Assembly: GCA_028824295.1 (NCBI GenBank)
Contig: JAPPED010000021.1
Span: 56,148-120,147 of the forward strand
Direction of reading: 5' to 3'
Source: Rhodospirillales bacterium
GTDB taxonomy: Bacteria > Pseudomonadota > Alphaproteobacteria > TMED109
DNA length: 64,000 bases
How positions within the stretch are numbered: position 1 is the first letter of the stretch; every line of letters starts with the position of its first letter. A program made the translations under genes and the position numbers. Under the pieces are notes generated by a model. The model was not told where the DNA came from. It saw only the letters and a program-made list of their open reading frames with translations, and did not search any database. This document shows, one piece after another, positions 1 through 64,000 of the stretch.

Positions 1-57
1 GTAGGACGGCGGGTTTTGGTCCCGTAAATGTTGGTTCGAGTCCAGCCCGCCCAGCCA
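1..57 (+). tRNA. tRNA-Gln(UUG), 3' part
   Basis: The window opens inside this tRNA. The anticodon stem pairs 9-13 with 21-25 around the loop TTTTGGT, giving anticodon TTG at 16-18. The T-arm follows (GTTGG, TTCGAGT, CCAGC at 30-46), then the acceptor 3' strand CCGCCCA (47-53), discriminator G and an encoded CCA. The A72 position implies a U1-A72 pair, typical of tRNA-Gln. The D-arm and 5' strand lie before base 1. Confidence 0.9.
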
Positions 58-184
58 CCAACTTGCCGCTACCGGCGGCACGGGTCGCGCACGAACGGCG
101 GTTTCGCAGGCTGCGCGCTCCAACGTATGCTGCCGATCCGACGTCTCGATCCAGATTGGTACCTGTGAGCGCGCCGCTTGCGGG

Positions 185-208
185 CGTTATATACGTTGGT
201 ATATAGGT
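185..208 (+). promoter_or_regulatory. ModE-box-like palindrome upstream of moaA
   Basis: CGTTATATA, six bases, then TATATAGGT. TATATAC and GTATATA at 188-205 form a perfect 7-bp inverted repeat with a 4-bp spacer. The known ModE operator is two TATATA-containing half sites about six bases apart, and ModE-molybdate regulates moa in enterobacteria. The site ends 25 bp before the moaA ATG, so it would overlap the promoter or leader. No modE gene is in the window, so the regulator is inferred from the site and its target. Confidence 0.4.
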
Positions 209-232
209 AAAGGGTCACGCCCGGAGTCATCT

Positions 233-1258
233 ATGCCCAATGGTCTCACCATGCCCGGGGTCGCCCCCGTGGTTGACCCGTACGGTCGCGATATCACCTA
301 CCTCCGGGTATCGGTGACGGATCGTTGCGACTTTCGCTGCGTGTACTGCATGGCGGAAGACATGACGTTCCTCCCGAAGAAGGACGTGCTGTCGCTCGAC
401 GAAATCCGGCGACTGTGCGGCGTCTTCGTGTCGCTCGGCGTGCGCAAGCTGCGCCTGACCGGTGGCGAACCGCTCGTGCGGAAGAACGTGATGCAGCTCT
501 TCAACGAGCTGGGCGCAATGCTGGGCGGTGGCGGTCTCGAAGAGCTTACGCTCACCACGAACGGGTCCCAGCTCCGGCGCCATGCCGGGGCCCTCCACGC
601 CGCCGGGGTTCGCCGGGTGAATGTCTCCCTGGACACCCTTGACCCCGACCGGTTCGGCGAGATTACCCGGTGGGGCCGTCTCGACCGGGTTCTCGACGGA
701 ATCGAGGCAGCCACGGAAGCGGGCCTGCACGTCAAGATCAACACCGTGGCGCTGAAGGGCGTCAACGAGGACGAAATCCCGGCGATGCTGGAGTGGTGCC
801 ACCACCGGGGGTTCGACTTTACGCTGATCGAGACGATGCCCATGGGCGATATCACCGGCGACCGGACCGACCAGTACCTGCCGCTGTCGATGGTGCGGGC
901 TCGGTTGCGAGACATCTATGGCCTTGAAGAGATCGACTACCGGACCGGGGGACCGGCCCGTTATTTCCGGGCCGTGCGGACCGGGGGGCGGGTTGGCTTC
1001 ATCACCCCGATGACCCACAATTTCTGCGAATCGTGCAACCGCGTTCGCCTGACGTGCACCGGGACGCTCTACATGTGCCTCGGTCAGGAAGACAGCGCCG
1101 ATCTCCGTGAGGTCCTTCGCGCTACCGACGACGACGACGTGCTGCGCGCCGCCGTCACCGAGGCGATCGGCCGCAAGCCGCGGGGCCACGACTTCGTCAT
1201 CAGCCGTCGCGAGCGCACCCCCTCCGTATCCCGTCACATGAGCGTAACCGGCGGCTAG
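233..1258 (+). CDS. moaA: GTP 3',8-cyclase MoaA
   Basis: Radical SAM enzyme for the first step of molybdenum cofactor synthesis (GTP to 3',8-cyclo-GTP, later cPMP). The 341 residues match family size. The SAM [4Fe-4S] cluster motif is CDFRCVYC (C32, C36, C39). The second, substrate-binding cluster is C265-x2-C268-x13-C282, and the protein ends in the characteristic Gly-Gly tail. The ATG at 233 has CGGAGT 7-9 bp upstream. The cofactor would serve the formate dehydrogenase encoded at 26.0-30.5 kb. nadK follows 36 bp downstream on the same strand. Confidence 0.96.
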
Positions 1259-1294
1259 AGCAAAGCCGGCACCACGCCGCTACCCTTCCCCGCC

Positions 1295-2059
1295 ATGTCC
1301 GTTCCCATCGCGTTTGTCGCGGCCTCGACCGACGACGCCCAGTCGGCTTTGCGCACGCTGAGCCGCCGATACGACCATGTACCTCCGGCCGAAGCGAGTG
1401 TAGTCGTTGTCTTGGGCGGCGACGGAATGATGCTGAACGCACTGTCGCAATGGGGCCCCATGGGCAAACGGATCTACGGCATGAACAGGGGGACGGTCGG
1501 CTTCCTGATGAATCGCTACCGCGAGGAGGGTCTGGGCGCCCGCCTGGACGCGGCCCAGCCCGCCGTCGTCCATCCGCTACGCATGGATGCAGTCACCGCC
1601 GCCGGGGTGCGGCACACGGGCCTCGCGATCAACGAAGTCTCCCTGCTCCGACAGACCCGGATGACGGCCCGCATCCGGATACTGGTGGATGATCGCGAAC
1701 GCCTTGCGGCCCTTTCCTGCGACGGCGTACTGGTGTCCACGCCAGCAGGCAGCACGGCCTACAACCTGTCGGCCCAAGGTCCGATTCTGCCGCTCGGGAC
1801 GCCGCTCCTCGCGCTCACGCCGATTTGTCCGTTCCGGCCACGACGCTGGCGCGGAGCGCTGCTTCCCGAGCCGGCCAAGGTCACTTTTGACGTCTTGGAG
1901 TCGGAGAAGCGCCCCGTCAGCGCAACGGCGAGCGAGCTGGAGGTGCGGCATGTCCGCCAGGTCACCGTGACGGCTGACAGGTCGACTGAACTGACTCTTC
2001 TGTTTGACCCCGAGCATCACCTCGAGGAGCGGATACTCGCCGAACAGTTTATCCCCTGA
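1295..2059 (+). CDS. nadK: NAD kinase
   Basis: ATP-dependent phosphorylation of NAD to NADP in the cytoplasm. The 254 residues are the short form usual in alphaproteobacteria. The diagnostic GGDG motif is at residues 41-44, followed by a conserved NE (AINEVSLL) and the glycine-rich [18 protein letters not shown] segment that binds NAD. It lies downstream of moaA on the same strand and ends 6 bp from the convergent end of the ybdK-like gene, leaving almost no intergenic space. Confidence 0.95.
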
Positions 2060-2065
2060 CGGGCC

Positions 2066-3220
2066 TCAGGATTCGAGTTCGGCCTCCGCACCTCGGCGGG
2101 TCTCGGACACGATGAGCTGTGCCACCGAGCGGAGCGCCTCCTCGACCCCTGCCCCCTCGAGGCGACAGAGCCGAAAGTGGTCGAGCTGGCGATCGGCGCT
2201 GCTGCCCTCGCGGATGATGTTTCGCACGTGCGCCACTTCCTTTTGACAATCGAGCGCCGCCGCATCTGCCGACAACATGTCCAGCAGTTCGTCGACGTAA
2301 TCCACGAGGTCAACGCGGGTCCCCGACTCGAAGTCGGCAAGGAACGCCACCACGCCGTATCGCTGGGCCAGCCATCGGTTCTGCTGGATGATCTCGGGCG
2401 GGGGGTCGACCGGCAGCGGCCCCGTACGGACGGCATCCAGGAGGTGCCGGACCAGACAGGTGTAGAGCGCCACGATCGACATGCCATCGTCGATATCGGG
2501 ACAGACGTCGGCAATTCGGAGTTCCAGCGTCGGGAATTTGACCGAAGGACGGAGATCCCACCAGATCTCCGAACCGTCCCTGACGAAATCGAGGCGACGA
2601 TAGTTGTCGACGATCCGATCGTAATCCGCCCATGACGAGAGCACCGGCGGCAGGCCCGACCGGGGCAGCGCTGCCATGAGATTCATGCGGGAAGACTTGA
2701 ATCCCGTGACATGTCCGCCACTGAACGGAGACGATCCGGACAGCGTCAGGAACAGCGGGAGATAGCTGCGCATCGCCGTCATCACCTGAACGCGTTCATC
2801 GGGCGTCCCGAAGCCCGCGTGCACATGCATCCCGCTTGCCAGCAGCTGCCGGATCACCGACTGGTACATGACCGCAAACTCGCGGTAGCGGTCCCGCGGC
2901 GTGACTGCCTGCGTTTCCCAGGCGGCAAACGGGTGCGTCGAGGAGGCCATCAGGCCGATTCCGTATTGGTCCGTGAGATCCAGTACCGAACGCCGGATCG
3001 CCACGATGGCCTCCCGGGCCTCCGCAACGGAATGGCATACCAGCGAATTCAGCTCGATCTGGGAGCGCAGGAGCTCCGGCACCGCCCGACACATGCCGTC
3101 GAGCTCGGAGAAAGCCTTGAGCAGGCGGGGATCCGGATCCACCACCAAGTCAAGCGTCTCGCGGTCAACGAGAAAGAACTCCTCCTCGATACCGAGCGTG
3201 ATCTCGGAGCCAGTGCTCAC
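2066..3220 (-). CDS. YbdK-type carboxylate-amine ligase (GCS2 family)
   Basis: 384 residues of the glutamate-cysteine ligase 2 family. The N-terminal GIEEEFFLVD is the hallmark of YbdK and GCS2 ligases, with further conserved segments such as SSTHPFA and HVHAGF. E. coli YbdK has weak gamma-glutamylcysteine ligase activity, and the true substrate of most homologues is unknown. Its start overlaps the mnmA stop by 4 bp (ATGA type), so the two are translationally coupled in a leftward operon with the hydrolase upstream. The family is firm; the substrate is not inferred. Confidence 0.88.
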   Translation of the reverse strand: MSTGSEITLGIEEEFFLVDRETLDLVVDPDPRLLKAFSELDGMCRAVPELLRSQIELNSLVCHSVAEAREAIVAIRRSVLDLTDQYGIGLMASSTHPFAAWETQAVTPRDRYREFAVMYQSVIRQLLASGMHVHAGFGTPDERVQVMTAMRSYLPLFLTLSGSSPFSGGHVTGFKSSRMNLMAALPRSGLPPVLSSWADYDRIVDNYRRLDFVRDGSEIWWDLRPSVKFPTLELRIADVCPDIDDGMSIVALYTCLVRHLLDAVRTGPLPVDPPPEIIQQNRWLAQRYGVVAFLADFESGTRVDLVDYVDELLDMLSADAAALDCQKEVAHVRNIIREGSSADRQLDHFRLCRLEGAGVEEALRSVAQLIVSETRRGAEAELES

Positions 3221-4350
3221 AACGCACGGCCCTCATCCCGATCCCTCGCCGGCGGCCAGCTCGATCTGGGTTCGATCCAACCTCCCCCCAGGACCCGTGA
3301 TCCTCGGTAGAACACCGCCGCCTGACCCGGAGCAACGGCCTGTTCGGGAGACTGAAACGACACCTCTGCCCGGCCCCCGGCCAAGAGCCGTACGCGGCCA
3401 CTGGTACCGCGATGCGTGGAGCGCACCCGAAGCTGCACATCGTTCAGCTCGGTTCCGGGCTCCGACGCCTCGTCTGCGAGCCAGTTCACGTCGCGGATCG
3501 AAATGCCGGATACCCCGAGCGACTCCTTCGGGCCCACGACCACGCGTCGTTCAGCGGCGTCGATTCGGACCACGTAGAGGGGCTGGCCCGCGTCGGTGAC
3601 CCCGAGACCGCGCCGCTGGCCGACCGTGAACCCGGTGATCCCGGCGTGGCTGCCAAGCACCCGGCCATCCACGTGAACGATGTCTCCCACCGCAGCGGTG
3701 TCCGGGCGCAGTGTGCGAACGATGTCGCGATAGTCGCCGTCAGGAACAAAACAGATGTCCTGGCTCTCCGGCTTCTCGGCCACGCCGACGCCGGCCCGAA
3801 CCGCGGCCTGACGCGTTTGTTCCTTGGAGAACCCCCCCAATGGAAAGCGAAGCCGTTCGAGCTGTGTGCGGCTGGTGGCAAACAGGAAGTAGCTTTGGTC
3901 CTTTGACGCGTCGGCAGCTCGGTGGAGCTCGGGACCGCGCGGGCCCTCAACCCGCCGGACGTAGTGGCCGGTCGCCATCCAGTCGGCGTCGAGCTCCATC
4001 GCCGTATCCAGCAGGTCACGGAACTTCACCCGCTGATTGCAGAGGACGCACGGAACCGGGGTCACGCCTTCAGCGTACCGGTCGGCAAAGTCCTGCATCA
4101 CGTTGTCCTGAAACCGCTTTTCGTAGTCGAGCACATAGTGCGGGATGCCGAGATGGTCGGCCACGCGACGCGCGTCGTATACGTCCTGGCCAGCGCAGCA
4201 CGTCTTCGTGCCGGCATTGCGGCTTCCCCGGCCGTACAGGTGCAGCGTAATGCCGACGACTTCGTGTCCCGCATCATGCAGCAGCGCCGCCACGACCGAG
4301 CTGTCAACGCCGCCGGACATGGCGACGACGACGCGGCAGCGGCGGTTCAT
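3217..4350 (-). CDS. mnmA: tRNA-specific 2-thiouridylase MnmA
   Basis: Makes 2-thiouridine at position 34 of tRNA-Gln, -Glu and -Lys. The N-terminal PP-loop SGGVDSS is at residues 12-18. Catalytic cysteines are C104 (in PCVLCN) and C200 (in SQDICFV), and the tRNA-binding and C-terminal beta-barrel segments are present; 377 residues is family size. It overlaps the ybdK-like gene downstream and the hydrolase gene upstream by 4 bp each. A substrate, tRNA-Gln(UUG), is encoded at the start of the window. Confidence 0.95.
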   Translation of the reverse strand: MNRRCRVVVAMSGGVDSSVVAALLHDAGHEVVGITLHLYGRGSRNAGTKTCCAGQDVYDARRVADHLGIPHYVLDYEKRFQDNVMQDFADRYAEGVTPVPCVLCNQRVKFRDLLDTAMELDADWMATGHYVRRVEGPRGPELHRAADASKDQSYFLFATSRTQLERLRFPLGGFSKEQTRQAAVRAGVGVAEKPESQDICFVPDGDYRDIVRTLRPDTAAVGDIVHVDGRVLGSHAGITGFTVGQRRGLGVTDAGQPLYVVRIDAAERRVVVGPKESLGVSGISIRDVNWLADEASEPGTELNDVQLRVRSTHRGTSGRVRLLAGGRAEVSFQSPEQAVAPGQAAVFYRGSRVLGGGWIEPRSSWPPARDRDEGRAL

Positions 4351-5312
4351 GCCGCGTGTCCGCTGGCCGACTTCTCGGCTGTCCGCCGGCTGTAGAGCGC
4401 CTGTGCCTCCGCGACCAGGTCGGACGTGAATTCGTTACCCCATTCCGGAACGAAATGGCCAGCGTTGCCAATGGCCACCGGCGAGCCAAGTCCGCGAATC
4501 CGCCCCGCCAGCGCGCGCATGGCATCAGGCGGGATGATCGGATCGCGCATGCCGGCGAGCAGCATCGCGAAGCCGTCGAAGGTCTCGCTCCACCACGTTT
4601 CCGCTGTCTGCGACAATTCTGCACCTGGATCCTTCCGCGACGTCGGGAAGAGCCGCGGCAGCGCCATGAGTGCCGACTTGTACGAGGCGTCCGGAAAGGG
4701 CGCCTGGTAGGCGTTGCACTGGGCGAGCGTCAGGATCCGGTTGGTCCGGGCCATCAACGACCGCACGTTCAGGTCGGGCTCCGCGCGAGCGGTGGCCAGC
4801 CAGTTCTGATAGCCGCCGGGAAGCGGCCGGCCCCCGGTGGCCAGCCACGTGTTGAAGCACACCAGACCGACGAACCGCTCCGGCATCGTGTGCGGGATCG
4901 TCATGCCGAGCGTGCCGCCCCATTCGTGCACGACCAGAACGATTTCCCGCAGGTCGAGACGCTCGATCAGGTCAATCAGACTGGAGCGGAGGCCGGCGAA
5001 CGTGTAGGCCCAGGGATCCGCGGGCTTGTCGGACCGACCGAACCCCGGCAGGTCCGGAGCAACCGCACGGTGCCCCTGCCGCACGATTTCAGGAATGATG
5101 TGCCGATAGAGATACGCCCACGTCGGATGGCCATGCAGCAGCAGGAACGTGAGCGCGTCCGGGGATCCAGCCCCTCCCTCGTCCACGTAGTGCATGCGGA
5201 CCGGCCCGCAACCGTCAAAGCCCGGCACGGCCTCCAGATAGTGCGGGGAAAACGGCCAGCCCGGGAGATCCCGAAACCGGTCGGCGGCGGCGCGGAGGAC
5301 CTCTATGGCCAT
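4347..5312 (-). CDS. DhlA-like alpha/beta hydrolase with altered nucleophile
   Basis: 321 residues with the layout of haloalkane dehalogenase DhlA: N-terminal RFRDLPGWPFSPHYLE, HGHPTW near the oxyanion hole, HEWGG at the nucleophile elbow, cap domain, GMRDPII (acid D257) and AGHFVPEWG (base H286). The nucleophile Asp of VQDWGG is replaced by Glu130 (codon GAA read directly). The DhlA E56 position is His62, and the cap tryptophan that helps hold halide appears to be Thr. W131 is kept. Start chosen at MAIEVL; longer reading frames upstream lack homology. The name haloalkane dehalogenase would over-claim; the substrate is unknown. Confidence 0.8.
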   Translation of the reverse strand: MAIEVLRAAADRFRDLPGWPFSPHYLEAVPGFDGCGPVRMHYVDEGGAGSPDALTFLLLHGHPTWAYLYRHIIPEIVRQGHRAVAPDLPGFGRSDKPADPWAYTFAGLRSSLIDLIERLDLREIVLVVHEWGGTLGMTIPHTMPERFVGLVCFNTWLATGGRPLPGGYQNWLATARAEPDLNVRSLMARTNRILTLAQCNAYQAPFPDASYKSALMALPRLFPTSRKDPGAELSQTAETWWSETFDGFAMLLAGMRDPIIPPDAMRALAGRIRGLGSPVAIGNAGHFVPEWGNEFTSDLVAEAQALYSRRTAEKSASGHAA

Positions 5313-5400
5313 CGTTGCGGCGGCCCCGCCCGCGGTTGCCGCTCCGTCGGCACCGCGGGTCCGGTCCGGAGCGGCGGGCGGCTCTCGACCCTCGTAAGGC

Positions 5401-6768
5401 TCAGTCGAGAAGGACGCCGGGCAACCACAGAGCGATCTCCGGGAAGCCGATGACAAAGCCGAGGCCCACCAGCTGCAGCGCCACGAACGGAATGATACCG
5501 CGGTAGACCATCTGGATCTTGACGCTCGGTGGCGCCACACCCTTCAGATAGAAAAGCGCGAAACCGAACGGTGGCGTCAGGAACGACGTCTGCAGGTTCA
5601 CGGCGATCAGCACGGCAACCCACGGGATCACCAGTCCGGCGGCAACGTGCGTCCCGAAGTCCAGCGTCTCCATGATCGGGGCGAACAGCGGCAGCACGAT
5701 CAGCGTGATCTCGACCCAGTCGAAGAAGAAGCCAAGCAGGAACACCATCCCCATCATCAGGAACAGGATGCCCCACGACCCGAGCCCCATGTGCTCGACG
5801 AACGCGTGGATCAAGTCGTCTCCGCCCAGCGACCGGAAGACGTACGAAAACGCGGTCGCCCCGATGAAGATCCCGAAGATCATGGCGCAGGTCAGGCCGG
5901 TCCGCCCGACCACATCTTTCAGGACCGCCCTCGACAGCCGACGGTTAAACACCGCCAAGATGATGGAACCCAGTGCGCCAACCCCGGCGGCCTCCGTCGG
6001 TGTCGCGAAACCGGCAAAGATCGAGCCCAACACCAGGAAGATCAGGAAGATCGGCGGGAAGAATGACCGCAGCACCATCCGCACCAGTTCCGCCTGGCTA
6101 TCCGGACCTTCCGACGCTGGTAGCGGCGGCGCCAGCGTCGGGTTTAGGCGCGTGCGGAAAAACAGATAGACGATGTACAGGGAGGCTAGGACCAGGCCCG
6201 GGAAAACGGCTGCTATGAACAGTGTTCCCACCGAGATCGACAGCAGGTCCGCCATGATCACCAGCATGATCGACGGAGGAATGAGAATCCCCAGCGTCCC
6301 CGATGCGCTGATGGTTCCCGTTGCCAGAGACGGGTGGTATTTGCGCTCGAGCATCACCGGCAGCGCGAGCAATGTCATCATCACGACCGAAGCGCCGATA
6401 ATGCCGGTGGTGGCAGCCATGATGGTGCCCATGATCGTCACGGACATCGCCAGCCCGCCAGGCACGCGGCGGAGCAGGACCTGCAGGCAGTGCAGCAGAT
6501 CGTTTGCGACCCCGGACCGCTCCAGCATCGTGCCCATGAAAATGAACATCGGCACGGCGACGAGGATCAGGTTCTCGCAGACGCCACCCCAGATTCGGGA
6601 AATGATGTTGAAGAACTCAATGAATGAAAATACGTCGGCTGCAAGGCCGAGGAAGCCAGAACCGAGGGCCACGCCGCCCAGCACGAACGCAACCGGAAAC
6701 CCGCTGAACAGCAGCGATGCCAGCGCCAGGAACATCAGGACTGGCATCAGGGTGATGAGTGTGTCCAT
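5401..6768 (-). CDS. TRAP transporter large permease (DctM type)
   Basis: 455-residue, highly hydrophobic membrane protein of the DctM family, with roughly 12 membrane segments and the glycine- and proline-rich motifs of this permease (for example GTMLERSG, ASGTLGILIPPSIML, FDWVEITLIVLP). It forms the sodium-driven channel of a TRAP importer for organic acids or related solutes. The start overlaps the stop of the small subunit gene by 1 bp. The subfamily resembles the mannitol/chloroaromatic group. No DctP binding protein gene is adjacent, so it is probably encoded elsewhere. Confidence 0.93.
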   Translation of the reverse strand: MDTLITLMPVLMFLALASLLFSGFPVAFVLGGVALGSGFLGLAADVFSFIEFFNIISRIWGGVCENLILVAVPMFIFMGTMLERSGVANDLLHCLQVLLRRVPGGLAMSVTIMGTIMAATTGIIGASVVMMTLLALPVMLERKYHPSLATGTISASGTLGILIPPSIMLVIMADLLSISVGTLFIAAVFPGLVLASLYIVYLFFRTRLNPTLAPPLPASEGPDSQAELVRMVLRSFFPPIFLIFLVLGSIFAGFATPTEAAGVGALGSIILAVFNRRLSRAVLKDVVGRTGLTCAMIFGIFIGATAFSYVFRSLGGDDLIHAFVEHMGLGSWGILFLMMGMVFLLGFFFDWVEITLIVLPLFAPIMETLDFGTHVAAGLVIPWVAVLIAVNLQTSFLTPPFGFALFYLKGVAPPSVKIQMVYRGIIPFVALQLVGLGFVIGFPEIALWLPGVLLD

Positions 6769-7433
6769 TACTGCTCTCCCCTGATGGCCTGTGTTTCCTG
6801 GGCGGCCGCCGCGCGGAGCTCCTCTTCCGGATTACGGAGCTCGGGAAGCGACTTGGACAGTTCAAGCGCGGCTGCCGCCTGGCCGGTCTCGAGCAGCACG
6901 AGGTACGCCAGGTTCCTGAGCAGGACCGCCACGCCGGCGACAAGCAGCAGCAGCATTCCAAATGGCACGAACGACTTGATGATCCATCGATGGGACAGAC
7001 CGGTGAGGGCAGACGACACCTCATTCATGCTGAATGACCGCTGGGCAAAGTCGAGACCGAACCAGATCACGAGCGCTGCATATGGGATCAGGAACAGCGT
7101 GATGCCGGTGACCTCGAGCCGGGCCTTCCAGAGCTGAGAAAACCGTTCACGGACGACCTCGATCCGGACATGGGAGTTCCGCAGGTAGCCGAAGCCCAGC
7201 GCCAACAGGAACAACGCCGCATGGAGGTGCCATTCCATCTCCTGCAGTTTTGTCGAGCCAAGCACCAGGAAGCGGCGAGTCACGATGTCAAAGATGATGA
7301 TGAAGATCAGGGGGATCGACAGCCATGACCCAACCATCCCGGCAAAGGTAAGCCCGCGGTCGAGCGCGCGACTGAAGCGCACCAGCGGATGTCGCTCCGG
7401 CGCCTGGACGCTCCCAGAATTGTCCATGGACAT
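6768..7433 (-). CDS. TRAP transporter small permease (DctQ type)
   Basis: 221 residues with four predicted membrane helices (about residues 30-55, 70-90, 110-130 and 165-190) and the family's EMEWHLHAALF and SHVRIE segments. It pairs with the DctM subunit encoded immediately downstream (1-bp overlap). It is probably the first gene of the operon; the region upstream holds no clear binding-protein gene. Confidence 0.9.
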   Translation of the reverse strand: MSMDNSGSVQAPERHPLVRFSRALDRGLTFAGMVGSWLSIPLIFIIIFDIVTRRFLVLGSTKLQEMEWHLHAALFLLALGFGYLRNSHVRIEVVRERFSQLWKARLEVTGITLFLIPYAALVIWFGLDFAQRSFSMNEVSSALTGLSHRWIIKSFVPFGMLLLLVAGVAVLLRNLAYLVLLETGQAAAALELSKSLPELRNPEEELRAAAAQETQAIRGEQ

Positions 7434-7977
7434 AGGTATCGGGTCTCCTTCTGCGTAACCGGCGGGATCAGGGGATTCCGGCGAGGCCCGTAACTTCGGA
7501 GCCGCTGGCGATGCCTTATATACCAGCTTGCCAAAGAAGAAGGGCAGTCTGCCGCTTTGCGTCAGTCCCCAACCGTCTCGATCTCGAGCGTCTCCAATCC
7601 GGGAATGATACGAAGCCCATCGGCGAATACCGCCGTAGGAACAACCACCTCCATGGTCTTGGCAGGATTACCGCGCAGCACGGAGGTCGATGATCCGACG
7701 GCCGCCTCTACCCACCTTCGGCCGGGTCCCGGTTCCGGATCGGCAGCCAGGCATTCAAGCGCCGGGGACCTAACGTACCCCAAGAAGCGTTCGGAAAGGG
7801 CGGCCTCAACGACTGCGGAACAGTTCGGCTGGCATTGAGATCGTCGTGTAACGAATGCTTAACGATGGCAGACTATGGAAGAATGAGGAGCGTGTGAAGC
7901 CCAACGGCAGTCTCCTGCCCGAGCCAAGATGATGACAGCCCGACAAACAGAGCCGGGAACCCCCGCACACGCGCACC
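7434..7977. other. Intergenic stretch, possible gene remnant
   Basis: 544 bp between dctQ and the divergent PhoX gene, presumably holding both promoters. On the minus strand an open frame at 7562-7783 encodes 73 residues (including NPAKTMEVVVPT and VFADGLRIIPG) that read like protein rather than an antisense shadow, but I cannot assign a family. It could be a small gene or the C-terminal scrap of a lost one. Confidence 0.3.
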
Positions 7978-9837
7978 GTGGGTAGATCGTCCATCCGCAC
8001 GCCGGTGGCCACGGACTTCGAGGTCGTGGTCCACCGACGGCTCTCACGACGCGGATTCCTTGGCGGGGCCGCCGCGCTGAGTGCGACTGCCTTCGTGATG
8101 GGGGCGGCCCGGGCCAAGCCCGCGCCGCCCGACCCGGCTCGCGGTCCCCTTCCATTCAGTTCGGTCGCCGCCAACACCCGTGACACTGTCACCGTGCCCG
8201 AGGGTTACAGCTGGCATGTCGTCGTGCGGTGGGCCGACGCGATGTGGTCAGACGGACATCCGCTCGACCCGGTCACCGGCGGGACCGGGGCCAGCCAGGA
8301 GCGTGCGTTCGGCGACAACAACGACGGGATGGAGTTGTTCACGATCGGCCACCGGACACTCCTCGCGGTCAACAACGAGTACGTCAACCGCCACATCCTG
8401 TTTGGAACGTCAGGCTCCGGGCTGCCCCGAACCGCCGACGACGTGCGCAAGAGCAAGGCGGCGCACGGTGTGTCGATCGTCGAGGTCCGTCAGCAAAACG
8501 GGACCTGGTCCGTCGTGTCGGACTCCTCCTACAACCGGCGGATCACGGCGGATACGCCTATGGCGATCACTGGACCCGCCCGCGGACATCACCTGCTCCG
8601 GACGGCCGCGGATCCTGCCGGTATCCAGAGCCTTGGTACCTGGAACAATTGCGGAAGCGGCAAGACCCCCTGGGGCACGTTCCTTACCTGCGAGGAGAAC
8701 TTCCACTTCTACTTCGCGTCGAGTGATCCCGAAGCGGAACTCCCCGATGCGCTCGCGCGTTACGGGGTCCAGGCGTCTGACCGCAACATCGGCTGGAGCG
8801 CCCACGACGAGCGCTTCGACATCGCAAGACATCCCAATGAACCCAACCGCGTGGGTTACGTCGTGGAGATCGACCCGACCGATCCCTTGTCGATTCCGAG
8901 GAAACGTACCGCGCTTGGCCGGTTCAAGCACGAAAACGCGGAACTGGTCGTGGCCGACTCCGGGCGGGTGGTCGTCTACATGGGGGACGATGAGAGGGGC
9001 GAGTTTCTCTACCGGTTCATCAGTGACGGGCACTACCGCGAAGGCGGGGACAACGCGGGACTTCTGGAAGCGGGCACGCTGTTCGCGGCCCGGTTTGACG
9101 ACGATGGCAGCGGTGCGTGGCTCCCACTCACACCGGAAACCACCGGGCTTCCTTCCGCGGCGGACATTTGCGTGCATACGCGACAGGCGGCCTCCGCTGT
9201 CCGCGCAACGACCATGGATCGCCCTGAATGGGTAGCCGCAAACCCGACCGGGCCCGAGGTGTACTGCTGTCTCACGAACAACACGCACCGCGGCAAGGAA
9301 CCCAACAGCGGAGGCGACCCCACCCCGGTCAACGGCCCGAACCCGAGGGCGGAAAACCGCTACGGCCAGATCGTGCGTTGGCGGCCTACGAGGGGCGATC
9401 ACGCCTCGTCCACGTTCTCCTGGGACCTCTACGTGGTGGCGGGAAATCCGGCCGTTCACACGGGTCCGAACGCCGGCTCACCCAACCTCACCACGGAGAA
9501 CATGTTCAATTCTCCCGACGGCCTGGCGTTTGACAGCACGGGGATGCTGTGGATCCAGACCGACGGGGCGTACTCGGACGAAGGCGACTTTGCCGGTCAG
9601 GGCAACAACCAGATGCTGCTGGGCCACCCGGCGACCGGCGAGATCCGACGCTTCCTGGTGGGCCCGAAAGAGTGCGAAGTCACCGGTGTGACCTGGAGCG
9701 CCGATCGAAAGACCATGTTCGTCGGAATCCAGCATCCTGGCGAAAAAGGCGGCAGCCACTTTCCCGGCGGCGGCGACACGATCCCCCGGTCTGCCGTGAT
9801 CGCCGTCACCCGTGACGACGGCGGGCGCATCGGCTGA
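7978..9837 (+). CDS. PhoX-family (DUF839) phosphatase, Tat-exported
   Basis: 619 residues. A twin-arginine signal (RRLSRRGFLGGAAAL, about residues 18-32) predicts folded export to the periplasm. The body matches PhoX/DUF839 beta-propeller enzymes: TFLTCEENFHFYF, FKHENAELV, YMGDDERGEFLYRF and FNSPDGLAFD, the last providing metal-binding acidic residues. PhoX enzymes use calcium and iron to release phosphate from organic phosphoesters. The start is a GTG; two ATGs just upstream are in another frame and run into a stop. It is monocistronic, with a hairpin 65 bp downstream. Whether this member is phosphate-regulated cannot be read from the sequence. Confidence 0.88.
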   Translation: MGRSSIRTPVATDFEVVVHRRLSRRGFLGGAAALSATAFVMGAARAKPAPPDPARGPLPFSSVAANTRDTVTVPEGYSWHVVVRWADAMWSDGHPLDPVTGGTGASQERAFGDNNDGMELFTIGHRTLLAVNNEYVNRHILFGTSGSGLPRTADDVRKSKAAHGVSIVEVRQQNGTWSVVSDSSYNRRITADTPMAITGPARGHHLLRTAADPAGIQSLGTWNNCGSGKTPWGTFLTCEENFHFYFASSDPEAELPDALARYGVQASDRNIGWSAHDERFDIARHPNEPNRVGYVVEIDPTDPLSIPRKRTALGRFKHENAELVVADSGRVVVYMGDDERGEFLYRFISDGHYREGGDNAGLLEAGTLFAARFDDDGSGAWLPLTPETTGLPSAADICVHTRQAASAVRATTMDRPEWVAANPTGPEVYCCLTNNTHRGKEPNSGGDPTPVNGPNPRAENRYGQIVRWRPTRGDHASSTFSWDLYVVAGNPAVHTGPNAGSPNLTTENMFNSPDGLAFDSTGMLWIQTDGAYSDEGDFAGQGNNQMLLGHPATGEIRRFLVGPKECEVTGVTWSADRKTMFVGIQHPGEKGGSHFPGGGDTIPRSAVIAVTRDDGGRIG

Positions 9838-9901
9838 ACTTCCGCGCCAGGCTGTCCGGACGAAGAGCCTCGGGAAACGCGGCGCAGCGGGCCAGCTTTT
9901 C

Positions 9902-9929
9902 GTCCACGGGGGGCCCGGAACGCGTGGAC
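9902..9929. terminator. Convergent hairpin between phoX-like and ABC permease genes
   Basis: GTCCACG and CGTGGAC form a 7-bp stem around a 14-base loop. TTTT precedes the hairpin on the plus strand (9897-9900), so it reads as AAAA after the hairpin on the minus strand; neither direction has a U tract after the stem. It sits between two convergent genes, a likely but weak terminator. Confidence 0.35.
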
Positions 9930-9978
9930 AAGACGCGGGCGGAGTTCAGGCTTGCCTATGTGGCGGGCCTTGACGTCA

Positions 9979-10890
9979 TTACCGCGACCGCAGGCCCGGT
10001 ACGTCGGCCTCCACGTCGAACGCGTCGCGAATACCGTCCCCCAGCACGTTGAACGCGACCACCGTCACGAAGATGAGGAGACCCGGCCAGACTGCCAACT
10101 GTGGCGCCTCGCGGATCATCCCCTGGGCCCCCGTCAGCATACCGCCCCAACTGGCGAGCGGCGGCTGAATCCCGAGCCCAAGGAAGCTCAGCACCGATTC
10201 CGTGAGAATCAGATTTCCCACGGACAGCGTCGCTGCCACGACGATCGGCGAAAGCGCGTTGGGCAGCACGTGCCGGATCAGGATGGTGGTCGAACCGGTG
10301 CCGAGGGCGCGGGCCGCCTGAACGTATTCCCGCTCGCGCACCACCAACGCCGCTCCCCTCGCCAGTCGTGCGACGGTTGTCCAGCCGACCAGCGCCAGAA
10401 TCAGGATGATCCTGAGAGTCGCGTGCTCAGGACGATCGGCATCGAGGCCCAGACGCGAGAGGTCGGCTGCGGCCATGACAATGAGAAGCGGCAGGAGCGG
10501 CAGAGCTATCACGAAGTCCGTGATCCGCATGAGCACCGCATCGAGCCATCCACCGAAGTAGCCGGCCGCAAGTCCGAGCGCCGCGCCGATCACGGTCGCC
10601 ACCAGCGCTGCCGCCAGCCCGACAAACAGCGATACCCGGGCACCTTGGAGGAGACGGAGCAGAAGATCGCGGCCGAGTTCGTCGGTCCCGATGGGGTGGC
10701 CCCAGCTTGGGCCCGAAAGGCGGGCCAGCAGATCGATGGTTTCGGCTTGCAGGCCGAGCGCCGCTTCAGCCAGGGGAAAGGCAAGTGCCATCAGCCCCAG
10801 AACGACCAGCACGACGGCAGCGGCGACTGCGGGACCATGGCGGCGAAACCGCTTCCAGGCGCCGAGGCGGGCACCCACAGCCGGCCTCAC
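9979..10890 (-). CDS. Peptide/nickel-type ABC permease (DppC-like)
   Basis: 303 residues. Inner-membrane subunit with about six helices and the binding-protein-dependent transport signature around EYVQAARALGTGSTTILIRHVLPN. The start is taken as GTG at 10890 because it makes a GTGA overlap with the stop of the DppB-like gene; an ATG at 10929 would add 13 unlikely residues. It is the last gene of a binding protein / DppB / DppC operon. The ATPases (DppD/F type) are not in the window. Confidence 0.9.
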   Translation of the reverse strand: MRPAVGARLGAWKRFRRHGPAVAAAVVLVVLGLMALAFPLAEAALGLQAETIDLLARLSGPSWGHPIGTDELGRDLLLRLLQGARVSLFVGLAAALVATVIGAALGLAAGYFGGWLDAVLMRITDFVIALPLLPLLIVMAAADLSRLGLDADRPEHATLRIILILALVGWTTVARLARGAALVVREREYVQAARALGTGSTTILIRHVLPNALSPIVVAATLSVGNLILTESVLSFLGLGIQPPLASWGGMLTGAQGMIREAPQLAVWPGLLIFVTVVAFNVLGDGIRDAFDVEADVPGLRSR

Positions 10891-11849
10891 GACACTGCCG
10901 CCCCGATCCGGACACGCGGATCCATCCATGCATATGTGAGGTCAGCGGCGAGATTGCCCAGCAGCACCAGCAGCGTGGCGAACAGCAGGCTCACGAGGGC
11001 AAGGTTGTAATCGCTTGCCATCACCGCGTCGTAGATGAGCTTTCCCATGCCCGGATACGCGAACATGGTCTCGGTCACCAGCGCACCGGAGACCAATGTG
11101 CCGAGAGAGAGCCCGACGATCGTGATCACGGGGACCAGGGCGTTCTTCAGTGCGTGCCGAAAGATCACCCGCCGTTCGCGAAGTCCTTTCGCCCGGGCGG
11201 TACGCACGTAGTCACGACGCAGTTCTTCCATCATTGCCGCGCGGACGAACCGGATGAACCCGCCGACCGTGGCGGCGCTAAGGGTGACCACCGGCAACAC
11301 CATGTGGCGCCAAGCCTGCGTGCCGTCTTCAGCCAAATTGCCGCTGCCGCTTGCCGGCAGCCACCCGAGTTCGACCGAAAACGCCATGATCAGCAGCAGG
11401 GCCAGCCAGAACGCCGGCACGGAGTAGGCGCCGAGCGACAACAGGCTGATCAAGTGGTCCAGCCACGAATAGGCACTCCGGGCAGCCAGCACGCCGGCCG
11501 GAATCGCAAGGGCGAGCGACAGGAGGAGGCTGAATCCGAGCAGCTCCACCGTCACGCCGAGACGCGGCCAGAGCAGTTCGAGCACCGGTCGATGGTGCAG
11601 CCTCGAGTAACCGAAATCGCCGGTGAGCGCGGCTCCCAGCCAGTTCAGGTATCGCTCGTGGAGAGGGAGATCCAGGCCATAGAGAGCCTTGAGGCGGGCG
11701 GCGTCCGCGGGGGTGAGCCGCGGATCCGCCTGCACCATGACGTCGATGGGGTCCCCAGGCATCAGGCCGATCAGCGCGTAGAGCACCATCGACATGATGA
11801 CCAGTACCAGCGCTACCCCGGCGGCACGCCGGCAGAGATAACGGATCAC
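10887..11849 (-). CDS. Peptide/nickel-type ABC permease (DppB-like)
   Basis: 320-residue membrane subunit of the DppB/OppB family: N-terminal MIRYLCRRAAGVALVLVIMS helix, a GDPID motif after it, and the EAA-type loop RRDYVRTARAKGLRERRVIFRH in segments characteristic of this family. It heterodimerises with the DppC-like subunit encoded downstream and lies 16 bp after the binding-protein gene. The imported solute (peptide, opine, metal or glycoside) cannot be told from the permease. Confidence 0.92.
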   Translation of the reverse strand: MIRYLCRRAAGVALVLVIMSMVLYALIGLMPGDPIDVMVQADPRLTPADAARLKALYGLDLPLHERYLNWLGAALTGDFGYSRLHHRPVLELLWPRLGVTVELLGFSLLLSLALAIPAGVLAARSAYSWLDHLISLLSLGAYSVPAFWLALLLIMAFSVELGWLPASGSGNLAEDGTQAWRHMVLPVVTLSAATVGGFIRFVRAAMMEELRRDYVRTARAKGLRERRVIFRHALKNALVPVITIVGLSLGTLVSGALVTETMFAYPGMGKLIYDAVMASDYNLALVSLLFATLLVLLGNLAADLTYAWMDPRVRIGAAVS

Positions 11850-11865
11850 GGCCCGGAGGGACCGG

Positions 11866-13563
11866 TTACTCGACGGCGCGCCACTCCTCGATCCACATGG
11901 TAGCCGGCACCTGGTGCCCGGTGGGGCGGACTCCGCTCAACCAGACCGGAACGACGTACGGCTCTACCCGGAAATACAGAGGCATTGCCGGCAGGTCTTC
12001 CGCGTACATCTGCTGAAGTTCCGACCACATCGCATTCCGCCTGTCGGGATCAAGCTCGAGTTCGAGGGCGTCCAGAAGCTCATCCATCCGGTCGGAGCGG
12101 TAGCCGGGGAAATTCTGCCCGGAATAGCCATTGTCCTCGGACGGAACTCGATCCGAGCGCAGCATCTCGACCGGCACTCCCTCGGGCGTCGAGAGGAAGG
12201 CGTACATGTTCAAGCCGGGGTTGGTCCGCTGGCTCACGGTCTGCCCGAAGAACACCCGCGCCGGCTCATTCCGGATCAGCGCTTCTACACCGACTTCACG
12301 GAACTGCGCCTGCAGCACCTGCTGCACAAGCTCCCGCACCCGCGACCCCGCTGTCGTCATCAGTGGAAAGGACAGGCGCTGCCCTTCGGCATTCACCCGA
12401 ATCCCGTCAGATCCCTGATTCCAGCCCGCCTCTTCCAGCAGTTGCACGGCGCGTTCGGGATCGTACGCATAGGCACGCACCTCCGGATCGAAACCTGGAG
12501 CCAATGGATGCATCAGTGAATGGGCGACCTGTTGCTTGCCGCCGAACAGCGCATCGACAAACGCCTTCCGGTCGATCGCGTACATCAGCGCCTGACGTAC
12601 TCGCCGGTCTCGGAAGTATGTGGAATCGAGGTTGAAGTCGACGTGCTCGTAGATGAGGCTGGGTACGAACGAAACGTCGAACATTCCCGCGTCGTCGCGC
12701 TCGAACGCCAGCGCCTCGTCCACGTTGAAGCCGACCTGGCCGGCTACGTAGTCGACGGCACCCGACAACAGGTTTGCCCGAAGGGCCGCCGTGTTCTCGA
12801 TGACCCGAACGACGATCCGCCCGAACGCAGGCGCCTGACCGTACCACGTGGGATTTGGCTCGAGCACCACATGGCTGCCGGACGCGACCTCAGTGATTCG
12901 ATAGGGCCCGTACCAGAGGCCGGGCTCAGTCGGACGGGTGTCGTAAAGAGTCCGGTTCCGGTATTCGGCTGGCTCCGCCGCGGGCTCGGCCTCGAGGTGG
13001 GCAGGCAGGATGGCACCGCCGAAAGCGTTGTACGTATAGGTAAGCCGGTCGACGTGCAGCGTGAACGTCTTGGCGTCGATCACGTCGATGTTCAGAATCC
13101 GCGCGTACTCCTCGCGGGCAGCGAAACCCGTTCCCTCGCGAAGCGCGGTCTCCCAGGTGAACACGACATCGGCGCTCGTCACCGGGGTGCCATCACCCCA
13201 TGTCGCGTCCGGGTGCAACTGGTAGGTGACGGCAACTCCGGTGCCGCCATCGGCAAGCTCGACCCGTTGGGCAAGCCCGTTTTCGATGGTCGGGAGCCGG
13301 GTGCAGAGAAAGCAGCGCAGCTTCCAGTCGTGCCCGTAATCGGTCACCGGTCGCAACGCCATGGCCAGGATGTACTGCTTCGCCGCCATCAAGTTGATGG
13401 CGGGGTGGAACGTCGACGGAAACTGCGTGATTCCGATCGTCAGCGTGTCGGCGGCCCCCGACACCGGCACCGGGACACCCAGCGTGCACGCCATGAGGAG
13501 GGCCGCGACGCGCGGCATCAGCTGCCAACGCGTCCGTCCCTGGCGGCAGCGCGACCTCGTCAT
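11866..13563 (-). CDS. Extracellular solute-binding protein, family 5
   Basis: About 565 residues, periplasmic receptor of the SBP_bac_5 (DppA/OppA) family. The chosen ATG gives an Arg-rich n-region and a hydrophobic signal peptide ending near VSGA. An ATG 45 bases further in is an equally possible start, and an upstream ATG at 13668 is less likely. Family segments include LHPDATWGDGTPVTSADVVF, RRVRQALMYAIDRKAF and a conserved C-terminal YFRVEPYVVPVW. It is the first gene of the ABC operon with the two permeases. Confidence 0.9.
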   Translation of the reverse strand: MTRSRCRQGRTRWQLMPRVAALLMACTLGVPVPVSGAADTLTIGITQFPSTFHPAINLMAAKQYILAMALRPVTDYGHDWKLRCFLCTRLPTIENGLAQRVELADGGTGVAVTYQLHPDATWGDGTPVTSADVVFTWETALREGTGFAAREEYARILNIDVIDAKTFTLHVDRLTYTYNAFGGAILPAHLEAEPAAEPAEYRNRTLYDTRPTEPGLWYGPYRITEVASGSHVVLEPNPTWYGQAPAFGRIVVRVIENTAALRANLLSGAVDYVAGQVGFNVDEALAFERDDAGMFDVSFVPSLIYEHVDFNLDSTYFRDRRVRQALMYAIDRKAFVDALFGGKQQVAHSLMHPLAPGFDPEVRAYAYDPERAVQLLEEAGWNQGSDGIRVNAEGQRLSFPLMTTAGSRVRELVQQVLQAQFREVGVEALIRNEPARVFFGQTVSQRTNPGLNMYAFLSTPEGVPVEMLRSDRVPSEDNGYSGQNFPGYRSDRMDELLDALELELDPDRRNAMWSELQQMYAEDLPAMPLYFRVEPYVVPVWLSGVRPTGHQVPATMWIEEWRAVE

Positions 13564-13734
13564 CGCACGAAGCCCACCCGAGGGAGGAAGCCCCGGCCGA
13601 CACCCGCTCTCCGCAGCTCGTTGCACCCACGCTGACACAAGGCGAGCGAATCTCCGAATCATCAACACGGCAGCGAAATCGACGTTTCCGCCTACCTGCG
13701 CACGCCGAAAATCCCCCCGAAACGGGAGGCTGGC

Positions 13735-14385
13735 TTACATGATGGGCGCTACCAGCGGCGGGATGGAGGAGCGAATATCGTACACCGTTCTGGTGACCGC
13801 CTGTCCAATCAAGTCCATGCGTTCGAGCTGACGCAGACGCCCCTCCACGTTCTTCAGTTCACGCGTCGAGAGAATGCGATCGAGCACGCCGCACGTATCG
13901 GCCAATGTCAGGATCACGATGTCCCGCGGGTCCGGAAGCCCGTCATCAAGCAGCACGTTCACGATCCGGCGCTTCACTTCGCGTTCCTCGCCGCCGTCGA
14001 TCTGTGGGTATCGACGCGAGCCGAAGAACCAGAGCAGCCGTTCCTCAACCCGCTTGAGAATCTTGGCTTCAACAAGTCGTTCCGCGATCCGGTCCCGGTA
14101 CTCGCCCGAGCGATGACTCAATACCTGCACCCAGTATGCGGCGTCATGCTGTTCCTGATCGGCGACGATGCATTCAAGTACCTCGTCAAGCAGCGGATCT
14201 CCGGTAGGTTCCGTGCTGACGGTGAACAGTTCGTCCAGCCCGGTATCGATCCGGCATCGCAACGCGAGGTCCATGAGGATGGCCCCGGCAATTGCGCAGT
14301 CGATCTGGATCGCAGGGACGTCGACCGGCGTACCCTTTTCGTCGTCCAGAGTCAGAAGAAGTATTTCTTCAGGAATGGAGAGCAT
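13735..14385 (-). CDS. GPP34/GOLPH3-family protein
   Basis: 216 residues of the Golgi phosphoprotein 3-like (GPP34) family: N-terminal EEILLLTLDDEKG, then CAIAGAILMDLALRCRI, and a helical C-terminal half. The eukaryotic GOLPH3/Vps74 proteins bind phosphatidylinositol 4-phosphate at Golgi membranes; bacterial members are mostly of unknown role, possibly membrane lipid binding. The gene has its own short flanks (171 bp from the binding-protein gene, 58 bp from the PDZ gene), so it may be transcribed alone. Confidence 0.8.
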   Translation of the reverse strand: MLSIPEEILLLTLDDEKGTPVDVPAIQIDCAIAGAILMDLALRCRIDTGLDELFTVSTEPTGDPLLDEVLECIVADQEQHDAAYWVQVLSHRSGEYRDRIAERLVEAKILKRVEERLLWFFGSRRYPQIDGGEEREVKRRIVNVLLDDGLPDPRDIVILTLADTCGVLDRILSTRELKNVEGRLRQLERMDLIGQAVTRTVYDIRSSIPPLVAPIM

Positions 14386-14443
14386 CGGGCAACTCGCTTG
14401 ACGTCGTTGATGCTACGGTACCGTTCCGCTGCCTTCAACCTGA

Positions 14444-15250
14444 TTAGCCCGACGATTCACCTTCCGAGGGAGGCGTTTCACCGAGGAAGCGGGCGACCAG
14501 CCAATGCCGCTCACCGTTGCGGATGATCATGCAGAGGACCGATTTCTGACCACGGTCCCGGGCAGCGCTGACCTGCCTGACAAGGTCCACCAAGGTCGGA
14601 ACCCGTTCCTGGTCAACCTCGACCACCAAGTCGCCTTCCCGCAGACCTCTTGCCACAGCGGGTTGCGGAACGGCAACCACCACCAGCCCCTTGACGGTGC
14701 CCCGGATGCCGTGGGCGGTGGCCAGGGCACGCGTCAGGTCGGAAAACGTGATGCCCAGGCCCTCGACCAGCAACTCCTTGGCCGGTCCGTCAGGTACCTG
14801 GCCGGCCAATTCCAGCCGGATGTCACCGCCCTCGGAACGAAAAGCGTTCTCGCAGTACGAAACCCCGACGTCGCCCGTACCGTCCAGCACGCAACTCTGG
14901 ATATCGAGCTCCACGGATGCGACCGCGCGGCACGCGGCTGAATCCCCCGCGGGGACCGCGAACGAGGCAACGCGCTGAAACGGCTGGAGACGCCGCACTC
15001 GCCCCACCGCAAAGACCCCTCGGCCGATTTCCACACCGCTGGCACTTCGCGCCGTGAAATCGGCAACAAATCTGCTCAAATCGGCAAACAGCCGATTCCT
15101 GACCTGAAAGGACAGGTGGCAGCTGTCCCCGGACAGCGATGAGCCGACAATGCTGACGACGAGACCAGGTTCGGCAGTCTCTCCTGAGGCTGGCGCCGCC
15201 GCGACTGCGGCCGCCAGAAGGACCGATGCTGCAGCCGGCCCGGCTCTCAC
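14444..15250 (-). CDS. Secreted PDZ-domain protein of unknown function
   Basis: About 268 residues. The N-terminal hydrophobic stretch (AAASVLLAAAVAAAPASG) is a signal peptide. A beta-rich region follows (to about residue 140), then a C-terminal PDZ-like fold: GIRGTVKGLVVVAVPQPAVARGLREGDLVVEVD resembles the ligand loop and GDxI motif of HtrA-type PDZ domains. No protease domain is present. The start is taken at GTG 15250, which overlaps the isomerase stop as GTGA, implying coupled translation. It is probably a periplasmic binding or scaffold protein; the function is unknown. Confidence 0.7.
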   Translation of the reverse strand: MRAGPAAASVLLAAAVAAAPASGETAEPGLVVSIVGSSLSGDSCHLSFQVRNRLFADLSRFVADFTARSASGVEIGRGVFAVGRVRRLQPFQRVASFAVPAGDSAACRAVASVELDIQSCVLDGTGDVGVSYCENAFRSEGGDIRLELAGQVPDGPAKELLVEGLGITFSDLTRALATAHGIRGTVKGLVVVAVPQPAVARGLREGDLVVEVDQERVPTLVDLVRQVSAARDRGQKSVLCMIIRNGERHWLVARFLGETPPSEGESSG

Positions 15251-15849
15251 GCAGCCGCCTCGACTGCCCGGCGCAGAAACTCGATCCTGTCCTGCCCCCA
15301 ATAGAGCTCGCCATCAAACAGGAATGTCGGCGCGCCGAACACGTTCGCGGCAATGGCGTCTTCAGTGTTCTTCGCGAACTCCGGGTCCGCGTCGCCCCCC
15401 TTGGCGGCGGCCAGGACCTCGGCGCCGTCGAAACCGCAGTCCGCAGCGATCGCCGTCAGCGTTGCCTCGTCGGAGATATCGCGATCCTCGGCCCAGCACG
15501 CACGCATCACACGCCACGCGAATTCGGGCGCGTCGCCAGGGCCCGCCAGCGCCGATACCAGCATCTTGCCCGACAGCGTCGGATTCACCGGAAAATGTTT
15601 GGGGTGAAGGTTCAGTTCGATGCCGAGGTATGCCCGCCATCTGCGCAACTCGTTAAGCCGGTTTTGTTGCACAGCGACGGGCCGGTCTCCGACCGCCTTG
15701 ATTCCGTTTCTCTGGAACACGGTGAAAATATCGTACGGTCGAAAATGGAGGGGGACGTGATGTTCTGCCGCTAGTGCACGGACCCGCGGGGTCGCCAGAT
15801 AGGTCCAGGGCGACGTCAGGGCAAGAAAAAACTGGATCGGGCGGGCCAT
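15247..15849 (-). CDS. 2-hydroxychromene-2-carboxylate isomerase-like (DsbA-fold)
   Basis: 200 residues of the DsbA-like thioredoxin-fold isomerase family (NahD type): N-terminal FFLALTSPWTYLA, with Ser in place of the redox cysteines, C-terminal FGAPTFLFDGELYWGQDRIEFL. Family enzymes are glutathione-dependent isomerases in naphthalene degradation or act on related substrates, and many genomes carry copies without that pathway. It is translationally coupled to the PDZ gene, with no aromatic catabolic operon around it. Confidence 0.88.
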   Translation of the reverse strand: MARPIQFFLALTSPWTYLATPRVRALAAEHHVPLHFRPYDIFTVFQRNGIKAVGDRPVAVQQNRLNELRRWRAYLGIELNLHPKHFPVNPTLSGKMLVSALAGPGDAPEFAWRVMRACWAEDRDISDEATLTAIAADCGFDGAEVLAAAKGGDADPEFAKNTEDAIAANVFGAPTFLFDGELYWGQDRIEFLRRAVEAAA

Positions 15850-15952
15850 GCGATACTCCTATACCGTGCGGTCAGCGGTTGGTGCCGCCGTGCTACGCTC
15901 GGCGCCACAATAGACGACCGTTCCAGCAAACCGGGTCAGGATTCAGAACGCA

Positions 15953-16714
15953 ATGATCGAGCGAAGGTTCTACCTTGAAACCCAGGACGGATCGATGGAT
16001 TGCTTCTCCGTCCACCCGGAAGAAGGAGGCCCGTTTCCCACTGTCCTCTTCTACATGGACGCGCCCGCCATCCGCGAAGAACTCCGAGATATGGCGCGGC
16101 GACTTGCCAGTGCGGGCTACTTCGTGCTGCTTCCGAACCTGTTCTACCGGGTCGGCACCGAGCGCAACTATCCCTTCGACCAGGCCGCCATCCGAAACGA
16201 TCCGAAACAGCGCCAGATCATGGCCGAGACCATGGCCGACCTGACCAACGCCAAGGTGATCAGCGACACGGAATCGATGCTCGCGTACGTTGCGCGCGAG
16301 GATGCGGCAACCCGGTCGACGGCTGCGCTTGGCTATTGCATGAGCGGCCAGTACGTCGTTTCCGTGATGGCCGCCTTCCCGGAAACGTTTTCCTGCGGGG
16401 CGTCGTATTACGGCGTTCGAATCATTACCGACGAGAGTGACTCACCGCACCTGGCAGCCGACCGGATCCAGGGCAAGCTCTATCTGGCATTCGCCGAGCG
16501 CGATCACTGGGTACCTGACGAGAACCTGGAGCGAATCCGGGAACTCTTCACTGGCGAGGACAAGCCGCATCGGGTGGAGCTGTACCCTGGCACGGAGCAC
16601 GGCTTCGCGTTCTGGAAGCGTCCGGTCTATCACAAGGACGCCGCCGAACGTCACTGGGAACGCATGCATCAGCTCTTCCGGCAAAACTTGGCAGTGGCGC
16701 CGGGATGGTCCTGA
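15953..16714 (+). CDS. Dienelactone hydrolase family protein
   Basis: 253-residue alpha/beta hydrolase. The catalytic triad is visible as C129 (GYCMSG nucleophile elbow, Cys as in dienelactone hydrolases), D184 (AERDHW) and H216 (GTEHGF). Family members hydrolyse dienelactones of chlorocatechol degradation or other small esters. It is divergent from the isomerase-like gene and ends 44 bp before the convergent tRNA-Gln. The substrate is not inferable. Confidence 0.9.
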   Translation: MIERRFYLETQDGSMDCFSVHPEEGGPFPTVLFYMDAPAIREELRDMARRLASAGYFVLLPNLFYRVGTERNYPFDQAAIRNDPKQRQIMAETMADLTNAKVISDTESMLAYVAREDAATRSTAALGYCMSGQYVVSVMAAFPETFSCGASYYGVRIITDESDSPHLAADRIQGKLYLAFAERDHWVPDENLERIRELFTGEDKPHRVELYPGTEHGFAFWKRPVYHKDAAERHWERMHQLFRQNLAVAPGWS

Positions 16715-16758
16715 AGCCAGGACGGTCGATTGCAAGCAGCTGACGGCTTCAGCAAGTC

Positions 16759-16832
16759 TGGCTGGGGAACCTGGATTCGAACCAGGATTGCTCGGTCCAG
16801 AGCCGAGAGTTCTACCGTTAAACTATTCCCCA
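16759..16832 (-). tRNA. tRNA-Gln(CUG)
   Basis: Complete 74-base tRNA with encoded CCA. Acceptor TGGGGAA pairs with TTCCCCA, discriminator G. The anticodon stem CTCGG/CCGAG encloses CTCTGGA, giving anticodon CTG. The U1-A72 pair is typical of tRNA-Gln. A second tRNA-Gln (UUG) starts the window, and gatCAB, which can make Gln-tRNA by transamidation, is 5 kb away. Confidence 0.95.
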
Positions 16833-17312
16833 GCGCGTGACGCTTTGTGTGCCCGCATTTCGCGGGACCCATGGCTCGCAGTATACCAACTGTGCTGCCA
16901 TGGACGCGCCGCTCTGCGTGAATTGGTCAAGTCCGGGGATGGAAATTCGCCGGCCGGCCGGGCGGCAGGATCACTGCGTCCCGGCACGAACGCCCGAGCG
17001 GGCCGGGCCGGGAGAAGTTCCTCCTCGCAAATCAGGAACCAAAATGGGACCTCGTCCGAAGACGAGATCCCACAGGAAGGAGGAAACACACGAAAAGATT
17101 CGTGTGTGTCGAATATGGGGCATCGGTGTGTGCATGCAAGCGAAGGCCGATGCAAAACGCTCGTATTAGTTATGCAGTTTTTGCATATTTTAGTTCGTCG
17201 GAATATTCCTGACGGAGCCATACATCAGAATGAAACTCCCAGTTCACGTTTCTGGTTTCACAAAACCGGCAGTCTCATATGCGACAAACGCATGCCTTCC
17301 GATTGGACTGCG
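16833..17312. other. Intergenic region with terminator and AT-rich palindromes
   Basis: 480 bp without a gene. Besides the terminator hairpins it has an unusually AT-rich patch at about 17160-17215 with TATGCA-N5-TGCATA (17171-17187) and the palindrome GGAATATTCC (17200-17209). These could be regulatory sites or an RNA 3' region; no coding frame looks real. Confidence 0.5.
17045..17072 (-). terminator. Rho-independent terminator of the LysM gene
   Basis: Read on the minus strand: TGGGA-T-CTCGTC, loop TTCG, GACGAG-G-TCCCA, then TTTTGG. The stem has 11 pairs with one mismatch and is closed by a C(UUCG)G tetraloop, which fixes the strand. A second 9-bp hairpin (17086-17107, arms ACACACGAA and TTCGTGTGT) lies just before it. 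Both lie downstream of the LysM gene stop at 17313. Confidence 0.75.
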
Positions 17313-20036
17313 TTAATTCCGCTCAGGAATGAGGAATTTCTGGCCCGGGTAGATCCAGTGCGGATCGGCGATTTGATAGCTGTTGGAGTCGTAAATCAGC
17401 GTGTACAGGATGCCCCGTCCGTAATGGCGGCGAGAAATTCCCCACAAGGTGTTTCCTTTGACGACGGTAACGACCGTCGCCGCTGCAGGAATCAACTTGC
17501 CGCCGGCACGAATTAGCGTGGTGACGATTCGTTCCGTGACGGTATCGTCGTTCGGCGCAGTCTGGTCAATCCGAACCTTGTAGCTGCCTGTTTTCGCAAG
17601 CGGGTGCTGGATGCGAACCGTCCAGTAGCCGTTCTCGCCGATGATCGTGGAACCCGTCACCTCGTTGTCCAGGTAGACCGTGACTTTCTGCCCCGCTTCG
17701 CCGCCGCCAGTGATCGACGCGTAGCCGTCCTCATCGAACGTCACCGTGGTTAGTGAGAGCACCGTGTCGGGCTCGGCCATCGACGGGCTCGGCTGAATGA
17801 CACCCACGGTCTCTCCCTGCTCGTCAACCAGCAACGCGATCGGTGCCTCGCTCGGCGTGCTTTCCGTCGGTTCGGTGACGCGGGCGGCGAGCATCTCGCG
17901 ATCCGGAATTAGCACCACGACAATTCGCGAGGCCGTCCGTCGGTCAGGAACGTCGGGTGACAGCGCGGCAATGGAAAGTTCCCGCACGCCGGGCAGTAAT
18001 TGCACGTCGGGAACAAACACGAACTCGCCGTTACGGTTGGTGTCAGCTGTCGCAATGACTTCGCCATCGACGACCAGCTCGACCTGAGACCCGGGCGCCG
18101 TCCGGCCGGCGACGACGACCGTCCCGTCGGGAGACACCTGCACCACGTCAAACTGGGCCACGTCTTCCGGCGGCGGGGGAGCCGTCGATTCTGGCCCCGG
18201 AGGGGACTCTTCCAGGATCGCTGCACCCGCACGATCGGGCGCGGTTGCGTCAGCCGGTGCCTCCGGCAATGCCGCCACCTGTTGTGCGGCCGGCGCTTCA
18301 GATGGAACTCCGTCATCCGGTCCTGGCCCATCCGCGCGCACTGCTGACGCAGTGTCCGGGGACTCAGGAGTCAAGGCTGGCTCCGCGGCAACTCCATCGG
18401 CTGTTTGAGCTTCGGACAGAGGTGTGGTCGCGGGTTCCTCTTGCTCGGCAGCTCGCTCGGATCCGTCCGTCGAAGGCGCAGGCACCGAAGCCTCCGCGTG
18501 CTCGTCCGGGGTCGTTTCGGCCTCGGCCAACGCCGGCTCCGCGTCCTGCGGCTCGATCGGCTCAGGCTCTGCCGTGGGCTCCGGAGCGGACGCCACCAGC
18601 GGGTCCACTTCCGGGACGCCCCCGGTCTCGGATCCCGCCGTCACCGGCGGCGTTTCCTCAGTGGGCGCGGGCGGAGTCGCTTCGGCCTCGGCCAACGCCG
18701 GCTCCGTGTCCTCCCGCACGACCGGCGCACGTGGTTCCGCGGGCTCCGGGGCAGGCGCCACGATCTCGGCCACCGCTGGAACGTCCCCGGTCTCCGATCT
18801 CGCCGTCGCGGACGGCGTTTCTTCCGCAGGCTCAGCCGAAGTCACTTCGACATCGGCCAGCACAGGCTCCGGGTCCTCCTGCTCGGCCAGCTGAGGCGCT
18901 GCCGCAGGCTCCGGGGCAGGCGTCACGACCGGGTCCACCTCCGGGACGTCCCCGGTCTCCGATCTCGCCGTCGCGGACGGTGTTTCCTCACCGGGCTTGT
19001 CCAGGGTCGCTTCGGCCTCGGCCAACGCCGGCTCCGCGTCCTGTAGGTCGATCGGCTCAGGCGCTGACACGGGCTCCGGGGTAGGCGCCACGACCGGTTC
19101 CACCACTGGAACGTCCCCGGTCTCGGATCCCGCCGTCGCTGGCGGCGTGTCCTCTAAGGGCGCGGGCGGAGTCGCTTCGGCCTCGGCCAACGCCGTCTCC
19201 GCGTCCTCCTGCCCGACCGGCTCTGGCGTTGCCGCAGGCTCCGGGGCAGGCGCCACGACCGGGTCCACGCCTGCGGGTTCCCCCGTTCGGGCACTTGTTG
19301 GCGCTGGCGACGGTTCCCCTGCAGGTTCGGCCACCACCGTCGTCGGCGAAGCGGGCGCCTCGTCCTGCTGCGCGACCGGCGAATCAGGCGGATCGGCCTC
19401 TCCGCCAGACCCAACTTCTGTTTCCGTGCCCGGGTCGGCAGGCTCGGGCTCAACTGCTGCGGGCGGAGCCGCTGCTTGATCTTCAGCGGCCGAGGAAACT
19501 GCACCTTCCTCTGGGGGCGAAGCTGCGTCGCCAGCTTGTCCGGCCGGGACTTGTGTTTCGACCTGCTGGGGCTGCCCAGCGGAATCTTCCGATTCCGGTG
19601 GTCCGGCTGACGAATCCAAGGGATCTTCTTCAGAAGTGGTTGTTTCTACGTCGACGGTGCCTTCGGCTTGCTCATCGCTCGCCGCGGAAGACGGAACCTC
19701 ATTATCAGTCGGGGAATCAGCCGGCGTCGTTGCCTGTCCCTCCTCCAGGGTCAGGCCGTCTTCTGCCGGCTCTGGCACGGCCGCAACGGTCGATTCAGGC
19801 TCTGGCGGTTTGTCGACGGCAGCGTCCGCCTCCCCATTGTCCGTCGTGTCGCCGGGCTCGGGATCCCGCATTGGATCCGGTGGCGGAGCCGTGGCATCTG
19901 CCTGTTCCGTGGTCAGAGATGCGACCCGCCTCAGGGCGTCTTCCCTCGCCATGTCGTACAGGGCGAACAGTCCGTAAACGACCAGTGCGATCGACACGGC
20001 TGCGCCGACTGCGATCCAGCGGGAGCTAGGGGGCAT
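17313..20036 (-). CDS. LysM protein with Pro/Glu/Ala repeats and Ig-like domains
   Basis: 907 residues. An N-terminal uncleaved membrane anchor (about residues 7-27) is followed by a very long acidic Pro/Ala/Glu/Thr region (about 40-620) that includes five 55-residue tandem repeats. Next are two beta-sandwich, Ig-like segments (about 630-720 and 760-845) and a C-terminal LysM domain of about 50 residues beginning VVKGNTLWGISRRHYG and ending in YPGQKFLIP. LysM binds peptidoglycan. The architecture suggests a protein tethered to the inner membrane that reaches the cell wall through a flexible spacer. Start ATG at 20036; alone in its transcription unit, with a strong terminator downstream. Confidence 0.85.
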   Translation of the reverse strand: MPPSSRWIAVGAAVSIALVVYGLFALYDMAREDALRRVASLTTEQADATAPPPDPMRDPEPGDTTDNGEADAAVDKPPEPESTVAAVPEPAEDGLTLEEGQATTPADSPTDNEVPSSAASDEQAEGTVDVETTTSEEDPLDSSAGPPESEDSAGQPQQVETQVPAGQAGDAASPPEEGAVSSAAEDQAAAPPAAVEPEPADPGTETEVGSGGEADPPDSPVAQQDEAPASPTTVVAEPAGEPSPAPTSARTGEPAGVDPVVAPAPEPAATPEPVGQEDAETALAEAEATPPAPLEDTPPATAGSETGDVPVVEPVVAPTPEPVSAPEPIDLQDAEPALAEAEATLDKPGEETPSATARSETGDVPEVDPVVTPAPEPAAAPQLAEQEDPEPVLADVEVTSAEPAEETPSATARSETGDVPAVAEIVAPAPEPAEPRAPVVREDTEPALAEAEATPPAPTEETPPVTAGSETGGVPEVDPLVASAPEPTAEPEPIEPQDAEPALAEAETTPDEHAEASVPAPSTDGSERAAEQEEPATTPLSEAQTADGVAAEPALTPESPDTASAVRADGPGPDDGVPSEAPAAQQVAALPEAPADATAPDRAGAAILEESPPGPESTAPPPPEDVAQFDVVQVSPDGTVVVAGRTAPGSQVELVVDGEVIATADTNRNGEFVFVPDVQLLPGVRELSIAALSPDVPDRRTASRIVVVLIPDREMLAARVTEPTESTPSEAPIALLVDEQGETVGVIQPSPSMAEPDTVLSLTTVTFDEDGYASITGGGEAGQKVTVYLDNEVTGSTIIGENGYWTVRIQHPLAKTGSYKVRIDQTAPNDDTVTERIVTTLIRAGGKLIPAAATVVTVVKGNTLWGISRRHYGRGILYTLIYDSNSYQIADPHWIYPGQKFLIPERN
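18468..19268 (-). repeat. Five 165-bp tandem repeats inside the LysM gene
   Basis: Codons 257-523 comprise four complete 55-codon units and a partial fifth. Each begins near V(D/E)PVVAPAPEP, passes through (D/E)PALAEAEAT and ends in SETGDVP. Units diverge by substitutions but keep exact length, which indicates in-frame expansion by duplication under coding constraint. Confidence 0.9.
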
Positions 20037-20269
20037 GCAACTTTCTCGCGTATCGTGCCGGGGCGACGCTCTGCACAGGGCGCTGCATCGCCGGCAACCG
20101 GGTCAACCCCTGCCAAACCGGACGCCAATGGTCGTTAGCAAACCACAAAGACTGCTGAATTTCCACTTGGTCTGCCTGTTGAAGCGGTAGCTTGCCCGCC
20201 GGTTTTGCGAAGTGTTCAAGACAGGAGTAACGGGCACGAACGTGCGCCGGGCTGCCCGCAGAGTACGAA
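20037..20269. other. Intergenic region
   Basis: 233 bp between the 2'-5' RNA ligase stop and the LysM start, presumably with the LysM promoter. No gene or clear hairpin was seen. Confidence 0.4.
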
Positions 20270-20815
20270 CTACCGAACTCGCAGCGGGTAGGTTGCCTCC
20301 GCCGTGTAGACCGCTCCCTCCCGGCCAAGGTGCGAGGAGTACAGCGAAAAGCCGTCGGCGAGCCAAGTCACCGGTTCCAGCAGGCCAGCCCCATCCAGGC
20401 AGTACTGCAGCCTCGAACGTCTTGCAGATCGGTGGATTCGGGCAAGGGTGACGTGCGGCTTGAAACGTCGGCGCCCCGTTGAATCAAACGAGCGCAGAGC
20501 CTGTTCGACAGCGCGGTGCAACCCGGTCAGGTTCACCTGAGACTCCACGGTACGGACGATCGCCCTGGGCCGCCGGTCCGCGCCTTGGTACATGTCCAAC
20601 CCAACGCATCGCACGGGGACCGGCTGATTCCGGATCTCGTGAAGGGCTTCGTCGATTTCCGGGAGGTCGGCGCTGTCCAACTTCCCCAGGAAGCGCAATG
20701 TGACGTGGAGGGATTGAGGCGCCATCCAGCGAACGCCGGGCAGGCTGGTTCGGAACTCCAGCAACCGGTCTGCGCACTCAGGCGGTACCGGCAATGCCAC
20801 GAACAGGCGGGGCAT
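20270..20815 (-). CDS. thpR: RNA 2',3'-cyclic phosphodiesterase (2'-5' RNA ligase family)
   Basis: 181 residues of the 2H phosphoesterase superfamily. The two HxT motifs are HVTLRFLG (H37) and HVTLARI (H121), at the usual spacing. Family members hydrolyse 2',3'-cyclic phosphates and can ligate tRNA halves in vitro; the physiological substrate is unclear. It is 15 bp downstream of the GST gene and shares its direction, with the flavin reductase-like gene ahead, so the three form a small operon. Confidence 0.9.
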   Translation of the reverse strand: MPRLFVALPVPPECADRLLEFRTSLPGVRWMAPQSLHVTLRFLGKLDSADLPEIDEALHEIRNQPVPVRCVGLDMYQGADRRPRAIVRTVESQVNLTGLHRAVEQALRSFDSTGRRRFKPHVTLARIHRSARRSRLQYCLDGAGLLEPVTWLADGFSLYSSHLGREGAVYTAEATYPLRVR

Positions 20816-20830
20816 GCGTCGTTCCCAAGG

Positions 20831-21463
20831 TCAGGGAACCGGGATCGTCGCGTTGATCTTCGGAACATCGTATCCGCGCCGTACCGCGTCGCGCGAAGCG
20901 ATGTCCTGGTACCACCTGAGCACGTTCGGGAATGTCTGAAGGTCGATGTCCTGCCATTCGAACCGTGCGATCCAAGGCCACGTGGCGATGTCCGCGATGC
21001 CGTAATTCGAACCTGCGAGATAGGCCGTTGAGTCGAGCCGCCGGTCAAGTACTCCGTAAATCCTTCGGGCTTCCTTGCCGTAGCGCTCTTCCGCGTAGGG
21101 GGCCGCCCCGCGATTGAACTTGAGGAAATGGTGCGCCTGGCCGAGCATCGGACCCACTGATCCGGTCTGCATCATCAGCCACTGCATGACCTGCCGGTGC
21201 TCCTCGGCGTCCGCGGGCTGAAATGCCCCGGTTTTCTCGGCGAGGTAGAGCAGGATCGCTCCAGCTTCCATCATGCGGACACCGGCCTCTCGATCGACAA
21301 TCGCCGGAATCTTGTTGTTTGGACTGAACTCCAGGAATTCAGGAGCAAACTGCTCATCCTTGGTGATGTTGACTGGATGCACCTCGTATTCGAGCCCAAC
21401 CTCTTCAAGAAATATCGAGACCTTGCGGCCGTTGGGTGTGGACCAGGTGTAGAGATCGATCAT
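20831..21463 (-). CDS. Glutathione S-transferase family protein (YfcG-like)
   Basis: 210 residues. The thioredoxin-like N-domain starts MIDLYTWSTPNGRKVSIFLEE, matching the TPNG signature of YfcG-type glutathione-dependent disulfide oxidoreductases. It has the NKIPAI cis-proline motif and EAGAILLYLAEKTG helix, then an all-alpha C-domain ending in the SNYGIADIATWPW N-capping box. It probably reduces disulfides or peroxides with glutathione in the cytoplasm. It lies between the flavin reductase-like and RNA ligase genes. Confidence 0.9.
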   Translation of the reverse strand: MIDLYTWSTPNGRKVSIFLEEVGLEYEVHPVNITKDEQFAPEFLEFSPNNKIPAIVDREAGVRMMEAGAILLYLAEKTGAFQPADAEEHRQVMQWLMMQTGSVGPMLGQAHHFLKFNRGAAPYAEERYGKEARRIYGVLDRRLDSTAYLAGSNYGIADIATWPWIARFEWQDIDLQTFPNVLRWYQDIASRDAVRRGYDVPKINATIPVP

Positions 21464-21473
21464 CAGAGGCCTC

Positions 21474-22097
21474 TCAGGATTTCGGCGTCCGCGGCCGGGA
21501 AATCGAAAACATTTCGTTCACTACGGTGTAGTCGAAGTATCCGAGACGGGCCAGCGGCTGCACGCGCGAAAGATCGAGGATCCCGTCTGAAATCAGGCCG
21601 TCTTCGATATGCACACCCACCACCTGCCCGATCACGATGGCATTTCGTCCCTCCGGTTCGTTCGATGGCAAGTCGACAGTTTGATGATGAACGCACTCCA
21701 AGTGAACCGGCGCCCCGGCCACTCGCGCGGGACGAACCAGCTTCGCCGGCAGCGCCTCGAGTCCCGCAAACGCGAACTCATCGACATCTGGCCCTAGGGG
21801 AGCGCTGCTCCGGTTCATTGCTTCGCGAAGGTCCCAAGTTGCGAGATTGGCAACGAACTCACCGGTCTCTTCTACGTTCGCAAGCGAATCCTTGGCGCCG
21901 TGCGGTTGTCGTCCGTTCGAGGCGAACATCACCATCGGCGGTGCCGTCGCCACACCGTTGAAGAAACTGTACGGGGCGAGATTGTGGACGCCGGCGGGCG
22001 ACATCGTGCTTATCCAGCCTATCGGGCGTGGCACGACGCACGCCTTGAAGGGATCGTGCGGCAAGCCGTGGTCGTTAACGTCTGTTCGGTAGAACAC
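21474..22097 (-). CDS. Flavin reductase-like FMN-binding protein
   Basis: 207 residues of the flavin-reductase-like split-barrel family: PRPIGWISTMSPAGVHNLAPYSFFNGVATAPPMVMF carries the flavin-contacting segments, then NVEETGEFVANLA and HxxG-like regions. It may reduce FMN with NAD(P)H for a partner oxygenase, or be a stand-alone reductase. First gene of the small operon with the GST and RNA ligase genes (10-bp spacing). Confidence 0.87.
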   Translation of the reverse strand: MFYRTDVNDHGLPHDPFKACVVPRPIGWISTMSPAGVHNLAPYSFFNGVATAPPMVMFASNGRQPHGAKDSLANVEETGEFVANLATWDLREAMNRSSAPLGPDVDEFAFAGLEALPAKLVRPARVAGAPVHLECVHHQTVDLPSNEPEGRNAIVIGQVVGVHIEDGLISDGILDLSRVQPLARLGYFDYTVVNEMFSISRPRTPKS

Positions 22098-22157
22098 GAG
22101 TGCAATTCCGGGTACGCAGGTTGGCGATCACAGGATAGCGGGCAGGCCGGAGCGTAC

Positions 22158-23630
22158 TCAGGCTTCGCTGCCGCCATCCAGTTTCTGCCGAAGTCGTTCA
22201 TTCACGAGGCCGGGATTGGCCTGACCCCGCGTTGCCTTCATCACTTGTCCGACAAACCACCCGAGCACCTTGGTCTTGCCGGCACGGTATTGATCGACCT
22301 GCCCCGGATTGGCCGCGAGAACGGCGCCGATAGCAGCGTCGATGGCATCCGTATCCTGGATCTGGCGGAGCCCTCGCGCGTCCACGATCGACTGCGGAGA
22401 TGCTCCGGTTCGGAACATCTCATCGAAGACGTCCCGGGCGATCCGGTCCGAAATGGTGCCGTCTTCGATGAGGCCGACCAACTGGCCGAGGTCAGGCGCC
22501 GATACCGGCGATTCCGCCAGCGTGTGTCCGGCCTCGTTCAGAGCGCCAAAAAGGTTCGTAACGATCCAGTTGGCGACCCGCTTGCCACTGCAGTCTTGTG
22601 CGGCCGCCTCGAAAAAATGCGGGGCGTCCGGATCCGCTACCAGTACCGACGCATCATACGGGGTCAGCCCGTAGTCCCGGATCAGCCTCTCCCGGGTCTC
22701 GTCCGGCAGTTCCGGCAGCGAGGCCCGGAGTCTCTCGATACGGGATTCCGAGAGCTGCAGCGGAACGAGATCCGGATCCGGGAAGTAGCGATAGTCATGG
22801 GCATCCTCTTTGCTTCGCATCGCGCGGGTCTCGTTCCGCTGCGGATCGTAGAGGCGCGTTTCCTGACGCACGGTCTCGCCGGCTTCGAGGAGAGCCACCT
22901 GGCGCCCGGCTTCCGTCTCTATCGCCCGCATCAGGAATCGCACGGAGTTCAGATTCTTGATCTCGCAGCGGGTCCCGAGCGGCGCGCCGGGGCGGCGGAC
23001 TGACACGTTCGCGTCGGCCCGCAACGATCCCTGCTCCATGTTGCCGTCACAGCTGCCGACCGCCCGCAGCAGGGCCCGAAGTTTCCGCAGATAGGCGCCG
23101 GCCTCCTCCCAATCGCGGAGATCGGGCCGGGAGACGATCTCCATCAGGGGAATCCCGGCCCGGTTGAGGTCAACGTGGGAATCGGTCGCGCTTCGGTCAT
23201 GCACGAGCTTGCCGGCATCCTGCTCGAGGTGCAGGCGCTCGATGCCCACGACGCGGATCCGACCATCCGGCATGTCGATCTGAAGCTCTCCCGCCCCCAC
23301 GATGGGATGCCGGTATTGCGAAATCTGGTAACCCTGCGGCAGATCCGGATAGAAGTAGTTCTTGCGGTCAAACACCGAGAACCTGTTGATCTCGGCGCCA
23401 AGCGCGAGACCGGTGCGGATAGCTTGGTCAACCGCAGCACGGTTGATCACCGGCAGCATGCCGGGCATGGCCGCGTCCACGAGGCTTACCTGGGCGTTGG
23501 CGGCCGCCCCAAACGCGGTGGCAGCGCCGGAAAACAGCTTCGATTGCGTCGCGACCTGCGCATGGACTTCCAGTCCGATCGCGAGCTCCCAGGCACCGGT
23601 GGCGCCGGCGATCGTCCGCGCACCGGTCAT
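22158..23630 (-). CDS. gatB: Asp-tRNA(Asn)/Glu-tRNA(Gln) amidotransferase subunit B
   Basis: 490 residues. It binds the misacylated tRNA and activates its carboxylate within the GatCAB complex. Conserved segments: [40 protein letters not shown] and the C-terminal YqeY-like helical tail ([14 protein letters not shown]). It overlaps gatA by 4 bp. Last gene of gatC-gatA-gatB. Confidence 0.97.
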
Positions 23631-25099
23631 GCCGCCGCCACCGGCGGCCGAAACGTTCCGGCTGCGTCCTCCAGCATGGTCGCAGCCTGCAGCAGCGTGA
23701 CCTCGTCGAACGCACGGCCAATGAGTTGCAGGCCAAGCGGGAGGCCATCTTCGTCCAACCCTGCCGGGACGGAGATGGCCGGCAACCCGGCGAGGCTGGC
23801 CGGGACCGTGAAAATGTCATTGACGTACATGGCCAGCGGGTCGTCGGTCTTGGCGCCTTCCGCGAACGCCGAGCTCGGCGTCGTCGGCGTCAGCAGCACG
23901 TCCACATTCTGGAAGGCTTGTCGAAAGTCTTCCGCAATCCGCGTCCGCACCTGCTGCGCGCGCAGGTAATAGGCGTCGTAGTAGCCCTCGGAGAGCACGT
24001 AACCGCCGATCATGATGCGCCGGCGCACCTCCTCGCCGAAACCGTCCCGCCGAGTCCGCGTATACAGTTCATCGGGGTCCGTGCCCATGGACCGCGCACC
24101 GAACCGCACGCCGTCGTAGCGGGCCAGGTTCGCCGACGCCTCCGCCGGCGCCACGATGTAATAGGCCGGCAGGGCATAGCGCGTGTGGGGCAAGGACACC
24201 TCGCGCAATTCGGCACCGGCGTCGCGAAACCACGCGATGCCCCGCTCCCAGAGATCGCTGATCGAACCGGGCAGCGAGTCCAGTTGGTACTCCGACGGCA
24301 CGCCGACCCGGAGGCCCTTGACGTTCCCTTGCAATGCGGCGTGAAGGTCGGGCACAGCCAGGTCGGCCGAGGTGGAATCCCTGGGATCGAATCCTGCAAT
24401 GTGCTCGAGGATCAGAGCGGCGTCCGCCACGGAGCGCGTGAGCGGGCCGGCCTGATCCAGCGAGCTCGCGAACGCGATGATTCCCCAGCGTGAACACCGG
24501 CCGTAGGTCGGCTTGAGCCCGACCACTCCGCAGAACGACGCGGGTTGGCGGATGGACCCTCCGGTGTCCGTACCCAACGCGGCCGGCACGGCCGACGCCG
24601 CAACAATCGCCGCCGACCCGCCGGAACTCCCGCCCGGTACAAGCGACGGGCCGCCCGCCGGACTCCAAGGATTCCGGACGGGTCCGCACCGGCTCGTTTC
24701 GTTGGACGATCCCATCGCGAACTCATCCATGTTGGTTTTGCCAACGAGGATGGCGCCGGCATCCCACAACCTGGCGCTGACCGTGGATTCGTATTCCGGG
24801 ACAAATCCATCGAGAATCCGCGAGCAGGCGGTGGTGGCAACGCCCTCGGTACAGAAGATGTCCTTGACCGCAACGGGAATCCCTTCCAGGGGACGCGCCT
24901 CGTTACACCGGCGACGTTGGTCGGCATGCACGGCGGCCGCGCGCGCGCGCTCCGCAGTATCCGCCACGACCGCGTTCAGATCCCGGGTTGCCTCCTGTGC
25001 GGCGATACACGCTTCCACGAGCTCAACGGCGGAGCAATCGCCGGCCGCAAGCCGGTCTGCTGCCTCGGCCACGCCGAGCCGCGCCAGATCCGACGGCAC
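23627..25099 (-). CDS. gatA: Asp-tRNA(Asn)/Glu-tRNA(Gln) amidotransferase subunit A
   Basis: 490-residue amidase-signature glutaminase that supplies ammonia to GatB. The Lys-cis-Ser-Ser triad is visible: Lys in [10 protein letters not shown], and Ser residues in the [10 protein letters not shown] segment and GSIRQPASF. It is 2 bp downstream of gatC and overlaps gatB by 4 bp. With two tRNA-Gln genes nearby, the complex most likely makes Gln-tRNA(Gln) by transamidation here. Confidence 0.97.
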
Positions 25100-25101
25100 G
25101 G

Positions 25102-25389
25102 CTATTCGATGACCCGCGGTACGACGAAGAGTCCGTCTTCCGCCGCCGGCGCATTGCTGAGGATCCGGTCGGGACAGTTCCCGTCCGTCACCGAATCCTC
25201 ACGTTCACGGAGCTGCATCTCCACCACGCTTGTCATCGGCGCCACGCCCACCACGTCGACCTCACGCAAGGCCTCGATCCAACTGAAGATCCTGGACAGC
25301 TCCTCACCCAGCGGTTTCACTTCGGTTTCGTCCAGGCGAATTCGCACCAGTTCCGCAACGCGGCGAACATCGTTGTCGGTCAGTGCCAT
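25102..25389 (-). CDS. gatC: Asp-tRNA(Asn)/Glu-tRNA(Gln) amidotransferase subunit C
   Basis: 95 residues, the small helical clamp that wraps GatA and GatB. The N-terminal [15 protein letters not shown] matches the GatC family and the C-terminal part lies along GatB. First gene of the operon; its promoter is in the 177-bp divergent region shared with ruvX. Confidence 0.93.
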
Positions 25390-25566
25390 GCGTTCATTTC
25401 CGGGCCGAGATTGGTATCAAGCAGGCCGACAGGGCGGTTCACGACCGCCGCTCCACCGCGCCGCGGAGCCTGCGACCTCCGGAGTCACCGGGCGGGCCCG
25501 GCGGGTCGCCTGCGCAAACTACCATGATCGGTTCTCGACGGGCTCGCCTATGGCCAGACTCCTTCC

Positions 25567-26004
25567 ATGACGTCCTCACACCTTCCTGAACACGGCCCGC
25601 TGCTCGGCCTGGATCTCGGTACCAGGACCGTCGGTGTCGCCGTCTCGGATCGCGCACAGGAACTCGCGGTGGCGGTCGAAACGATCCGCGTGCCCCGTCC
25701 AACGGCCAGCCTTCCGCGCCTGGAAGTCGTCGCGCGCGAACGGGCGGCAGTCGGCCTCGTGGTCGGACTTCCCCTGCATCTCGACGGCCGCGCCGGCACG
25801 CGTGCCCAGAGCGCCAAGCGGGTTGCCGGTATCTTGAGCCGCGCACTCGACCTTCCCCTGACGCTGTGGGATGAGCGCCTGTCCACCCGCGCCGTCGAAC
25901 AGGCGCTGATCCGGGCCGACGTGTCGCGGGCACGCCGCCGCCAGGGCATCGACGCGGAATCTGCCGTCTGGATGCTGCAGGGATTTCTCGACTCCCTGCA
26001 CTGA
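25567..26004 (+). CDS. ruvX: RuvX/YqgF RNase H-fold nuclease
   Basis: 145 residues, putative Holliday-junction resolvase or 5'-end pre-16S rRNA nuclease. RNase H-like motifs: GLDLGTRTVGVAVSD with the first catalytic Asp, VVGLPLHLDG, LWDERLSTRAVE, and DAESAVWMLQGFLD with the last Asp. Divergent from gatC, a pairing common in alphaproteobacteria. It converges on the formate dehydrogenase with 12 bp between stops. Confidence 0.95.
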   Translation: MTSSHLPEHGPLLGLDLGTRTVGVAVSDRAQELAVAVETIRVPRPTASLPRLEVVARERAAVGLVVGLPLHLDGRAGTRAQSAKRVAGILSRALDLPLTLWDERLSTRAVEQALIRADVSRARRRQGIDAESAVWMLQGFLDSLH

Positions 26005-26016
26005 CGCGGGCCCACG

Positions 26017-28776
26017 CTATCGCGGTTCCGCGAGCGGCTCCACCCGCACGGCGCAGTACTTGAACTCCGGAATCTTGCCCACAGGGTCAAGCGCAGGATT
26101 CGTGAGGAGGTTGGCAGCGGCTTCCGCAAAGGCGAACGGCACGAACACGGCGCCGTCCGGCACCGCGTCGTCGACCCGCGCAGTCAGGTCAACCGAGCCG
26201 CGGCGGGTGGCCAGTCGCACCCTGCCACCCGGCTCTGCCCCCAGCCGCGCGAGCTCGGCCGCCGAAAGGCTCGCGACGGGCGACGGTTCGAGCGTATCGA
26301 GAACGCTCGAGCGCCGGCTCATCGCCCCGGTGTGCCAATGCTCCAGCTGGCGCCCGGTCATCAGCACCAGCGGAAATTCCGCGTCCGGGGATTCGTCGGG
26401 CGGCACCAGCCCGGCCGGGACTAGCTTGCCACGCCCGTCGGCGGTCGGGAATCGGTCGGCGAAGACGATGTCGTCTCCGGGTTGGTCGGGCGAGGAGCAG
26501 GGATAGGTGACGGAACTCTCGGCCTCCACCCGGTCCCAGGTGATGTGGTCGAGCGATGGCATCACGGTCTTCATCTCGGCGAAGACGTCCGCCGGGCCGT
26601 CGTAGTTCCAGTCGAGACCGATTCGCCGGGCAATCTCCTGGACGATCCACAAGTCCTGACGGGCCTCGCCAGGCAGGTCCAGCGCCTGCCGGCCCCGTTG
26701 CACCTGCCGGTTCGTGTTGGTGACCGTGCCGTCCTTCTCGGGCCAGGCCGAGGCGGGCAGCACGACGTCCGCATGCCACGCTGTCTCGGTCAGAAAGAGA
26801 TCCTGGACCACGAGGTGCTCGAGCCGGGCGAGCGCCTCGCGGGCATGGGCCGCATCAGGATCGGACATGGCCGGGTTCTCGCCCATGACGTAGAGGCCGC
26901 GGATCGAACCGGCGTAAATGGAGTTCATGATCTCGACGACCGTCAGGCCGCGCTCGGGTGGCAGCGGCCGCCCCCACAACTCCTCAAACTGCTGCCGGAC
27001 CGCTTCCGCATCGACCGGCTGATAGTCCGGGTAGACCATCGGTACCAGTCCGGCGTCCGACGCACCCTGGACATTGTTCTGGCCGCGAAGCGGATGCAGG
27101 CCCGTTCCCGGCCGTCCCACGTGGCCGGTGATCAGGGAGAGCGAGATGAGGCAGCGCGCGTTGTCGGTGCCATGCACATGCTGCGAGATTCCCATGCCCC
27201 AGAAGATGATGGCGCGTTCGGCCTGCGCGTATTCCCGTGCGACCGCACGCAGGGTGTCGGGATCTATGCCGCAGATGGGTGCCATCGCCTCCGGCGAGAA
27301 CGCCGCGACGTGCGCGGCGAGGCGGCCGAACCCTTCGGTTCGCGCCTGCACGAACTGGGGGTCGTAGAGGTTTTCGGTGACGATGACGTGCAGCAGCGCA
27401 TTCAGCAGGGCGACATCCGTGCCCGGCCGGAACCGCAGCATGTACTTGGCGTGCCGCGCGAGGCCCTGGCCACGCGGATCCATCACGATGAGCGACGCCC
27501 GCCGGGCCGCCTGCTTGAAGAACGTGGCCGCCACCGGATGGTTCTCGGTCGGATTGGCCCCAATCACGACCACCACATCGGCGTCGGCGACCGAGGTGAA
27601 GGGCGCCGTGACCGCGCCGGAACCGATGCCTTCGAGGAGGGCGGCGACGGACGACGCGTGGCAGAGGCGGGTGCAGTGGTCCACGTTGTTGGTGCCAAAC
27701 CCCTGCCGCACCAGCTTCTGGACCAGGTAGGCCTCTTCGTTCGACCCCTTGGCCGAACCGAAGCCGGCCAGCGCACCCGGTCCATCCCGGTCCCGAATTC
27801 GCGCCAGGCCGGCCGCCGCCCGGTCCAGGGCCTCGTCCCACGTGGCCTCGCGAAAATGAGTCCATGGCGCCCGCGGGTCCACTTCGGCGTCGCCGCTCTT
27901 GGGTGGAGCGTCGTCCCGACGCACCAGCGGCCTGAGCAGCCGTTCCGGGTGACGCACGTAATCGAAGCCGAATCGTCCCTTGACGCACAGGCGACTCTCG
28001 TTCGCCGGACCGTCCCGTCCGCGCACGGCGACGATCTCGCCGTCCGCGACCTGGTAGGTGATCTGGCAGCCCACACCACAGTACGGACAGACACTGTGCG
28101 TCTCGTTGAACGACATCCGGCGTTCGGCCCCGCTCGCGTCGACCCGGGTGGCCTCCATCAGCGCTCCGGTCGGGCACGCCTGCACGCACTCGCCACAGGC
28201 CACGCAGGTGCTGTTTCCCATCGGATCATCGAAGTCGAACACGATCTTGGACTCGGCACCGCGCGCCGCCATGCCGATGACGTCGTTGACCTGCACCTCT
28301 CGGCAGGCCCGCACGCAAAGATTGCAATGGATGCAGGCGTCGAGGCGCACCCGCATGGCAGGATGACTGGGATCGGGCACCGGTCTGGCACCGGCGGGAA
28401 AGCGGCTGTCGCCCACGCTCACGCGATCGGCCCACTGCCACAGCCTGGCCTCCCGGTCTGGCGCCTCGGCCCGGGCCGGCTGGTCGGCGAGCAGCAGTTC
28501 CATCACCATGGCGCGGGCACGCTGTGCCCGGGGACTCTGCGTGCGGACCACCATGTCGGGCTCGGGCCGGCGGATGCACGATGCGGCAAGCGTCCGCTCG
28601 CCGTCGATCTCCACCATGCAGATTCGGCAGTTTCCGTCCGGCCGGTAGCCACGGGCTTCCGTAAAACACAGGTGCGGCACGTCGAGGCCCTGGCGCCGCG
28701 CCACCTGCCACAGCGTCTCGTCGTCGCGCGCTTCAACCGGCGCGCCGTCGAGCGTGAACCGTATGCGCTTACCCAT
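26017..28776 (-). CDS. fdhA: NAD-dependent formate dehydrogenase alpha subunit (FDH1 type)
   Basis: 919 residues; oxidises formate to CO2 at a Mo- or W-bis-MGD site. The N-domain is a 2Fe-2S ferredoxin (C37, C50, C53, C67). Two 4Fe-4S clusters follow in CIHCNLCVRAC and CVACGECVQAC, then another 4Fe-4S (C230, C233, C237, C264), the metal-ligand Cys372 in TRLCHASS (Cys, not Sec) and a C-terminal molydopterin-binding domain. Size and partner match the FDH1 AB enzyme known from methylotrophs. It overlaps fdhB by 8 bp. moaA for the cofactor is at 0.2-1.3 kb. Confidence 0.93.
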   Translation of the reverse strand: MGKRIRFTLDGAPVEARDDETLWQVARRQGLDVPHLCFTEARGYRPDGNCRICMVEIDGERTLAASCIRRPEPDMVVRTQSPRAQRARAMVMELLLADQPARAEAPDREARLWQWADRVSVGDSRFPAGARPVPDPSHPAMRVRLDACIHCNLCVRACREVQVNDVIGMAARGAESKIVFDFDDPMGNSTCVACGECVQACPTGALMEATRVDASGAERRMSFNETHSVCPYCGVGCQITYQVADGEIVAVRGRDGPANESRLCVKGRFGFDYVRHPERLLRPLVRRDDAPPKSGDAEVDPRAPWTHFREATWDEALDRAAAGLARIRDRDGPGALAGFGSAKGSNEEAYLVQKLVRQGFGTNNVDHCTRLCHASSVAALLEGIGSGAVTAPFTSVADADVVVVIGANPTENHPVAATFFKQAARRASLIVMDPRGQGLARHAKYMLRFRPGTDVALLNALLHVIVTENLYDPQFVQARTEGFGRLAAHVAAFSPEAMAPICGIDPDTLRAVAREYAQAERAIIFWGMGISQHVHGTDNARCLISLSLITGHVGRPGTGLHPLRGQNNVQGASDAGLVPMVYPDYQPVDAEAVRQQFEELWGRPLPPERGLTVVEIMNSIYAGSIRGLYVMGENPAMSDPDAAHAREALARLEHLVVQDLFLTETAWHADVVLPASAWPEKDGTVTNTNRQVQRGRQALDLPGEARQDLWIVQEIARRIGLDWNYDGPADVFAEMKTVMPSLDHITWDRVEAESSVTYPCSSPDQPGDDIVFADRFPTADGRGKLVPAGLVPPDESPDAEFPLVLMTGRQLEHWHTGAMSRRSSVLDTLEPSPVASLSAAELARLGAEPGGRVRLATRRGSVDLTARVDDAVPDGAVFVPFAFAEAAANLLTNPALDPVGKIPEFKYCAVRVEPLAEPR

Positions 28777-30457
28777 GGCCCAGATCCACGTCTTCCCGGA
28801 AATGCCGTAGTACCGAATTCAGGGGATTGGCGGCCGCCTGCCCCAGGCCACAGATGGATGCGTCGGCCATGGCCTCGGCGAGCTCCTCGAGCAGCGGCTC
28901 GTCCCAGTGGTCCCGTTCCATGAGTTTCACAGCCTTTTCCGTCCCCACCCTGCACGGGGTGCATTGTCCGCAGCTCTCGTCTTCGAAAAAGCGCATCAGA
29001 TTCAGCGCGACCGCCCGCATGTCGTCCTGATCCGACAGCACGACGACGGCGTGCGAACCCACAAAGCAGTCGTGTGCCTCGAGCACCCCGAAGTCGAGCG
29101 CCAAGTCCGCCATGCCGGCGGGCAGGATGCCGCCCGAGGCGCCGCCCGGAAGATAGCCCTTGAAGGTGTGGCCTTCTGCCATCCCGCCACAGTGTTCGTC
29201 GATCAGCTCACGAACCGTGATTCCGGCGGCGGCCACTTTCACCCCGGGGTCGCGTACCCGACCGGACACGCTGTAACTGCGGAGCCCACGACCGGCGCTG
29301 CCCCCGTAGTTCGCGAACCAGGCCGGGCCCCGCTCCAGAATATCTCGCACCCAGAAAAGGGTTTCCACATTTTGCACGAGCGTCGGACGGCCAAACAGGC
29401 CGTTTTCGGCCACGTACGGAGGCCGGTGACGCGGCAGTCCGCGCTTGCCCTCCAGCGATTCGATCATGGCCGATTCTTCACCGCAGATGTACGCGCCGGC
29501 GCCCCGCCGCAGTTCGAGGCGGGTATGCGGTGTCAGTCCGCGCGCCTCGACCAAGGCAATTTCCGTCAGCAACAGTTCCCGCACGTCCGGGTATTCATCC
29601 CGGAGATAGATGTAGGACGTCTCCGCTTCGACTGCCCAGGCGGCAATGAGGACCCCCTCGAGAAATCGATGCGGGTCCGTCACCAGATAATGCCGGTCCT
29701 TGAAGGTGCCGGGCTCGCCCTCGTCGGCATTGACCGCCAGCAGTCGCGGTCCGGGATAGCCTCGCACGATTCGCCACTTGCGGCCGGTCGGAAAGCCGGC
29801 ACCGCCCAGGCCTTTCAGGCCAGACTCGTCTAGCGCCGCAACGATTGAATCGAACGGACGCGCCCCGCCGAGACAGGCGTTCAGGGCGCGATAGCCGCCG
29901 TCGGCCAGGTAGTCGGACAAACCGCGGTATGCAGGCACGCGCGGGCTCCGCTTGCCGGCCCGCACCGTCGCGAGGACCGCGTCGGCGCTGGCGCGGTTCA
30001 CGTGCCGATGCCCTACCTCGACGATCGGTGCCTGGTCGCAGCGACCCATACAGGGAGCCCAGACCACACGCACACCGGCGTCCGCCGCAGCCCGGAGAGC
30101 GGAATCGAGTTCGAGTGCCCCCGCCAGTTCGCAGGAGAGGCCATCGCAGACGCGAAGCGTCGTCTCAGCCGGCTGCTCGCCCTCCTCCAGAACATCGAAG
30201 TGCGCATAGAAGGTGGCGGTTTCGTAGACCTCGGCCATCGACAGACGCATCTCGGCGGCCAGTGCGGCGAGATGCGCAGGTGACAGTCCCTGGTAGCGGT
30301 CCTGCAACAGGTGCAGGTGCTCGATCAGCAGATCGCGGCGTCGGGGGCGGTCCCCCAGGACATCACGCACCTCGGCAAGGGCGGTCGGCTCGACCGCTCG
30401 TCCCTTGGGCCTGGGTCGACCGCGCCCGCGGCCCGCACCAGGGTGACGTCTGGGCAT
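28769..30457 (-). CDS. fdhB: NAD-dependent formate dehydrogenase beta subunit (NuoE-NuoF fusion)
   Basis: 562 residues; passes electrons to NAD. The N-terminal NuoE-like 2Fe-2S thioredoxin fold has cysteines in CDGLSC and CMGRC (about residues 105-150). The NuoF-like part follows, with GLGGAGFPTGRKW for FMN, the GAGAYICGEESAMIESLEG NADH site, and 4Fe-4S ligands in ESCGQCTPCR near the C-terminus. Start set at the ATG with AGGAAC upstream; a longer frame to 30574 gives unlikely residues. Fusion of the gamma and beta functions is usual for FDH1-type enzymes. Confidence 0.92.
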   Translation of the reverse strand: MPRRHPGAGRGRGRPRPKGRAVEPTALAEVRDVLGDRPRRRDLLIEHLHLLQDRYQGLSPAHLAALAAEMRLSMAEVYETATFYAHFDVLEEGEQPAETTLRVCDGLSCELAGALELDSALRAAADAGVRVVWAPCMGRCDQAPIVEVGHRHVNRASADAVLATVRAGKRSPRVPAYRGLSDYLADGGYRALNACLGGARPFDSIVAALDESGLKGLGGAGFPTGRKWRIVRGYPGPRLLAVNADEGEPGTFKDRHYLVTDPHRFLEGVLIAAWAVEAETSYIYLRDEYPDVRELLLTEIALVEARGLTPHTRLELRRGAGAYICGEESAMIESLEGKRGLPRHRPPYVAENGLFGRPTLVQNVETLFWVRDILERGPAWFANYGGSAGRGLRSYSVSGRVRDPGVKVAAAGITVRELIDEHCGGMAEGHTFKGYLPGGASGGILPAGMADLALDFGVLEAHDCFVGSHAVVVLSDQDDMRAVALNLMRFFEDESCGQCTPCRVGTEKAVKLMERDHWDEPLLEELAEAMADASICGLGQAAANPLNSVLRHFREDVDLGHG

Positions 30458-30473
30458 CCGTTCCTGCCGCCGC

Positions 30474-31691
30474 TCAGAAGAACATGGAATCGACGGGCAG
30501 ACCGAGGAGATGGCGACCCACCAGTTCGTAGTTCTCGTGCCGCCCCTGCACCTGCTGCGAAACCGCATAGGCATCGCGGAGGCGCTGCTCGAACGGCTGC
30601 GACGTGAACACGGCCGTCGCCCCGGCCATCCGGTACGCCTGCTCCGCTACGCGCGTCGCTTCGTGAATGGCGTGCGTCGTCGCGAGCCGGAGTGGTGCCC
30701 GCTCAGCCGGCGTCACCTGCCCGGACGCTTCGACCCTGCGCCACACGTCGTCCAGCACCTGGGCGCGGAATGCCCGGGCGGCTCCGAGGCGGGCCTCCAG
30801 CTCGGCCAGGCGTGAGTGCACGACCGGACTGTCGCGCATCGCGGTCGGCGCGCCGCGCGCCGTCTTCGTTTGCGCCAGCTCGACGAGCCGGTCGAGGGCG
30901 GCGCTGGCGTTCCCGACCGCGACGCCCGCGAACACTGAGGCATACACGTGGACCACTGGGAACCTGAAGAGGGTGGCGTCGCTCCGGCGGTCGGTGGCTG
31001 AATCCCGGTTCAGCGTGAAAGCGTCCTCGACCATGAGATCGTTTACGGTGTACCCCTCGCTGCGCGTTCCGCGAAGGCCCACCACATGCCAGTCGTCATG
31101 GATTTCGGCGGCACTCCTCGGAAATAGCGCCGTACGAGTGACCGGTCGACCCGCCGCATCAGTACGCGGCGTTCCGTCCCTGTCCTTGACGGTGCAGTGC
31201 CCGCCCAGCCACGTCGCGTGGTCGCTGCCGCTGGCGAACCGCCACGTGCCGCTCACGCGATACCCACCGTCGGCCGCCACCGCTGTCCCGACCGCACCGG
31301 CACCCCACGCGAGAACAGCGTTGCCGGGCCCGAACACCTGCTCGGCCACCCGCGGCTCGAGGTACGCAGCCGCGGTTGCGCACCCCAGCGCCTGTCCCAG
31401 GCACCACCCGGCACTGGCATCAGCCGATGAAATCAACTCGGTGATGTCCGCGAGTTCCGCGAGCGGCAACTCGGCACCACCCAGCCAGCCGGGCAGGCTC
31501 AACCGAAACAGTTCCGCGTCGTGCATGGCGGCGAGCACCGGCGCCGGGAGCCGGGCCTCCTGCTCAATGCTCGATGATGCTTCCGCGATCACCGCCGCCG
31601 CCAGGCGGCATCGGGCAAGATCTGGCCGGCCAATGGGCTCTGCCCGCGGGGCCGGTGCGGGTGCCGGAGCCAGTTCCGGGCGCGTTGTCAT
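30474..31691 (-). CDS. Acyl-CoA dehydrogenase-like flavoprotein
   Basis: 405 residues with acyl-CoA dehydrogenase fold: N-helical domain, central beta-domain with WRFASGSDHATWLGG, and C-terminal helices. The middle (WHVVGLRGTRSEGYTVNDLMV) and the absence of an obvious catalytic Glu base fit the class D flavin monooxygenase branch (DszC/HpaH type) as well as dehydrogenases. It lies 16 bp upstream of fdhB in the same direction, so it is probably cotranscribed. Start ATG at 31691 (a longer frame exists). Substrate unknown. Confidence 0.8.
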   Translation of the reverse strand: MTTRPELAPAPAPAPRAEPIGRPDLARCRLAAAVIAEASSSIEQEARLPAPVLAAMHDAELFRLSLPGWLGGAELPLAELADITELISSADASAGWCLGQALGCATAAAYLEPRVAEQVFGPGNAVLAWGAGAVGTAVAADGGYRVSGTWRFASGSDHATWLGGHCTVKDRDGTPRTDAAGRPVTRTALFPRSAAEIHDDWHVVGLRGTRSEGYTVNDLMVEDAFTLNRDSATDRRSDATLFRFPVVHVYASVFAGVAVGNASAALDRLVELAQTKTARGAPTAMRDSPVVHSRLAELEARLGAARAFRAQVLDDVWRRVEASGQVTPAERAPLRLATTHAIHEATRVAEQAYRMAGATAVFTSQPFEQRLRDAYAVSQQVQGRHENYELVGRHLLGLPVDSMFF

Positions 31692-32018
31692 CTGCCGGGC
31701 CGGGGTCTGACGCTGCTGCGCACGCATCCGGCTCGCCGGGAGTGTGCGGACGCCGACCGAACCCCGAAAACCGTCGAAACGTAATGACCCATCAGCACCG
31801 GCGCCTCCTCCATGATTCTACCCCGGAAACTTCGGGAGCGCCGGATTTTCCCCTTCTTCTGGGCCGGCAGCCATCGGTGGACTCGCCGAATGGCGACGAA
31901 CCCTCGCAACCGTTCCTGGCCATCGCCACAGCGCCTATGAGACAGTGAGCGCGGACCGAAGGATGGATCCAATCGCACGCCGGCAGCCAGTCCGGCGTGC
32001 CCCCGGGCTCGTGACGCT
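31692..32018. other. Intergenic region
   Basis: 327 bp between the DapA-like gene and the flavoprotein gene. It holds a 9-bp stem hairpin next to the DapA-like stop and, further on, presumably the promoter of the flavoprotein/formate dehydrogenase operon. No gene seen. Confidence 0.4.
31975..32000 (-). terminator. Hairpin downstream of the DapA-like gene
   Basis: GCACGCCGG and CCGGCGTGC form a perfect 9-bp stem with an 8-base loop, starting 18 bp after the stop codon. It lacks a U tract, so termination would be intrinsic only if weak U dependence holds. Confidence 0.45.
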
Positions 32019-32933
32019 CTAACGGCCCCAACGAAGCGACACCGGATCGAGCGGTCGGGCCAGTTCCATCAGACCCGCCCGCACCTCGGGTGCCAGCGGG
32101 CCGAGCGGCGCACGCACGTGATCCGAACGAATCACGCCTCCAGCCTGCATGAGCGCCTTGCAGGCTCGGAGTCCGCACTGACGATTCTCGAAGTTGATGA
32201 GCGGGAGCACGCGACCGTACGCGGTAACGGCCTCGTCCCTGCGGCCATTGCGGTGGGCCTCCACGATCGGCTTCAGAAGGTCCGGAACAACGGCGCTCGG
32301 CATCGTCCCCGTCGCCCCGGCGTCGAGGTCCGCCAGCAGGGTGATCGCTTCCTCGCCGTCGAACGGGCCCTCGATCGCGCCGCCGCCCGCCCGGATCAGG
32401 GCCCGAAGCTTCGCCGCAGCCTGCGGCGTCTCAATCTTGAAGTAGGCGACCTCATCGATCTCTTGCGCCAGACGGACCAGGAACGGCACACTGAGCTCTA
32501 CGCCCGAGAGCGGCGCATCCTGAACCATGATCGGCAGACCCGCTTCCGATGCTCGGGCGAATTGCTCGCGCGTCTGTTCCTCGGTGCCCTTGAGGGCAGC
32601 TCCGTGGTAGGGCGGCATCAGCATCATCATGGACGCCCCGAGTTCCGCCGCCTTCCGGCAGCGTTCCACAACGATCCTGGTCGAATAGTGCGATGCGGCG
32701 ACGATGACCGGAATGCGGCCGGCGACATGTTCGATGCAGTGTCGCGCAAGGATCTCCCGTTCCTCGTCGGAAAGCAGGAACTGCTCGGAATAGTTGGCGA
32801 GGATGCAGAGCCCGTCCGATCCCTGGTCCACCATGCAGTCGAGCGCCCGCTTCTGTCCCTCCAGGTCGAGGTCGCCGGTCTCGGTAAAGATGGTGGGAAC
32901 AACCGGCCATACACCGCGATAAGGTCCCGCCAT
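32019..32933 (-). CDS. DapA/NAL-family aldolase with atypical active site
   Basis: 304-residue TIM-barrel of the dihydrodipicolinate synthase/N-acetylneuraminate lyase family. The Schiff-base lysine is K166 in VAYFKIET. The usual Thr-Thr (GTTGE) is replaced by NYSE, and the Tyr of the YNxPxRTG motif by Asp139 (QDAPLSG). It is therefore unlikely to be a true DapA; an aldolase or hydratase on another keto-acid is more likely. Start at ATG 32933, next to no other gene in its direction. The family is firm, the reaction unknown. Confidence 0.85.
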   Translation of the reverse strand: MAGPYRGVWPVVPTIFTETGDLDLEGQKRALDCMVDQGSDGLCILANYSEQFLLSDEEREILARHCIEHVAGRIPVIVAASHYSTRIVVERCRKAAELGASMMMLMPPYHGAALKGTEEQTREQFARASEAGLPIMVQDAPLSGVELSVPFLVRLAQEIDEVAYFKIETPQAAAKLRALIRAGGGAIEGPFDGEEAITLLADLDAGATGTMPSAVVPDLLKPIVEAHRNGRRDEAVTAYGRVLPLINFENRQCGLRACKALMQAGGVIRSDHVRAPLGPLAPEVRAGLMELARPLDPVSLRWGR

Positions 32934-33318
32934 GAGCTTTCACTCCCAATACGCATACGCCGACCGGAAGACCACCGGCGGTCAGTGGACAACCCGTTGC
33001 CCCGCCGCCTGCCTTCACCGGGGACACGGTACCATTCTTGTCTCTTGATGATCTGCTGAGGGTCCCGCCACCGTTTTCTCCTGGGTTTTCCGCGGAAGCA
33101 AACTTCCCGTTCTCACCGGGGTGGTCCCCTGCATGGCTCCGGTGGCACAGCGATGTTTCCAGGGTCGATAGCGGCATGCGATGCGGGGCCCCGGAGCCCT
33201 GTCCAACGAACGACGAGCTGCCTGGCTGTCCACCTTGGACGAACGAATCACTTGTCCGGCCGAGTGAACTGCGCCCAGAGCATGAGTCCAGATGCAAAAA
33301 GAGAAATCAGCGGCGGCG
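32934..33318. other. Intergenic region
   Basis: 385 bp between the enoyl-CoA hydratase-like and DapA-like genes. Several overlapping frames are open on the minus strand, but none has a recognisable domain or a ribosome-binding site. I see nothing convincing. Confidence 0.35.
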
Positions 33319-34074
33319 TCAGCGTCTCCGATCGAGAAACCGGGCCATCGCGGCCTGCGGCTCACCGCTCGCATAAGCCAAGGGCTGCAGACGAAAGGCC
33401 GCGTCGAACGCAGAGTCCCAGGCGGCCTGGGTCATCTCCCTCAGCCTGAGCTTCGAAAGGCGAAAGGCGTTTGGCGGCTTTTCGGCGAGTCGGCGGGCCT
33501 CCTGCAGCGCCTCGTCCACCAACGCCTCCGCGGCAACCAAGCGATCGAGGAGCCCAATCCGCAGAGCTTCCTCGGCCATCACCAAGCGCCCGGACAAGGC
33601 AAGGTCCTGCGTGCGGCTGTGCCCTAGGGCCAGTTCCATGAGTTGCACGCCGATGACGCTCGCCAGGCCGACATTGATCTCTGGCTGCCCGATGCGGGTG
33701 CCTGGCTGCCCGACCCGGAGATCGCACAGGAGCGCGATCTGGAGGCCTGCTCCAGCAGCCACGCCGTTGATTGCTCCGATGCACGGCTTGTCGAGGTTGC
33801 GAATGGCATCGTGGTGGCGGCGAAGATCCGCCACCCAGGTTCCGCTGGTCCGTTCGCTCAGGCCCCGGGTCTCGGCAAGGTCGTTGCCGGCGCAAAACGC
33901 CTTGTCTCCTGCACCAGTGACGACGACGGCGCGAACGGCCGAATCGTCGTTTACCGGCGCGAGCGCTGTAATGATCTCGCTTCGCATGCCGGTATGACTG
34001 GCATTGCGCGCTGCGGGCCGGTTCAGCGTGATGATTCGGATTCCGTCTTCGTCGCGAACGTCAATAAATTGCAT
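33319..34074 (-). CDS. Enoyl-CoA hydratase/isomerase family protein
   Basis: 251-residue crotonase-fold protein. The oxyanion-hole segments are AFCAGNDLAE and the INGVAAGAGLQIALLCDLR region. GQPEINVGLASV follows with an acidic residue at a catalytic position, and the C-terminal trimerisation helices are present. It could act in fatty-acid or organic-acid CoA metabolism; the substrate is not readable. No partner beta-oxidation genes are adjacent. Confidence 0.88.
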   Translation of the reverse strand: MQFIDVRDEDGIRIITLNRPAARNASHTGMRSEIITALAPVNDDSAVRAVVVTGAGDKAFCAGNDLAETRGLSERTSGTWVADLRRHHDAIRNLDKPCIGAINGVAAGAGLQIALLCDLRVGQPGTRIGQPEINVGLASVIGVQLMELALGHSRTQDLALSGRLVMAEEALRIGLLDRLVAAEALVDEALQEARRLAEKPPNAFRLSKLRLREMTQAAWDSAFDAAFRLQPLAYASGEPQAAMARFLDRRR

Positions 34075-35018
34075 GCGTTACCCCCTGCGTCGCCAGCGAG
34101 GAACGCCCGCTCCGGCATATTCCCCGACAAGATCGACAAACAACGCCTCAGGATTCGCGCCGTGGCCTCGCTTGCCCCGAAGACTAGAAACGGTGGAACC
34201 GGCACCACAACATCCTGATGGCCGTCGTGCCAATCAAGCGCAACGGGACAAGAAACGACCGCGACGGTGGGATCATTGGGCCGAGCGATCTCATCTCGGC
34301 TTTCCGTCACTGAACTTGTATTTGGATCGAAACCGTCTGAAGCATCGATGCCGTGCCCGTGACCCTAGAAGCCCTCAGCAAACGCATGGACGAGTCTTGA
34401 TCACGTGTGGCGCCTCTGGCCAGGATTTCTTCAGCTGCCCTAAAGCTTCACGGCGAGCAAACCTCGACCTCCCGATATTCAGTCCGGCCAGTAGCGTTCG
34501 AACACGACTTCGTTTGCGCGCGCCCGCATTGAGATGCGTCGAAAGCGCATGTGTATCTCGTGTCGGCCCAGCAGGACCTAGTCCTCCCAGGAAGCGCAAG
34601 TCGTTTGCAGTGAATGAGAATGCGCAAACGGACTCGCGCCTGATTGTTAACTCAAGCGCACTAGTTGGCAGGGTCCACCCACAACCATTTCTCTGGCTCG
34701 CGTCTCGATCAGCTTGGCCGTCGGTAATCGTTCATCTTCTCGATTTCATCATGTCCGGCCCATGTCAGTTTGGGGACTGATCCCCCATGCCTGGTACCGG
34801 ATACCCTCTTCAGAAAACCGGCCTCGGTGCCAAGATCGACGTGGTAAGTGGTCTTCAGTCGAGCGTGCTTGGGGGAAGAATGTCAAACACCACAAAAATG
34901 GTCGCGATTTCTCCCTTTATCGGTCCTCTTGCGTTTGCACTAACGAAGGCGCCGTGGCCCTTTCCCCGGTCGTCGAAATACGTTACATGTAACCTGCGAC
35001 CCCGAACAGAGAGCCACC
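34075..35018. other. Long stretch without a convincing gene
   Basis: About 940 bp, AT-richer than its surroundings. Open frames on both strands (for example 34023-34310 minus and 34375-34599 minus) lack recognisable domains. It may be decayed DNA acquired with the neighbouring toxin-antitoxin genes. The right end carries the antitoxin operator. GGGGA-CTGA-TCCCC (34774-34787) is a small hairpin. Confidence 0.35.
34982..34993 (+). promoter_or_regulatory. Palindromic operator of the MazEF-like pair
   Basis: GTTACATGTAAC is a perfect 12-bp palindrome 26 bp before the antitoxin ATG, in the place where antitoxins of this type autorepress their own operon. Regulation is inferred from position and symmetry. 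Confidence 0.5.
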
Positions 35019-35270
35019 ATGCCCGCCGCATCCACTCCCGCACAACGCGTAGCGAAGCGCCGAGCCGCCCTCCGGGCTCAGGGCCTGCGGCCGATCCAGA
35101 TCTGGGTGCCCGACAACCGTGCCCCAGGCTTCGCCGAGGAATGTGCCCGGCAGGCCGCGGTCGTCGAGGCAGCCAATCGCGCCGACCTCGAACTCGCGGA
35201 GTTCATGGACACGGCAGCGCGTGACCTCGACGAGCATCTCGAAGCGATCGACAGCAGTTCTGGCACGTGA
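35019..35270 (+). CDS. MazE-like antitoxin (DUF3018)
   Basis: 83 residues. RVAKRRAALRAQGLRPIQIWVPD at the N-terminus is the DUF3018 MazE-like signature, a ribbon-helix-helix-like DNA-binding part; the acidic C-terminal half (EFMDTAARDLDEHL) would wrap the toxin. The stop overlaps the toxin GTG start (GTGA), the usual coupling for such pairs. A perfect palindrome upstream probably mediates autoregulation. Confidence 0.85.
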   Translation: MPAASTPAQRVAKRRAALRAQGLRPIQIWVPDNRAPGFAEECARQAAVVEAANRADLELAEFMDTAARDLDEHLEAIDSSSGT

Positions 35271-35596
35271 AGCGCGGCGACCTCGTCACCGTGGCGCTTC
35301 AAGGCGAACACGGTAAGCCACGGCCCGCACTCGTCATTCAATCGGACCTCTTCGCGCAGCTCACATCCACTGTCACTGTCGCACTATTGACCTCGACCCA
35401 AGTCGATGCCCCATTGCTGCGGGTCCCGATCGAGCCCTCCCGGATGAACGGCCTCCGACAGCCTTCCTACGTCATGATTGACCAGATCTTCTCCGCCCGG
35501 ACCCGCCGCATCGGAGATGTCTTCGGACACCTCAGCGACGCCGACCTGGTGGCAGTCAACCGCGCGCTCGCTGTTTTCGTAGGGATTACCGCCTAG
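35267..35596 (+). CDS. MazF/PemK-type toxin endoribonuclease
   Basis: 109 residues with the PemK/MazF SH3-like barrel: N-terminal MKRGDLVTVALQGEHGKPRPALVIQSD, central LLRVPIEPS, and MIDQIFSARTRRIGDVFGHLS. MazF family members cleave mRNA at short motifs and stall growth when the antitoxin is lost. The GTG start is coupled to the antitoxin stop. An 8-bp stem hairpin follows at once. Confidence 0.9.
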   Translation: MKRGDLVTVALQGEHGKPRPALVIQSDLFAQLTSTVTVALLTSTQVDAPLLRVPIEPSRMNGLRQPSYVMIDQIFSARTRRIGDVFGHLSDADLVAVNRALAVFVGITA

Positions 35597-35598
35597 GC

Positions 35599-35622
35599 CG
35601 TTGCCCCACCAGCAGGGCAACG
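35599..35622 (+). terminator. Hairpin after the MazF-like gene
   Basis: CGTTGCCC and GGGCAACG form a perfect 8-bp stem with an 8-base loop, just after the toxin stop codon. No U tract follows. Confidence 0.5.
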
Positions 35623-35720
35623 CCGACAGCTGCCGATGGCAGCGTGGTCACGCGCGGCAACCTCGCGCCCCGCCCGCGATCTCCGCCCGGCGAGGTTCCC
35701 AGGTATTCTGCAGGTCAGTT

Positions 35721-36044
35721 TCAGTCGCAGCCTTGTCCCAAAAGACCACGCCACCGCAGCGTGGTGTCCCCGCTTACGCCGCGATACCCGTTCATGATCA
35801 TCAATTCCCGGTTCACCGGCACGCCAAGTCCTGGTGACAGAGCGATGGTCGACAGCCCGAGCGCGTCAAGCTCGTCGCGAAGGACTTTGCTCGGGTGCAC
35901 GTCCCACCTGCCACTTCTCGCGTTCATGCGGCTCTCCCTCAGTGATGGTCCGCCGTCGCCGCGGCGCACGGGCACGTCGTCGGTCCACCGAAGACAGATG
36001 CGCCGTTGCGTGTTAATCCGAACGCTGTGCTGACCGGCGCGATC
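35721..36044 (-). pseudogene. Decayed higBA toxin-antitoxin pair
   Basis: The minus strand reads DRAGQHSVRINTQRRICLRW (36044 leftward), which matches the C-terminal core of HigB toxins, and then HPSKVLRDELDALGLS plus a PVNR...MNGYRGVSGDTTLR segment (about 35900-35740), which matches HigA helix-turn-helix antitoxins. The HigB frame meets an in-frame TAG just upstream, HigB runs into HigA without a stop, conserved positions are replaced, and the end of HigA is only readable in another frame (FWDKAATETDLQNTW). All point to a broken pair. It lies 125 bp from the intact MazEF-like pair. Confidence 0.62.
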
Positions 36045-36330
36045 GCTCCACCGCTAGACCTGCCGCGCGCCCCAGTACGTGACGCTATTGCTCAAGACAG
36101 GGAGCACACCACCTGTCAGCAGTCTTCGGCTTTCCGCTGACTGAAGACAGCCTATTGCTGCTCCACGTCGAGCATGCCTTTGCGGTGCACGTGCGTTTGC
36201 TGTTGAATGAGAGCGGCCCGCACGTAGGGTGCCTTTCGCAATAGTCATTCTACGCACCGGCGAAAATCGTCGCACGGCGGATGACACGCTGCGGTCGCCG
36301 CCGCCTTCCGCAGGCAACAGGGACCCGGGC

Positions 36331-38097
36331 ATGGAACGCGACGAGTCTGGCCGAAGCTCCGGCAGCCGCCATCCCGACGCGAAGACCCCGGTTCCGCTCA
36401 GCGTGGGTCTCGCCCTTCAGATTGCCTGCCTGGTGTTGCCCGGCGCGGTGATGATCCCGACAGTCGTGTTCCGGGCGGCCGGTCAGCCGGAGGACGTGCT
36501 GCTGTGGGCCGTGTTCGCCTCGGTAGCCGCCTGCGGCGCGACCACGATGCTCCAGGCGCGGCGGATCGGCCGGTTTGGTGCCGGCTACATTCTCGCGATC
36601 GGAACCTCCGGGGCCGCCATCGCCGTCAGCATTGCCGCCCTCGCCGCGGGCGGCCCGGCGTTGCTCGCGACTCTCGTCGTCATCCTCTCAGTGGTCCAGT
36701 TCGTGTTCTCGGCACGTCTCTCGCTGTTCCGGCGCATCCTTACGCCGACGGTCACAGGCACGATCCTGATGCTGACACCGGTCACGGTCATGCCGGTCAT
36801 GTTCGACCAGTTGAAGAACGTGCCGAGCGGGACGTCGCCGCTCGCCGCGCCGTTCAGCGCGGTGGTGACCCTGGTTGTCATCGCCGGCGTCACCCTGACC
36901 GCAAGGGAGCGGGCGCGCCTGTGGGCGCCGGTCATCGGCATCGTCGCGGGCTCGATCGTCGCAGGCATGTTCGGCCTGTATGACGTCGACCGCATTGTGC
37001 AGGCTGCGTGGATCGGTATTCCGGCGCCGGCATGGTCGGCCCTGGATCTGCGCTTCGGAACCGAGTTCTGGGCACTCCTCCCTGCCTTCGTGTTCATCGC
37101 GCTGGTCTGCACGATGCAAACCATCAGCGGCGCAGTCGCCATCCAGCGCGTGTCTTGGGCCGAGAGCCGGGCAGTCGATTTCCGGGCGGTGCAGGGTGCG
37201 GTGGCGGCCGACGGGGCCGGCAATCTGCTGTCGGGCCTGGCGGGCACGATGCCGCTCGGCTTCCGGCCGAGCGGCGCGTCCATGGTCGAGATCACCGGGA
37301 TCAGCTCCCGCAGGATCGGCATCGCGCTCGGGGCGTCGCTGATCGTGCTGGCATTCGTTCCCAAGGCGCTGGCCGTGATCCTGGCGATACCCGGTCCGGT
37401 CATCACGGCGTTCGTCACCGTCACGATGGCGACCATCTTCATCATCGGCATGAAGGTGATCCTGCAGGACGGAATCGACTACCGCAAAGGCCTGATCGCC
37501 GGGGTCTCGTTCTGGATCGGCGCGGGCTTTCAGAGCGGGGCGGTCATTCCGGACGGTGTCTCGGAGTTTGCCCGCGCGCTCATGCAGAACGGGATGCTGA
37601 CCGGAGGCGTCGTGGCGATCGTCATGACCCTGACCGTCGAGCTGATGAGGCCGCGGCGGCGGCGGATGGAGGCGGAGCTCGAACCCGCCGCCCTGCACAA
37701 GATCCGGGAGTTTGTCGGTGCATTCGCGTCACAAAGAGGCTGGGACGCGCAGATGGTGAACCGCCTCGACGCCGTCTGCGAAGAGACCCTGCTGACGCTC
37801 CTGCAACAAGACGAGCCAGGCACGGATGTCGAACGGCGGCGTCTGTTCCTCACCGCGCGCAGCGGGGACGGCGGAGCAGTGCTGGAGTTCGTTGCCTCGA
37901 CCGGTGAGGAGAGGAACATTCAGGACCGCATTGCGCTGCTCGGCGAGGCCAGCGCCAGCGAGATGATCGAGCGTGAGGTATCGTTGCGGTTGTTGCGTCA
38001 CTTGGCCTCGTCGGTCCGTCATCAGCAATACCATGACACAGATATCGTGACCGTCCGCGTGGAGCCGCCGGGAGCAAAGCTGCCCCGGGGGTTGTAG
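36331..38097 (+). CDS. NCS2-type permease with C-terminal HATPase-like extension
   Basis: 588 residues. The first about 440 form a nucleobase-cation-symporter-2 membrane domain (xanthine/uracil permease family): 12-14 helices, GTSGAAIAV, and the QTISGAVAIQRVS and GTMPLGFRPSGASMVEITG segments. The last 140 residues are soluble: KIREFVGAFASQRGWDAQMVNRLDAVCEETLLTLLQ resembles the first helices of RsbW-like HATPase domains. NCS2 permeases are usually 420-460 residues. Start taken at ATG 36331 (AGGGA upstream); a GTG at 36229 is possible. The substrate is not inferable. Confidence 0.8.
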   Translation: MERDESGRSSGSRHPDAKTPVPLSVGLALQIACLVLPGAVMIPTVVFRAAGQPEDVLLWAVFASVAACGATTMLQARRIGRFGAGYILAIGTSGAAIAVSIAALAAGGPALLATLVVILSVVQFVFSARLSLFRRILTPTVTGTILMLTPVTVMPVMFDQLKNVPSGTSPLAAPFSAVVTLVVIAGVTLTARERARLWAPVIGIVAGSIVAGMFGLYDVDRIVQAAWIGIPAPAWSALDLRFGTEFWALLPAFVFIALVCTMQTISGAVAIQRVSWAESRAVDFRAVQGAVAADGAGNLLSGLAGTMPLGFRPSGASMVEITGISSRRIGIALGASLIVLAFVPKALAVILAIPGPVITAFVTVTMATIFIIGMKVILQDGIDYRKGLIAGVSFWIGAGFQSGAVIPDGVSEFARALMQNGMLTGGVVAIVMTLTVELMRPRRRRMEAELEPAALHKIREFVGAFASQRGWDAQMVNRLDAVCEETLLTLLQQDEPGTDVERRRLFLTARSGDGGAVLEFVASTGEERNIQDRIALLGEASASEMIEREVSLRLLRHLASSVRHQQYHDTDIVTVRVEPPGAKLPRGL

Positions 38098-38225
38098 GCC
38101 GCTCGCATGGCCATCCCGGCGGCGTCAAGGGGTTCGGATACCGTCGTCAAGAGCGAACGTTTGACACCAAACGACGAACTGGCCTAGCGTGAACGAAGCC
38201 AGTCATCCAAACAGGGAAGAAGCTG

Positions 38226-38528
38226 ATGTATTGTGTCGCTTTCGTCACCCACAAGCCGGGACGGGTACAGGCAGGCAGCGAACTTCAAAACGCCTACATG
38301 GAGTTTCTGCGCAATCATCCGGGACATCCCGATGTCGTCGTCCACCACGCTGGCCCAACTCTCTCTGACGACTCGGAGGCCATTGTCGGCTTGGTACTAA
38401 TCGCCGAGGCACCCTCCCCGGAGGCGACGCGGGCGTTTCTGGCCGACAGTCCCTATGGCAAGGGGGACGTGTTCGCCGACGTCCAAGTCCGGCCGTGGGA
38501 ATGGAGAACGGGACGCCCGGGTTCGTAA
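38226..38528 (+). CDS. YciI-like (YCII domain) protein
   Basis: 100-residue ferredoxin-like fold of the YciI family: MYCVAFVTHKPG at the start, the family's conserved HHAGPTLSDDSEAIVGLVLIAEAPS, and DSPYGKGDVF with the DP/Y region. The family is linked to hydrolytic or stress functions, and the activity is largely unknown. A TTGACA hexamer lies 58 bp upstream of the ATG. Confidence 0.88.
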   Translation: MYCVAFVTHKPGRVQAGSELQNAYMEFLRNHPGHPDVVVHHAGPTLSDDSEAIVGLVLIAEAPSPEATRAFLADSPYGKGDVFADVQVRPWEWRTGRPGS

Positions 38529-38625
38529 CCTGTCCCCACCAGCCGGTCTGGCGTGAATGCGGGTCGAGCGCCGTCGGCAGCGCCCGCATTCTTCCGGCAC
38601 TTGGGGCGCTGGAGCGTAATGCGAG

Positions 38626-39333
38626 CTAGTTCTTGATGAAGTGACCTAGGTAGTGGCGGCTTTCCGCCGGCGCGTCGCCCGGGCCTATGCGAGCGTCGTG
38701 AACCAGCCGCTCCGTGCAGCAGACGTACGCGACATTCTCCGACTGAAGCATGCGCAAGCAGGCCGTGCCCGGAGTGTTCCTGATAAAGGTGTCCGCAACT
38801 TCGCAGGGATGCAGGCTTTCCGCCGACTCCACGCTTGCTGCCATGTTCTCGATCGGCACGGGCACCACGTAGACATACCGGTTTCCGGGACCCCGGTTCA
38901 CGACGATTCGGTTCCGGCTCCTCCACCTTGAGGACAGGTCGAAGCCATCCCAAGAATCAAGGTGCAGCCCCAGCCTCAGTCCCGATTCCCGGTCGACCGT
39001 GACCGAAGGAAACTTCCCGTGATCGATCGACGGCTCAAGCGTAACCACCGGCGACAGGCTGAGAAACGGCGTGAAATCAAGCGCGCTCTCGGATGTCAGC
39101 GCGCAGGGAAAGATCGCGATGAAATCCAGTTCGTCGTCGATGGAAAGCTCATCAAGCGGAGCGGTGTATGTCCTGACTTCATGTTCATCCAACCTCCTGA
39201 AGTCGGCCGGCAGCCTGGCGTCGGGTCGATAGCCGGCCGCGTCCGGATGTAACCTCTTGACGCTGACGAGTGTGTCGCTGAACGCGATCAAGTCGCGCGC
39301 ATCCCCCAGTCTGCGATCGACGTAGATCTTCAT
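38626..39333 (-). CDS. Putative Fe(II)/2-oxoglutarate-type oxygenase in the RiPP locus
   Basis: About 235 residues (start at the internal ATG; an ATG 51 bases further out is possible). I know no named family for it. The pattern GLHLDSWDG (H124, D126), NRGPGNRYVYVV, and TERLVHDA (H212) followed 14 residues later by R226 (SRHYLGHF) is the HxD...H...R arrangement of Fe(II)/2OG dioxygenases. The N-terminal half is unlike known proteins. It lies 99 bp downstream of the radical SAM gene on the same strand, so it is probably the second tailoring enzyme of the peptide. Assignment from motif geometry only. Confidence 0.55.
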   Translation of the reverse strand: MKIYVDRRLGDARDLIAFSDTLVSVKRLHPDAAGYRPDARLPADFRRLDEHEVRTYTAPLDELSIDDELDFIAIFPCALTSESALDFTPFLSLSPVVTLEPSIDHGKFPSVTVDRESGLRLGLHLDSWDGFDLSSRWRSRNRIVVNRGPGNRYVYVVPVPIENMAASVESAESLHPCEVADTFIRNTPGTACLRMLQSENVAYVCCTERLVHDARIGPGDAPAESRHYLGHFIKN

Positions 39334-39432
39334 TACGGACCTGACGCCACCGGCGTGCGGACGCATCGCCACCGTGTGTTGCATCGATCCATCAGAGCCT
39401 CCGGACCTCGCGCCACGCGTATATCGACCGTC

Positions 39433-40614
39433 TCAGATCAAGTCGGCGCCCACTCTCTCCAGCGGCTCGCCATGCAAGGCCAGGTACTTCACAACGTGGG
39501 TATAGAACTTGTCCAGTCCTTGACAATAGATCGTGGGGTTATCGAAACCGTTGTGCCTCGCGTACCGGTGCACCGGCTGGCCACTGCCACAGACTTCACG
39601 CCAGCAGCAGTCCGAACATGCGGACGCGGGTGTCTTCTTGAAGTACTCGAATTCGTGAAACAGCGGGTCCCGGATGATCTCTTCGATGCTGGAACTCTTC
39701 AGATCCCGGTATTCGTATCCGCTCCAGTACGTCGTGGATCGCAAGGTATCGTCCGGCCCGACCCCGCCGTCCGACGACACGGTGAGCAGGAGATAGTCCG
39801 GGTCGTCCCTCCGGGCGCCGAACAGGAAATTCCCGTGCCCGTAGATGCGAGCCAGGAAATGATCGATGAACCTGACGCTGACCGGCTCCTCGTCCTTCAC
39901 CATCATGTCGAAGATCCTGATCAGAAATTCACCGTATGCCTCCGCGTCACCGCGAAAGTTGTCGTGATTCAGGTCGGGAAGCAGAAAATCAAGGTGCTGC
40001 ACGTTCAGGTCATGTCGAAAGTGCTCGTAGATGTCCTTGGGATTGAAGTTCTCCCCGACCACGGCCAGGATCATCGGCTTCCGATGTAGGTGTTCCTGGC
40101 ACAACGCCAGTCCGCGAACGGTCGCCTGGTAGGACGACCGGCCACGGTGATCGCGACGATGAGCGTCGTTGTGCACCTTCGCGCCGTCAAGGCTGACCCC
40201 CACTTCTACGCCATGCCGGTTGAAGATCTCTATCCACCCGAGATCGATCAGCATGCCGTTGGTCTGGACCGTCAACGCCAGGTCCACGACGTGCCCCAAT
40301 CCTGATCGGATCTCTTCGCAGATGCTGTCAAGCCGGGCTTTCGGCATCAAGAGCGGTTCGCCGCCATGCAGGTGAATCGCGATGCGCTGCAGTTCGTACT
40401 CTCTGGAGAATTGCTCGAGCCGCCGGACCAGCAATGCGACCGTGTCATCGGCAATGAACGCTGCATGATGCTGGTAGCTGTCATCCCCCGCGTTGAAGAA
40501 ATAACAATAGTCGCAGTCCAGGTTGCAGCGTTCGGTGATCTTCAAGATGACTTCCAGCGTTCGGAGGCCCCGGAAGTTCACCGTTCTTCCATCGGTTGCG
40601 ACGGCCATCGTCAT
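39433..40614 (-). CDS. Radical SAM/SPASM peptide maturase (cyclophane type)
   Basis: 393 residues. The SAM 4Fe-4S motif is CNLDCDYC (C30, C34, C37). HLHGGEPLLM gives the GGEP motif and TVQTNG and SLDGAKVHND follow. The C-terminal SPASM-like cysteines are C333, C336, C337, C342 and C364, with VCGSGQPVHRYARHNGFDNP matching the hallmark of the FxsB/GrrM/XyeB cyclophane-forming maturases. Such enzymes couple an aromatic side chain to a neighbour two residues on. Its likely substrate, with NFVS repeats, is encoded 514 bp upstream on the same strand. No transporter or protease gene is adjacent. Confidence 0.85.
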   Translation of the reverse strand: MTMAVATDGRTVNFRGLRTLEVILKITERCNLDCDYCYFFNAGDDSYQHHAAFIADDTVALLVRRLEQFSREYELQRIAIHLHGGEPLLMPKARLDSICEEIRSGLGHVVDLALTVQTNGMLIDLGWIEIFNRHGVEVGVSLDGAKVHNDAHRRDHRGRSSYQATVRGLALCQEHLHRKPMILAVVGENFNPKDIYEHFRHDLNVQHLDFLLPDLNHDNFRGDAEAYGEFLIRIFDMMVKDEEPVSVRFIDHFLARIYGHGNFLFGARRDDPDYLLLTVSSDGGVGPDDTLRSTTYWSGYEYRDLKSSSIEEIIRDPLFHEFEYFKKTPASACSDCCWREVCGSGQPVHRYARHNGFDNPTIYCQGLDKFYTHVVKYLALHGEPLERVGADLI

Positions 40615-41127
40615 TTTCTTGCAGGGCTGCCGGCGGTGGATCCAGACCGTTGGTGCGGCCGTCGCGTGGTTGCAGCGCTTGCCGCGCTACGCACCAGCGA
40701 GGCTGGCATCGAACACACGCGAAGCTTACGCCCTCTTCCGGAAATCACGCCGCGCCTCGTTCGCGGTAGATGCTGACGAATCCCGGGAATGGAACGAAAG
40801 CGGCTGCCAGGTCGACTTGGCAGGGCCCGAGGCGTCTGCTGGGCTGGCGAATCTTCCCCGGGGAACTTGGAGGCCCCATGACCCTTGGCGGTCCCCGGCC
40901 CGGGATCGGGGGCTGCCTCCCTATGGGTGAGCGAAGATGTTCGGCGTGCCCGCCTGGCCCGGCCTCCGCCGTTCCTGCCCCGCGCAGGGCACGCATTTGT
41001 GCCGATACCGCCGGGTCATGTCGAAGCCGCCCGGCATACACGCAATCAAGTTCCGTCGGAAATCCGGCGGTTTCCTCAGGCCCTTCCGGCAGCAGGGTCA
41101 GGCAATCGACCCTGGATGCAAGTGATG
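40615..41127 (-). other. Gap between RiPP precursor and radical SAM gene
   Basis: 513 bp with a hairpin at its precursor-proximal end (41093-41114). Long open frames exist on both strands because of GC content, but none has a ribosome-binding site with recognisable sequence. A 41-codon frame starting MPGGFDMTRRYRHK was noted and not called. Confidence 0.4.
41093..41114 (-). terminator. Hairpin just after the RiPP precursor gene
   Basis: CAGGGTC and GACCCTG form a perfect 7-bp stem with an 8-base loop, 13 bp after the precursor stop. It has no U tract, so it fits partial termination or RNA stability that would let the precursor be made in excess of the enzymes. Confidence 0.45.
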
Positions 41128-41436
41128 TCAGGTGGCTGCCGTACCGCTCATGGCCGGCGCGGACACGAAGTTCCCGCCCGTTCTGAGCCGATCGTCCGCC
41201 ACCGCAGCACCGCTCATGGCCGGCGCGGACACGAAGTTGCCTCCCGTTCTGAGCCGATCGTCCGCCACCGCAGCACCACTCATGGCCGGCGCGGACACGA
41301 AGTTGCCTCCCGCGCGAGCGTAGCCTGAGATCTTCTTCTGCAGGTTCGGGCTGACTGCCCTGCCTGCCGCAGCCTTCTGGTCTTCCGCGGAAATCCCCAG
41401 TTTCTGGCGGAGCCTCCGCACCTTCAGATCGTCCAT
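41128..41436 (-). CDS. Repeat-containing RiPP precursor
   Basis: 102 residues: a 42-residue charged leader (MDDLKVRRLRQKLGISAED...) then three repeats. Each repeat starts GGNFVSAPAMSG; the first two continue with AAVADDRLRT, and the third ends TAAT. The FVS triad (F46, F68, F90) fits the aromatic-X-Ser substrates of FxsB-type cyclophane enzymes. Strong ribosome-binding site GGAGAGG, 6 bp before the ATG, and a promoter with perfect -35 box. Divergent from the Rieske genes. It has no homologue that I recognise. Confidence 0.75.
   Translation of the reverse strand: MDDLKVRRLRQKLGISAEDQKAAAGRAVSPNLQKKISGYARAGGNFVSAPAMSGAAVADDRLRTGGNFVSAPAMSGAAVADDRLRTGGNFVSAPAMSGTAAT
41131..41310 (-). repeat. 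Three 66-bp coding repeats in the RiPP precursor
   Basis: Two full units of exactly 66 bp and a third partial one, on codons 43-64, 65-86 and 87-102. They are nearly identical in DNA as well as protein, indicating recent duplication or conversion that keeps the core sequence fixed. Confidence 0.95.
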
Positions 41437-41483
41437 GGGTCACCTCTCCATCCGTACGCTGAACGCCCAAAAAGAGGCATTGA

Positions 41484-41512
41484 TTCATACTCTATCATCC
41501 TGTTTCTGTCAA
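41484..41512 (-). promoter_or_regulatory. Sigma-70 promoter of the RiPP precursor
   Basis: On the minus strand TTGACA (41512-41507) is a perfect -35 hexamer. The spacer is exactly 17 bp and the -10 is TATGAA (41489-41484, 4 of 6 matches). Transcription would start near 41477, giving a leader of about 40 bases before the precursor ATG at 41436. Confidence 0.7.
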
Positions 41513-41674
41513 CCCTTTGACACGGAGCCGGCACTGTGGGCGGCGCCACAACGGAGTTCGGCAGCGTTCGGAGCGGTGAGACCTTGAGGGGGAACGGCGC
41601 GCCGGCCGGCGCCGCCCGCAATGATGCCCCGGTATCATGTCTTCCGATCAAGGTCCGGGGGAACGGACGGACTT

Positions 41675-43033
41675 ATGGACATCCAGGACCTGATTGTCGA
41701 CGACCGGGAGCGCGGGGTCTTCAAGGTCCATCGATCGTGCATGACGTCCGTCGACCTGTTCCGGCGGGAAAGGGAACGAATCTTCGACCACTGCTGGATC
41801 TACCTGGGACACGAATCGGAAGTCGAGAGGCCCGGAGACTATCGCCGCCGCACAGTGGCTGGCCGGCCGCTGTTCTTTGTCCGCAGCAGCGACGGGCAGA
41901 TCCGGGTGTTCCTGAATTCGTGCCCGCACCGGGGTGCGCAGATCTGTCGCAGTGACGCCGGCAATGCCGAGATTCTTCGGTGCTTCTATCACGCCTGGAC
42001 GTTCAACACCCGCGGCGAGCTGATCGGCGTTCCCGGGCAGGAAGCCTACGGCCCCGGCTTCGATCGGAGCGAATTCGGCCTGAAGGCGCCGCCCAGGGTG
42101 GACAGCTACCGGGGCTTCTATTTCGTGAGCTTCAACGCGCACGGCGAGGACCTCGTCAGCTACCTGGCGGGTGCCAAGGACTACCTTGACCTGGTCGTCG
42201 ACCAGGCCGAGGACGGGATGCGGGTGGTGCCCGGCTCCAACAAGTACGCCATCAAGGCCAACTGGAAGCTGCTGGCCGAGAACAGCCTTGACGGCTATCA
42301 CCTGGTCCCGACGCATCGGACCTACGTCGACTACCTGACCGGTCTCGGGACAGACGACAGCGGCGGCACGCTGGCTGCCCGCCCGCCCGGCCGGGGGAGG
42401 GCGCTGGGCAACGGCCACTGCGTGTCGGAGAACATCTCCAGAAACGGTCGCCCCATCGCCCGTTGGCACCCGATCTTCGGCGAGGAGGCCAGGGAGCGCG
42501 TCGCGCAGGTGCGCGCGCGGCTGGTCCGGAAATTCGGGGAAGAACGGGCCTACCGGATGGCCGACCTCTCTCGAAATCTGCTCATCTATCCGAACTTGCT
42601 GATCATGGACTTCGTGGCGATCAGCATCAGGTACATCGAACCCCTGGCGCCGGACAACATGGCGGTCACGGCCTGGCACCTCGTGCCCCGGGAGGAATCG
42701 GGTGCGGCGCTGGCCGCCCGCCTGGACAGCTACCTGACATTCCTCGGACCGGGCGGCTTCGCCACGCCGGATGACGTCGAGGCGCTGGAATCCTGCCAGG
42801 CCGGTTTCCGGGCTACCGAAACCGAATGGTCCGACATCTCAAGGGGCATGCTGAAACCCTGCCCGGGCACGGCCGATGAACTCCAGATCCGAGGCTTCTG
42901 GCGGCAGTGGCACGCGAACATGCAGGGCCTAGATACGGCCGACGTGCAGGACGGAGAGCCGGCAGAATCGCAGGCCGCAGCGGCTTCTTCGGAAGCCGAT
43001 GGCCGTGGGCACCGCCGGACCGGTGAACGATGA
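41675..43033 (+). CDS. Rieske ring-hydroxylating dioxygenase alpha subunit
   Basis: 452 residues. The Rieske 2Fe-2S ligands are CPHRG (C83, H85) and CFYHAW (C103, H106). The catalytic domain has the mononuclear iron pair H208 and H213 in DGYHLVPTH, with the bridging Asp205. The large subunit hydroxylates aromatic rings, using electrons from a reductase not seen here. Start at MDIQDL (ATG 41675). It is divergent from the RiPP precursor with 238 bp between starts and overlaps the beta gene by 4 bp. Confidence 0.9.
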   Translation: MDIQDLIVDDRERGVFKVHRSCMTSVDLFRRERERIFDHCWIYLGHESEVERPGDYRRRTVAGRPLFFVRSSDGQIRVFLNSCPHRGAQICRSDAGNAEILRCFYHAWTFNTRGELIGVPGQEAYGPGFDRSEFGLKAPPRVDSYRGFYFVSFNAHGEDLVSYLAGAKDYLDLVVDQAEDGMRVVPGSNKYAIKANWKLLAENSLDGYHLVPTHRTYVDYLTGLGTDDSGGTLAARPPGRGRALGNGHCVSENISRNGRPIARWHPIFGEEARERVAQVRARLVRKFGEERAYRMADLSRNLLIYPNLLIMDFVAISIRYIEPLAPDNMAVTAWHLVPREESGAALAARLDSYLTFLGPGGFATPDDVEALESCQAGFRATETEWSDISRGMLKPCPGTADELQIRGFWRQWHANMQGLDTADVQDGEPAESQAAAASSEADGRGHRRTGER

Positions 43034-43524
43034 CAGCCCTCGGGAGGTGCGCGTTGTCGGGAATGGTGGAGGAATTCCTGTTCAGGGAAGCGGCACTTCT
43101 GGATGACTGGAAGCTGGAGGAGTGGATCGGTTTGTTTACGGAGGACGCCCGGTACGTCGTTCCTTCCACGGATCTACCGGAGGGAGACCCCGGGCGCGAC
43201 CTGGTGTTCATCGACGACGACATCGTTCGTTTGCGCGCTCGGGTGACGCGGTTGAACAGCCGTCATTCCCACCGCGAGCGCCCCCGGTCCCGCACCCGCC
43301 GGTTTGTCTCCAACGTGCGCGTGGAAGAAACCGACGAAGAACACCTATCGGTCCGCGCAAATGTCCTCGTCTACAGGTTTCGCAGTGGCGAGGGTGCGCC
43401 TTACGTCGGCGCCATCGAGTACACCTTGAGGAGGGAGGGCGGAGACTTCAGAATCGCGTACCGCCGCGCAGTGCTGGACCTGGAAGATCTCTCCTGGCAC
43501 GGCGCGGTGAGCATCATCATTTGA
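43030..43524 (+). CDS. Ring-hydroxylating dioxygenase beta subunit
   Basis: 164 residues, NTF2-like cone fold typical of dioxygenase beta subunits: VEEFLFREAALLDDWKLEEWIGLFTEDARYVVPS and RTRRFVSNVRVEE match the family. The subunit stabilises the alpha3beta3 enzyme. It overlaps the alpha gene (ATGA). Confidence 0.9.
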   Translation: MTALGRCALSGMVEEFLFREAALLDDWKLEEWIGLFTEDARYVVPSTDLPEGDPGRDLVFIDDDIVRLRARVTRLNSRHSHRERPRSRTRRFVSNVRVEETDEEHLSVRANVLVYRFRSGEGAPYVGAIEYTLRREGGDFRIAYRRAVLDLEDLSWHGAVSIII

Positions 43525-43625
43525 CGCCCAGGCTGTTCCGCGACGGTCGACGTTAAACCGCGGGCGCTGGCTTGCCGGTCCGGTTCGACCCAATTGAGCT
43601 GATTTGCAAAGAAGGAAACAAGAAC

Positions 43626-44528
43626 TTGTACAACTCACCCCTTGCAGTCGTAATCGCAGTCGTTGTCGCAGCCGCTCTCCTCGCCGGATGCGGCAGCACT
43701 TCCATGCCAAGCGCCGCTTTTGACCTTCCCGCCGCTGATGACGAGATTGCCCGCACCGAAGCCGAAGCACGGTTTTCCGGCCCCCTGTTCCGGCACCGGG
43801 GCGGTGTCGTGGAATTTGTCCACCCCGGATTCGCGGTTGCGAACCGGCCGCAACTCCCGGGCTTCCAAGGGGTGATCGCCCGAAGGGTGCGAAGCTCCGG
43901 CACCCTGACGCTGGTCGCGTACACCGATATTGAACCCGGCGATCAGATCCGGGACGAGGACTTCCTGGTGTTCGGCTACTGGTCGAACGAGACGAACACG
44001 CCACCTGCAGAAGTGGAAGTCTTCGGATACGGAACTGCCCGTCATCATCAGGAAAACCTGTCGGATGCCACCGGGTTGACGGGGACGGTTCATTTTGAAG
44101 GCCAGGCGTCGGGGCTCTATACGCACGGCTCCTCTCACGGGAACTTTGTCGCAGATGCCTCTCTGGTTGCTGACCTCGGTTCTGCCCATGAGATTGGCTC
44201 GATCACCGGAACGGTCAACGGCTTCATCGACGAGAGCGGCAACACTCTGGGGGAGTGGTCTGTGGATTTTGGGCGAAGGAGCCTTGACTACTCCACCCGC
44301 TTCCGGGCTCTCGGTATCGACAATTCAGGTTACGTCGAGAACCATGGGCCTTCGGCCGCCTTCGGAGAAACCAGGGGAGACGCCGGATGGAAGGCGGAAC
44401 TGTACGGGAACGCCGGACCGGGCGTTGGTCCGAGTGCTGTCGCTGGTACCTTCTGGGCCAGCTCCGACCATGGCCCGAGGCTGGCTGGCGGCTTCGCGAC
44501 GCGGCGCACAATGACGCCAACTGAATGA
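43626..44528 (+). CDS. Lipoprotein with TbpB-like beta-barrel domain
   Basis: About 300 residues. The lipobox is LAGC after an N-terminal hydrophobic stretch. TTG at 43626 is preferred (AAGGAA 8-13 bp upstream); a TTG at 43572 would add 18 residues. The C-terminal part (VAGTFWASSDHGPRLAGGFATRR) resembles the eight-stranded beta-barrel of transferrin-binding-protein-B-like lipoproteins. It may bind metal complexes or heme at the outer membrane; ligand unknown. It follows the dioxygenase genes but is not obviously related. Confidence 0.65.
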   Translation: MYNSPLAVVIAVVVAAALLAGCGSTSMPSAAFDLPAADDEIARTEAEARFSGPLFRHRGGVVEFVHPGFAVANRPQLPGFQGVIARRVRSSGTLTLVAYTDIEPGDQIRDEDFLVFGYWSNETNTPPAEVEVFGYGTARHHQENLSDATGLTGTVHFEGQASGLYTHGSSHGNFVADASLVADLGSAHEIGSITGTVNGFIDESGNTLGEWSVDFGRRSLDYSTRFRALGIDNSGYVENHGPSAAFGETRGDAGWKAELYGNAGPGVGPSAVAGTFWASSDHGPRLAGGFATRRTMTPTE

Positions 44529-44544
44529 TCAGATTTCGATTCAG

Positions 44545-44820
44545 GCCGCGGTGGAGAGCGCCATGCCTGGGTCCCGTAATCCGCTCGGTGGGCTCGACCG
44601 CCAGACCTGCCGGGTGCGCCCAAGGACTTCACTCGCGCGACCATGACCTCTCGCACCGTGTCTTCCCACGCCTAATCCCAAGGATTGACTGGGAGTACAA
44701 GAGAAGGCTGCAGGAGGCACAAGCGGCCGGTGAGCATCAGCTTCCAACTCACACCGTTCCCTAACTGACTCCAAAGGAATGCTCGGGAACAGGTGGTCGT
44801 GCCCAGGGGAGATATTGGAC
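44545..44820. repeat. Left direct repeat of an island scar
   Basis: About 270 bp that aligns, at roughly 75-80% identity by eye, with 46972-47236. Shared stretches include GGTCCCGTAATCCG, GGTGGGCTCGACCG, ACAAGCGGCCGGTGAGCAT and CAACTCACACCG. It ends in TGCCCAGGGGAG, a damaged copy of the tRNA-Phe 3' end. A broken coding frame ending IDWEYKRRLQEAQAAGEHQL is present in both copies. Confidence 0.75.
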
Positions 44821-45009
44821 CCCCGTTCTTAGTCATTGTTCCATATACCATAACTAAACCAAAGAAAACCCCATCCCCACGTAGTCCCCACGCAATAGTC
44901 AGAACTCCTCGGTGCGAACTGGTGAACCGCGCAGTCGGGTCATCGGGGGTAGGGTGCTTCTTGCCCAGCCGGAAGGGAAGCCGGTTCGGACGACCTCACA
45001 GCAGGCGAA
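44821..45009. other. AT-rich intergenic segment
   Basis: 189 bp after the left repeat; a low-GC patch near 44830-44880 (ATATACCATAACTAAACC). No gene. Confidence 0.4.
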
Positions 45010-45864
45010 CTAGCGTCTTGTGCATAGGTGCTTCCGCAACAGCGGCTCGTGGCTAGTATCCAGACAAAAGACATATTTGTCCGCCTGTTGGACGCTGTGC
45101 TTGTTCACGCTCTTCAGAAACTCGCGGCCGTTGGTCACGGTTTTCGCAGATTCGTGCCGGAACGCATAGAACACAGTGAAGGGATCTAGGGGAAGCATCC
45201 ATACCGCTTCGATGTGGTCGAAGGCGTATTTCCGGATCAAGGGCCGATCCGACAAGAGAAAAGTTCCTTGCCCAGGGCGGGTGCGGGCAAGGCTCCAATG
45301 CCAATTGATAAACTTCTGACCGTAACTGCCATCATTGACTAAGTCCTGCACTTTGGCGACGGCACGATCCTCGGATAGGAGCCCCAGCTCCCTGGCGTAG
45401 AACGAAGGGGCCTCGTCGAAGCCCTCCTCCTCGAGGAGAGCCCGGAAACCCTGATCGCTGTCCATTTCCTGTTCCATGACTTCGGGCCCGCGCCTGCGCA
45501 GCTCGTGGATCAGCGGCGGACGGCGGTATTCAAGCGAGAACAGCAATCGCGTGAAGTCGGAGCGATCGTCCTCCGTCAAGGCTTCAACGCCGTTCTTGAC
45601 CAGCTTGTCCATTGCAGCAGCGCCCTGGGTGTCGACCGGACCAAAGAAATCAGTTTCCAGCACGTCCGACGCCAAGTTCTGCACGCCCACCGAGAAGAGA
45701 TCACGTTCGTAGCAGAAGGCTTTCGCACCCTGGGTCCGGTGCGCGAGGGCGTGCTTGTGACGATCCCAGTAATAGGCGCCGACACTGCTGGCGTCAGGGT
45801 TCGGCGCCCACTTCTTGAGAAGGAACTCCGGAACGTAGTGATGTCTGTGGGTTGTCTGCTGCAC
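45010..45864 (-). CDS. DUF4238 protein
   Basis: 284 residues. N-terminal HRHHYVPEFLLKKWA is the DUF4238 signature. Function unknown; members are scattered and often in accessory regions. It lies inside the repeats with hicAB, and the antitoxin gene is 72 bp upstream in the same direction. No signal peptide. Confidence 0.85.
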   Translation of the reverse strand: MQQTTHRHHYVPEFLLKKWAPNPDASSVGAYYWDRHKHALAHRTQGAKAFCYERDLFSVGVQNLASDVLETDFFGPVDTQGAAAMDKLVKNGVEALTEDDRSDFTRLLFSLEYRRPPLIHELRRRGPEVMEQEMDSDQGFRALLEEEGFDEAPSFYARELGLLSEDRAVAKVQDLVNDGSYGQKFINWHWSLARTRPGQGTFLLSDRPLIRKYAFDHIEAVWMLPLDPFTVFYAFRHESAKTVTNGREFLKSVNKHSVQQADKYVFCLDTSHEPLLRKHLCTRR

Positions 45865-45936
45865 CTGATGGGCTTTCTGGATGAAATCTCTTGCATGGAC
45901 AGGCAGGAAATGTCTCGCCGCCTGCCAAGCGTCGGC

Positions 45937-46365
45937 TTACCCCGATGCTGACGCATCGCTGCGCGCCCGCACTTCCAGCTGCCATCCAATCGCGTTCAGC
46001 GCCGCGTCCATCCGGTCAAGCCGTGAGCTATGACGGACGTCCAGTACCCGGTCGACCTGTGGCAGGTGCCAGCCCAAACGCCGTGCCAGCTCGGCCTTGC
46101 CGATGCCCTGTTCACGCATGCCCTGGTAGAGCATTGCCTTGATCGCCGTCAGCGTAGGCACGGCCACACGCGCCTCCCCGGCTGACGGTTCCGGGATGTC
46201 CTGTTTCGCGACGATCCGCGCGGCAACCGCTTCCTCGAGCGCATCCGCGGCCCGGAGGAGCGCCTCTTCGCGATCGGCCCCGAATGTGGTGAGCTCCGGA
46301 AAGTCCACGGACGTGACGAGCACGGTGCCGTCGTCGTCCTCCAACGACACCGGATAGGCCAGCAC
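45937..46365 (-). CDS. hicB: HicB antitoxin with C-terminal HTH
   Basis: 142 residues. The RNase H-like N-domain (YPVSLEDDDGTVLVTSVDFPELTTFG) binds and blocks HicA. The C-terminal helix-turn-helix (GIGKAELARRLGWHLPQVDRVLD) should bind the operon promoter. The start overlaps the hicA stop by 1 bp. Confidence 0.92.
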   Translation of the reverse strand: MLAYPVSLEDDDGTVLVTSVDFPELTTFGADREEALLRAADALEEAVAARIVAKQDIPEPSAGEARVAVPTLTAIKAMLYQGMREQGIGKAELARRLGWHLPQVDRVLDVRHSSRLDRMDAALNAIGWQLEVRARSDASASG

Positions 46366-46553
46366 TACGTCAATCCCAGATCCTTCTTGATTTTCGCCAC
46401 AAGCTTCCGGCCCAGCTGCCTGCGGGAGCCGTGCATGGGGAGCTGCGACGTCTTGTTCCCCAAACGAACAGTAAGGTGCCCACTACCACCCTTATGTTGT
46501 TCAAACGAACAGCCCTGACGCTGTAGCCAGCGCCGAAACTGTGATGCGTTCAT
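46365..46553 (-). CDS. hicA: HicA mRNA interferase toxin
   Basis: 62 residues, double-stranded RNA-binding-like fold with catalytic His in GGSGHLTVRLG and a preceding QRQGCSFEQHKGG. It cleaves mRNA when unopposed. First gene of hicAB. Confidence 0.93.
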   Translation of the reverse strand: MNASQFRRWLQRQGCSFEQHKGGSGHLTVRLGNKTSQLPMHGSRRQLGRKLVAKIKKDLGLT

Positions 46554-46889
46554 AGCTAAATTCCGAAATCTTCAACGTGTGTCTCCTCCTCCTATACCCC
46601 ACGTTCGTTCGCGACATGAACGCTTCCGACGCAAGTTTCGCGAATCCTAGCAGGACACGAAGACGAAGTCAACACTTGTGTTGACTTCAGGCTATCAGCG
46701 CCACATCTTTGTGACGAACAACGCCCGGGCTCCAACTCCGGCCTGTCCGTATAGATCAACTTTGTCGCGATGTCGGCGTGGCCGAACCCAGCCGCCATCC
46801 CGAAATCTTCAAATCCATGCTTAGGATCAAATCCGCAAAGACTGTCGATGACCTCAGCACGCGTACCAAATTTCACAGCTAGTGCCGGG
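46554..46889. other. Intergenic segment with integrase relic
   Basis: About 336 bp between hicA and the phosphatase relic. It includes the hicAB promoter region and, on the minus strand, the integrase-like scrap at 46745-46786. No intact gene. Confidence 0.4.
46745..46786 (-). pseudogene. Tyrosine-recombinase-like relic
   Basis: On the minus strand the peptide GFGHADIATKLIYTD closely resembles the C-terminal catalytic motif of phage-type integrases (LGHxxIxTTxxYTH), including the Tyr nucleophile. The rest of the surrounding frame is not integrase-like, so this would be a short relic next to the tRNA-Phe. The call depends on one motif and could be chance. Confidence 0.4.
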
Positions 46890-47060
46890 GGTCGCGACTT
46901 CGTCATGGGCGACGTTCACGGCTGCTTCCGAAACCTTGCGCGCGCCCTGCGTGAGTTGCAATTCCACGCCGCCCGCGGTGGAAAGCGCCGTGCCCGGGTC
47001 CCGTAATCCGCCCGGTGGGCTCGACCGCGACACCCTGCCGGATGCGCGCGAGGATTTAAC
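46890..47060 (+). pseudogene. Metallophosphatase-like relic
   Basis: GRDFVMGDVHGCFRNLARAL at the start is the GDxHG motif of PrpE/ApaH-type calcineurin-like phosphatases. The frame fails after about 38 residues, and a second frame continues with GGLDRDTLPDARED, which looks like a damaged GDLxDRG segment. Part of it lies in the right repeat, and a matching fragment is in the left copy. Confidence 0.5.
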
Positions 47061-47236
47061 TCGGGCAACGTGAGCTCTTACACCGACCCTTCCCCCGCAT
47101 CGAGTGGGAATACAAGAGAATGCGACGGAATACACAAGCGGCCGGTGAGCATTAACTCCCAACTCACACCGAGCCTTACCTGACCCCAAAGGAATGCACA
47201 GGAACTGGTGGTGGTGCCCAGGGGAGGAATTGAACC
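46972..47236. repeat. Right direct repeat, running into tRNA-Phe
   Basis: Partner of 44545-44820 in the same orientation. It ends inside tRNA-Phe (47212-47287), whose intact 3' end corresponds to the damaged copy in the left repeat. Between the copies lie DUF4238, hicAB and the relics, as expected for an island at a tRNA target. Confidence 0.75.
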
Positions 47237-47287
47237 ACCGACACCGCGATTTTCAGTCGCGTGCTCTACCAACTGAGCTACCTGGGC
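47212..47287 (-). tRNA. tRNA-Phe(GAA)
   Basis: Complete 76-base tRNA with encoded CCA. Acceptor GCCCAGG/CCTGGGC, discriminator A. The anticodon stem CGCGA/TCGCG encloses CTGAAAA, giving GAA. tRNA-Phe downstream of yacG/maf/infA is usual in alphaproteobacteria. Confidence 0.96.
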
Positions 47288-47339
47288 GCGGCCCCCGTAT
47301 ACGGGATCAGGACGGGTTCTGTCTAGGCCGACGTTCCCT

Positions 47340-47561
47340 TCACGAATCGTCACCCGGGTCGTCGGCACCCGGGATCAGGTAGCCGCCGCTCAGCCATCGG
47401 TGGAGATCCACCTGGCGGCAGCGGACGCTGCAAAACGGGGACTCGCCGGGATCAGCCGGCCGGCGACAGACCGGACATGGCGGATGTCGTTGCGCCGCAG
47501 CGTGACCAGACCCTCGTCCGCCAGCCGGCGTACCGCCGCCCTGCTCGTTCCGGTTGGTCAC
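47340..47561 (-). CDS. yacG: DNA gyrase inhibitor YacG (zinc-binding)
   Basis: About 73 residues. Zinc ligands CPVC and CSVRC (two cysteine pairs), then a conserved [15 protein letters not shown] tail matching the YacG family, which binds and inhibits gyrase. The start is GTG at 47561 in a GTGA overlap with the maf stop; a longer open frame further upstream is antisense-phase noise over maf. Confidence 0.88.
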
Positions 47562-48160
47562 GTATCGACCCGCGCTGGCGGCATCCCGAGCCCCCGCAGC
47601 ATCAGCTCGGTTTCGGCGACAGGCAATCCGACTACGTTTTCGAACGACCCGTTGATCCCGTGCACGAAAGCGGCGCCACGACCCTGGATCGCGTAGCTTC
47701 CGGCCCGGTCCCGCCATTCGCCGGTCATGAGATAGTCCTCGATCTCGACCGTGCTCAGCCCGCGGAATCGAACCCGGGTGCAGACCACACGCGCGGCCTC
47801 GGCGCCGCCCGGCCCCCGGACACGGACTGCACTCCAGACCCGGTGCGACCGGCCCGAAAGCATCCGAAGGTGTCGCCGCGCGACCTCGATTTCTTCCGTC
47901 GCCGCCAGGATTCGGCGCCCGCAAGCGACCACTGTGTCCGCCACCACGATCCAGGCGTCAGGATGGAGCGGCCCTGCGACCCGCATCTTCTCCTCCGCCA
48001 TGCGCGCGGTATAGAGGCGCGGCAACTCGCCGGGGGCAGGCGTCTCGTCGATTCCCGAAGGCGCGACGACATCAGGGCACCGTCCGATTTGCTCAAGCAA
48101 CGCGGCGCGCGCCGGCGAACGGGACGCAAGAACCAGCTTCGGCGACGGTTGGCTTGGCAT
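47558..48160 (-). CDS. maf: Maf-family nucleotide pyrophosphatase
   Basis: 200 residues. [18 protein letters not shown] is the Maf N-terminal signature; [18 protein letters not shown] carries the conserved Asp, with [27 protein letters not shown] at the C-terminus. Maf proteins hydrolyse non-canonical NTPs (dTTP/UTP/m7GTP types). It overlaps yacG and lies 25 bp after infA. Confidence 0.93.
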
Positions 48161-48185
48161 GGGCCGACCAGCGCGCCGAGCAGGC

Positions 48186-48404
48186 TTACTTGTGGCGGTA
48201 CGTGATCCGACCCTTCGTCAGGTCGTAGGGCGTCATTTCCACGGTCACCTTGTCGCCGGCCAACACGCGAATCCGGTTCTTGCGCATGCGCCCGGATGTG
48301 TGGGCCAGCACCTTGTGCTGATTGTCCAGGGTGACGCGGAACATCGCATTGGGGAGAATTTCGGTAACCGTACCGAAAAACTCCATGAACTCTTCTTTTT
48401 CCAT
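48186..48404 (-). CDS. infA: Translation initiation factor IF-1
   Basis: 72 residues, OB-fold. [19 protein letters not shown] and the [18 protein letters not shown] segment are invariant IF-1 motifs. Start ATG with GAGGAG 7 bp upstream; an upstream ATG would add a non-homologous extension. First of the infA-maf-yacG set. Confidence 0.97.
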
Positions 48405-48551
48405 TGTGTCTCCTCGGGCGGCCGGGACGCGCACCATGCGAGTAGCTGGCGCAGCGGTCAAGCGAAATTCCGGGAGGATGCCCGCTGTCTGGAAGGATTC
48501 CTGGTCCCGGCACCCTCACCGCGCCGTTCCTCAGCCTGGCGGATGTGGCCC

Positions 48552-49097
48552 CTAGCGCGCGCCTGGTCGCGGTGACAGCCGAATCGGCACAAAGCGCATG
48601 TCCGCGGTCAGAAACAGGACGGACAAGAGCGTGAACAGGCGACGTGCCGTATCGAAGTCCGTCCTAATCCGCCCCTTCAGGCAGTCCGCCAGCAATCCGG
48701 CGCCTTCGTCGTGCAGCGCCCTCCGCCCCATGTCGATGGCCTCGATCTTGCCCACCGATGCCCGCTGCAGCGCGTCGTAATAGCTCTGACAGATCGCATG
48801 GTAGTCGCGGACCAGCCCGGTCAGGTCGGCGACCGGCACCGCCACGCGAAACGGATCCGAATCCGTCTCCACCGGCGTGATCATGAACACCATGCGCTCG
48901 CCCTGGAGCGAAATTTCCGCTGCATACGGCCCGGGTGGCGCGTTTTCGGGCGCGAACTGGTTGCTTTCCAGGAGATCCTGTACCGCCAGTTGTCGCTCGC
49001 GGGCAAGTTCAGCCGCGCCGTGAGCGGTACCCGCATTGCCCAACGTCACCCGCACCAGTTGGTCGGCGGGTGGCCTCTCAGGGCCCGAGGCGGACAT
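48552..49097 (-). CDS. UPF0262 family protein
   Basis: About 181 residues: HGAAELARERQLAVQDLLESNQF, DYHAICQSYYDALQRAS and a C-terminal TLLSVLFLTADMRFVPIR match this alphaproteobacterial family of unknown function. It typically sits between hisD and infA, as here. The start overlaps the end of hisD by 20 bp. No membrane segment. Confidence 0.9.
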   Translation of the reverse strand: MSASGPERPPADQLVRVTLGNAGTAHGAAELARERQLAVQDLLESNQFAPENAPPGPYAAEISLQGERMVFMITPVETDSDPFRVAVPVADLTGLVRDYHAICQSYYDALQRASVGKIEAIDMGRRALHDEGAGLLADCLKGRIRTDFDTARRLFTLLSVLFLTADMRFVPIRLSPRPGAR

Positions 49098-50370
49098 CGA
49101 CCGACAGCCGGTGGGCATCCAGCCCCTCGGCCTCTGCCAGGACGGACGCGGAGGGCCCGATGGCGGCCAGCCCTTCCTCGCTGCATCCAACCACGGAGGT
49201 GCGTCGGAGAAAGTCCCGCACCGAGAGGCCCGACGAGAACCGTGCGCTCCGGGAGGTCGGCAACACGTGGCTCGGGCCGGCCACGTAATCGCCGATCGCT
49301 TCCGGCGTGTGCCGCCCCAGGAACACCGCGCCCGCCGCACGAATCGCCCGCATCATCGGCTCTGGATCCGCAACGGAGAGTTCCACGTGCTCGGGGGCGA
49401 GCCGGTTGACGACCGCCGGCGCATCCGCCTGTGCGGCAACCACGATCACGGCCCCGAAGTCGCGCCAGCTCGCCCCGGCGATCGCCCGCCTGGGCAACGT
49501 CTCGAGGTGCCGCTCCACTGCGCTCTCGACGGCATCCGCGAACGCGCTGTCGTCGGTCACCAGGACCGCCTGCGCCGCCGGGTCGTGCTCGGCCTGCGAC
49601 AGGAGGTCCAACGCCACCCACTCCGGATTGCTGGCCGCATCCGCCACCACGAGGATCTCGCTGGGTCCGGCAATGAGATCGATTCCGACGGTGCCGAAGA
49701 CCTGGCGTTTGGCCTCCGCCACGTAGGCGTTGCCGGGACCCACGATCTTGTCGACCGGAGCGATCGTGTCCGTGCCGAAGCTAAGGGCGGCGACCGCTTG
49801 GGCCCCGCCCACGCGGTAGATCTCCTGGATCCCGGCCAGCTCGGCGGCGGCGAGCACGAGCGGCAGGACCTGCCCGTCCGGGTGCGGCACGGTGGCGACC
49901 AGGCGCGGCACTCCGGCCACCTGGGCCGGAATGGCGTTCATCAGGACGGAGCTCGGATAGCTGGCAGTGCCGCCCGGGACATAGAGCCCCACCGCCTCGA
50001 CCGGCGTCCAGTACTCGCCGAGCGTGACCCCGCTCTCATCCTGGTAGGACGTGTCCTCCGGAATATGTCTCGCGTGATAGGCCCGGATCCGCTCGGCTGC
50101 GTGGGCGAGCGCGTCCAAGGCCTCGTTGCCGCAGGCTGCGCGGGCCTCCGCCATCGCGGCGGCATCCACGCGAATCGATTTCCGGTCAATCGGAAACCGG
50201 TCGAACTTCCGGGTCAGCTCCAGCAGGGCGTCGTCGCCACGCTCGCGCACCGTTCCGATGATCTCGCGGACGGTCTCCCTGACCGATTGCTCAACCGCCC
50301 CGCGCGCCGCCAGCAGCGGCGCCAGGGCCGTATCGAGATCCTCGATCCTCGCGTCAATCCGGCGCGCCAT
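49078..50370 (-). CDS. hisD: Histidinol dehydrogenase
   Basis: 430 residues; two-step oxidation of histidinol to histidine, last step of the pathway. Motifs: VEAVGLYVPGGTASYPSSVLMNAIPA, IVGPGNAYVAEAKRQVFG and LSQAEHDPAAQA (zinc-binding), RLAPEHVEL with the Glu/His proton-relay pair. The start overlaps the hisG end by 17 bp. Confidence 0.96.
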   Translation of the reverse strand: MARRIDARIEDLDTALAPLLAARGAVEQSVRETVREIIGTVRERGDDALLELTRKFDRFPIDRKSIRVDAAAMAEARAACGNEALDALAHAAERIRAYHARHIPEDTSYQDESGVTLGEYWTPVEAVGLYVPGGTASYPSSVLMNAIPAQVAGVPRLVATVPHPDGQVLPLVLAAAELAGIQEIYRVGGAQAVAALSFGTDTIAPVDKIVGPGNAYVAEAKRQVFGTVGIDLIAGPSEILVVADAASNPEWVALDLLSQAEHDPAAQAVLVTDDSAFADAVESAVERHLETLPRRAIAGASWRDFGAVIVVAAQADAPAVVNRLAPEHVELSVADPEPMMRAIRAAGAVFLGRHTPEAIGDYVAGPSHVLPTSRSARFSSGLSVRDFLRRTSVVGCSEEGLAAIGPSASVLAEAEGLDAHRLSVDVRLGP

Positions 50371-51028
50371 CGATCGCCTTCCGGAAGCGGTCCACGAGTG
50401 CATTGAGGAGGCGCGGTCGAAGCTTCATCGCCGTGCGGTTGACGACCAGCCTCGACGATATGTCGGCAATCTTCTCCACTTCGACCAAGCCGTTCGCCCG
50501 CAGGGTCGAACCCGTGTCGACGAGGTCCACGATGCGCCTGCAAAGGCCGAGTTGAGGCGCGAGTTCAAGCGCACCGTTCAGCTTCACGCACTCGGCCTGC
50601 ACCCCCCGCGCTGCAAAATGCCGCCGGGTCGTCGCCGGGTACTTCGTCGCAATCCGCACATGGCTCCAGCGGCGCGGGTCGTCGCTTGAAGCGACCTCCG
50701 CCGGCTCGGCTACCGCCAGCCGGCAGCGACCGATACCGAGATCGAGCGGCAGGTAGAGATCGTCATAGTCGAACTCCAGGAGCACGTCGTAGCCCACCAC
50801 ACCCAGGTCGGCGCCACCGAACGCCACGAACGTGGCCGCATCGAAGCTGCGAACGCGGATCAGGGACAGGCCGTCGACGCTCGTCCGGAACGCGAGCCGG
50901 CGCGAATCGGGATCCCGGAACGCGGACTCCGGCTCGATGCCGATGTCGGCCAGCAGCGGAATGACCTCACGGGCGATCCGGCCGCGCGGCACCGCCAAGA
51001 CGACGTCGTCGGAACGGTCCCGGTTCAC
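50354..51028 (-). CDS. hisG: ATP phosphoribosyltransferase, short form
   Basis: 224 residues. Short-form HisG catalyses ATP + PRPP in the first histidine step. GGADLGVVGYDVL, RIATKYPATTRRHF and IVDLVDTGSTLRANGLVEVE are family motifs. The start is GTG at 51028 (GTGA overlap with DUF2948); a longer upstream frame has no homology. Short forms need the HisZ partner, which is not in the window. Confidence 0.94.
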   Translation of the reverse strand: MNRDRSDDVVLAVPRGRIAREVIPLLADIGIEPESAFRDPDSRRLAFRTSVDGLSLIRVRSFDAATFVAFGGADLGVVGYDVLLEFDYDDLYLPLDLGIGRCRLAVAEPAEVASSDDPRRWSHVRIATKYPATTRRHFAARGVQAECVKLNGALELAPQLGLCRRIVDLVDTGSTLRANGLVEVEKIADISSRLVVNRTAMKLRPRLLNALVDRFRKAIDGAPD

Positions 51029-51474
51029 GCGAGCCCCCGCCGGTGCCCGGGCACCACGGGCGGCAGCCGTCCCGGGCGGGTGTCTTCCAGTCGGCACTCG
51101 ATGCCCTCAACGTCAATCCGGACCGCTGCACCTTCATCGAACACCAGAAGCAGCGTGCCCGCTTCACACGTGAATGACGACAGGCTGAGAATGCGACCGC
51201 GAGCCTGCGGCCCCAGACCCGTCTGCGCGACCCGGACGACCCGCTCGATGGTCAGCACGCAAGGCACCTGCTGCAGACGCGAATCGTCACCGCCCGCCGC
51301 CTCCCATGTAAAGCGTTCCAGCGCCAACACGAAGCGGTTGGCTTCCTGATCAAACCGCATGCCGGCGACAATTGCGAGCGCCTCGAACAGGCATTCGGCG
51401 AGAACCTCGACCGACTGTTCATCCGCTGCACGCAGGCGCAGCGGATCCACCGGTTCAATCGCATGCGTGCTCAC
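51025..51474 (-). CDS. DUF2948 family protein
   Basis: 149 residues; PLRLRAADEQSVEVLAECLFEA and VLTIERVVRVAQTGL are DUF2948 segments. Function unknown; alphaproteobacterial, conserved between murA and hisG. Overlaps both neighbours by 4 bp. Confidence 0.9.
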   Translation of the reverse strand: MSTHAIEPVDPLRLRAADEQSVEVLAECLFEALAIVAGMRFDQEANRFVLALERFTWEAAGGDDSRLQQVPCVLTIERVVRVAQTGLGPQARGRILSLSSFTCEAGTLLLVFDEGAAVRIDVEGIECRLEDTRPGRLPPVVPGHRRGLA

Positions 51475-52751
51475 GTCGATCCGTCCTCGGACGTACGCCT
51501 GACGATGGCGCCCACCGCCCGCAACTTGGTCTCAAGCCGGCTGTAGCCACGATCAAGATGATAAACCCGGCGGATGACGGATTCGCCCTCCGCCGCAAGC
51601 GCTCCCAATACCAGAGACAGGGAAGCGCGCAGGTCGGTTGCCATGACCGGCGCGGCCAGCAACCGCTGGACGCCCTCGATCTCCGCAGTCCTTCCCCTCA
51701 CCTTGATGCGGGCCCCCATGCGGACCAGCTCCGAGACATGCATGAACCGATTCTCGAAGATGTTCTCGACGATCCGCGAACGCCCTCCCGCCAGACACAG
51801 TACCGCCATCATTTGGGCCTGCATGTCGGTCGGGAAAGCGGGATACACACCCGTCTCCACATCCGTTGCGGCCAGCGTGCCGGAACCGTTGACGACCACG
51901 TCATCGGCCGTGATCTCGACCTCGGCGCCGATGGACCGCAGAACGTCGAGCGTTGCAGTCATGGCGTCCGCGGGGGCGCCGGCCAGCCTGAGGCATCCGC
52001 CGGTGATGAGAGCCCCGGCAGCATAGCTTCCGGCCTCGATACGATCCCCGAGGATCCGGTGCGATGCGGGCCGAAACACGGTGTCGCCCTGGACGCGGAG
52101 GGTGCCGGTGCCGAGCCCCTCGATGTGGGCACCCATCGCCACCAGGCACCGGGCGAGATCCGTGACCTCGGGCTCCCTGGCGGCGTTCTCGATGCGGGTC
52201 TCACCGCGAGCAAGCACCGCCGCCATCAGGGTGTTTTCCGTGGCGCCCACCGACACGTGCGCAAACCGGACCCGTCCGCCGCGGAGGCCGCCCTGCGCCG
52301 CGCGCGCCCGCACGTAGCCGCCCTCCAGCTCGATCGATGCGCCGAGTTCGGTCAAGGCCTCGAGATGCAAGTCGATGGGCCGGGTCCCGATGGCGCAGCC
52401 GCCGGGCAGCGAAATCTCCGCGTGACCCGCGCGGGCGAGAAGCGGCCCCAGCACGAGGACGGAGGCCCGCATGCGACGCACGAGGTCATAGTCGGCCGTG
52501 GTCGATGTGACGCTCGGGGTCATTAGACCCATCGTTCCCGCGCACTTGCCTGGCGTGGTCGCTTCAACACCCAACCGGCGCAGGAGAGCCGCCATGGAAC
52601 GCGTATCGCCGAGCTGGGGATAGCGGGTCAGGGTGACCGGCTGGTCGGTCAGGAGGGACGCCGCCATCAGTGGCAGCGCGGCGTTCTTCGCGCCGTCGAT
52701 TGCCACCGTTCCCTGGAGCGGTTGCCCGCCCCGAATCCGGATGCTGTCCAC
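51471..52751 (-). CDS. murA: UDP-N-acetylglucosamine 1-carboxyvinyltransferase
   Basis: 426 residues; adds enolpyruvate to UDP-GlcNAc, first committed step of peptidoglycan synthesis. DGAKNAALPLMAA (KN motif), the PEP-binding Cys119 in GGCAIGTRPIDLHL, and VYPAFPTDMQAQ are intact, so it is likely fosfomycin sensitive. Start GTG at 52751, 4 bp after the dcd stop. Confidence 0.96.
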   Translation of the reverse strand: MDSIRIRGGQPLQGTVAIDGAKNAALPLMAASLLTDQPVTLTRYPQLGDTRSMAALLRRLGVEATTPGKCAGTMGLMTPSVTSTTADYDLVRRMRASVLVLGPLLARAGHAEISLPGGCAIGTRPIDLHLEALTELGASIELEGGYVRARAAQGGLRGGRVRFAHVSVGATENTLMAAVLARGETRIENAAREPEVTDLARCLVAMGAHIEGLGTGTLRVQGDTVFRPASHRILGDRIEAGSYAAGALITGGCLRLAGAPADAMTATLDVLRSIGAEVEITADDVVVNGSGTLAATDVETGVYPAFPTDMQAQMMAVLCLAGGRSRIVENIFENRFMHVSELVRMGARIKVRGRTAEIEGVQRLLAAPVMATDLRASLSLVLGALAAEGESVIRRVYHLDRGYSRLETKLRAVGAIVRRTSEDGST

Positions 52752-52755
52752 CCGG

Positions 52756-53310
52756 TCAGATCCTCGGCAGCGTGACCTGCAGCTGACCCATGTACTTCCC
52801 CTTGCGGTCGGCGTAACTGACCTTCGGGGACTCAGCCCCCTTGAAGAACACGAACTGGCAAGCACCCTCGTTCGCGTAGATCCGGGCCGGCAATGGCGTT
52901 GTATTCGAGAACTCGAGCGTGACGTGCCCCTCCCACTCGGGCTCGAGTGGCGTCACGTTGACGATGATTCCGCATCGGGCGTAGGTCGACTTTCCCAGAC
53001 AGATGACCAGCACGTCGCGGGGAATCCGGAAGTACTCGACCGTGCGGGCCAGCGCGAAGCTGTTGGGCGGAATGATGCACGTATCGGCCGTGCGGGCGAC
53101 GAAGCTCTGATCCGAGAAGTCCTTGGGGTCGATCAGCGCGTTGTCCACGTTCGTGAACACCCGGAATTCATTTGCGACGCGGGCGTCATAGCCGTACGAG
53201 CTCAGGCCGTACGAAATCACGCCGTCGGTGCGTTGCGCCTCGACGAACGGATCGATCATCCCCTCTTCCAGGGCCATCGAGCGGATCCAGGTGTCCGGCA
53301 TCACCGTCAT
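52756..53310 (-). CDS. dcd: dCTP deaminase
   Basis: 184 residues; dCTP to dUTP for thymidylate supply. [32 protein letters not shown] and [24 protein letters not shown] are invariant. The length is that of alphaproteobacterial Dcd. Start at MTVMPD (ATG 53310). Confidence 0.95.
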
Positions 53311-53361
53311 GGCGACGGTCCTCTGCCGCGGCGGCAAAGTATTTGCGCGACTGGTGCCCGC

Positions 53362-53538
53362 TCAGCCATCGGTCTTGCGCCCACGTCCCTTCACGGCCCG
53401 GTGGGGCGCCTCCGCAGCAGCCAGATCACGCGCCTGTTCCTTGCGCCGCCGCAGGTTCGCGCGCAGCGCCCGGGCCTCGCGCTCGAAGCGTTCGCCCTGC
53501 TTGTCCGCCTTCGGCGTCCGGATGTCAGGCCGTGCCAA
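53362..53538 (-). CDS. Small basic protein of unknown function
   Basis: 58 residues: starts (TTG) ARPDIRTPKADKQGERFE and continues as a charged helix rich in Arg and Ala, ending KGRGRKTDG. TTG start at 53538 with GGAGG about 10 bp upstream. It overlaps the end of the ABC exporter by 14 bp and precedes dcd, so it sits inside the leftward run. I do not recognise a family. The codon pattern and ribosome-binding site support it; it is too short for certainty. Confidence 0.55.
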   Translation of the reverse strand: MARPDIRTPKADKQGERFEREARALRANLRRRKEQARDLAAAEAPHRAVKGRGRKTDG

Positions 53539-55300
53539 GGGAGCGGTCCTCCGATCGCACGGCCTGGAGCTCGACGAGCCGCCGGTATGGCGCCGATTGC
53601 GCCATCAGTGCGGCGTGGGTGCCTTGATCCACGATCGTGCCTCCCTCCATCAGCAGGATCCGGTCGGCGCGCACCACCGTCGATAGCCGGTGGGCGATGG
53701 TAATGGTTGTACGTCCCGCCGTCAGGCTGCCAAGCGCCTCCTGAATGCGATGCTCGGATTCGGCATCGAGCGCGCTGGTGGGTTCGTCCAAGATCAGGAC
53801 GGCAGGATCGCGCAGGATCGCCCGGGCCAGCGCGACACGCTGCCGCTCGCCGCCTGACAGCCGGTCACCCTGGTCACCGACCACGGTATCGAGGCCATCG
53901 GGGAGGGTGTCGACGAAGTCCGCCGCGGCCGCCAGCAGAGCCTCCCGAATGGCCGCATCGCCGGCCCCGGGTCGGCCCATCTCCACGTTGTCGCGAAGCG
54001 TGCCGTGAAACAGCGTGGCCTCTTGCGCCACCAGCCCGAAGTGGCTTCGCAGCGACTCGAGGGTGAATTCCCGGATATCGGCACGGTCCAGGAGGATCCG
54101 ACCCTCGCTGGGGTCGAACATGCGCAACACTAGATTGATCAGGGTGGTCTTGCCGGCGCCGCTCGGCCCGACCAGCGCGACGCGCTCGCCGGGTCGGATC
54201 ACGAGGTCCACCTCCCGGAGGACCGATCCGCCTTCCATGTACCGAAAGCCGACATTCTCGAAGCGGATCTCGCCCTCCGGCCGCGGACAGACCCGGGCGT
54301 CGGGGCGATCGACGAGACCGGGTGGCTGCTCCAGCTTCTCGAACACGCGCTCGGCAGCGGAGGCCGCCTGCTGAAACGTCACGCTGAAGTTCGCCAGCGC
54401 CCGGGCCGGACGCAATGCCAGCAGCACCGCGCTCACGAATCCCGAGAACGCTCCAATCGTGCTGCTGCCCTCCAGAATGCGCCAGCCCGCGACCACGATG
54501 ATGAGGGCCACGACCACCCCGCCCCCGAACTCGAGGAGTGGCGACAGCTGCGCCCGGCGCCGCTCGATCGCGTACTGCAGCGCGTACAGCCCCTCGATCA
54601 AGGATTTGCCCTGCCGGCTCCGCGCAGCTCCGAGGTTGAACGCCCGCACCGTCCGCATCCCCTGGAAGGTCTCGGCGAGAAAGGAGGACAGGGCCCCGTA
54701 GTGCGCCTGCACGTCGGTGGTGGTGCTGCGTGTCCGGCGGCCGATCGACAGCACCGGGCGCACGTTGATGCCGTAGACGACGATCACGATCAGCGACAGC
54801 ACCCAGTCGAGGTAGATCACGGATCCCAGCAGGGCCGCGCACGTCAGGGCGTCTCGGGGGACCCGCCCCGCCATCTGGGTAAGGGAAGCGTTCAGGAGGT
54901 TCGTATCGTGGAGGACCCGTGCCTGGAGACTCACCGCGCGATCGCCGGCCAGCACGCCGAGGTCGAACCGGAGAATCGCCATGTAGAGATCGGCGCGGAT
55001 ATCCGCGATCATCCGCTGTGCGATGCGGCTGACCAACACGGTCTGCGCGTAGAGCGCAGCCCCTTTGGCAAGCGTCAGCAGCAGCACCGCGATCGGGACC
55101 GTGACCAGGACGAGGCGCTCGCGCGCTTGGAGTGCGTCGACCAGATAGTCGATCAGCAGCGGGTACCCGGCGGTCGCACCGGCGATCACGATCACCAGCA
55201 GGTTCGCCATGACGAAAGTGCGCGCGTGTTTCGGCCCCCAGCGCTGGATCAGGCGACGGATGGGATGCCGCGCGGGCACGGGAGGCGCGCTGGTCACCAC
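53525..55300 (-). CDS. ABC exporter of the MsbA/lipid type
   Basis: 591 residues, membrane domain (six helices, to about 310) fused to ATPase. Walker A is GPSGAGKTTL, Q-loop VAQEATLFHG, signature LSGGERQRVALARAI, Walker B VLILDEPTSALD, H-loop IAHRLSTV. Homodimeric exporter, similar to MsbA-like lipid or drug exporters. The substrate cannot be read. Upstream of the small gene and dcd. Confidence 0.9.
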   Translation of the reverse strand: MVTSAPPVPARHPIRRLIQRWGPKHARTFVMANLLVIVIAGATAGYPLLIDYLVDALQARERLVLVTVPIAVLLLTLAKGAALYAQTVLVSRIAQRMIADIRADLYMAILRFDLGVLAGDRAVSLQARVLHDTNLLNASLTQMAGRVPRDALTCAALLGSVIYLDWVLSLIVIVVYGINVRPVLSIGRRTRSTTTDVQAHYGALSSFLAETFQGMRTVRAFNLGAARSRQGKSLIEGLYALQYAIERRRAQLSPLLEFGGGVVVALIIVVAGWRILEGSSTIGAFSGFVSAVLLALRPARALANFSVTFQQAASAAERVFEKLEQPPGLVDRPDARVCPRPEGEIRFENVGFRYMEGGSVLREVDLVIRPGERVALVGPSGAGKTTLINLVLRMFDPSEGRILLDRADIREFTLESLRSHFGLVAQEATLFHGTLRDNVEMGRPGAGDAAIREALLAAAADFVDTLPDGLDTVVGDQGDRLSGGERQRVALARAILRDPAVLILDEPTSALDAESEHRIQEALGSLTAGRTTITIAHRLSTVVRADRILLMEGGTIVDQGTHAALMAQSAPYRRLVELQAVRSEDRSLGTA

Positions 55301-55636
55301 GTGAATTCAACCTCCGCTGTTGCAACCGCCGCTGCCCGCAGTCTGAATGCGCAACGTCTCGCGAAAGGATAGAGCGAGTTTCGGGCCTACGGTTCGCGGC
55401 CTGGCCGACCCCGGCTCGAGGGCCCGCGGCGGGGTCCAGCGCCGGCCCGTCCCCGTCTGAGCGGGCCCCAGGGTCCAGGGCGGAGACTGCCGACGGCCCG
55501 CGAAGCCAGCGGTCGCCTGAGGCGATCACCACGCCGTGGTGTCCGGGGAGGCACCGGACGCCATCGCTCCGGCCACGACGCTACGAGCTAGTATCAAAAG
55601 CGGCCGACCAGGCCGACCCGAACGCAAGGTGCGACC
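55301..55636. other. Intergenic region with divergent promoters
   Basis: 336 bp between the exporter and the divergent amino-acid ABC operon. A short inverted repeat CACCACG-C-CGTGGTG lies near 55535-55555. No gene. Confidence 0.4.
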
Positions 55637-56470
55637 GTGACTCCTGACGCGGGCCTGCGCGAGGCAGCACTTCGCGTGACGAACCTCCACAAGGCATTCG
55701 GCTCGCTCGATGTCCTGCGGGGGGTCTCGCTCGCGGCGCACGAACACGACGTCATCGCCGTCATGGGGGCCAGCGGTTCCGGCAAGAGCACCCTGCTCCG
55801 GTGCATCAACCTCCTGGACATCCCCGACGCCGGGGAGGTTCATGTCGGGGGGGAACTGATCCACATGGGCTTCGACAGGCGCGGTCAACGCACCCCGGCG
55901 GATCCGCGCCAAGTCGACCGGATCCGCACCCGCCTCGGGATGGTGTTCCAGCGGTTCAACCTGTGGTCCCACATGACCGTCCTGCAAAACATCGTCGAGG
56001 CGCCCATCCGCGTACTCGGTGTCCCGCGCCGCCGGGCGATGGAGCAGGCCGACCACCTCCTGCGCAAGGTCGGTCTCTACGACAAGCGCGACGACTTCCC
56101 GGCCTACCTGTCCGGAGGCCAGGAGCAACGGGCGGCGATCGCTCGTGCACTGGCGATGGAACCGGAGGTCCTGCTGCTCGACGAGCCAACTTCGGCTCTC
56201 GATCCCGAATTGGTCGGAGAGGTCCTCAAGGTCATCGACGACCTGGCCGCAGAAGGGCGCACGATGCTGATCGTGACGCACGAAATCGGCTTCGCGCGGG
56301 CGGTATCGTCCCGCACCATCTTTCTGCATAAAGGTATGGTCAACGAGCAGGGGCCGTCGCGGCAAGTCCTGGACGAACCGCGCTCCGAGCGGTTCAGGCA
56401 GTTTCTCTTGGGCGGAAACTGGGGCCGTTCCGCCCAGACCACACCCAGCCAGTCTGGAGAGAACGAATGA
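55637..56470 (+). CDS. Polar amino-acid ABC transporter ATPase
   Basis: 277 residues. Walker A GASGSGKSTLLRCIN, Q-loop GMVFQRFNLW, signature LSGGQEQRAAIARAL, Walker B LLLDEPTSALDPELV, and the HisP-like THEIGFARAVSSR. GTG start at 55637. It overlaps the binding-protein gene by 4 bp. Confidence 0.94.
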   Translation: MTPDAGLREAALRVTNLHKAFGSLDVLRGVSLAAHEHDVIAVMGASGSGKSTLLRCINLLDIPDAGEVHVGGELIHMGFDRRGQRTPADPRQVDRIRTRLGMVFQRFNLWSHMTVLQNIVEAPIRVLGVPRRRAMEQADHLLRKVGLYDKRDDFPAYLSGGQEQRAAIARALAMEPEVLLLDEPTSALDPELVGEVLKVIDDLAAEGRTMLIVTHEIGFARAVSSRTIFLHKGMVNEQGPSRQVLDEPRSERFRQFLLGGNWGRSAQTTPSQSGENE

Positions 56471-57249
56471 CCATGAAGAAGCTCTTACTCGCCGCCGTCT
56501 GTGCGGCCGCAACCCTCACCTTCCAGGCGGCTGCAGACGAGCGCATGACCGTCAGGCTGGGCACCGAGGGCGCCTATCCGCCGTTCAACTGGATCGACGA
56601 GAACGGGGATCTCCGGGGCTTCGATGTCGAGATCGGCAACGCGATCTGTGCCGCCGCCAGCTTCGACTGCACGTGGGTCGTCCAGGACTGGGACGGGATC
56701 ATCCCCGGTCTGCTGGCCAAGAAATACGACGCCATCGTTGCCTCGATGTCGATCACCGAGGAACGCAGGCAGAAGGTGGACTTCACCGCCAAGTACTACA
56801 ACACGCCCGCCAAGTTCGTCCGCAAGAAGGGATCGGGGATCGAGATTTCAAGGGCCGGACTGGACGGGAAATCGGTCGGGGTGCAGCGCGCGACCGTCCA
56901 TGAGAACTTCCTGCACGATAACTACGGTGACATCATCTCGATCAAGGCCTACGCCACGCAGGTCGAGGCCAATCTGGATTTCATGGCGGGCCGGGTCGAT
57001 CTCGTGCTGGCCGACTCTCTCGTCTTGCTGGAAGGACTGCTTGGTACCCCGGACGGCGCCGATGCGGAATTCGTGGGGCCGGACTTCACGGATCCCCGCT
57101 GGTTCGGCGAAGGCGTTGGAATCGCAGTGCGCAAGGATGAGCCGGACATCTTGGCCGCGCTCAATCAGGCGATCGCCGACATCCGGTCGGACGGTACCTA
57201 TCAGCGGATCAACGACGCCTATTTCGCCTTCGACGTATACGGCGACTGA
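56467..57249 (+). CDS. Polar amino-acid ABC periplasmic binding protein
   Basis: 260 residues of the SBP family 3 (HisJ/ArgT). Signal peptide to about residue 23. EGAYPPFNWIDENGDLRGFDVEIG is the family signature; DGIIPGLLAKKYDAIVASMSITEERRQKVDFT and GKSVGVQRAT follow. It resembles Lys/Arg/Orn/His binders but specificity is not assigned. Confidence 0.93.
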   Translation: MTMKKLLLAAVCAAATLTFQAAADERMTVRLGTEGAYPPFNWIDENGDLRGFDVEIGNAICAAASFDCTWVVQDWDGIIPGLLAKKYDAIVASMSITEERRQKVDFTAKYYNTPAKFVRKKGSGIEISRAGLDGKSVGVQRATVHENFLHDNYGDIISIKAYATQVEANLDFMAGRVDLVLADSLVLLEGLLGTPDGADAEFVGPDFTDPRWFGEGVGIAVRKDEPDILAALNQAIADIRSDGTYQRINDAYFAFDVYGD

Positions 57250-57314
57250 CAGGCTCCTGATCTGAACCGGAAACGGCCGACGGCAGTCGCCGGCGGCGAC
57301 CGTCCGGGCGGGCC

Positions 57315-58016
57315 ATGGTGACACTCGACCTCCACGGCTACGGGTGGATGCTGTGGCGGGGGCTGGGGCTGACGATTCTGGTTGGCCTCGGCGCCATGGG
57401 CCTCGCGGTGACCTTTGGGCTCCTCGGAGCGTGGGGCAAGCTCTCTCGGTATCGCGCAGCGCGCTGGCTCGCCGGCACCTACACGACCGTCATTCGCGGC
57501 GTGCCGGAACTGATTCTGATCCTGCTCGTCTATTACGGCGTTCCGACCCTGATCCAGGATCTCGCAGCCAGCGCCGGCTACGACCTTCGGGTCGACCTCA
57601 ATCCGTTCGTCGCCGGAATCGCCACGATCGGCCTGATCTACGGCGCGTTTGCCACCGAGGTCTTTCGAGGCGCGTTTCAGGCCGTCCCGCGCGGCCAGAT
57701 CGAGGCTGCCAAGGCGTACGGAATGGGCCGCGCGCTGATGCTTCGCCGCATCGTGCTCCCGCAAATGTGGCGCTTCGCCCTACCCGGCCTCGGTAACGTC
57801 TGGATGGTCCTGATCAAGGCAACGGCGCTCATTTCGGTGATCCAGCTCGAGGAGCTGATGCGGAGCGCCGATATCGCTGCCCGGGCGACGCGGTTGCCGT
57901 TCACCTTCTTCTTCGCTGCCTCTCTGTTTTACCTGGGTATCACGATCGTATCGATGGTGATTCAGGGCCGGGTCGAGTCGTGGTCGTACCGCGGCGCACC
58001 GCGCGGGCAGGGCTGA
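57315..58016 (+). CDS. Polar amino-acid ABC permease (HisQ-like)
   Basis: 233 residues, five helices. RGVPELILILLVYYGVP and the conserved GQIEAAKAYGMGRALMLRRIVLPQ loop of the amino-acid permease family. The next permease gene starts 1 bp later. Confidence 0.92.
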   Translation: MVTLDLHGYGWMLWRGLGLTILVGLGAMGLAVTFGLLGAWGKLSRYRAARWLAGTYTTVIRGVPELILILLVYYGVPTLIQDLAASAGYDLRVDLNPFVAGIATIGLIYGAFATEVFRGAFQAVPRGQIEAAKAYGMGRALMLRRIVLPQMWRFALPGLGNVWMVLIKATALISVIQLEELMRSADIAARATRLPFTFFFAASLFYLGITIVSMVIQGRVESWSYRGAPRGQG

Positions 58017-58017
58017 G

Positions 58018-58740
58018 ATGGATCTCACCATCGTCTGGGAGAGCCTGCCGCGCCTGCTGGGTGGCGCCGTCCTCACGCTGGAAATCACGTTTCTCAGCCT
58101 GTTGGCCGGTCTCTGTCTGGCCGTACCCGTGGCCGTGGCTCGCCTTTCATACCGCCGAATTCTCTGGATGCCGGCCTACGGGTACATGCTGTACTTCCGG
58201 GGCACGCCGTTGCTGGTGCAGCTCTTTCTCGTCTACTACGGCTCGGGCCAATTCCAGCCGCTCCTCGACCAGGCGGGCGTCTGGTTCCTGTTCCGGGAGG
58301 CCTACTTCTGCGCGGTGCTGACGCTCACGCTGAACACCGCGGCCTACACCGCGGAGATCCTGCGGGGAGCCATCATTGCGGTGCCGCGCGGCCAGATCGA
58401 GGCGGCGCGGTCCCTCGGCATGTCCGGTCTGCTGCTCTACCGCCGGATCATTCTCCCCAAGGCTTTCCGCCTGGCCCTGCCCGCCTACACCAACGAAGCT
58501 GTATTCCTGCTGCAGGCGACGTCCCTGGTTTCGATCATCACGCTGCTGGACCTGACCGGGGTTGCCCGCATCATCGTGGCCCGAAGTTTCGAGCCCTACA
58601 AGCTCTACATCACGGTCGCGCTGATCTACCTCGCGATCACGTACGTCGTGGCCGTCGTCGCCCGCCGCGCCGAGCGCCGTCTCTCCGCCCACCTGCGCGA
58701 ACGACCGGTGCAAAGCATCACGGGAGCATCCGGACGTTAG
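58018..58740 (+). CDS. Polar amino-acid ABC permease (HisM-like)
   Basis: 240 residues. FRGTPLLVQLFLVYYGSGQF and RGQIEAARSLGMSGLLLYRRIILPKAFR are the family loop and surface motifs. Last gene of the four-gene operon; the heterodimer partner is the HisQ-like protein. Confidence 0.92.
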   Translation: MDLTIVWESLPRLLGGAVLTLEITFLSLLAGLCLAVPVAVARLSYRRILWMPAYGYMLYFRGTPLLVQLFLVYYGSGQFQPLLDQAGVWFLFREAYFCAVLTLTLNTAAYTAEILRGAIIAVPRGQIEAARSLGMSGLLLYRRIILPKAFRLALPAYTNEAVFLLQATSLVSIITLLDLTGVARIIVARSFEPYKLYITVALIYLAITYVVAVVARRAERRLSAHLRERPVQSITGASGR

Positions 58741-59158
58741 GCCAAGGCCGATATCGACCGGATTCAGTGACAACGTGTCCGCGGGCCGGTTCCAGCGCTG
58801 GCCGCACCTCCGTTCCTGTCCAGGACTCCGCTTCTTGTTCCATTCCGATCGGGACCGCGGCCCGTGGCGGCGTGCTTGCTGCCGAGCCTACACCGTCCGG
58901 CAGTGAACGTTCCTGCGCCGCGACACGAGGTTGCTGCCCAGCACCGAGAGTGCATGTGATACAGGCAACGAGACCGCGCACGTCAACTTCGGTACGACCT
59001 GCCGCGTGGTGCTCCTCATGCGGCCCATCCGCACCCGGTCCATGGCCGGTGTGCACTTGACGAGCTTTCAGGCGGTAGCGCGTCCCGCTAGACATGATCA
59101 GGCACTATTGTGCTGAAGAAGGTAGCTTTCGCGGGCACATATGGATGGGGGCAAACAA
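58741..59158. other. Intergenic stretch
   Basis: About 420 bp without a supportable gene. Nothing recognised. Confidence 0.4.
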
Positions 59159-59485
59159 TTGATCCGCGCCACTATTTCTGCAGTGAGAAACGCTCTGATC
59201 GCCTGCCTGCGAAGGGTCCGGTCTGGAGAATCGGTGCTGGTCCCCGACCGCAGGCCTCCTGTGGCCGGCACTGTCCCAGCCGGACGTGACCTGAAGAGCC
59301 TGCGCGCGGCAGACGATGTCGACGAAGCTGCCAAGGTCGCTCGACTGGAACGCGCAGGAGTCGTGTCGCGCCGCAGTTCCGAGAGCCCCCTGGACGTGCT
59401 TGGCGAGCCATTTCCGTCAGGAGCCCGAATCCTGGACGCCTTGCTCGAGGAGCGGGCGGAAGGACGGCGCGACGGTTTTCGGTGA
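59159..59485 (+). CDS. Orphan Phd/VapB-like antitoxin
   Basis: 108 residues from a TTG (GGGGGC 7-12 bp upstream; ATG 59141 possible). IRATISAVRNALIACLRRVRSGESVLVPDRRPPVAG resembles the Phd N-domain, though the usual RGRPVA glycine is missing, and the tail ILDALLEERAEGRRD fits the family. No PIN/VapC toxin follows within 500 bp, so it is an orphan or a remnant. Confidence 0.6.
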   Translation: MIRATISAVRNALIACLRRVRSGESVLVPDRRPPVAGTVPAGRDLKSLRAADDVDEAAKVARLERAGVVSRRSSESPLDVLGEPFPSGARILDALLEERAEGRRDGFR

Positions 59486-59987
59486 GTTTCCAGGACACCT
59501 TAGCCCTCATTGCGCGCGGGGGCGACGAACCCCTTCATATGCAGTTCACATCAGCGTGACCGCCCCTGATTCGCGGATCCACTTCGAATGTCGGCGCATT
59601 GTTGCTTTCGCCACTAAGTCGGGCGACGCACGTTACACGACGATCATCTCCGGGACCGACGGGTGGCTGCCGAAGACGGATCACTCACTTTGCTAGCCGA
59701 ACAGCAACATCCTGAATCCATGGCCAACCACCAACATCGATTGACGGGCCAGCTCTGGCCCCAATGGGTGGACATGGCCCGTGGCACACTCGCTGCGGCC
59801 TCGCAGATGGTGTGGCGCACGCCAACGGAAGCGCGTCTCCGGTTCATTGGCCGGAGCGAACGGCCTGACGGATTCTTGCGCTTGCCCGCTCCAATTTGAT
59901 CTTGTCCACCCTCTTCTCCTTGTCCAAAGGGCGTAACATATTTCGGACACTGCTTGCTATGTCCGAAATACGTGTCACATCTCTGAC
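59486..59987. other. Intergenic stretch before abiEi-like gene
   Basis: About 500 bp. Its right end has the inverted-repeat operator. An open frame at 59663-59899 (plus) has no domain I recognise and is not called. Confidence 0.4.
59939..59970 (+). promoter_or_regulatory. Operator of the AbiEi-like antitoxin
   Basis: TATTTCGGACA and TGTCCGAAATA form a perfect 11-bp inverted repeat separated by 10 bp, ending 17 bp before the antitoxin ATG. AbiEi antitoxins are known to bind inverted repeats and repress their own operon, so autoregulation is the likely use. Confidence 0.6.
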
Positions 59988-60719
59988 ATGCCAACGCCGA
60001 CGCAAGATACAGGTTTACGCTCCCAGCTCCTTGCCCGCGTTGCGGCCGAGCCAGATGAGATCTGGGTCCCAGGCGACTTTGCTGATCTCGGCAACCGCCC
60101 CGCTATTGACAAAACCTTGCAGCGCTTGGTCGCCTCCGGCGATCTGCGCCGTATCGAACGAGGCCTCTACGACCGGCCGCGGATCAACGACCTGACTGGC
60201 CGCCCAACAGTACCCGACTACCGCGCCGTCATCCGGGCCGTCACCCGCCGCGACCAAGCCCGCGCCCTCATCGACGGCATGACCGCTGCCAACGAACTCG
60301 GTCTCACCACCGTAGTGCCAGCTCGCATCGAGGTCTTGGTCGATGCGCGGTTGAAGCCCATCAGACTCGGCAACCAGGAAATCCACTTCCGATACGAGGC
60401 GCCAAGCCGCCTCTATTGGGCCAGCCGGCCGGCCGGGCGCGTCGTCCAGGCACTGCACTGGATGCAAGACACGCTCTCCGAGGACAGCGAGCGCCAGCAT
60501 GTCGAGGCCAAGCTGCGACGTCTCTTTGCCGATCACCGGCACGGCAAATCCATCTGTGACGATCTGCGGGCAGGTTTCCCGGCCCTGCCGATCTGGATGC
60601 AGGAGTTCCTCCGCGGGTTGCTCATTCCCGCCGCCGCACAGGCGGCCGTTCGGCCCGCCGATTGCGGGACGGCGGGCCGACCGACTACCTGCGCCGCTTC
60701 CGGAAGCCGGCCCAGTTGA
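59988..60719 (+). CDS. AbiEi-like / DUF6088 antitoxin
   Basis: 243 residues. An N-terminal winged helix (VPGDFADLGNRPAIDKTLQRLVASGDLRRIERGLYDRP) is typical of AbiEi antitoxins, followed by the AbiEi/DUF6088 body through LPIWMQEFLRGLL. The last 30 or so residues look like read-through of non-family sequence and overlap the opposing PepSY gene by 35 bp. The AbiEii nucleotidyltransferase toxin that should follow is absent. It has its own operator. Confidence 0.75.
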   Translation: MPTPTQDTGLRSQLLARVAAEPDEIWVPGDFADLGNRPAIDKTLQRLVASGDLRRIERGLYDRPRINDLTGRPTVPDYRAVIRAVTRRDQARALIDGMTAANELGLTTVVPARIEVLVDARLKPIRLGNQEIHFRYEAPSRLYWASRPAGRVVQALHWMQDTLSEDSERQHVEAKLRRLFADHRHGKSICDDLRAGFPALPIWMQEFLRGLLIPAAAQAAVRPADCGTAGRPTTCAASGSRPS

Positions 60720-61482
60720 CGATCCCGGTTGCGACCAACACGAGCAAGAGAATTGCAGCCGCATCCATCACGGCTGCCCCGACAGATCCGAACAGCCGAC
60801 CTGAATGCAGGTCAAGCAAGACGCGGCTGAGCGGCAATCCCTGCCCCCGGTAAGCTGCCAGCTGCTTCTCCAACTCAGCTTCGGTCGGAGTTCCGGTCTG
60901 GGACCAGACAACTTCGTCCTCAATCGGGCTCCATGCCAATAGATCCGAAGCGCTGGCGTACTGACCCTCCGGCGTGCGAATGACGATCCGATCCTTGGAT
61001 GCCACCGTGCCGACGCGCGTGACCGGGCCCGGCAGGAAGGCCGCGCCCAGCCGTTCGACAAGCTCTCCGTCACCAGTGAAGACGATCACGGCCTCCGATG
61101 TCGCCATCGCGACCAGCGAGTCGAACTCAAGGGCACCGCGTGGTGTTCCCCTGGCCTCACCAACCCGTCTTCCGTTCGCGTAGACGGCGCCGTCGATCCA
61201 GCTCACCCAATTGTTGCCGGCACGAAAGTGAACGGGGTCTTCGACCGGTGTCAGCCCGTACCAGTCAACCACCCAGCCCGTCACAATGTTGGTGCGATCG
61301 AGGCCCAGACGGTCGCTGTGGTTCAGCAGCAGCCCCGTGATCGCCAACACCGCCACGAGTACCGCCACCAGCAGGCCAACGCGACGATGCCAAGTCCGTG
61401 CCGTCGTCGCCCACCGACGCCAGCGCTTCCTCAAGTCTGCCCTGGCTTCCCTAGCCTCCGGCATCGGCGGCAACTCGCGCAT
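60685..61482 (-). CDS. PepSY-associated membrane protein
   Basis: 265 residues. N-terminal helix after a charged stretch (WHRRVGLLVAVLVAVLAITGLLLNH), an extracytoplasmic beta-rich domain and a C-terminal helix (VMDAAAILLLVLVATGIVNW). PepSY-TM proteins occur in flavin- and iron-reductase systems. It overlaps the FMN-binding gene start region by 32 bp (a start at MPEAREAR would shorten this). Last gene of the operon. Confidence 0.8.
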   Translation of the reverse strand: MRELPPMPEAREARADLRKRWRRWATTARTWHRRVGLLVAVLVAVLAITGLLLNHSDRLGLDRTNIVTGWVVDWYGLTPVEDPVHFRAGNNWVSWIDGAVYANGRRVGEARGTPRGALEFDSLVAMATSEAVIVFTGDGELVERLGAAFLPGPVTRVGTVASKDRIVIRTPEGQYASASDLLAWSPIEDEVVWSQTGTPTEAELEKQLAAYRGQGLPLSRVLLDLHSGRLFGSVGAAVMDAAAILLLVLVATGIVNWAGFRKRRR

Positions 61483-62023
61483 CCAAAAACAGGGCGAGAG
61501 CGGCCAGGCGGGTGATCGAAGAAACCGACAGCGTGGCGCCGGAGATTCCGTCGATGGGTCCGGTCAAGCGCCGATTCTCGTTCAGCTCGAGGCCTCGGAA
61601 CTGATCGGTAAAGAACGGATACCGAACCTCCCAGCCATGGGATTCACGATAGATGAGGATTCGGATTTCGGCGAGCTTGCCACTGTCCACGATGAAGCCT
61701 GCAGTGATCGGCTCGTATTTCCCGATCTCCTCCAGGATCCAGGCTGACCTCGTTTCCTGCCGCCAGTACTTGATCCGCAACCCGCCGTATCGGTGCCCCA
61801 TGATCGTCGTGATGTCGTCCTGGATACCGCCCCTCAGCCAGAGGTTCTTGCTGGAGGGCGGCTCGCCATCGAACGCCAGGTCCACGAAGTCAGCGGGCGG
61901 GAGATAGATCTCTTCCGCCCAAGCATGCTGATTGACCGCAGACAGGATTCCCGCGGCAAGCAAAAACGCGATCAGGAGCCGGTTCGACGGCCCGCAGGCC
62001 AAGCTGCGGGCCGTTGAACCCAT
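61451..62023 (-). CDS. Periplasmic FMN-binding (flavinylated) protein
   Basis: 190 residues with signal peptide (to about residue 36, AWA-EE). GISGATLSVSSI is the FMN-binding domain's flavinylation consensus (D-G-x-S-G-A-T-x-S), so an FMN would be attached to a Thr by an ApbE-type transferase, not seen here. Such proteins carry electrons across the periplasm in RnfG/NqrC-like and extracellular iron reduction systems. It lies between the porin and PepSY genes. Confidence 0.82.
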   Translation of the reverse strand: MGSTARSLACGPSNRLLIAFLLAAGILSAVNQHAWAEEIYLPPADFVDLAFDGEPPSSKNLWLRGGIQDDITTIMGHRYGGLRIKYWRQETRSAWILEEIGKYEPITAGFIVDSGKLAEIRILIYRESHGWEVRYPFFTDQFRGLELNENRRLTGPIDGISGATLSVSSITRLAALALFLDARVAADAGG

Positions 62024-62027
62024 TTGC

Positions 62028-63278
62028 CTAGAACTGGTAACCGACGCCGAGGCTCAGCGTCTTCGCGTCATCCGATCCGGGCTTCTCGTGCGTCACGTAG
62101 TCGGCCTTAAGCACGGCGTTGGGGTGCAGCCAGTAGTTGACGCCCACGACCCACTGGTTCTCCTCGGTGTCGGCACTGTTGCCGGCCCTCGTGTCCCACG
62201 TCTCATAGCGAGCAAAGAAGCCAACCGACTCTTCACCACCGAGGGCCATCCGGACCGAAGGCTCCAGGTACCAACCGTTCTGGGAGTCGGCCCCAAGCGC
62301 TGCCGCGTCATCGCCGTCGATCTCCCATCCCGCGTAGAGCCCCCGCAGCCCCAACGACATCGACTCGGAGATCGGCCGGGTCACGTTGGCGTTGGCCACG
62401 ATCAGGGTGCCGCTCGCGTCGTCGCCCTGCGTGAGGTCTGCCTGATGCTGCAGTGCGGCAGCCAATTCGACCCCGGGCAAACCCGTGTAGCGGATCCGCC
62501 CGGTCACCGCCCCTTCTTCGAAGTCGTGGTTCGCGACCTTTCCGCGACCGCTCCGGATCTTGAAGCTGTCCGTCGGCACATCGAGGCCGCTGTGGAGCAT
62601 TACATCGACTTGGACGCCAGCCTCGGTGGTCATGGTGCCGGAGACACCGGCTTCCCACCAGGTAGTCGGGACGATGACGTTCTCAATCTTGTTGCGCTCG
62701 ACGCCGTAGAAGGTCGGCGGCTCGTGGACCTCGTTGAGGAGGCCCACCGGCATCAGCATGATGCCGGCCCGGCCGGTGACCGAGTCGCTGAAGTCGCGCT
62801 CGATGTAGGCCTGCTCCAGCTCGACCTCGCCCGGCTTGCCCTCGCCGGCCAGCGAGTGCTCCAGCTCGAATTCCGAGAACATCCGGATCGTCGCATTGAA
62901 ATCGTGCCCGAAGAACAGCACGTAGCGATGAAAGTCGACCCTGTCCTGTGAGTTTTCCTTGATGTTGTAATGCAGTTCGCCATATCCCCCGATCTGGGTG
63001 CGGTCCCACCAACCAGCGCCCGTCGTCCCGGCATCCATGGACTCGACCACGGCCTCGACAGCCATCGCCGTCTCCTCTGCCACCGCCTCGCCCGCGCCGA
63101 TCCGCTCCTTGAGCGCTTCAATTTCTCGCTGCTGTTCCTGGATGACTTGCCACATCTCTTCCGGTGACGGCATTTCTTGAGCCGCGGCGCTTCCTGCCGT
63201 GACCACAATACAAGCAGTACATACGGCGCTAACCAGTACGCCGTGGCGCGCAACGGCGGAGAAATGACTGATGCTCAT
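62028..63278 (-). CDS. Outer-membrane porin (OprP-like)
   Basis: About 416 residues. Signal peptide cleaved at AAAQE. The mature N-terminus is a coiled coil (about residues 30-85, EEMWQVIQEQQREIEALKERIG), then a beta-barrel ending in Phe (GVGYQF), as in phosphate-selective porins. Start ATG at 63278 with GGAG 8 bp upstream. First gene of the operon; the barrel would let the metal or solute reach the flavin protein. Confidence 0.85.
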   Translation of the reverse strand: MSISHFSAVARHGVLVSAVCTACIVVTAGSAAAQEMPSPEEMWQVIQEQQREIEALKERIGAGEAVAEETAMAVEAVVESMDAGTTGAGWWDRTQIGGYGELHYNIKENSQDRVDFHRYVLFFGHDFNATIRMFSEFELEHSLAGEGKPGEVELEQAYIERDFSDSVTGRAGIMLMPVGLLNEVHEPPTFYGVERNKIENVIVPTTWWEAGVSGTMTTEAGVQVDVMLHSGLDVPTDSFKIRSGRGKVANHDFEEGAVTGRIRYTGLPGVELAAALQHQADLTQGDDASGTLIVANANVTRPISESMSLGLRGLYAGWEIDGDDAAALGADSQNGWYLEPSVRMALGGEESVGFFARYETWDTRAGNSADTEENQWVVGVNYWLHPNAVLKADYVTHEKPGSDDAKTLSLGVGYQF

Positions 63279-63747
63279 GTTGGGACTCCGAAAATGAGAG
63301 TGCGACTGACTCGCATTCACATCAGTCATTAGCACGCGGTTTGTGAGAATGCAACGCATTCTTAATACTGTCCTGAGGTTCGAGAGGCCGTTGTCACAAA
63401 CCCGGCACACTTTCGCTGTGATCCGTTCCGCGGATCCATGTGCCGAGCGAGGGCCCAGATGCTCTATCCGCTCGCCGTAAGCTGGCCCAAGAGGAAGCAA
63501 GTGCCCCACATGCAAACTCACAGGGCACGGGCCCACCAAGTAATCTCCGGAGCCTCCAAACTTCCGGAAATGATGCGATCTGCGGCGCACGGGCAGGAAC
63601 TTCCTCCCGCCCGACTACGTTTCGTGCCGGACACCAAGCTGCTTGCCGTCAGGTCCGGTGAATCTACGGGAGCCGGGCTGTATGACGACGACGGCCGTGC
63701 CATGGTAGGTTCAACGATGACTGCGGGTCTTGGCGCCCGCTGTCAGT
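63279..63747. other. Porin upstream region and intergenic stretch
   Basis: Two inverted repeats near the porin start: GAGTGCGA-N5-TCGCATTC (about 63297-63317, one mismatch) and AGAATGC-AAC-GCATTCT (about 63346-63362). The second is Fur-box-like. No promoter hexamers are clear. From about 63400 to the tRNA nothing coding was seen. Confidence 0.4.
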
Positions 63748-63782
63748 GCCGCCGTAGCTCAGTGGTAGAGCACACCCTTGGT
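63748..63782 (+). tRNA. tRNA-Thr(GGU), 5' exon
   Basis: GCCGCCG acceptor strand, TA, D-stem GCTC/GAGC, then A26 and anticodon stem CACCC. TTGGT supplies U33 and anticodon GGT (63780-63782). The gene does not continue as a tRNA after U36; a group I intron begins there. The 3' half lies beyond the window. Confidence 0.88.
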
Positions 63783-64000
63783 AGGAATTGCCTGCCCGGC
63801 GAGAAATCGCCGGGGCTGAACCGCTCAAATTCGGGGAACGCTGCGGGCCGGGAGGCCCATGCCAATCCCGAGCCAAGCTCGCGTCCGCGCGGGAAGGTGT
63901 AGAGACCAGACGGGCGGGACCCTTCGCGGGGTCAAGGGATGGTCCGGACCACCAAACGCCAGCTGTGCCCCGACGGGCGCCGCCGGCGGCCGCGAAAGCG
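63783..64000 (+). ncRNA. Group I intron (IC3-like) in tRNA-Thr
   Basis: Sequence landmarks follow the small bacterial tRNA group I introns such as Azoarcus tRNA-Ile: AAATTCGGGGAA (P region, 63828-63839), AATCCCGAGCCAAGC (Q region, 63864-63878), GGTGTAGAGACCAGACGG (R region, 63896-63913) and GGGATGGTCCGG (S region, 63936-63947). The guide GCC (63790-63792) pairs with exon GGU, giving the conserved G-U at the 5' splice site. It is at least 218 bases; the 3' splice site and exon lie beyond 64000. No homing endonuclease gene is inside the visible part. Confidence 0.85.

Follow-up and report, generated by a model that had tools for sequence, protein, structure and literature searches.

A candidate multi-core triceptide-type RiPP cluster with linked oxygenase genes in a Rhodospirillales bacterium

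A conserved three-gene cluster

What product would be made from a precursor peptide with three near-identical NFVS-containing units whose gene stands beside those of a radical SAM enzyme and an HxD...H protein? This question was examined in a window of 64,000 nucleotides (i.e. the whole stretch of DNA analysed), in which the three genes lie on the same strand (Table 1). Related clusters were found in 17 other bacterial genomes, all of them metagenome-assembled and collected via the maturase alone, not via the precursor. A precursor homologue was present upstream of the maturase in 17/17 of these maturase-derived loci of its clade as compared to 0/40 maturase loci outside the clade, indicating that the cluster is not a chance arrangement. 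The HxD...H gene was observed downstream in 16/17. The trio named in the original prediction is real and conserved as a set, and a lack of precursor homologues beside the maturase elsewhere, designated beforehand as grounds for refutation, was not observed. The cluster is wider in 8/18 genomes than the limits first proposed for the locus (38626..41512).

A gap of 513 bp (40615-41127) separates the precursor and maturase genes, with spacings between about 70 and 320 bp in the relatives. A mobile insert was considered for this gap and dropped, as the sequence occurs once in the genome and the relatives contain gaps too. Searches for promoter-like and terminator-like sites returned none and one, respectively, as compared to 0.8 and 2.2 expected by shuffling, and were uninformative.

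Table 1. Features of the cluster and its neighbours, in window positions
Feature	Position	Strand	Basis
Xanthine/uracil-type permease, associated, weaker	36229..38097	+	PF00860 99.6 bits; near cluster in 14/18
YCII-domain protein, associated	38226..38528	+	PF03795 39.6 bits; near cluster in 13/18
Predicted Fe(II)/2-oxoglutarate oxygenase, 252 aa	38626..39384	-	MicC profile match, model, fold neighbours
H229, predicted third iron ligand	38698..38700	-	invariant; aligned to IIHDGS of MicC
H141-L-D143, predicted iron ligands	38956..38964	-	invariant 25/25 (A3), 26/26 (A2)
Radical SAM maturase, SPASM-like C-terminus, 393 aa, likely cyclophane-forming	39433..40614	-	Radical_SAM Pfam, NCBIfam, clade
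CNLDCDYC, CX3CX2C of SAM cluster, residues 30-37	40504..40527	-	three Cys invariant, 21/21 aligned maturases
Precursor peptide, 102 aa	41128..41436	-	no NCBIfam family, no Pfam match over cut-off
Core 3, GGNFVSAP	41155..41178	-	sequence, conservation
Core 2, GGNFVSAP	41221..41244	-	sequence, conservation
Core 1, GGNFVSAP	41287..41310	-	sequence, conservation
Leader, residues 1-42, with LRxKLGIS motif	41311..41436	-	first core position, leader dN/dS
Rieske ring-hydroxylating oxygenase alpha subunit, accessory	41621..43033	+	Rieske 67.4, Ring_hydroxyl_A 54.8 bits, over cut-off
Rieske oxygenase beta subunit	43030..43524	+	Ring_hydroxyl_B 116.6 bits, over cut-off

Precursor peptide and repeated cores

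Database searches yielded 58 homologues of the precursor, and each of the 18 genomes contained one precursor locus. In genome G098 the precursor was split into two pieces, which represent one N-interrupted gene. The peptide belongs to no recognised family, as had been noted before; weak Pfam matches, which comprise the CCT motif (21 bits against a cut-off of 28.4) and three that score lower, were treated as chance. Core 1 starts after residue 42 in 55/58 homologues. The leader exhibited a median dN/dS of 0.21 (85 usable of 153 pairs), indicating from sequence comparison that the precursor frame is under purifying selection and not, as one preset ground for refutation had it, without constraint (i.e. 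dN/dS near 1).

The three 22-residue units place the cores at residues 43, 65 and 87 (i.e. a spacing of 22), and at the DNA level the unit repeats every 66 bp with 2.6 copies, 97% matches and a score of 319, in agreement with the earlier description of a 102-residue, three-repeat precursor. A chance repeat was rejected on this score, the 58 homologues and the 17/17 upstream precursors. The number of cores per precursor varied from 1 to 5; as the precursor of locus L012 has a single core, three cores are not essential.

Across the 174 cores of the 58 database precursors, Phe and Ser were each present in 174/174. The residue between them was Val in 162 and Ile in 12, and the core Asn was replaced by His in 3/174. 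The metagenome-assembled genome L010 had Leu between Phe and Ser in both of its cores. Phe was encoded by both of its codons and Ser by all four TCN codons in the 50 cores read as DNA. As the counts of 174 and 50 cores derived from search patterns requiring part of the core, they were rechecked with a relaxed pattern. Every in-frame Gly-Gly after the leader then fell in a full GGxFxS core (51 cores, 18 loci), and neither degenerate cores nor an FxS lacking the preceding GG were found in the 18 loci; non-core GG occurred only in leaders, in the out-of-frame P0277 tail and in the part of L005 past its N run. An invariance forced by the search pattern was rejected on this result.

FxSxx-COOH precursors are defined by FxSxx at the very C-terminus. 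Such an end directly at the core was observed in 23/58 homologues, and the window's precursor ends differently, in ...FVSAPAMSGTAAT.

Maturase and cross-link chemistry

The maturase scored 58.8 bits with the Radical_SAM Pfam profile (cut-off 29.5) and 17.9 bits with Pfam SPASM (cut-off 21.5), and has conserved cysteines at C333, C336, C337, C342 and C364. An FxsB/GrrM/XyeB-type enzyme had been proposed from the motifs CNLDCDYC and VCGSG..HRY..GFDNP. Both motifs are present, the second as VCGSGQPVHRY..GFDNP, but membership of a named family was not borne out by curated cut-offs: scores were 283.5 bits for XyeB (TIGR04496; cut-off 450), 279.8 bits for YhhB (NF041707; cut-off 445) and 255.8 bits for FxsB (TIGR04269; cut-off 370). 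All three profiles, the best in NCBIfam for this protein, carry names of cyclophane-forming enzymes. In a tree the maturase fell in its own clade with a support of 100/100, and its nearest solved relative was 9gm3 ('ChlB radical SAM domain'), which the A1 profile matched at E 3.2e-59. With its radical SAM domain beginning at residue 25, the maturase has no room for a separate N-terminal leader-binding domain.

Triceptide maturases include XncB, OscB, MscB and YhhB (PMC11002830, citing Nguyen 2020 and Sugiyama 2022), and that paper gives the MscB cross-link as Phe C4 to the C-beta of Ser, two residues on. As Phe-X-Ser is this published cross-link site, a product with one Phe-Ser cyclophane per core is likely on the present analysis; the earlier reading of FVS as aromatic-X-Ser gains both this precedent and the invariance of the two residues.

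Other chemistry on the core (i.e. a cyclopropane on Val, an Asn-centred link or epimerisation) is an unlikely explanation. In its favour, TvgB, a SPASM-type enzyme encoded together with an alpha-ketoglutarate enzyme, converts Val of TVGG repeats to cyclopropylglycine (PMC9062424, PMC11002830); core Val and Asn are also well conserved here. However, the middle residue may be Ile or Leu and Asn may be His, whereas Phe and Ser have no replacement at all and the best profiles of the maturase point to cyclophane formation.

Predicted oxygenase and proposed pathway

The original prediction had recorded the HxD...H protein simply as an adjacent gene. Its presence was confirmed, with one such gene in 17/18 cluster genomes, and the protein is now predicted to be a MicC-like Fe(II)/2-oxoglutarate oxygenase. 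Sequence searches matched MicC (9vkm) at E 1.8e-6 with the A3 profile, and the putative iron triad of H141, D143 and H229 was invariant in 25/25 sequences. A structure model (pLDDT 81) exhibited a double-stranded beta-helix fold, and its fold neighbours were Fe/2OG oxygenases among the matches listed by Foldseek and VIA-align; MicC, although found by sequence, was not among the 50 matches listed. Neither NCBIfam nor Pfam assigned a family to the protein, and two single NCBIfam matches among 26 relatives were treated as chance.

It is probable that the maturase joins Phe to Ser in each core and that the predicted oxygenase then oxidises the cross-linked peptide. The 42-residue leader would recruit the maturase, which would link the Phe ring to the C-beta of Ser as a three-residue cyclophane; each core would gain one ring with a loss of 2 Da, giving up to three rings here. 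The Fe/2OG oxygenase may then hydroxylate the ring or a neighbouring residue, and the Gly-Gly before each core could act as a hinge or cut point. In some lineages a Rieske oxygenase may oxidise the product further, with the Phe ring as the simplest target. The shared neighbours examined included no protease or exporter that the clusters have in common, so leader removal would need enzymes encoded elsewhere.

PQQ and mycofactocin are redox cofactors made from peptides via radical SAM enzymes. The repeat peptide could likewise be the precursor of an intracellular small cofactor or signal (e.g. for the neighbouring oxygenase) with no secreted product, which the lack of a shared exporter or protease would suit. 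We consider this very unlikely: a core number varying from 1 to 5 is unlike cofactor precursors, for which variable core number is not known to us, and no dedicated user enzyme conserved in all 18 genomes was found.

Comparison with known systems

On sequence grounds, the cluster would encode a multi-core triceptide-type RiPP with added oxygenases. It shares with triceptides a CX3CX2C radical SAM maturase, here with a SPASM-like C-terminus, beside the precursor and an aromatic-X-X core with conserved linked positions (i.e. F and S), and differs in a maturase that forms its own clade below every NCBIfam cut-off and in a precursor that has 1-5 internal FxS cores and fits no known family. XyeB-type relatives of the maturase (about 33-38% identity) also adjoin precursors with GG directly before the core, which is of WVN/FAR type, an arrangement that matches a single unit of the present precursor.

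The 'H(Y)NR' pathway, which we take to be the Yhh pathway, is a further comparison. As described in a passage of PMC9062424 (SSN Cluster 41), it likewise pairs a radical SAM enzyme and a repeat precursor with a putative alpha-ketoglutarate/Fe oxidase, but has a Y/H-N-R core and a putative peptidase, and no Rieske oxygenase is named in that passage. The TVG pathway of Halomonas (TvgA/B/C), from the same source, resembles the present cluster in having cores repeated in tandem, a radical SAM enzyme and an alpha-ketoglutarate-dependent enzyme, and differs in forming cyclopropylglycine on Val and in its cluster transporters; TvgC belongs to IPR018724, whereas the HxD...H protein has no Pfam match. 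MicC ('Alpha-ketoglutarate-dependent non-heme iron oxygenase MicC') is the sole solved sequence relative of the latter and aligns at the HxD and distal His, but is distant from it.

A literature search found no paper on NFVSAP, GGNFVS or an 'NFVS motif'. As a RiPP family with a clear Phe-X-Ser site, several near-identical cores and a compact three-gene set, the cluster offers a convenient system in which to ask if these maturases take the cores one at a time.

Linked Rieske oxygenase genes

Sequence comparison established the precursor with its conserved repeats, the order of the genes, the families of the enzymes and a Rieske linkage in 8/18 genomes. This linkage of a two-subunit Rieske oxygenase to the cluster is new and, like the YCII gene and the permease, did not feature in the original prediction. 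PF00355, PF00848 and PF00866 all scored over cut-off, and the pair is divergent from the precursor, with 184 bp between their starts. In these eight genomes the pair lay no more than 1.2 kb from the cluster, in four arrangements, with the beta gene beside the alpha gene in all eight.

Two readings of this linkage were weighed. A Rieske oxygenase that oxidises the cyclophane Phe rings as a peptide tailoring enzyme is a tentative and somewhat doubtful proposal, while an even chance is given to the Rieske pair, the YCII gene and the permease being an island of their own, for catabolism or uptake, which just travels along with the peptide cluster. With an ortholog defined by 70% identity or more, the Rieske ortholog was single-copy and close to the cluster in 8/8 cluster genomes having one, and in L005, L006 and L010 the pair immediately preceded the precursor gene in the same orientation. 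Within a set of 97 genomes around the window's own, the same two contained the HxD...H gene and the Rieske ortholog; across 385 genomes of the class, orthologs of the maturase and of the Rieske enzyme again occurred in the same two; and no sampled genome had a Rieske ortholog without the cluster. These distributions argue against mere co-travelling. On the other side, 10/18 clusters have no Rieske ortholog, and in L012 a distance of 1.2 kb, with two short frames in it, separates the pair from the cluster. More distant alpha relatives (53% identity or less) occurred in 25 genomes of the class in which nothing matched the maturase at E 1e-60.

The closest enzymes to the alpha subunit are aromatic dioxygenases (naphthalene, biphenyl, benzoate), with 2b1x as best solved match (E 4.2e-57), which also favours a catabolic role. 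The subunit pair shares with these enzymes the Rieske and catalytic alpha domains and a beta subunit, but the alpha subunit scored far below the cut-off for benzoate 1,2-dioxygenase (TIGR03229, BenA; 298.2 bits against 780.95) and the pair is linked to a RiPP cluster. A literature search on this point found no radical SAM RiPP pathway with a Rieske ring-hydroxylating oxygenase; in the passages of PMC13311259 examined, Rieske occurs once, in the title of a reference about mupirocin. The linkage, which is exclusive in this sample of genomes, directs attention to an enzyme class that the search did not find in such pathways. If the tailoring proposal were true, a Rieske ring-hydroxylating oxygenase would have a ribosomal peptide as substrate, and three iron enzyme classes (radical SAM, Fe/2OG and Rieske) would act in turn on one repeat peptide.

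The permease had 2-9 matches in each of 17 genomes and was downgraded as evidence of linkage because of these further copies, which again suits a co-travelling island. Together with the YCII gene, it lies on the other side of the cluster from the Rieske pair.

A conserved three-gene cluster

The repeat-core precursor, the radical SAM maturase and the HxD...H protein (a predicted Fe(II)/2-oxoglutarate oxygenase homologous to MicC) form a real, conserved and well-typed cluster whose gene content, gene order and conservation were directly observed. When a species-genome collection was scanned for two conserved maturase peptide patterns, at least 57 loci were returned, 17 of which (L004-L019 and L052; 64-95% identity) fell in the same clade as the window's enzyme. 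In a tree of 67 maturases that took in 15 of the 18 clade members (window included), this clade was supported at 100/100 and its stem measured 0.95 changes per site. A precursor lay upstream of the maturase at 17/17 clade loci and 0/40 other loci, bearing out the original prediction that homologues would adjoin this maturase in other genomes. The HxD...H gene, originally noted as an adjacent member of the locus, was the downstream gene at 16/17 clade loci; in L010 it was absent near the cluster and from the whole assembly. A protein search with the HxD...H protein returned 99 relatives, of which 98 had ≥57% identity and one had 28%. One precursor locus was present in each of 18 genomes (i.e. 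the window's own and 17 MAGs reached through the maturase alone).

The sole non-clade maturase locus, of 40, with a MicC-like oxygenase (HxD...H relative, E 2.5e-18) was L044, from a Caulobacter MAG. A maturase relative, a short candidate precursor and this oxygenase occur together in L044:7497-13134, as does a frame that resembles an ABC exporter.

Table. Features of the cluster and its surroundings in the window
Feature	Position	Strand	Details
Permease	36229-38097		622 residues; Pfam domain 61-434
HxD...H protein	38626-39384	minus	252 residues
Radical SAM enzyme (maturase)	39433-40614	minus	393 residues
Precursor	41128-41436	minus	102 residues
Rieske alpha	41621-43033		divergent to precursor, 184 bp away
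Rieske beta	43030-43524		follows alpha, far side of precursor
DUF4238 protein	45010-45864		close to Rieske genes

Precursor cores and constraint

The description of a repeat precursor with three core units and no recognised family was confirmed on both counts. GGNFVSAP starts at residues 43, 65 and 87, behind a 42-residue leader, the DNA repeat has a period of 66 bp with 97% matches, and searches returned no NCBIfam family and nothing above cut-off in Pfam. Fifty-eight precursor relatives were obtained by protein search, together carrying 174 cores (three in 30 precursors, two in 13, four in 13, five in one and one in one). The leader before the first core was 42 residues long in 55/58, and the C-terminus directly followed a core (FxSxx-COOH) in 23/58. 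Core positions 1-4 were G174, G174, N171/H3 and F174, and positions 5-8 were V162/I12, S174, A171/S3 and P150/A22/I1/R1, in a set that favours unchanged cores because the search requires shared 5-residue words. In a scan with a relaxed pattern, every in-frame GG past the leader opened a complete GGxFxS core, and FxS never occurred without its preceding GG; the 18 loci carried 51 full cores and no degenerate in-frame core. Runs of N inside the core repeats of L004 (2759-2858, 100 bases) and L005 (within 3656-4096) are probably scaffold gaps at the repeats.

As had been anticipated, the precursor frame is constrained rather than near a dN/dS of 1: the leader had a median dN/dS (Nei-Gojobori) of 0.21 (range 0.05-0.62) for 85 of 153 pairs, with 68 pairs excluded for dS <0.15, >2 or saturated. 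In 50 cores of the 18 loci, counted with a search pattern that itself demanded F and S, Phe codons were TTC31/TTT19, Ser codons were TCC17/TCT14/TCG10/TCA9 and the middle residue was V46, I2 or L2. Phe and Ser are present in all cores with mixed codons, and thus both residues are fixed whilst their codons drift.

Maturase type and proposed chemistry

The maturase contains CX3CX2C and its top three NCBIfam profiles are all named cyclophane-forming (i.e. XyeB, 283.5 of 450 bits; YhhB, 279.8 of 445; FxsB, 255.8 of 370), followed by a sulfatase maturase profile at 149.8 bits. Assignment to a cyclophane type was supported by the best profiles but all three cut-offs were missed. Similar profile behaviour was exhibited by P0056, a clade member at 65% identity, and in the same search two Xenorhabdus/Photorhabdus enzymes (L025, L030) exceeded the XyeB cut-off with 463 and 714 bits. 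The maturase had 279 relatives in a protein search; among the 120 matches listed, P0001-P0059 had at least 65% identity and P0060 and below at most 40%. Candidate precursors adjoining XyeB-type relatives carry GG immediately before a WVN or FAR core, so that one unit here may represent a shortened and multiplied core of that kind.

MscB, a published triceptide maturase, joins Phe C4 to Ser C-beta (PMC11002830), the geometry of F-V-S in the window's cores. Together with F and S in 174/174 cores, this agrees with the proposal that FVS is an aromatic-X-Ser motif. The core Val could instead be the target of chemistry like that of TvgB, which makes cyclopropylglycine from Val in TVGG repeats (PMC9062424), but the varying middle residue counts against this. 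For a Phe-Ser cyclophane, the leader would guide the maturase and the link would be formed core by core; the Fe/2OG enzyme would then oxidise the product, units may be released at Gly-Gly or through trimming, and the Rieske enzyme could contribute an optional further oxidation.

Multi-core candidates were also seen at other maturase loci. In L020 (Undibacterium hunanense), a candidate precursor ORF with several YNQ/YTQ/HSQ/YTM motifs within Gly-rich repeats stops 213 bp short of the maturase match at 8001 (37% relative) and is possibly another multi-core aromatic-X-X peptide. A candidate precursor ORF with four HTD repeats in L026 (Rickettsiaceae MAG) ends 3 bp before the match at 2052 (34% relative), a possible His-X-Asp repeat peptide.

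Association with Rieske genes

In 8/18 genomes, relatives of Rieske alpha and beta were located no more than 1.2 kb from the cluster. Four arrangements were observed: the genes are divergent in the window and L004, upstream on the cluster's own strand in L005, L006 and L010, downstream and convergent in L007 and L052, and, in L012, downstream on the same strand at 1.2 kb with two short frames between. These frames (L012:9880-11070, HxD...H gene to Rieske alpha) resemble a toxin-antitoxin pair whose toxin is of the PIN type. Whole-genome searches of the 18 detected a Rieske ortholog (≥70%) in precisely those 8, in single copy, and other matches at E 1e-60 reached 39% and 36% only. For 97 genomes around and including the window's own, the Rieske ortholog and HxD...H gene occurred in the same two, and two others had Rieske relatives of 32-36%. 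Across 385 genomes of the class, in a comparison where one search scored at most 4 candidates per genome, the maturase ortholog (≥85%) and Rieske ortholog (≥87%) were found in the same two; one more genome had a 37% maturase relative and 25 had just Rieske relatives (≤53%). Searches of an open-access library turned up no paper placing Rieske oxygenases in radical SAM RiPP pathways; the Rieske linkage seen here is the bold part of the finding.

Distribution and other neighbours

Of seven genomes of the window's own genus, five have neither the HxD...H gene nor the Rieske ortholog; the module is therefore patchy, and it may move between lineages. The 17 clade loci derive from MAGs labelled Alpha- or Gammaproteobacteria (including one OMG group and one Pseudomonadales) plus one Candidatus Binatota; judging by their isolate codes, most of the 17 are probably from marine sponges. 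The maturase was present in 7 of 58 genomes around G106, a gammaproteobacterial genome, all within the known 17.

A YCII gene was near the cluster in 13/18 genomes and a permease in 14/18, but each genome has 2-9 permease matches. Frames common to at least three loci were listed, and family assignment was made for ten of the longer frames: these included TRAP transporter parts, a permease, SHMT, an amine oxidase-like protein, a Fic protein, ARPP-1, a luciferase-like monooxygenase and two without family, with no protease or exporter among the ten. TRAP transporter DctQ and DctM frames near the cluster, at positions of ~13-17 kb in the loci, were common to L007, L008, L012 and L052. The window's permease extends nearly 190 residues past its Pfam domain, and this C-terminal end may be an RsbW-type ATPase domain.
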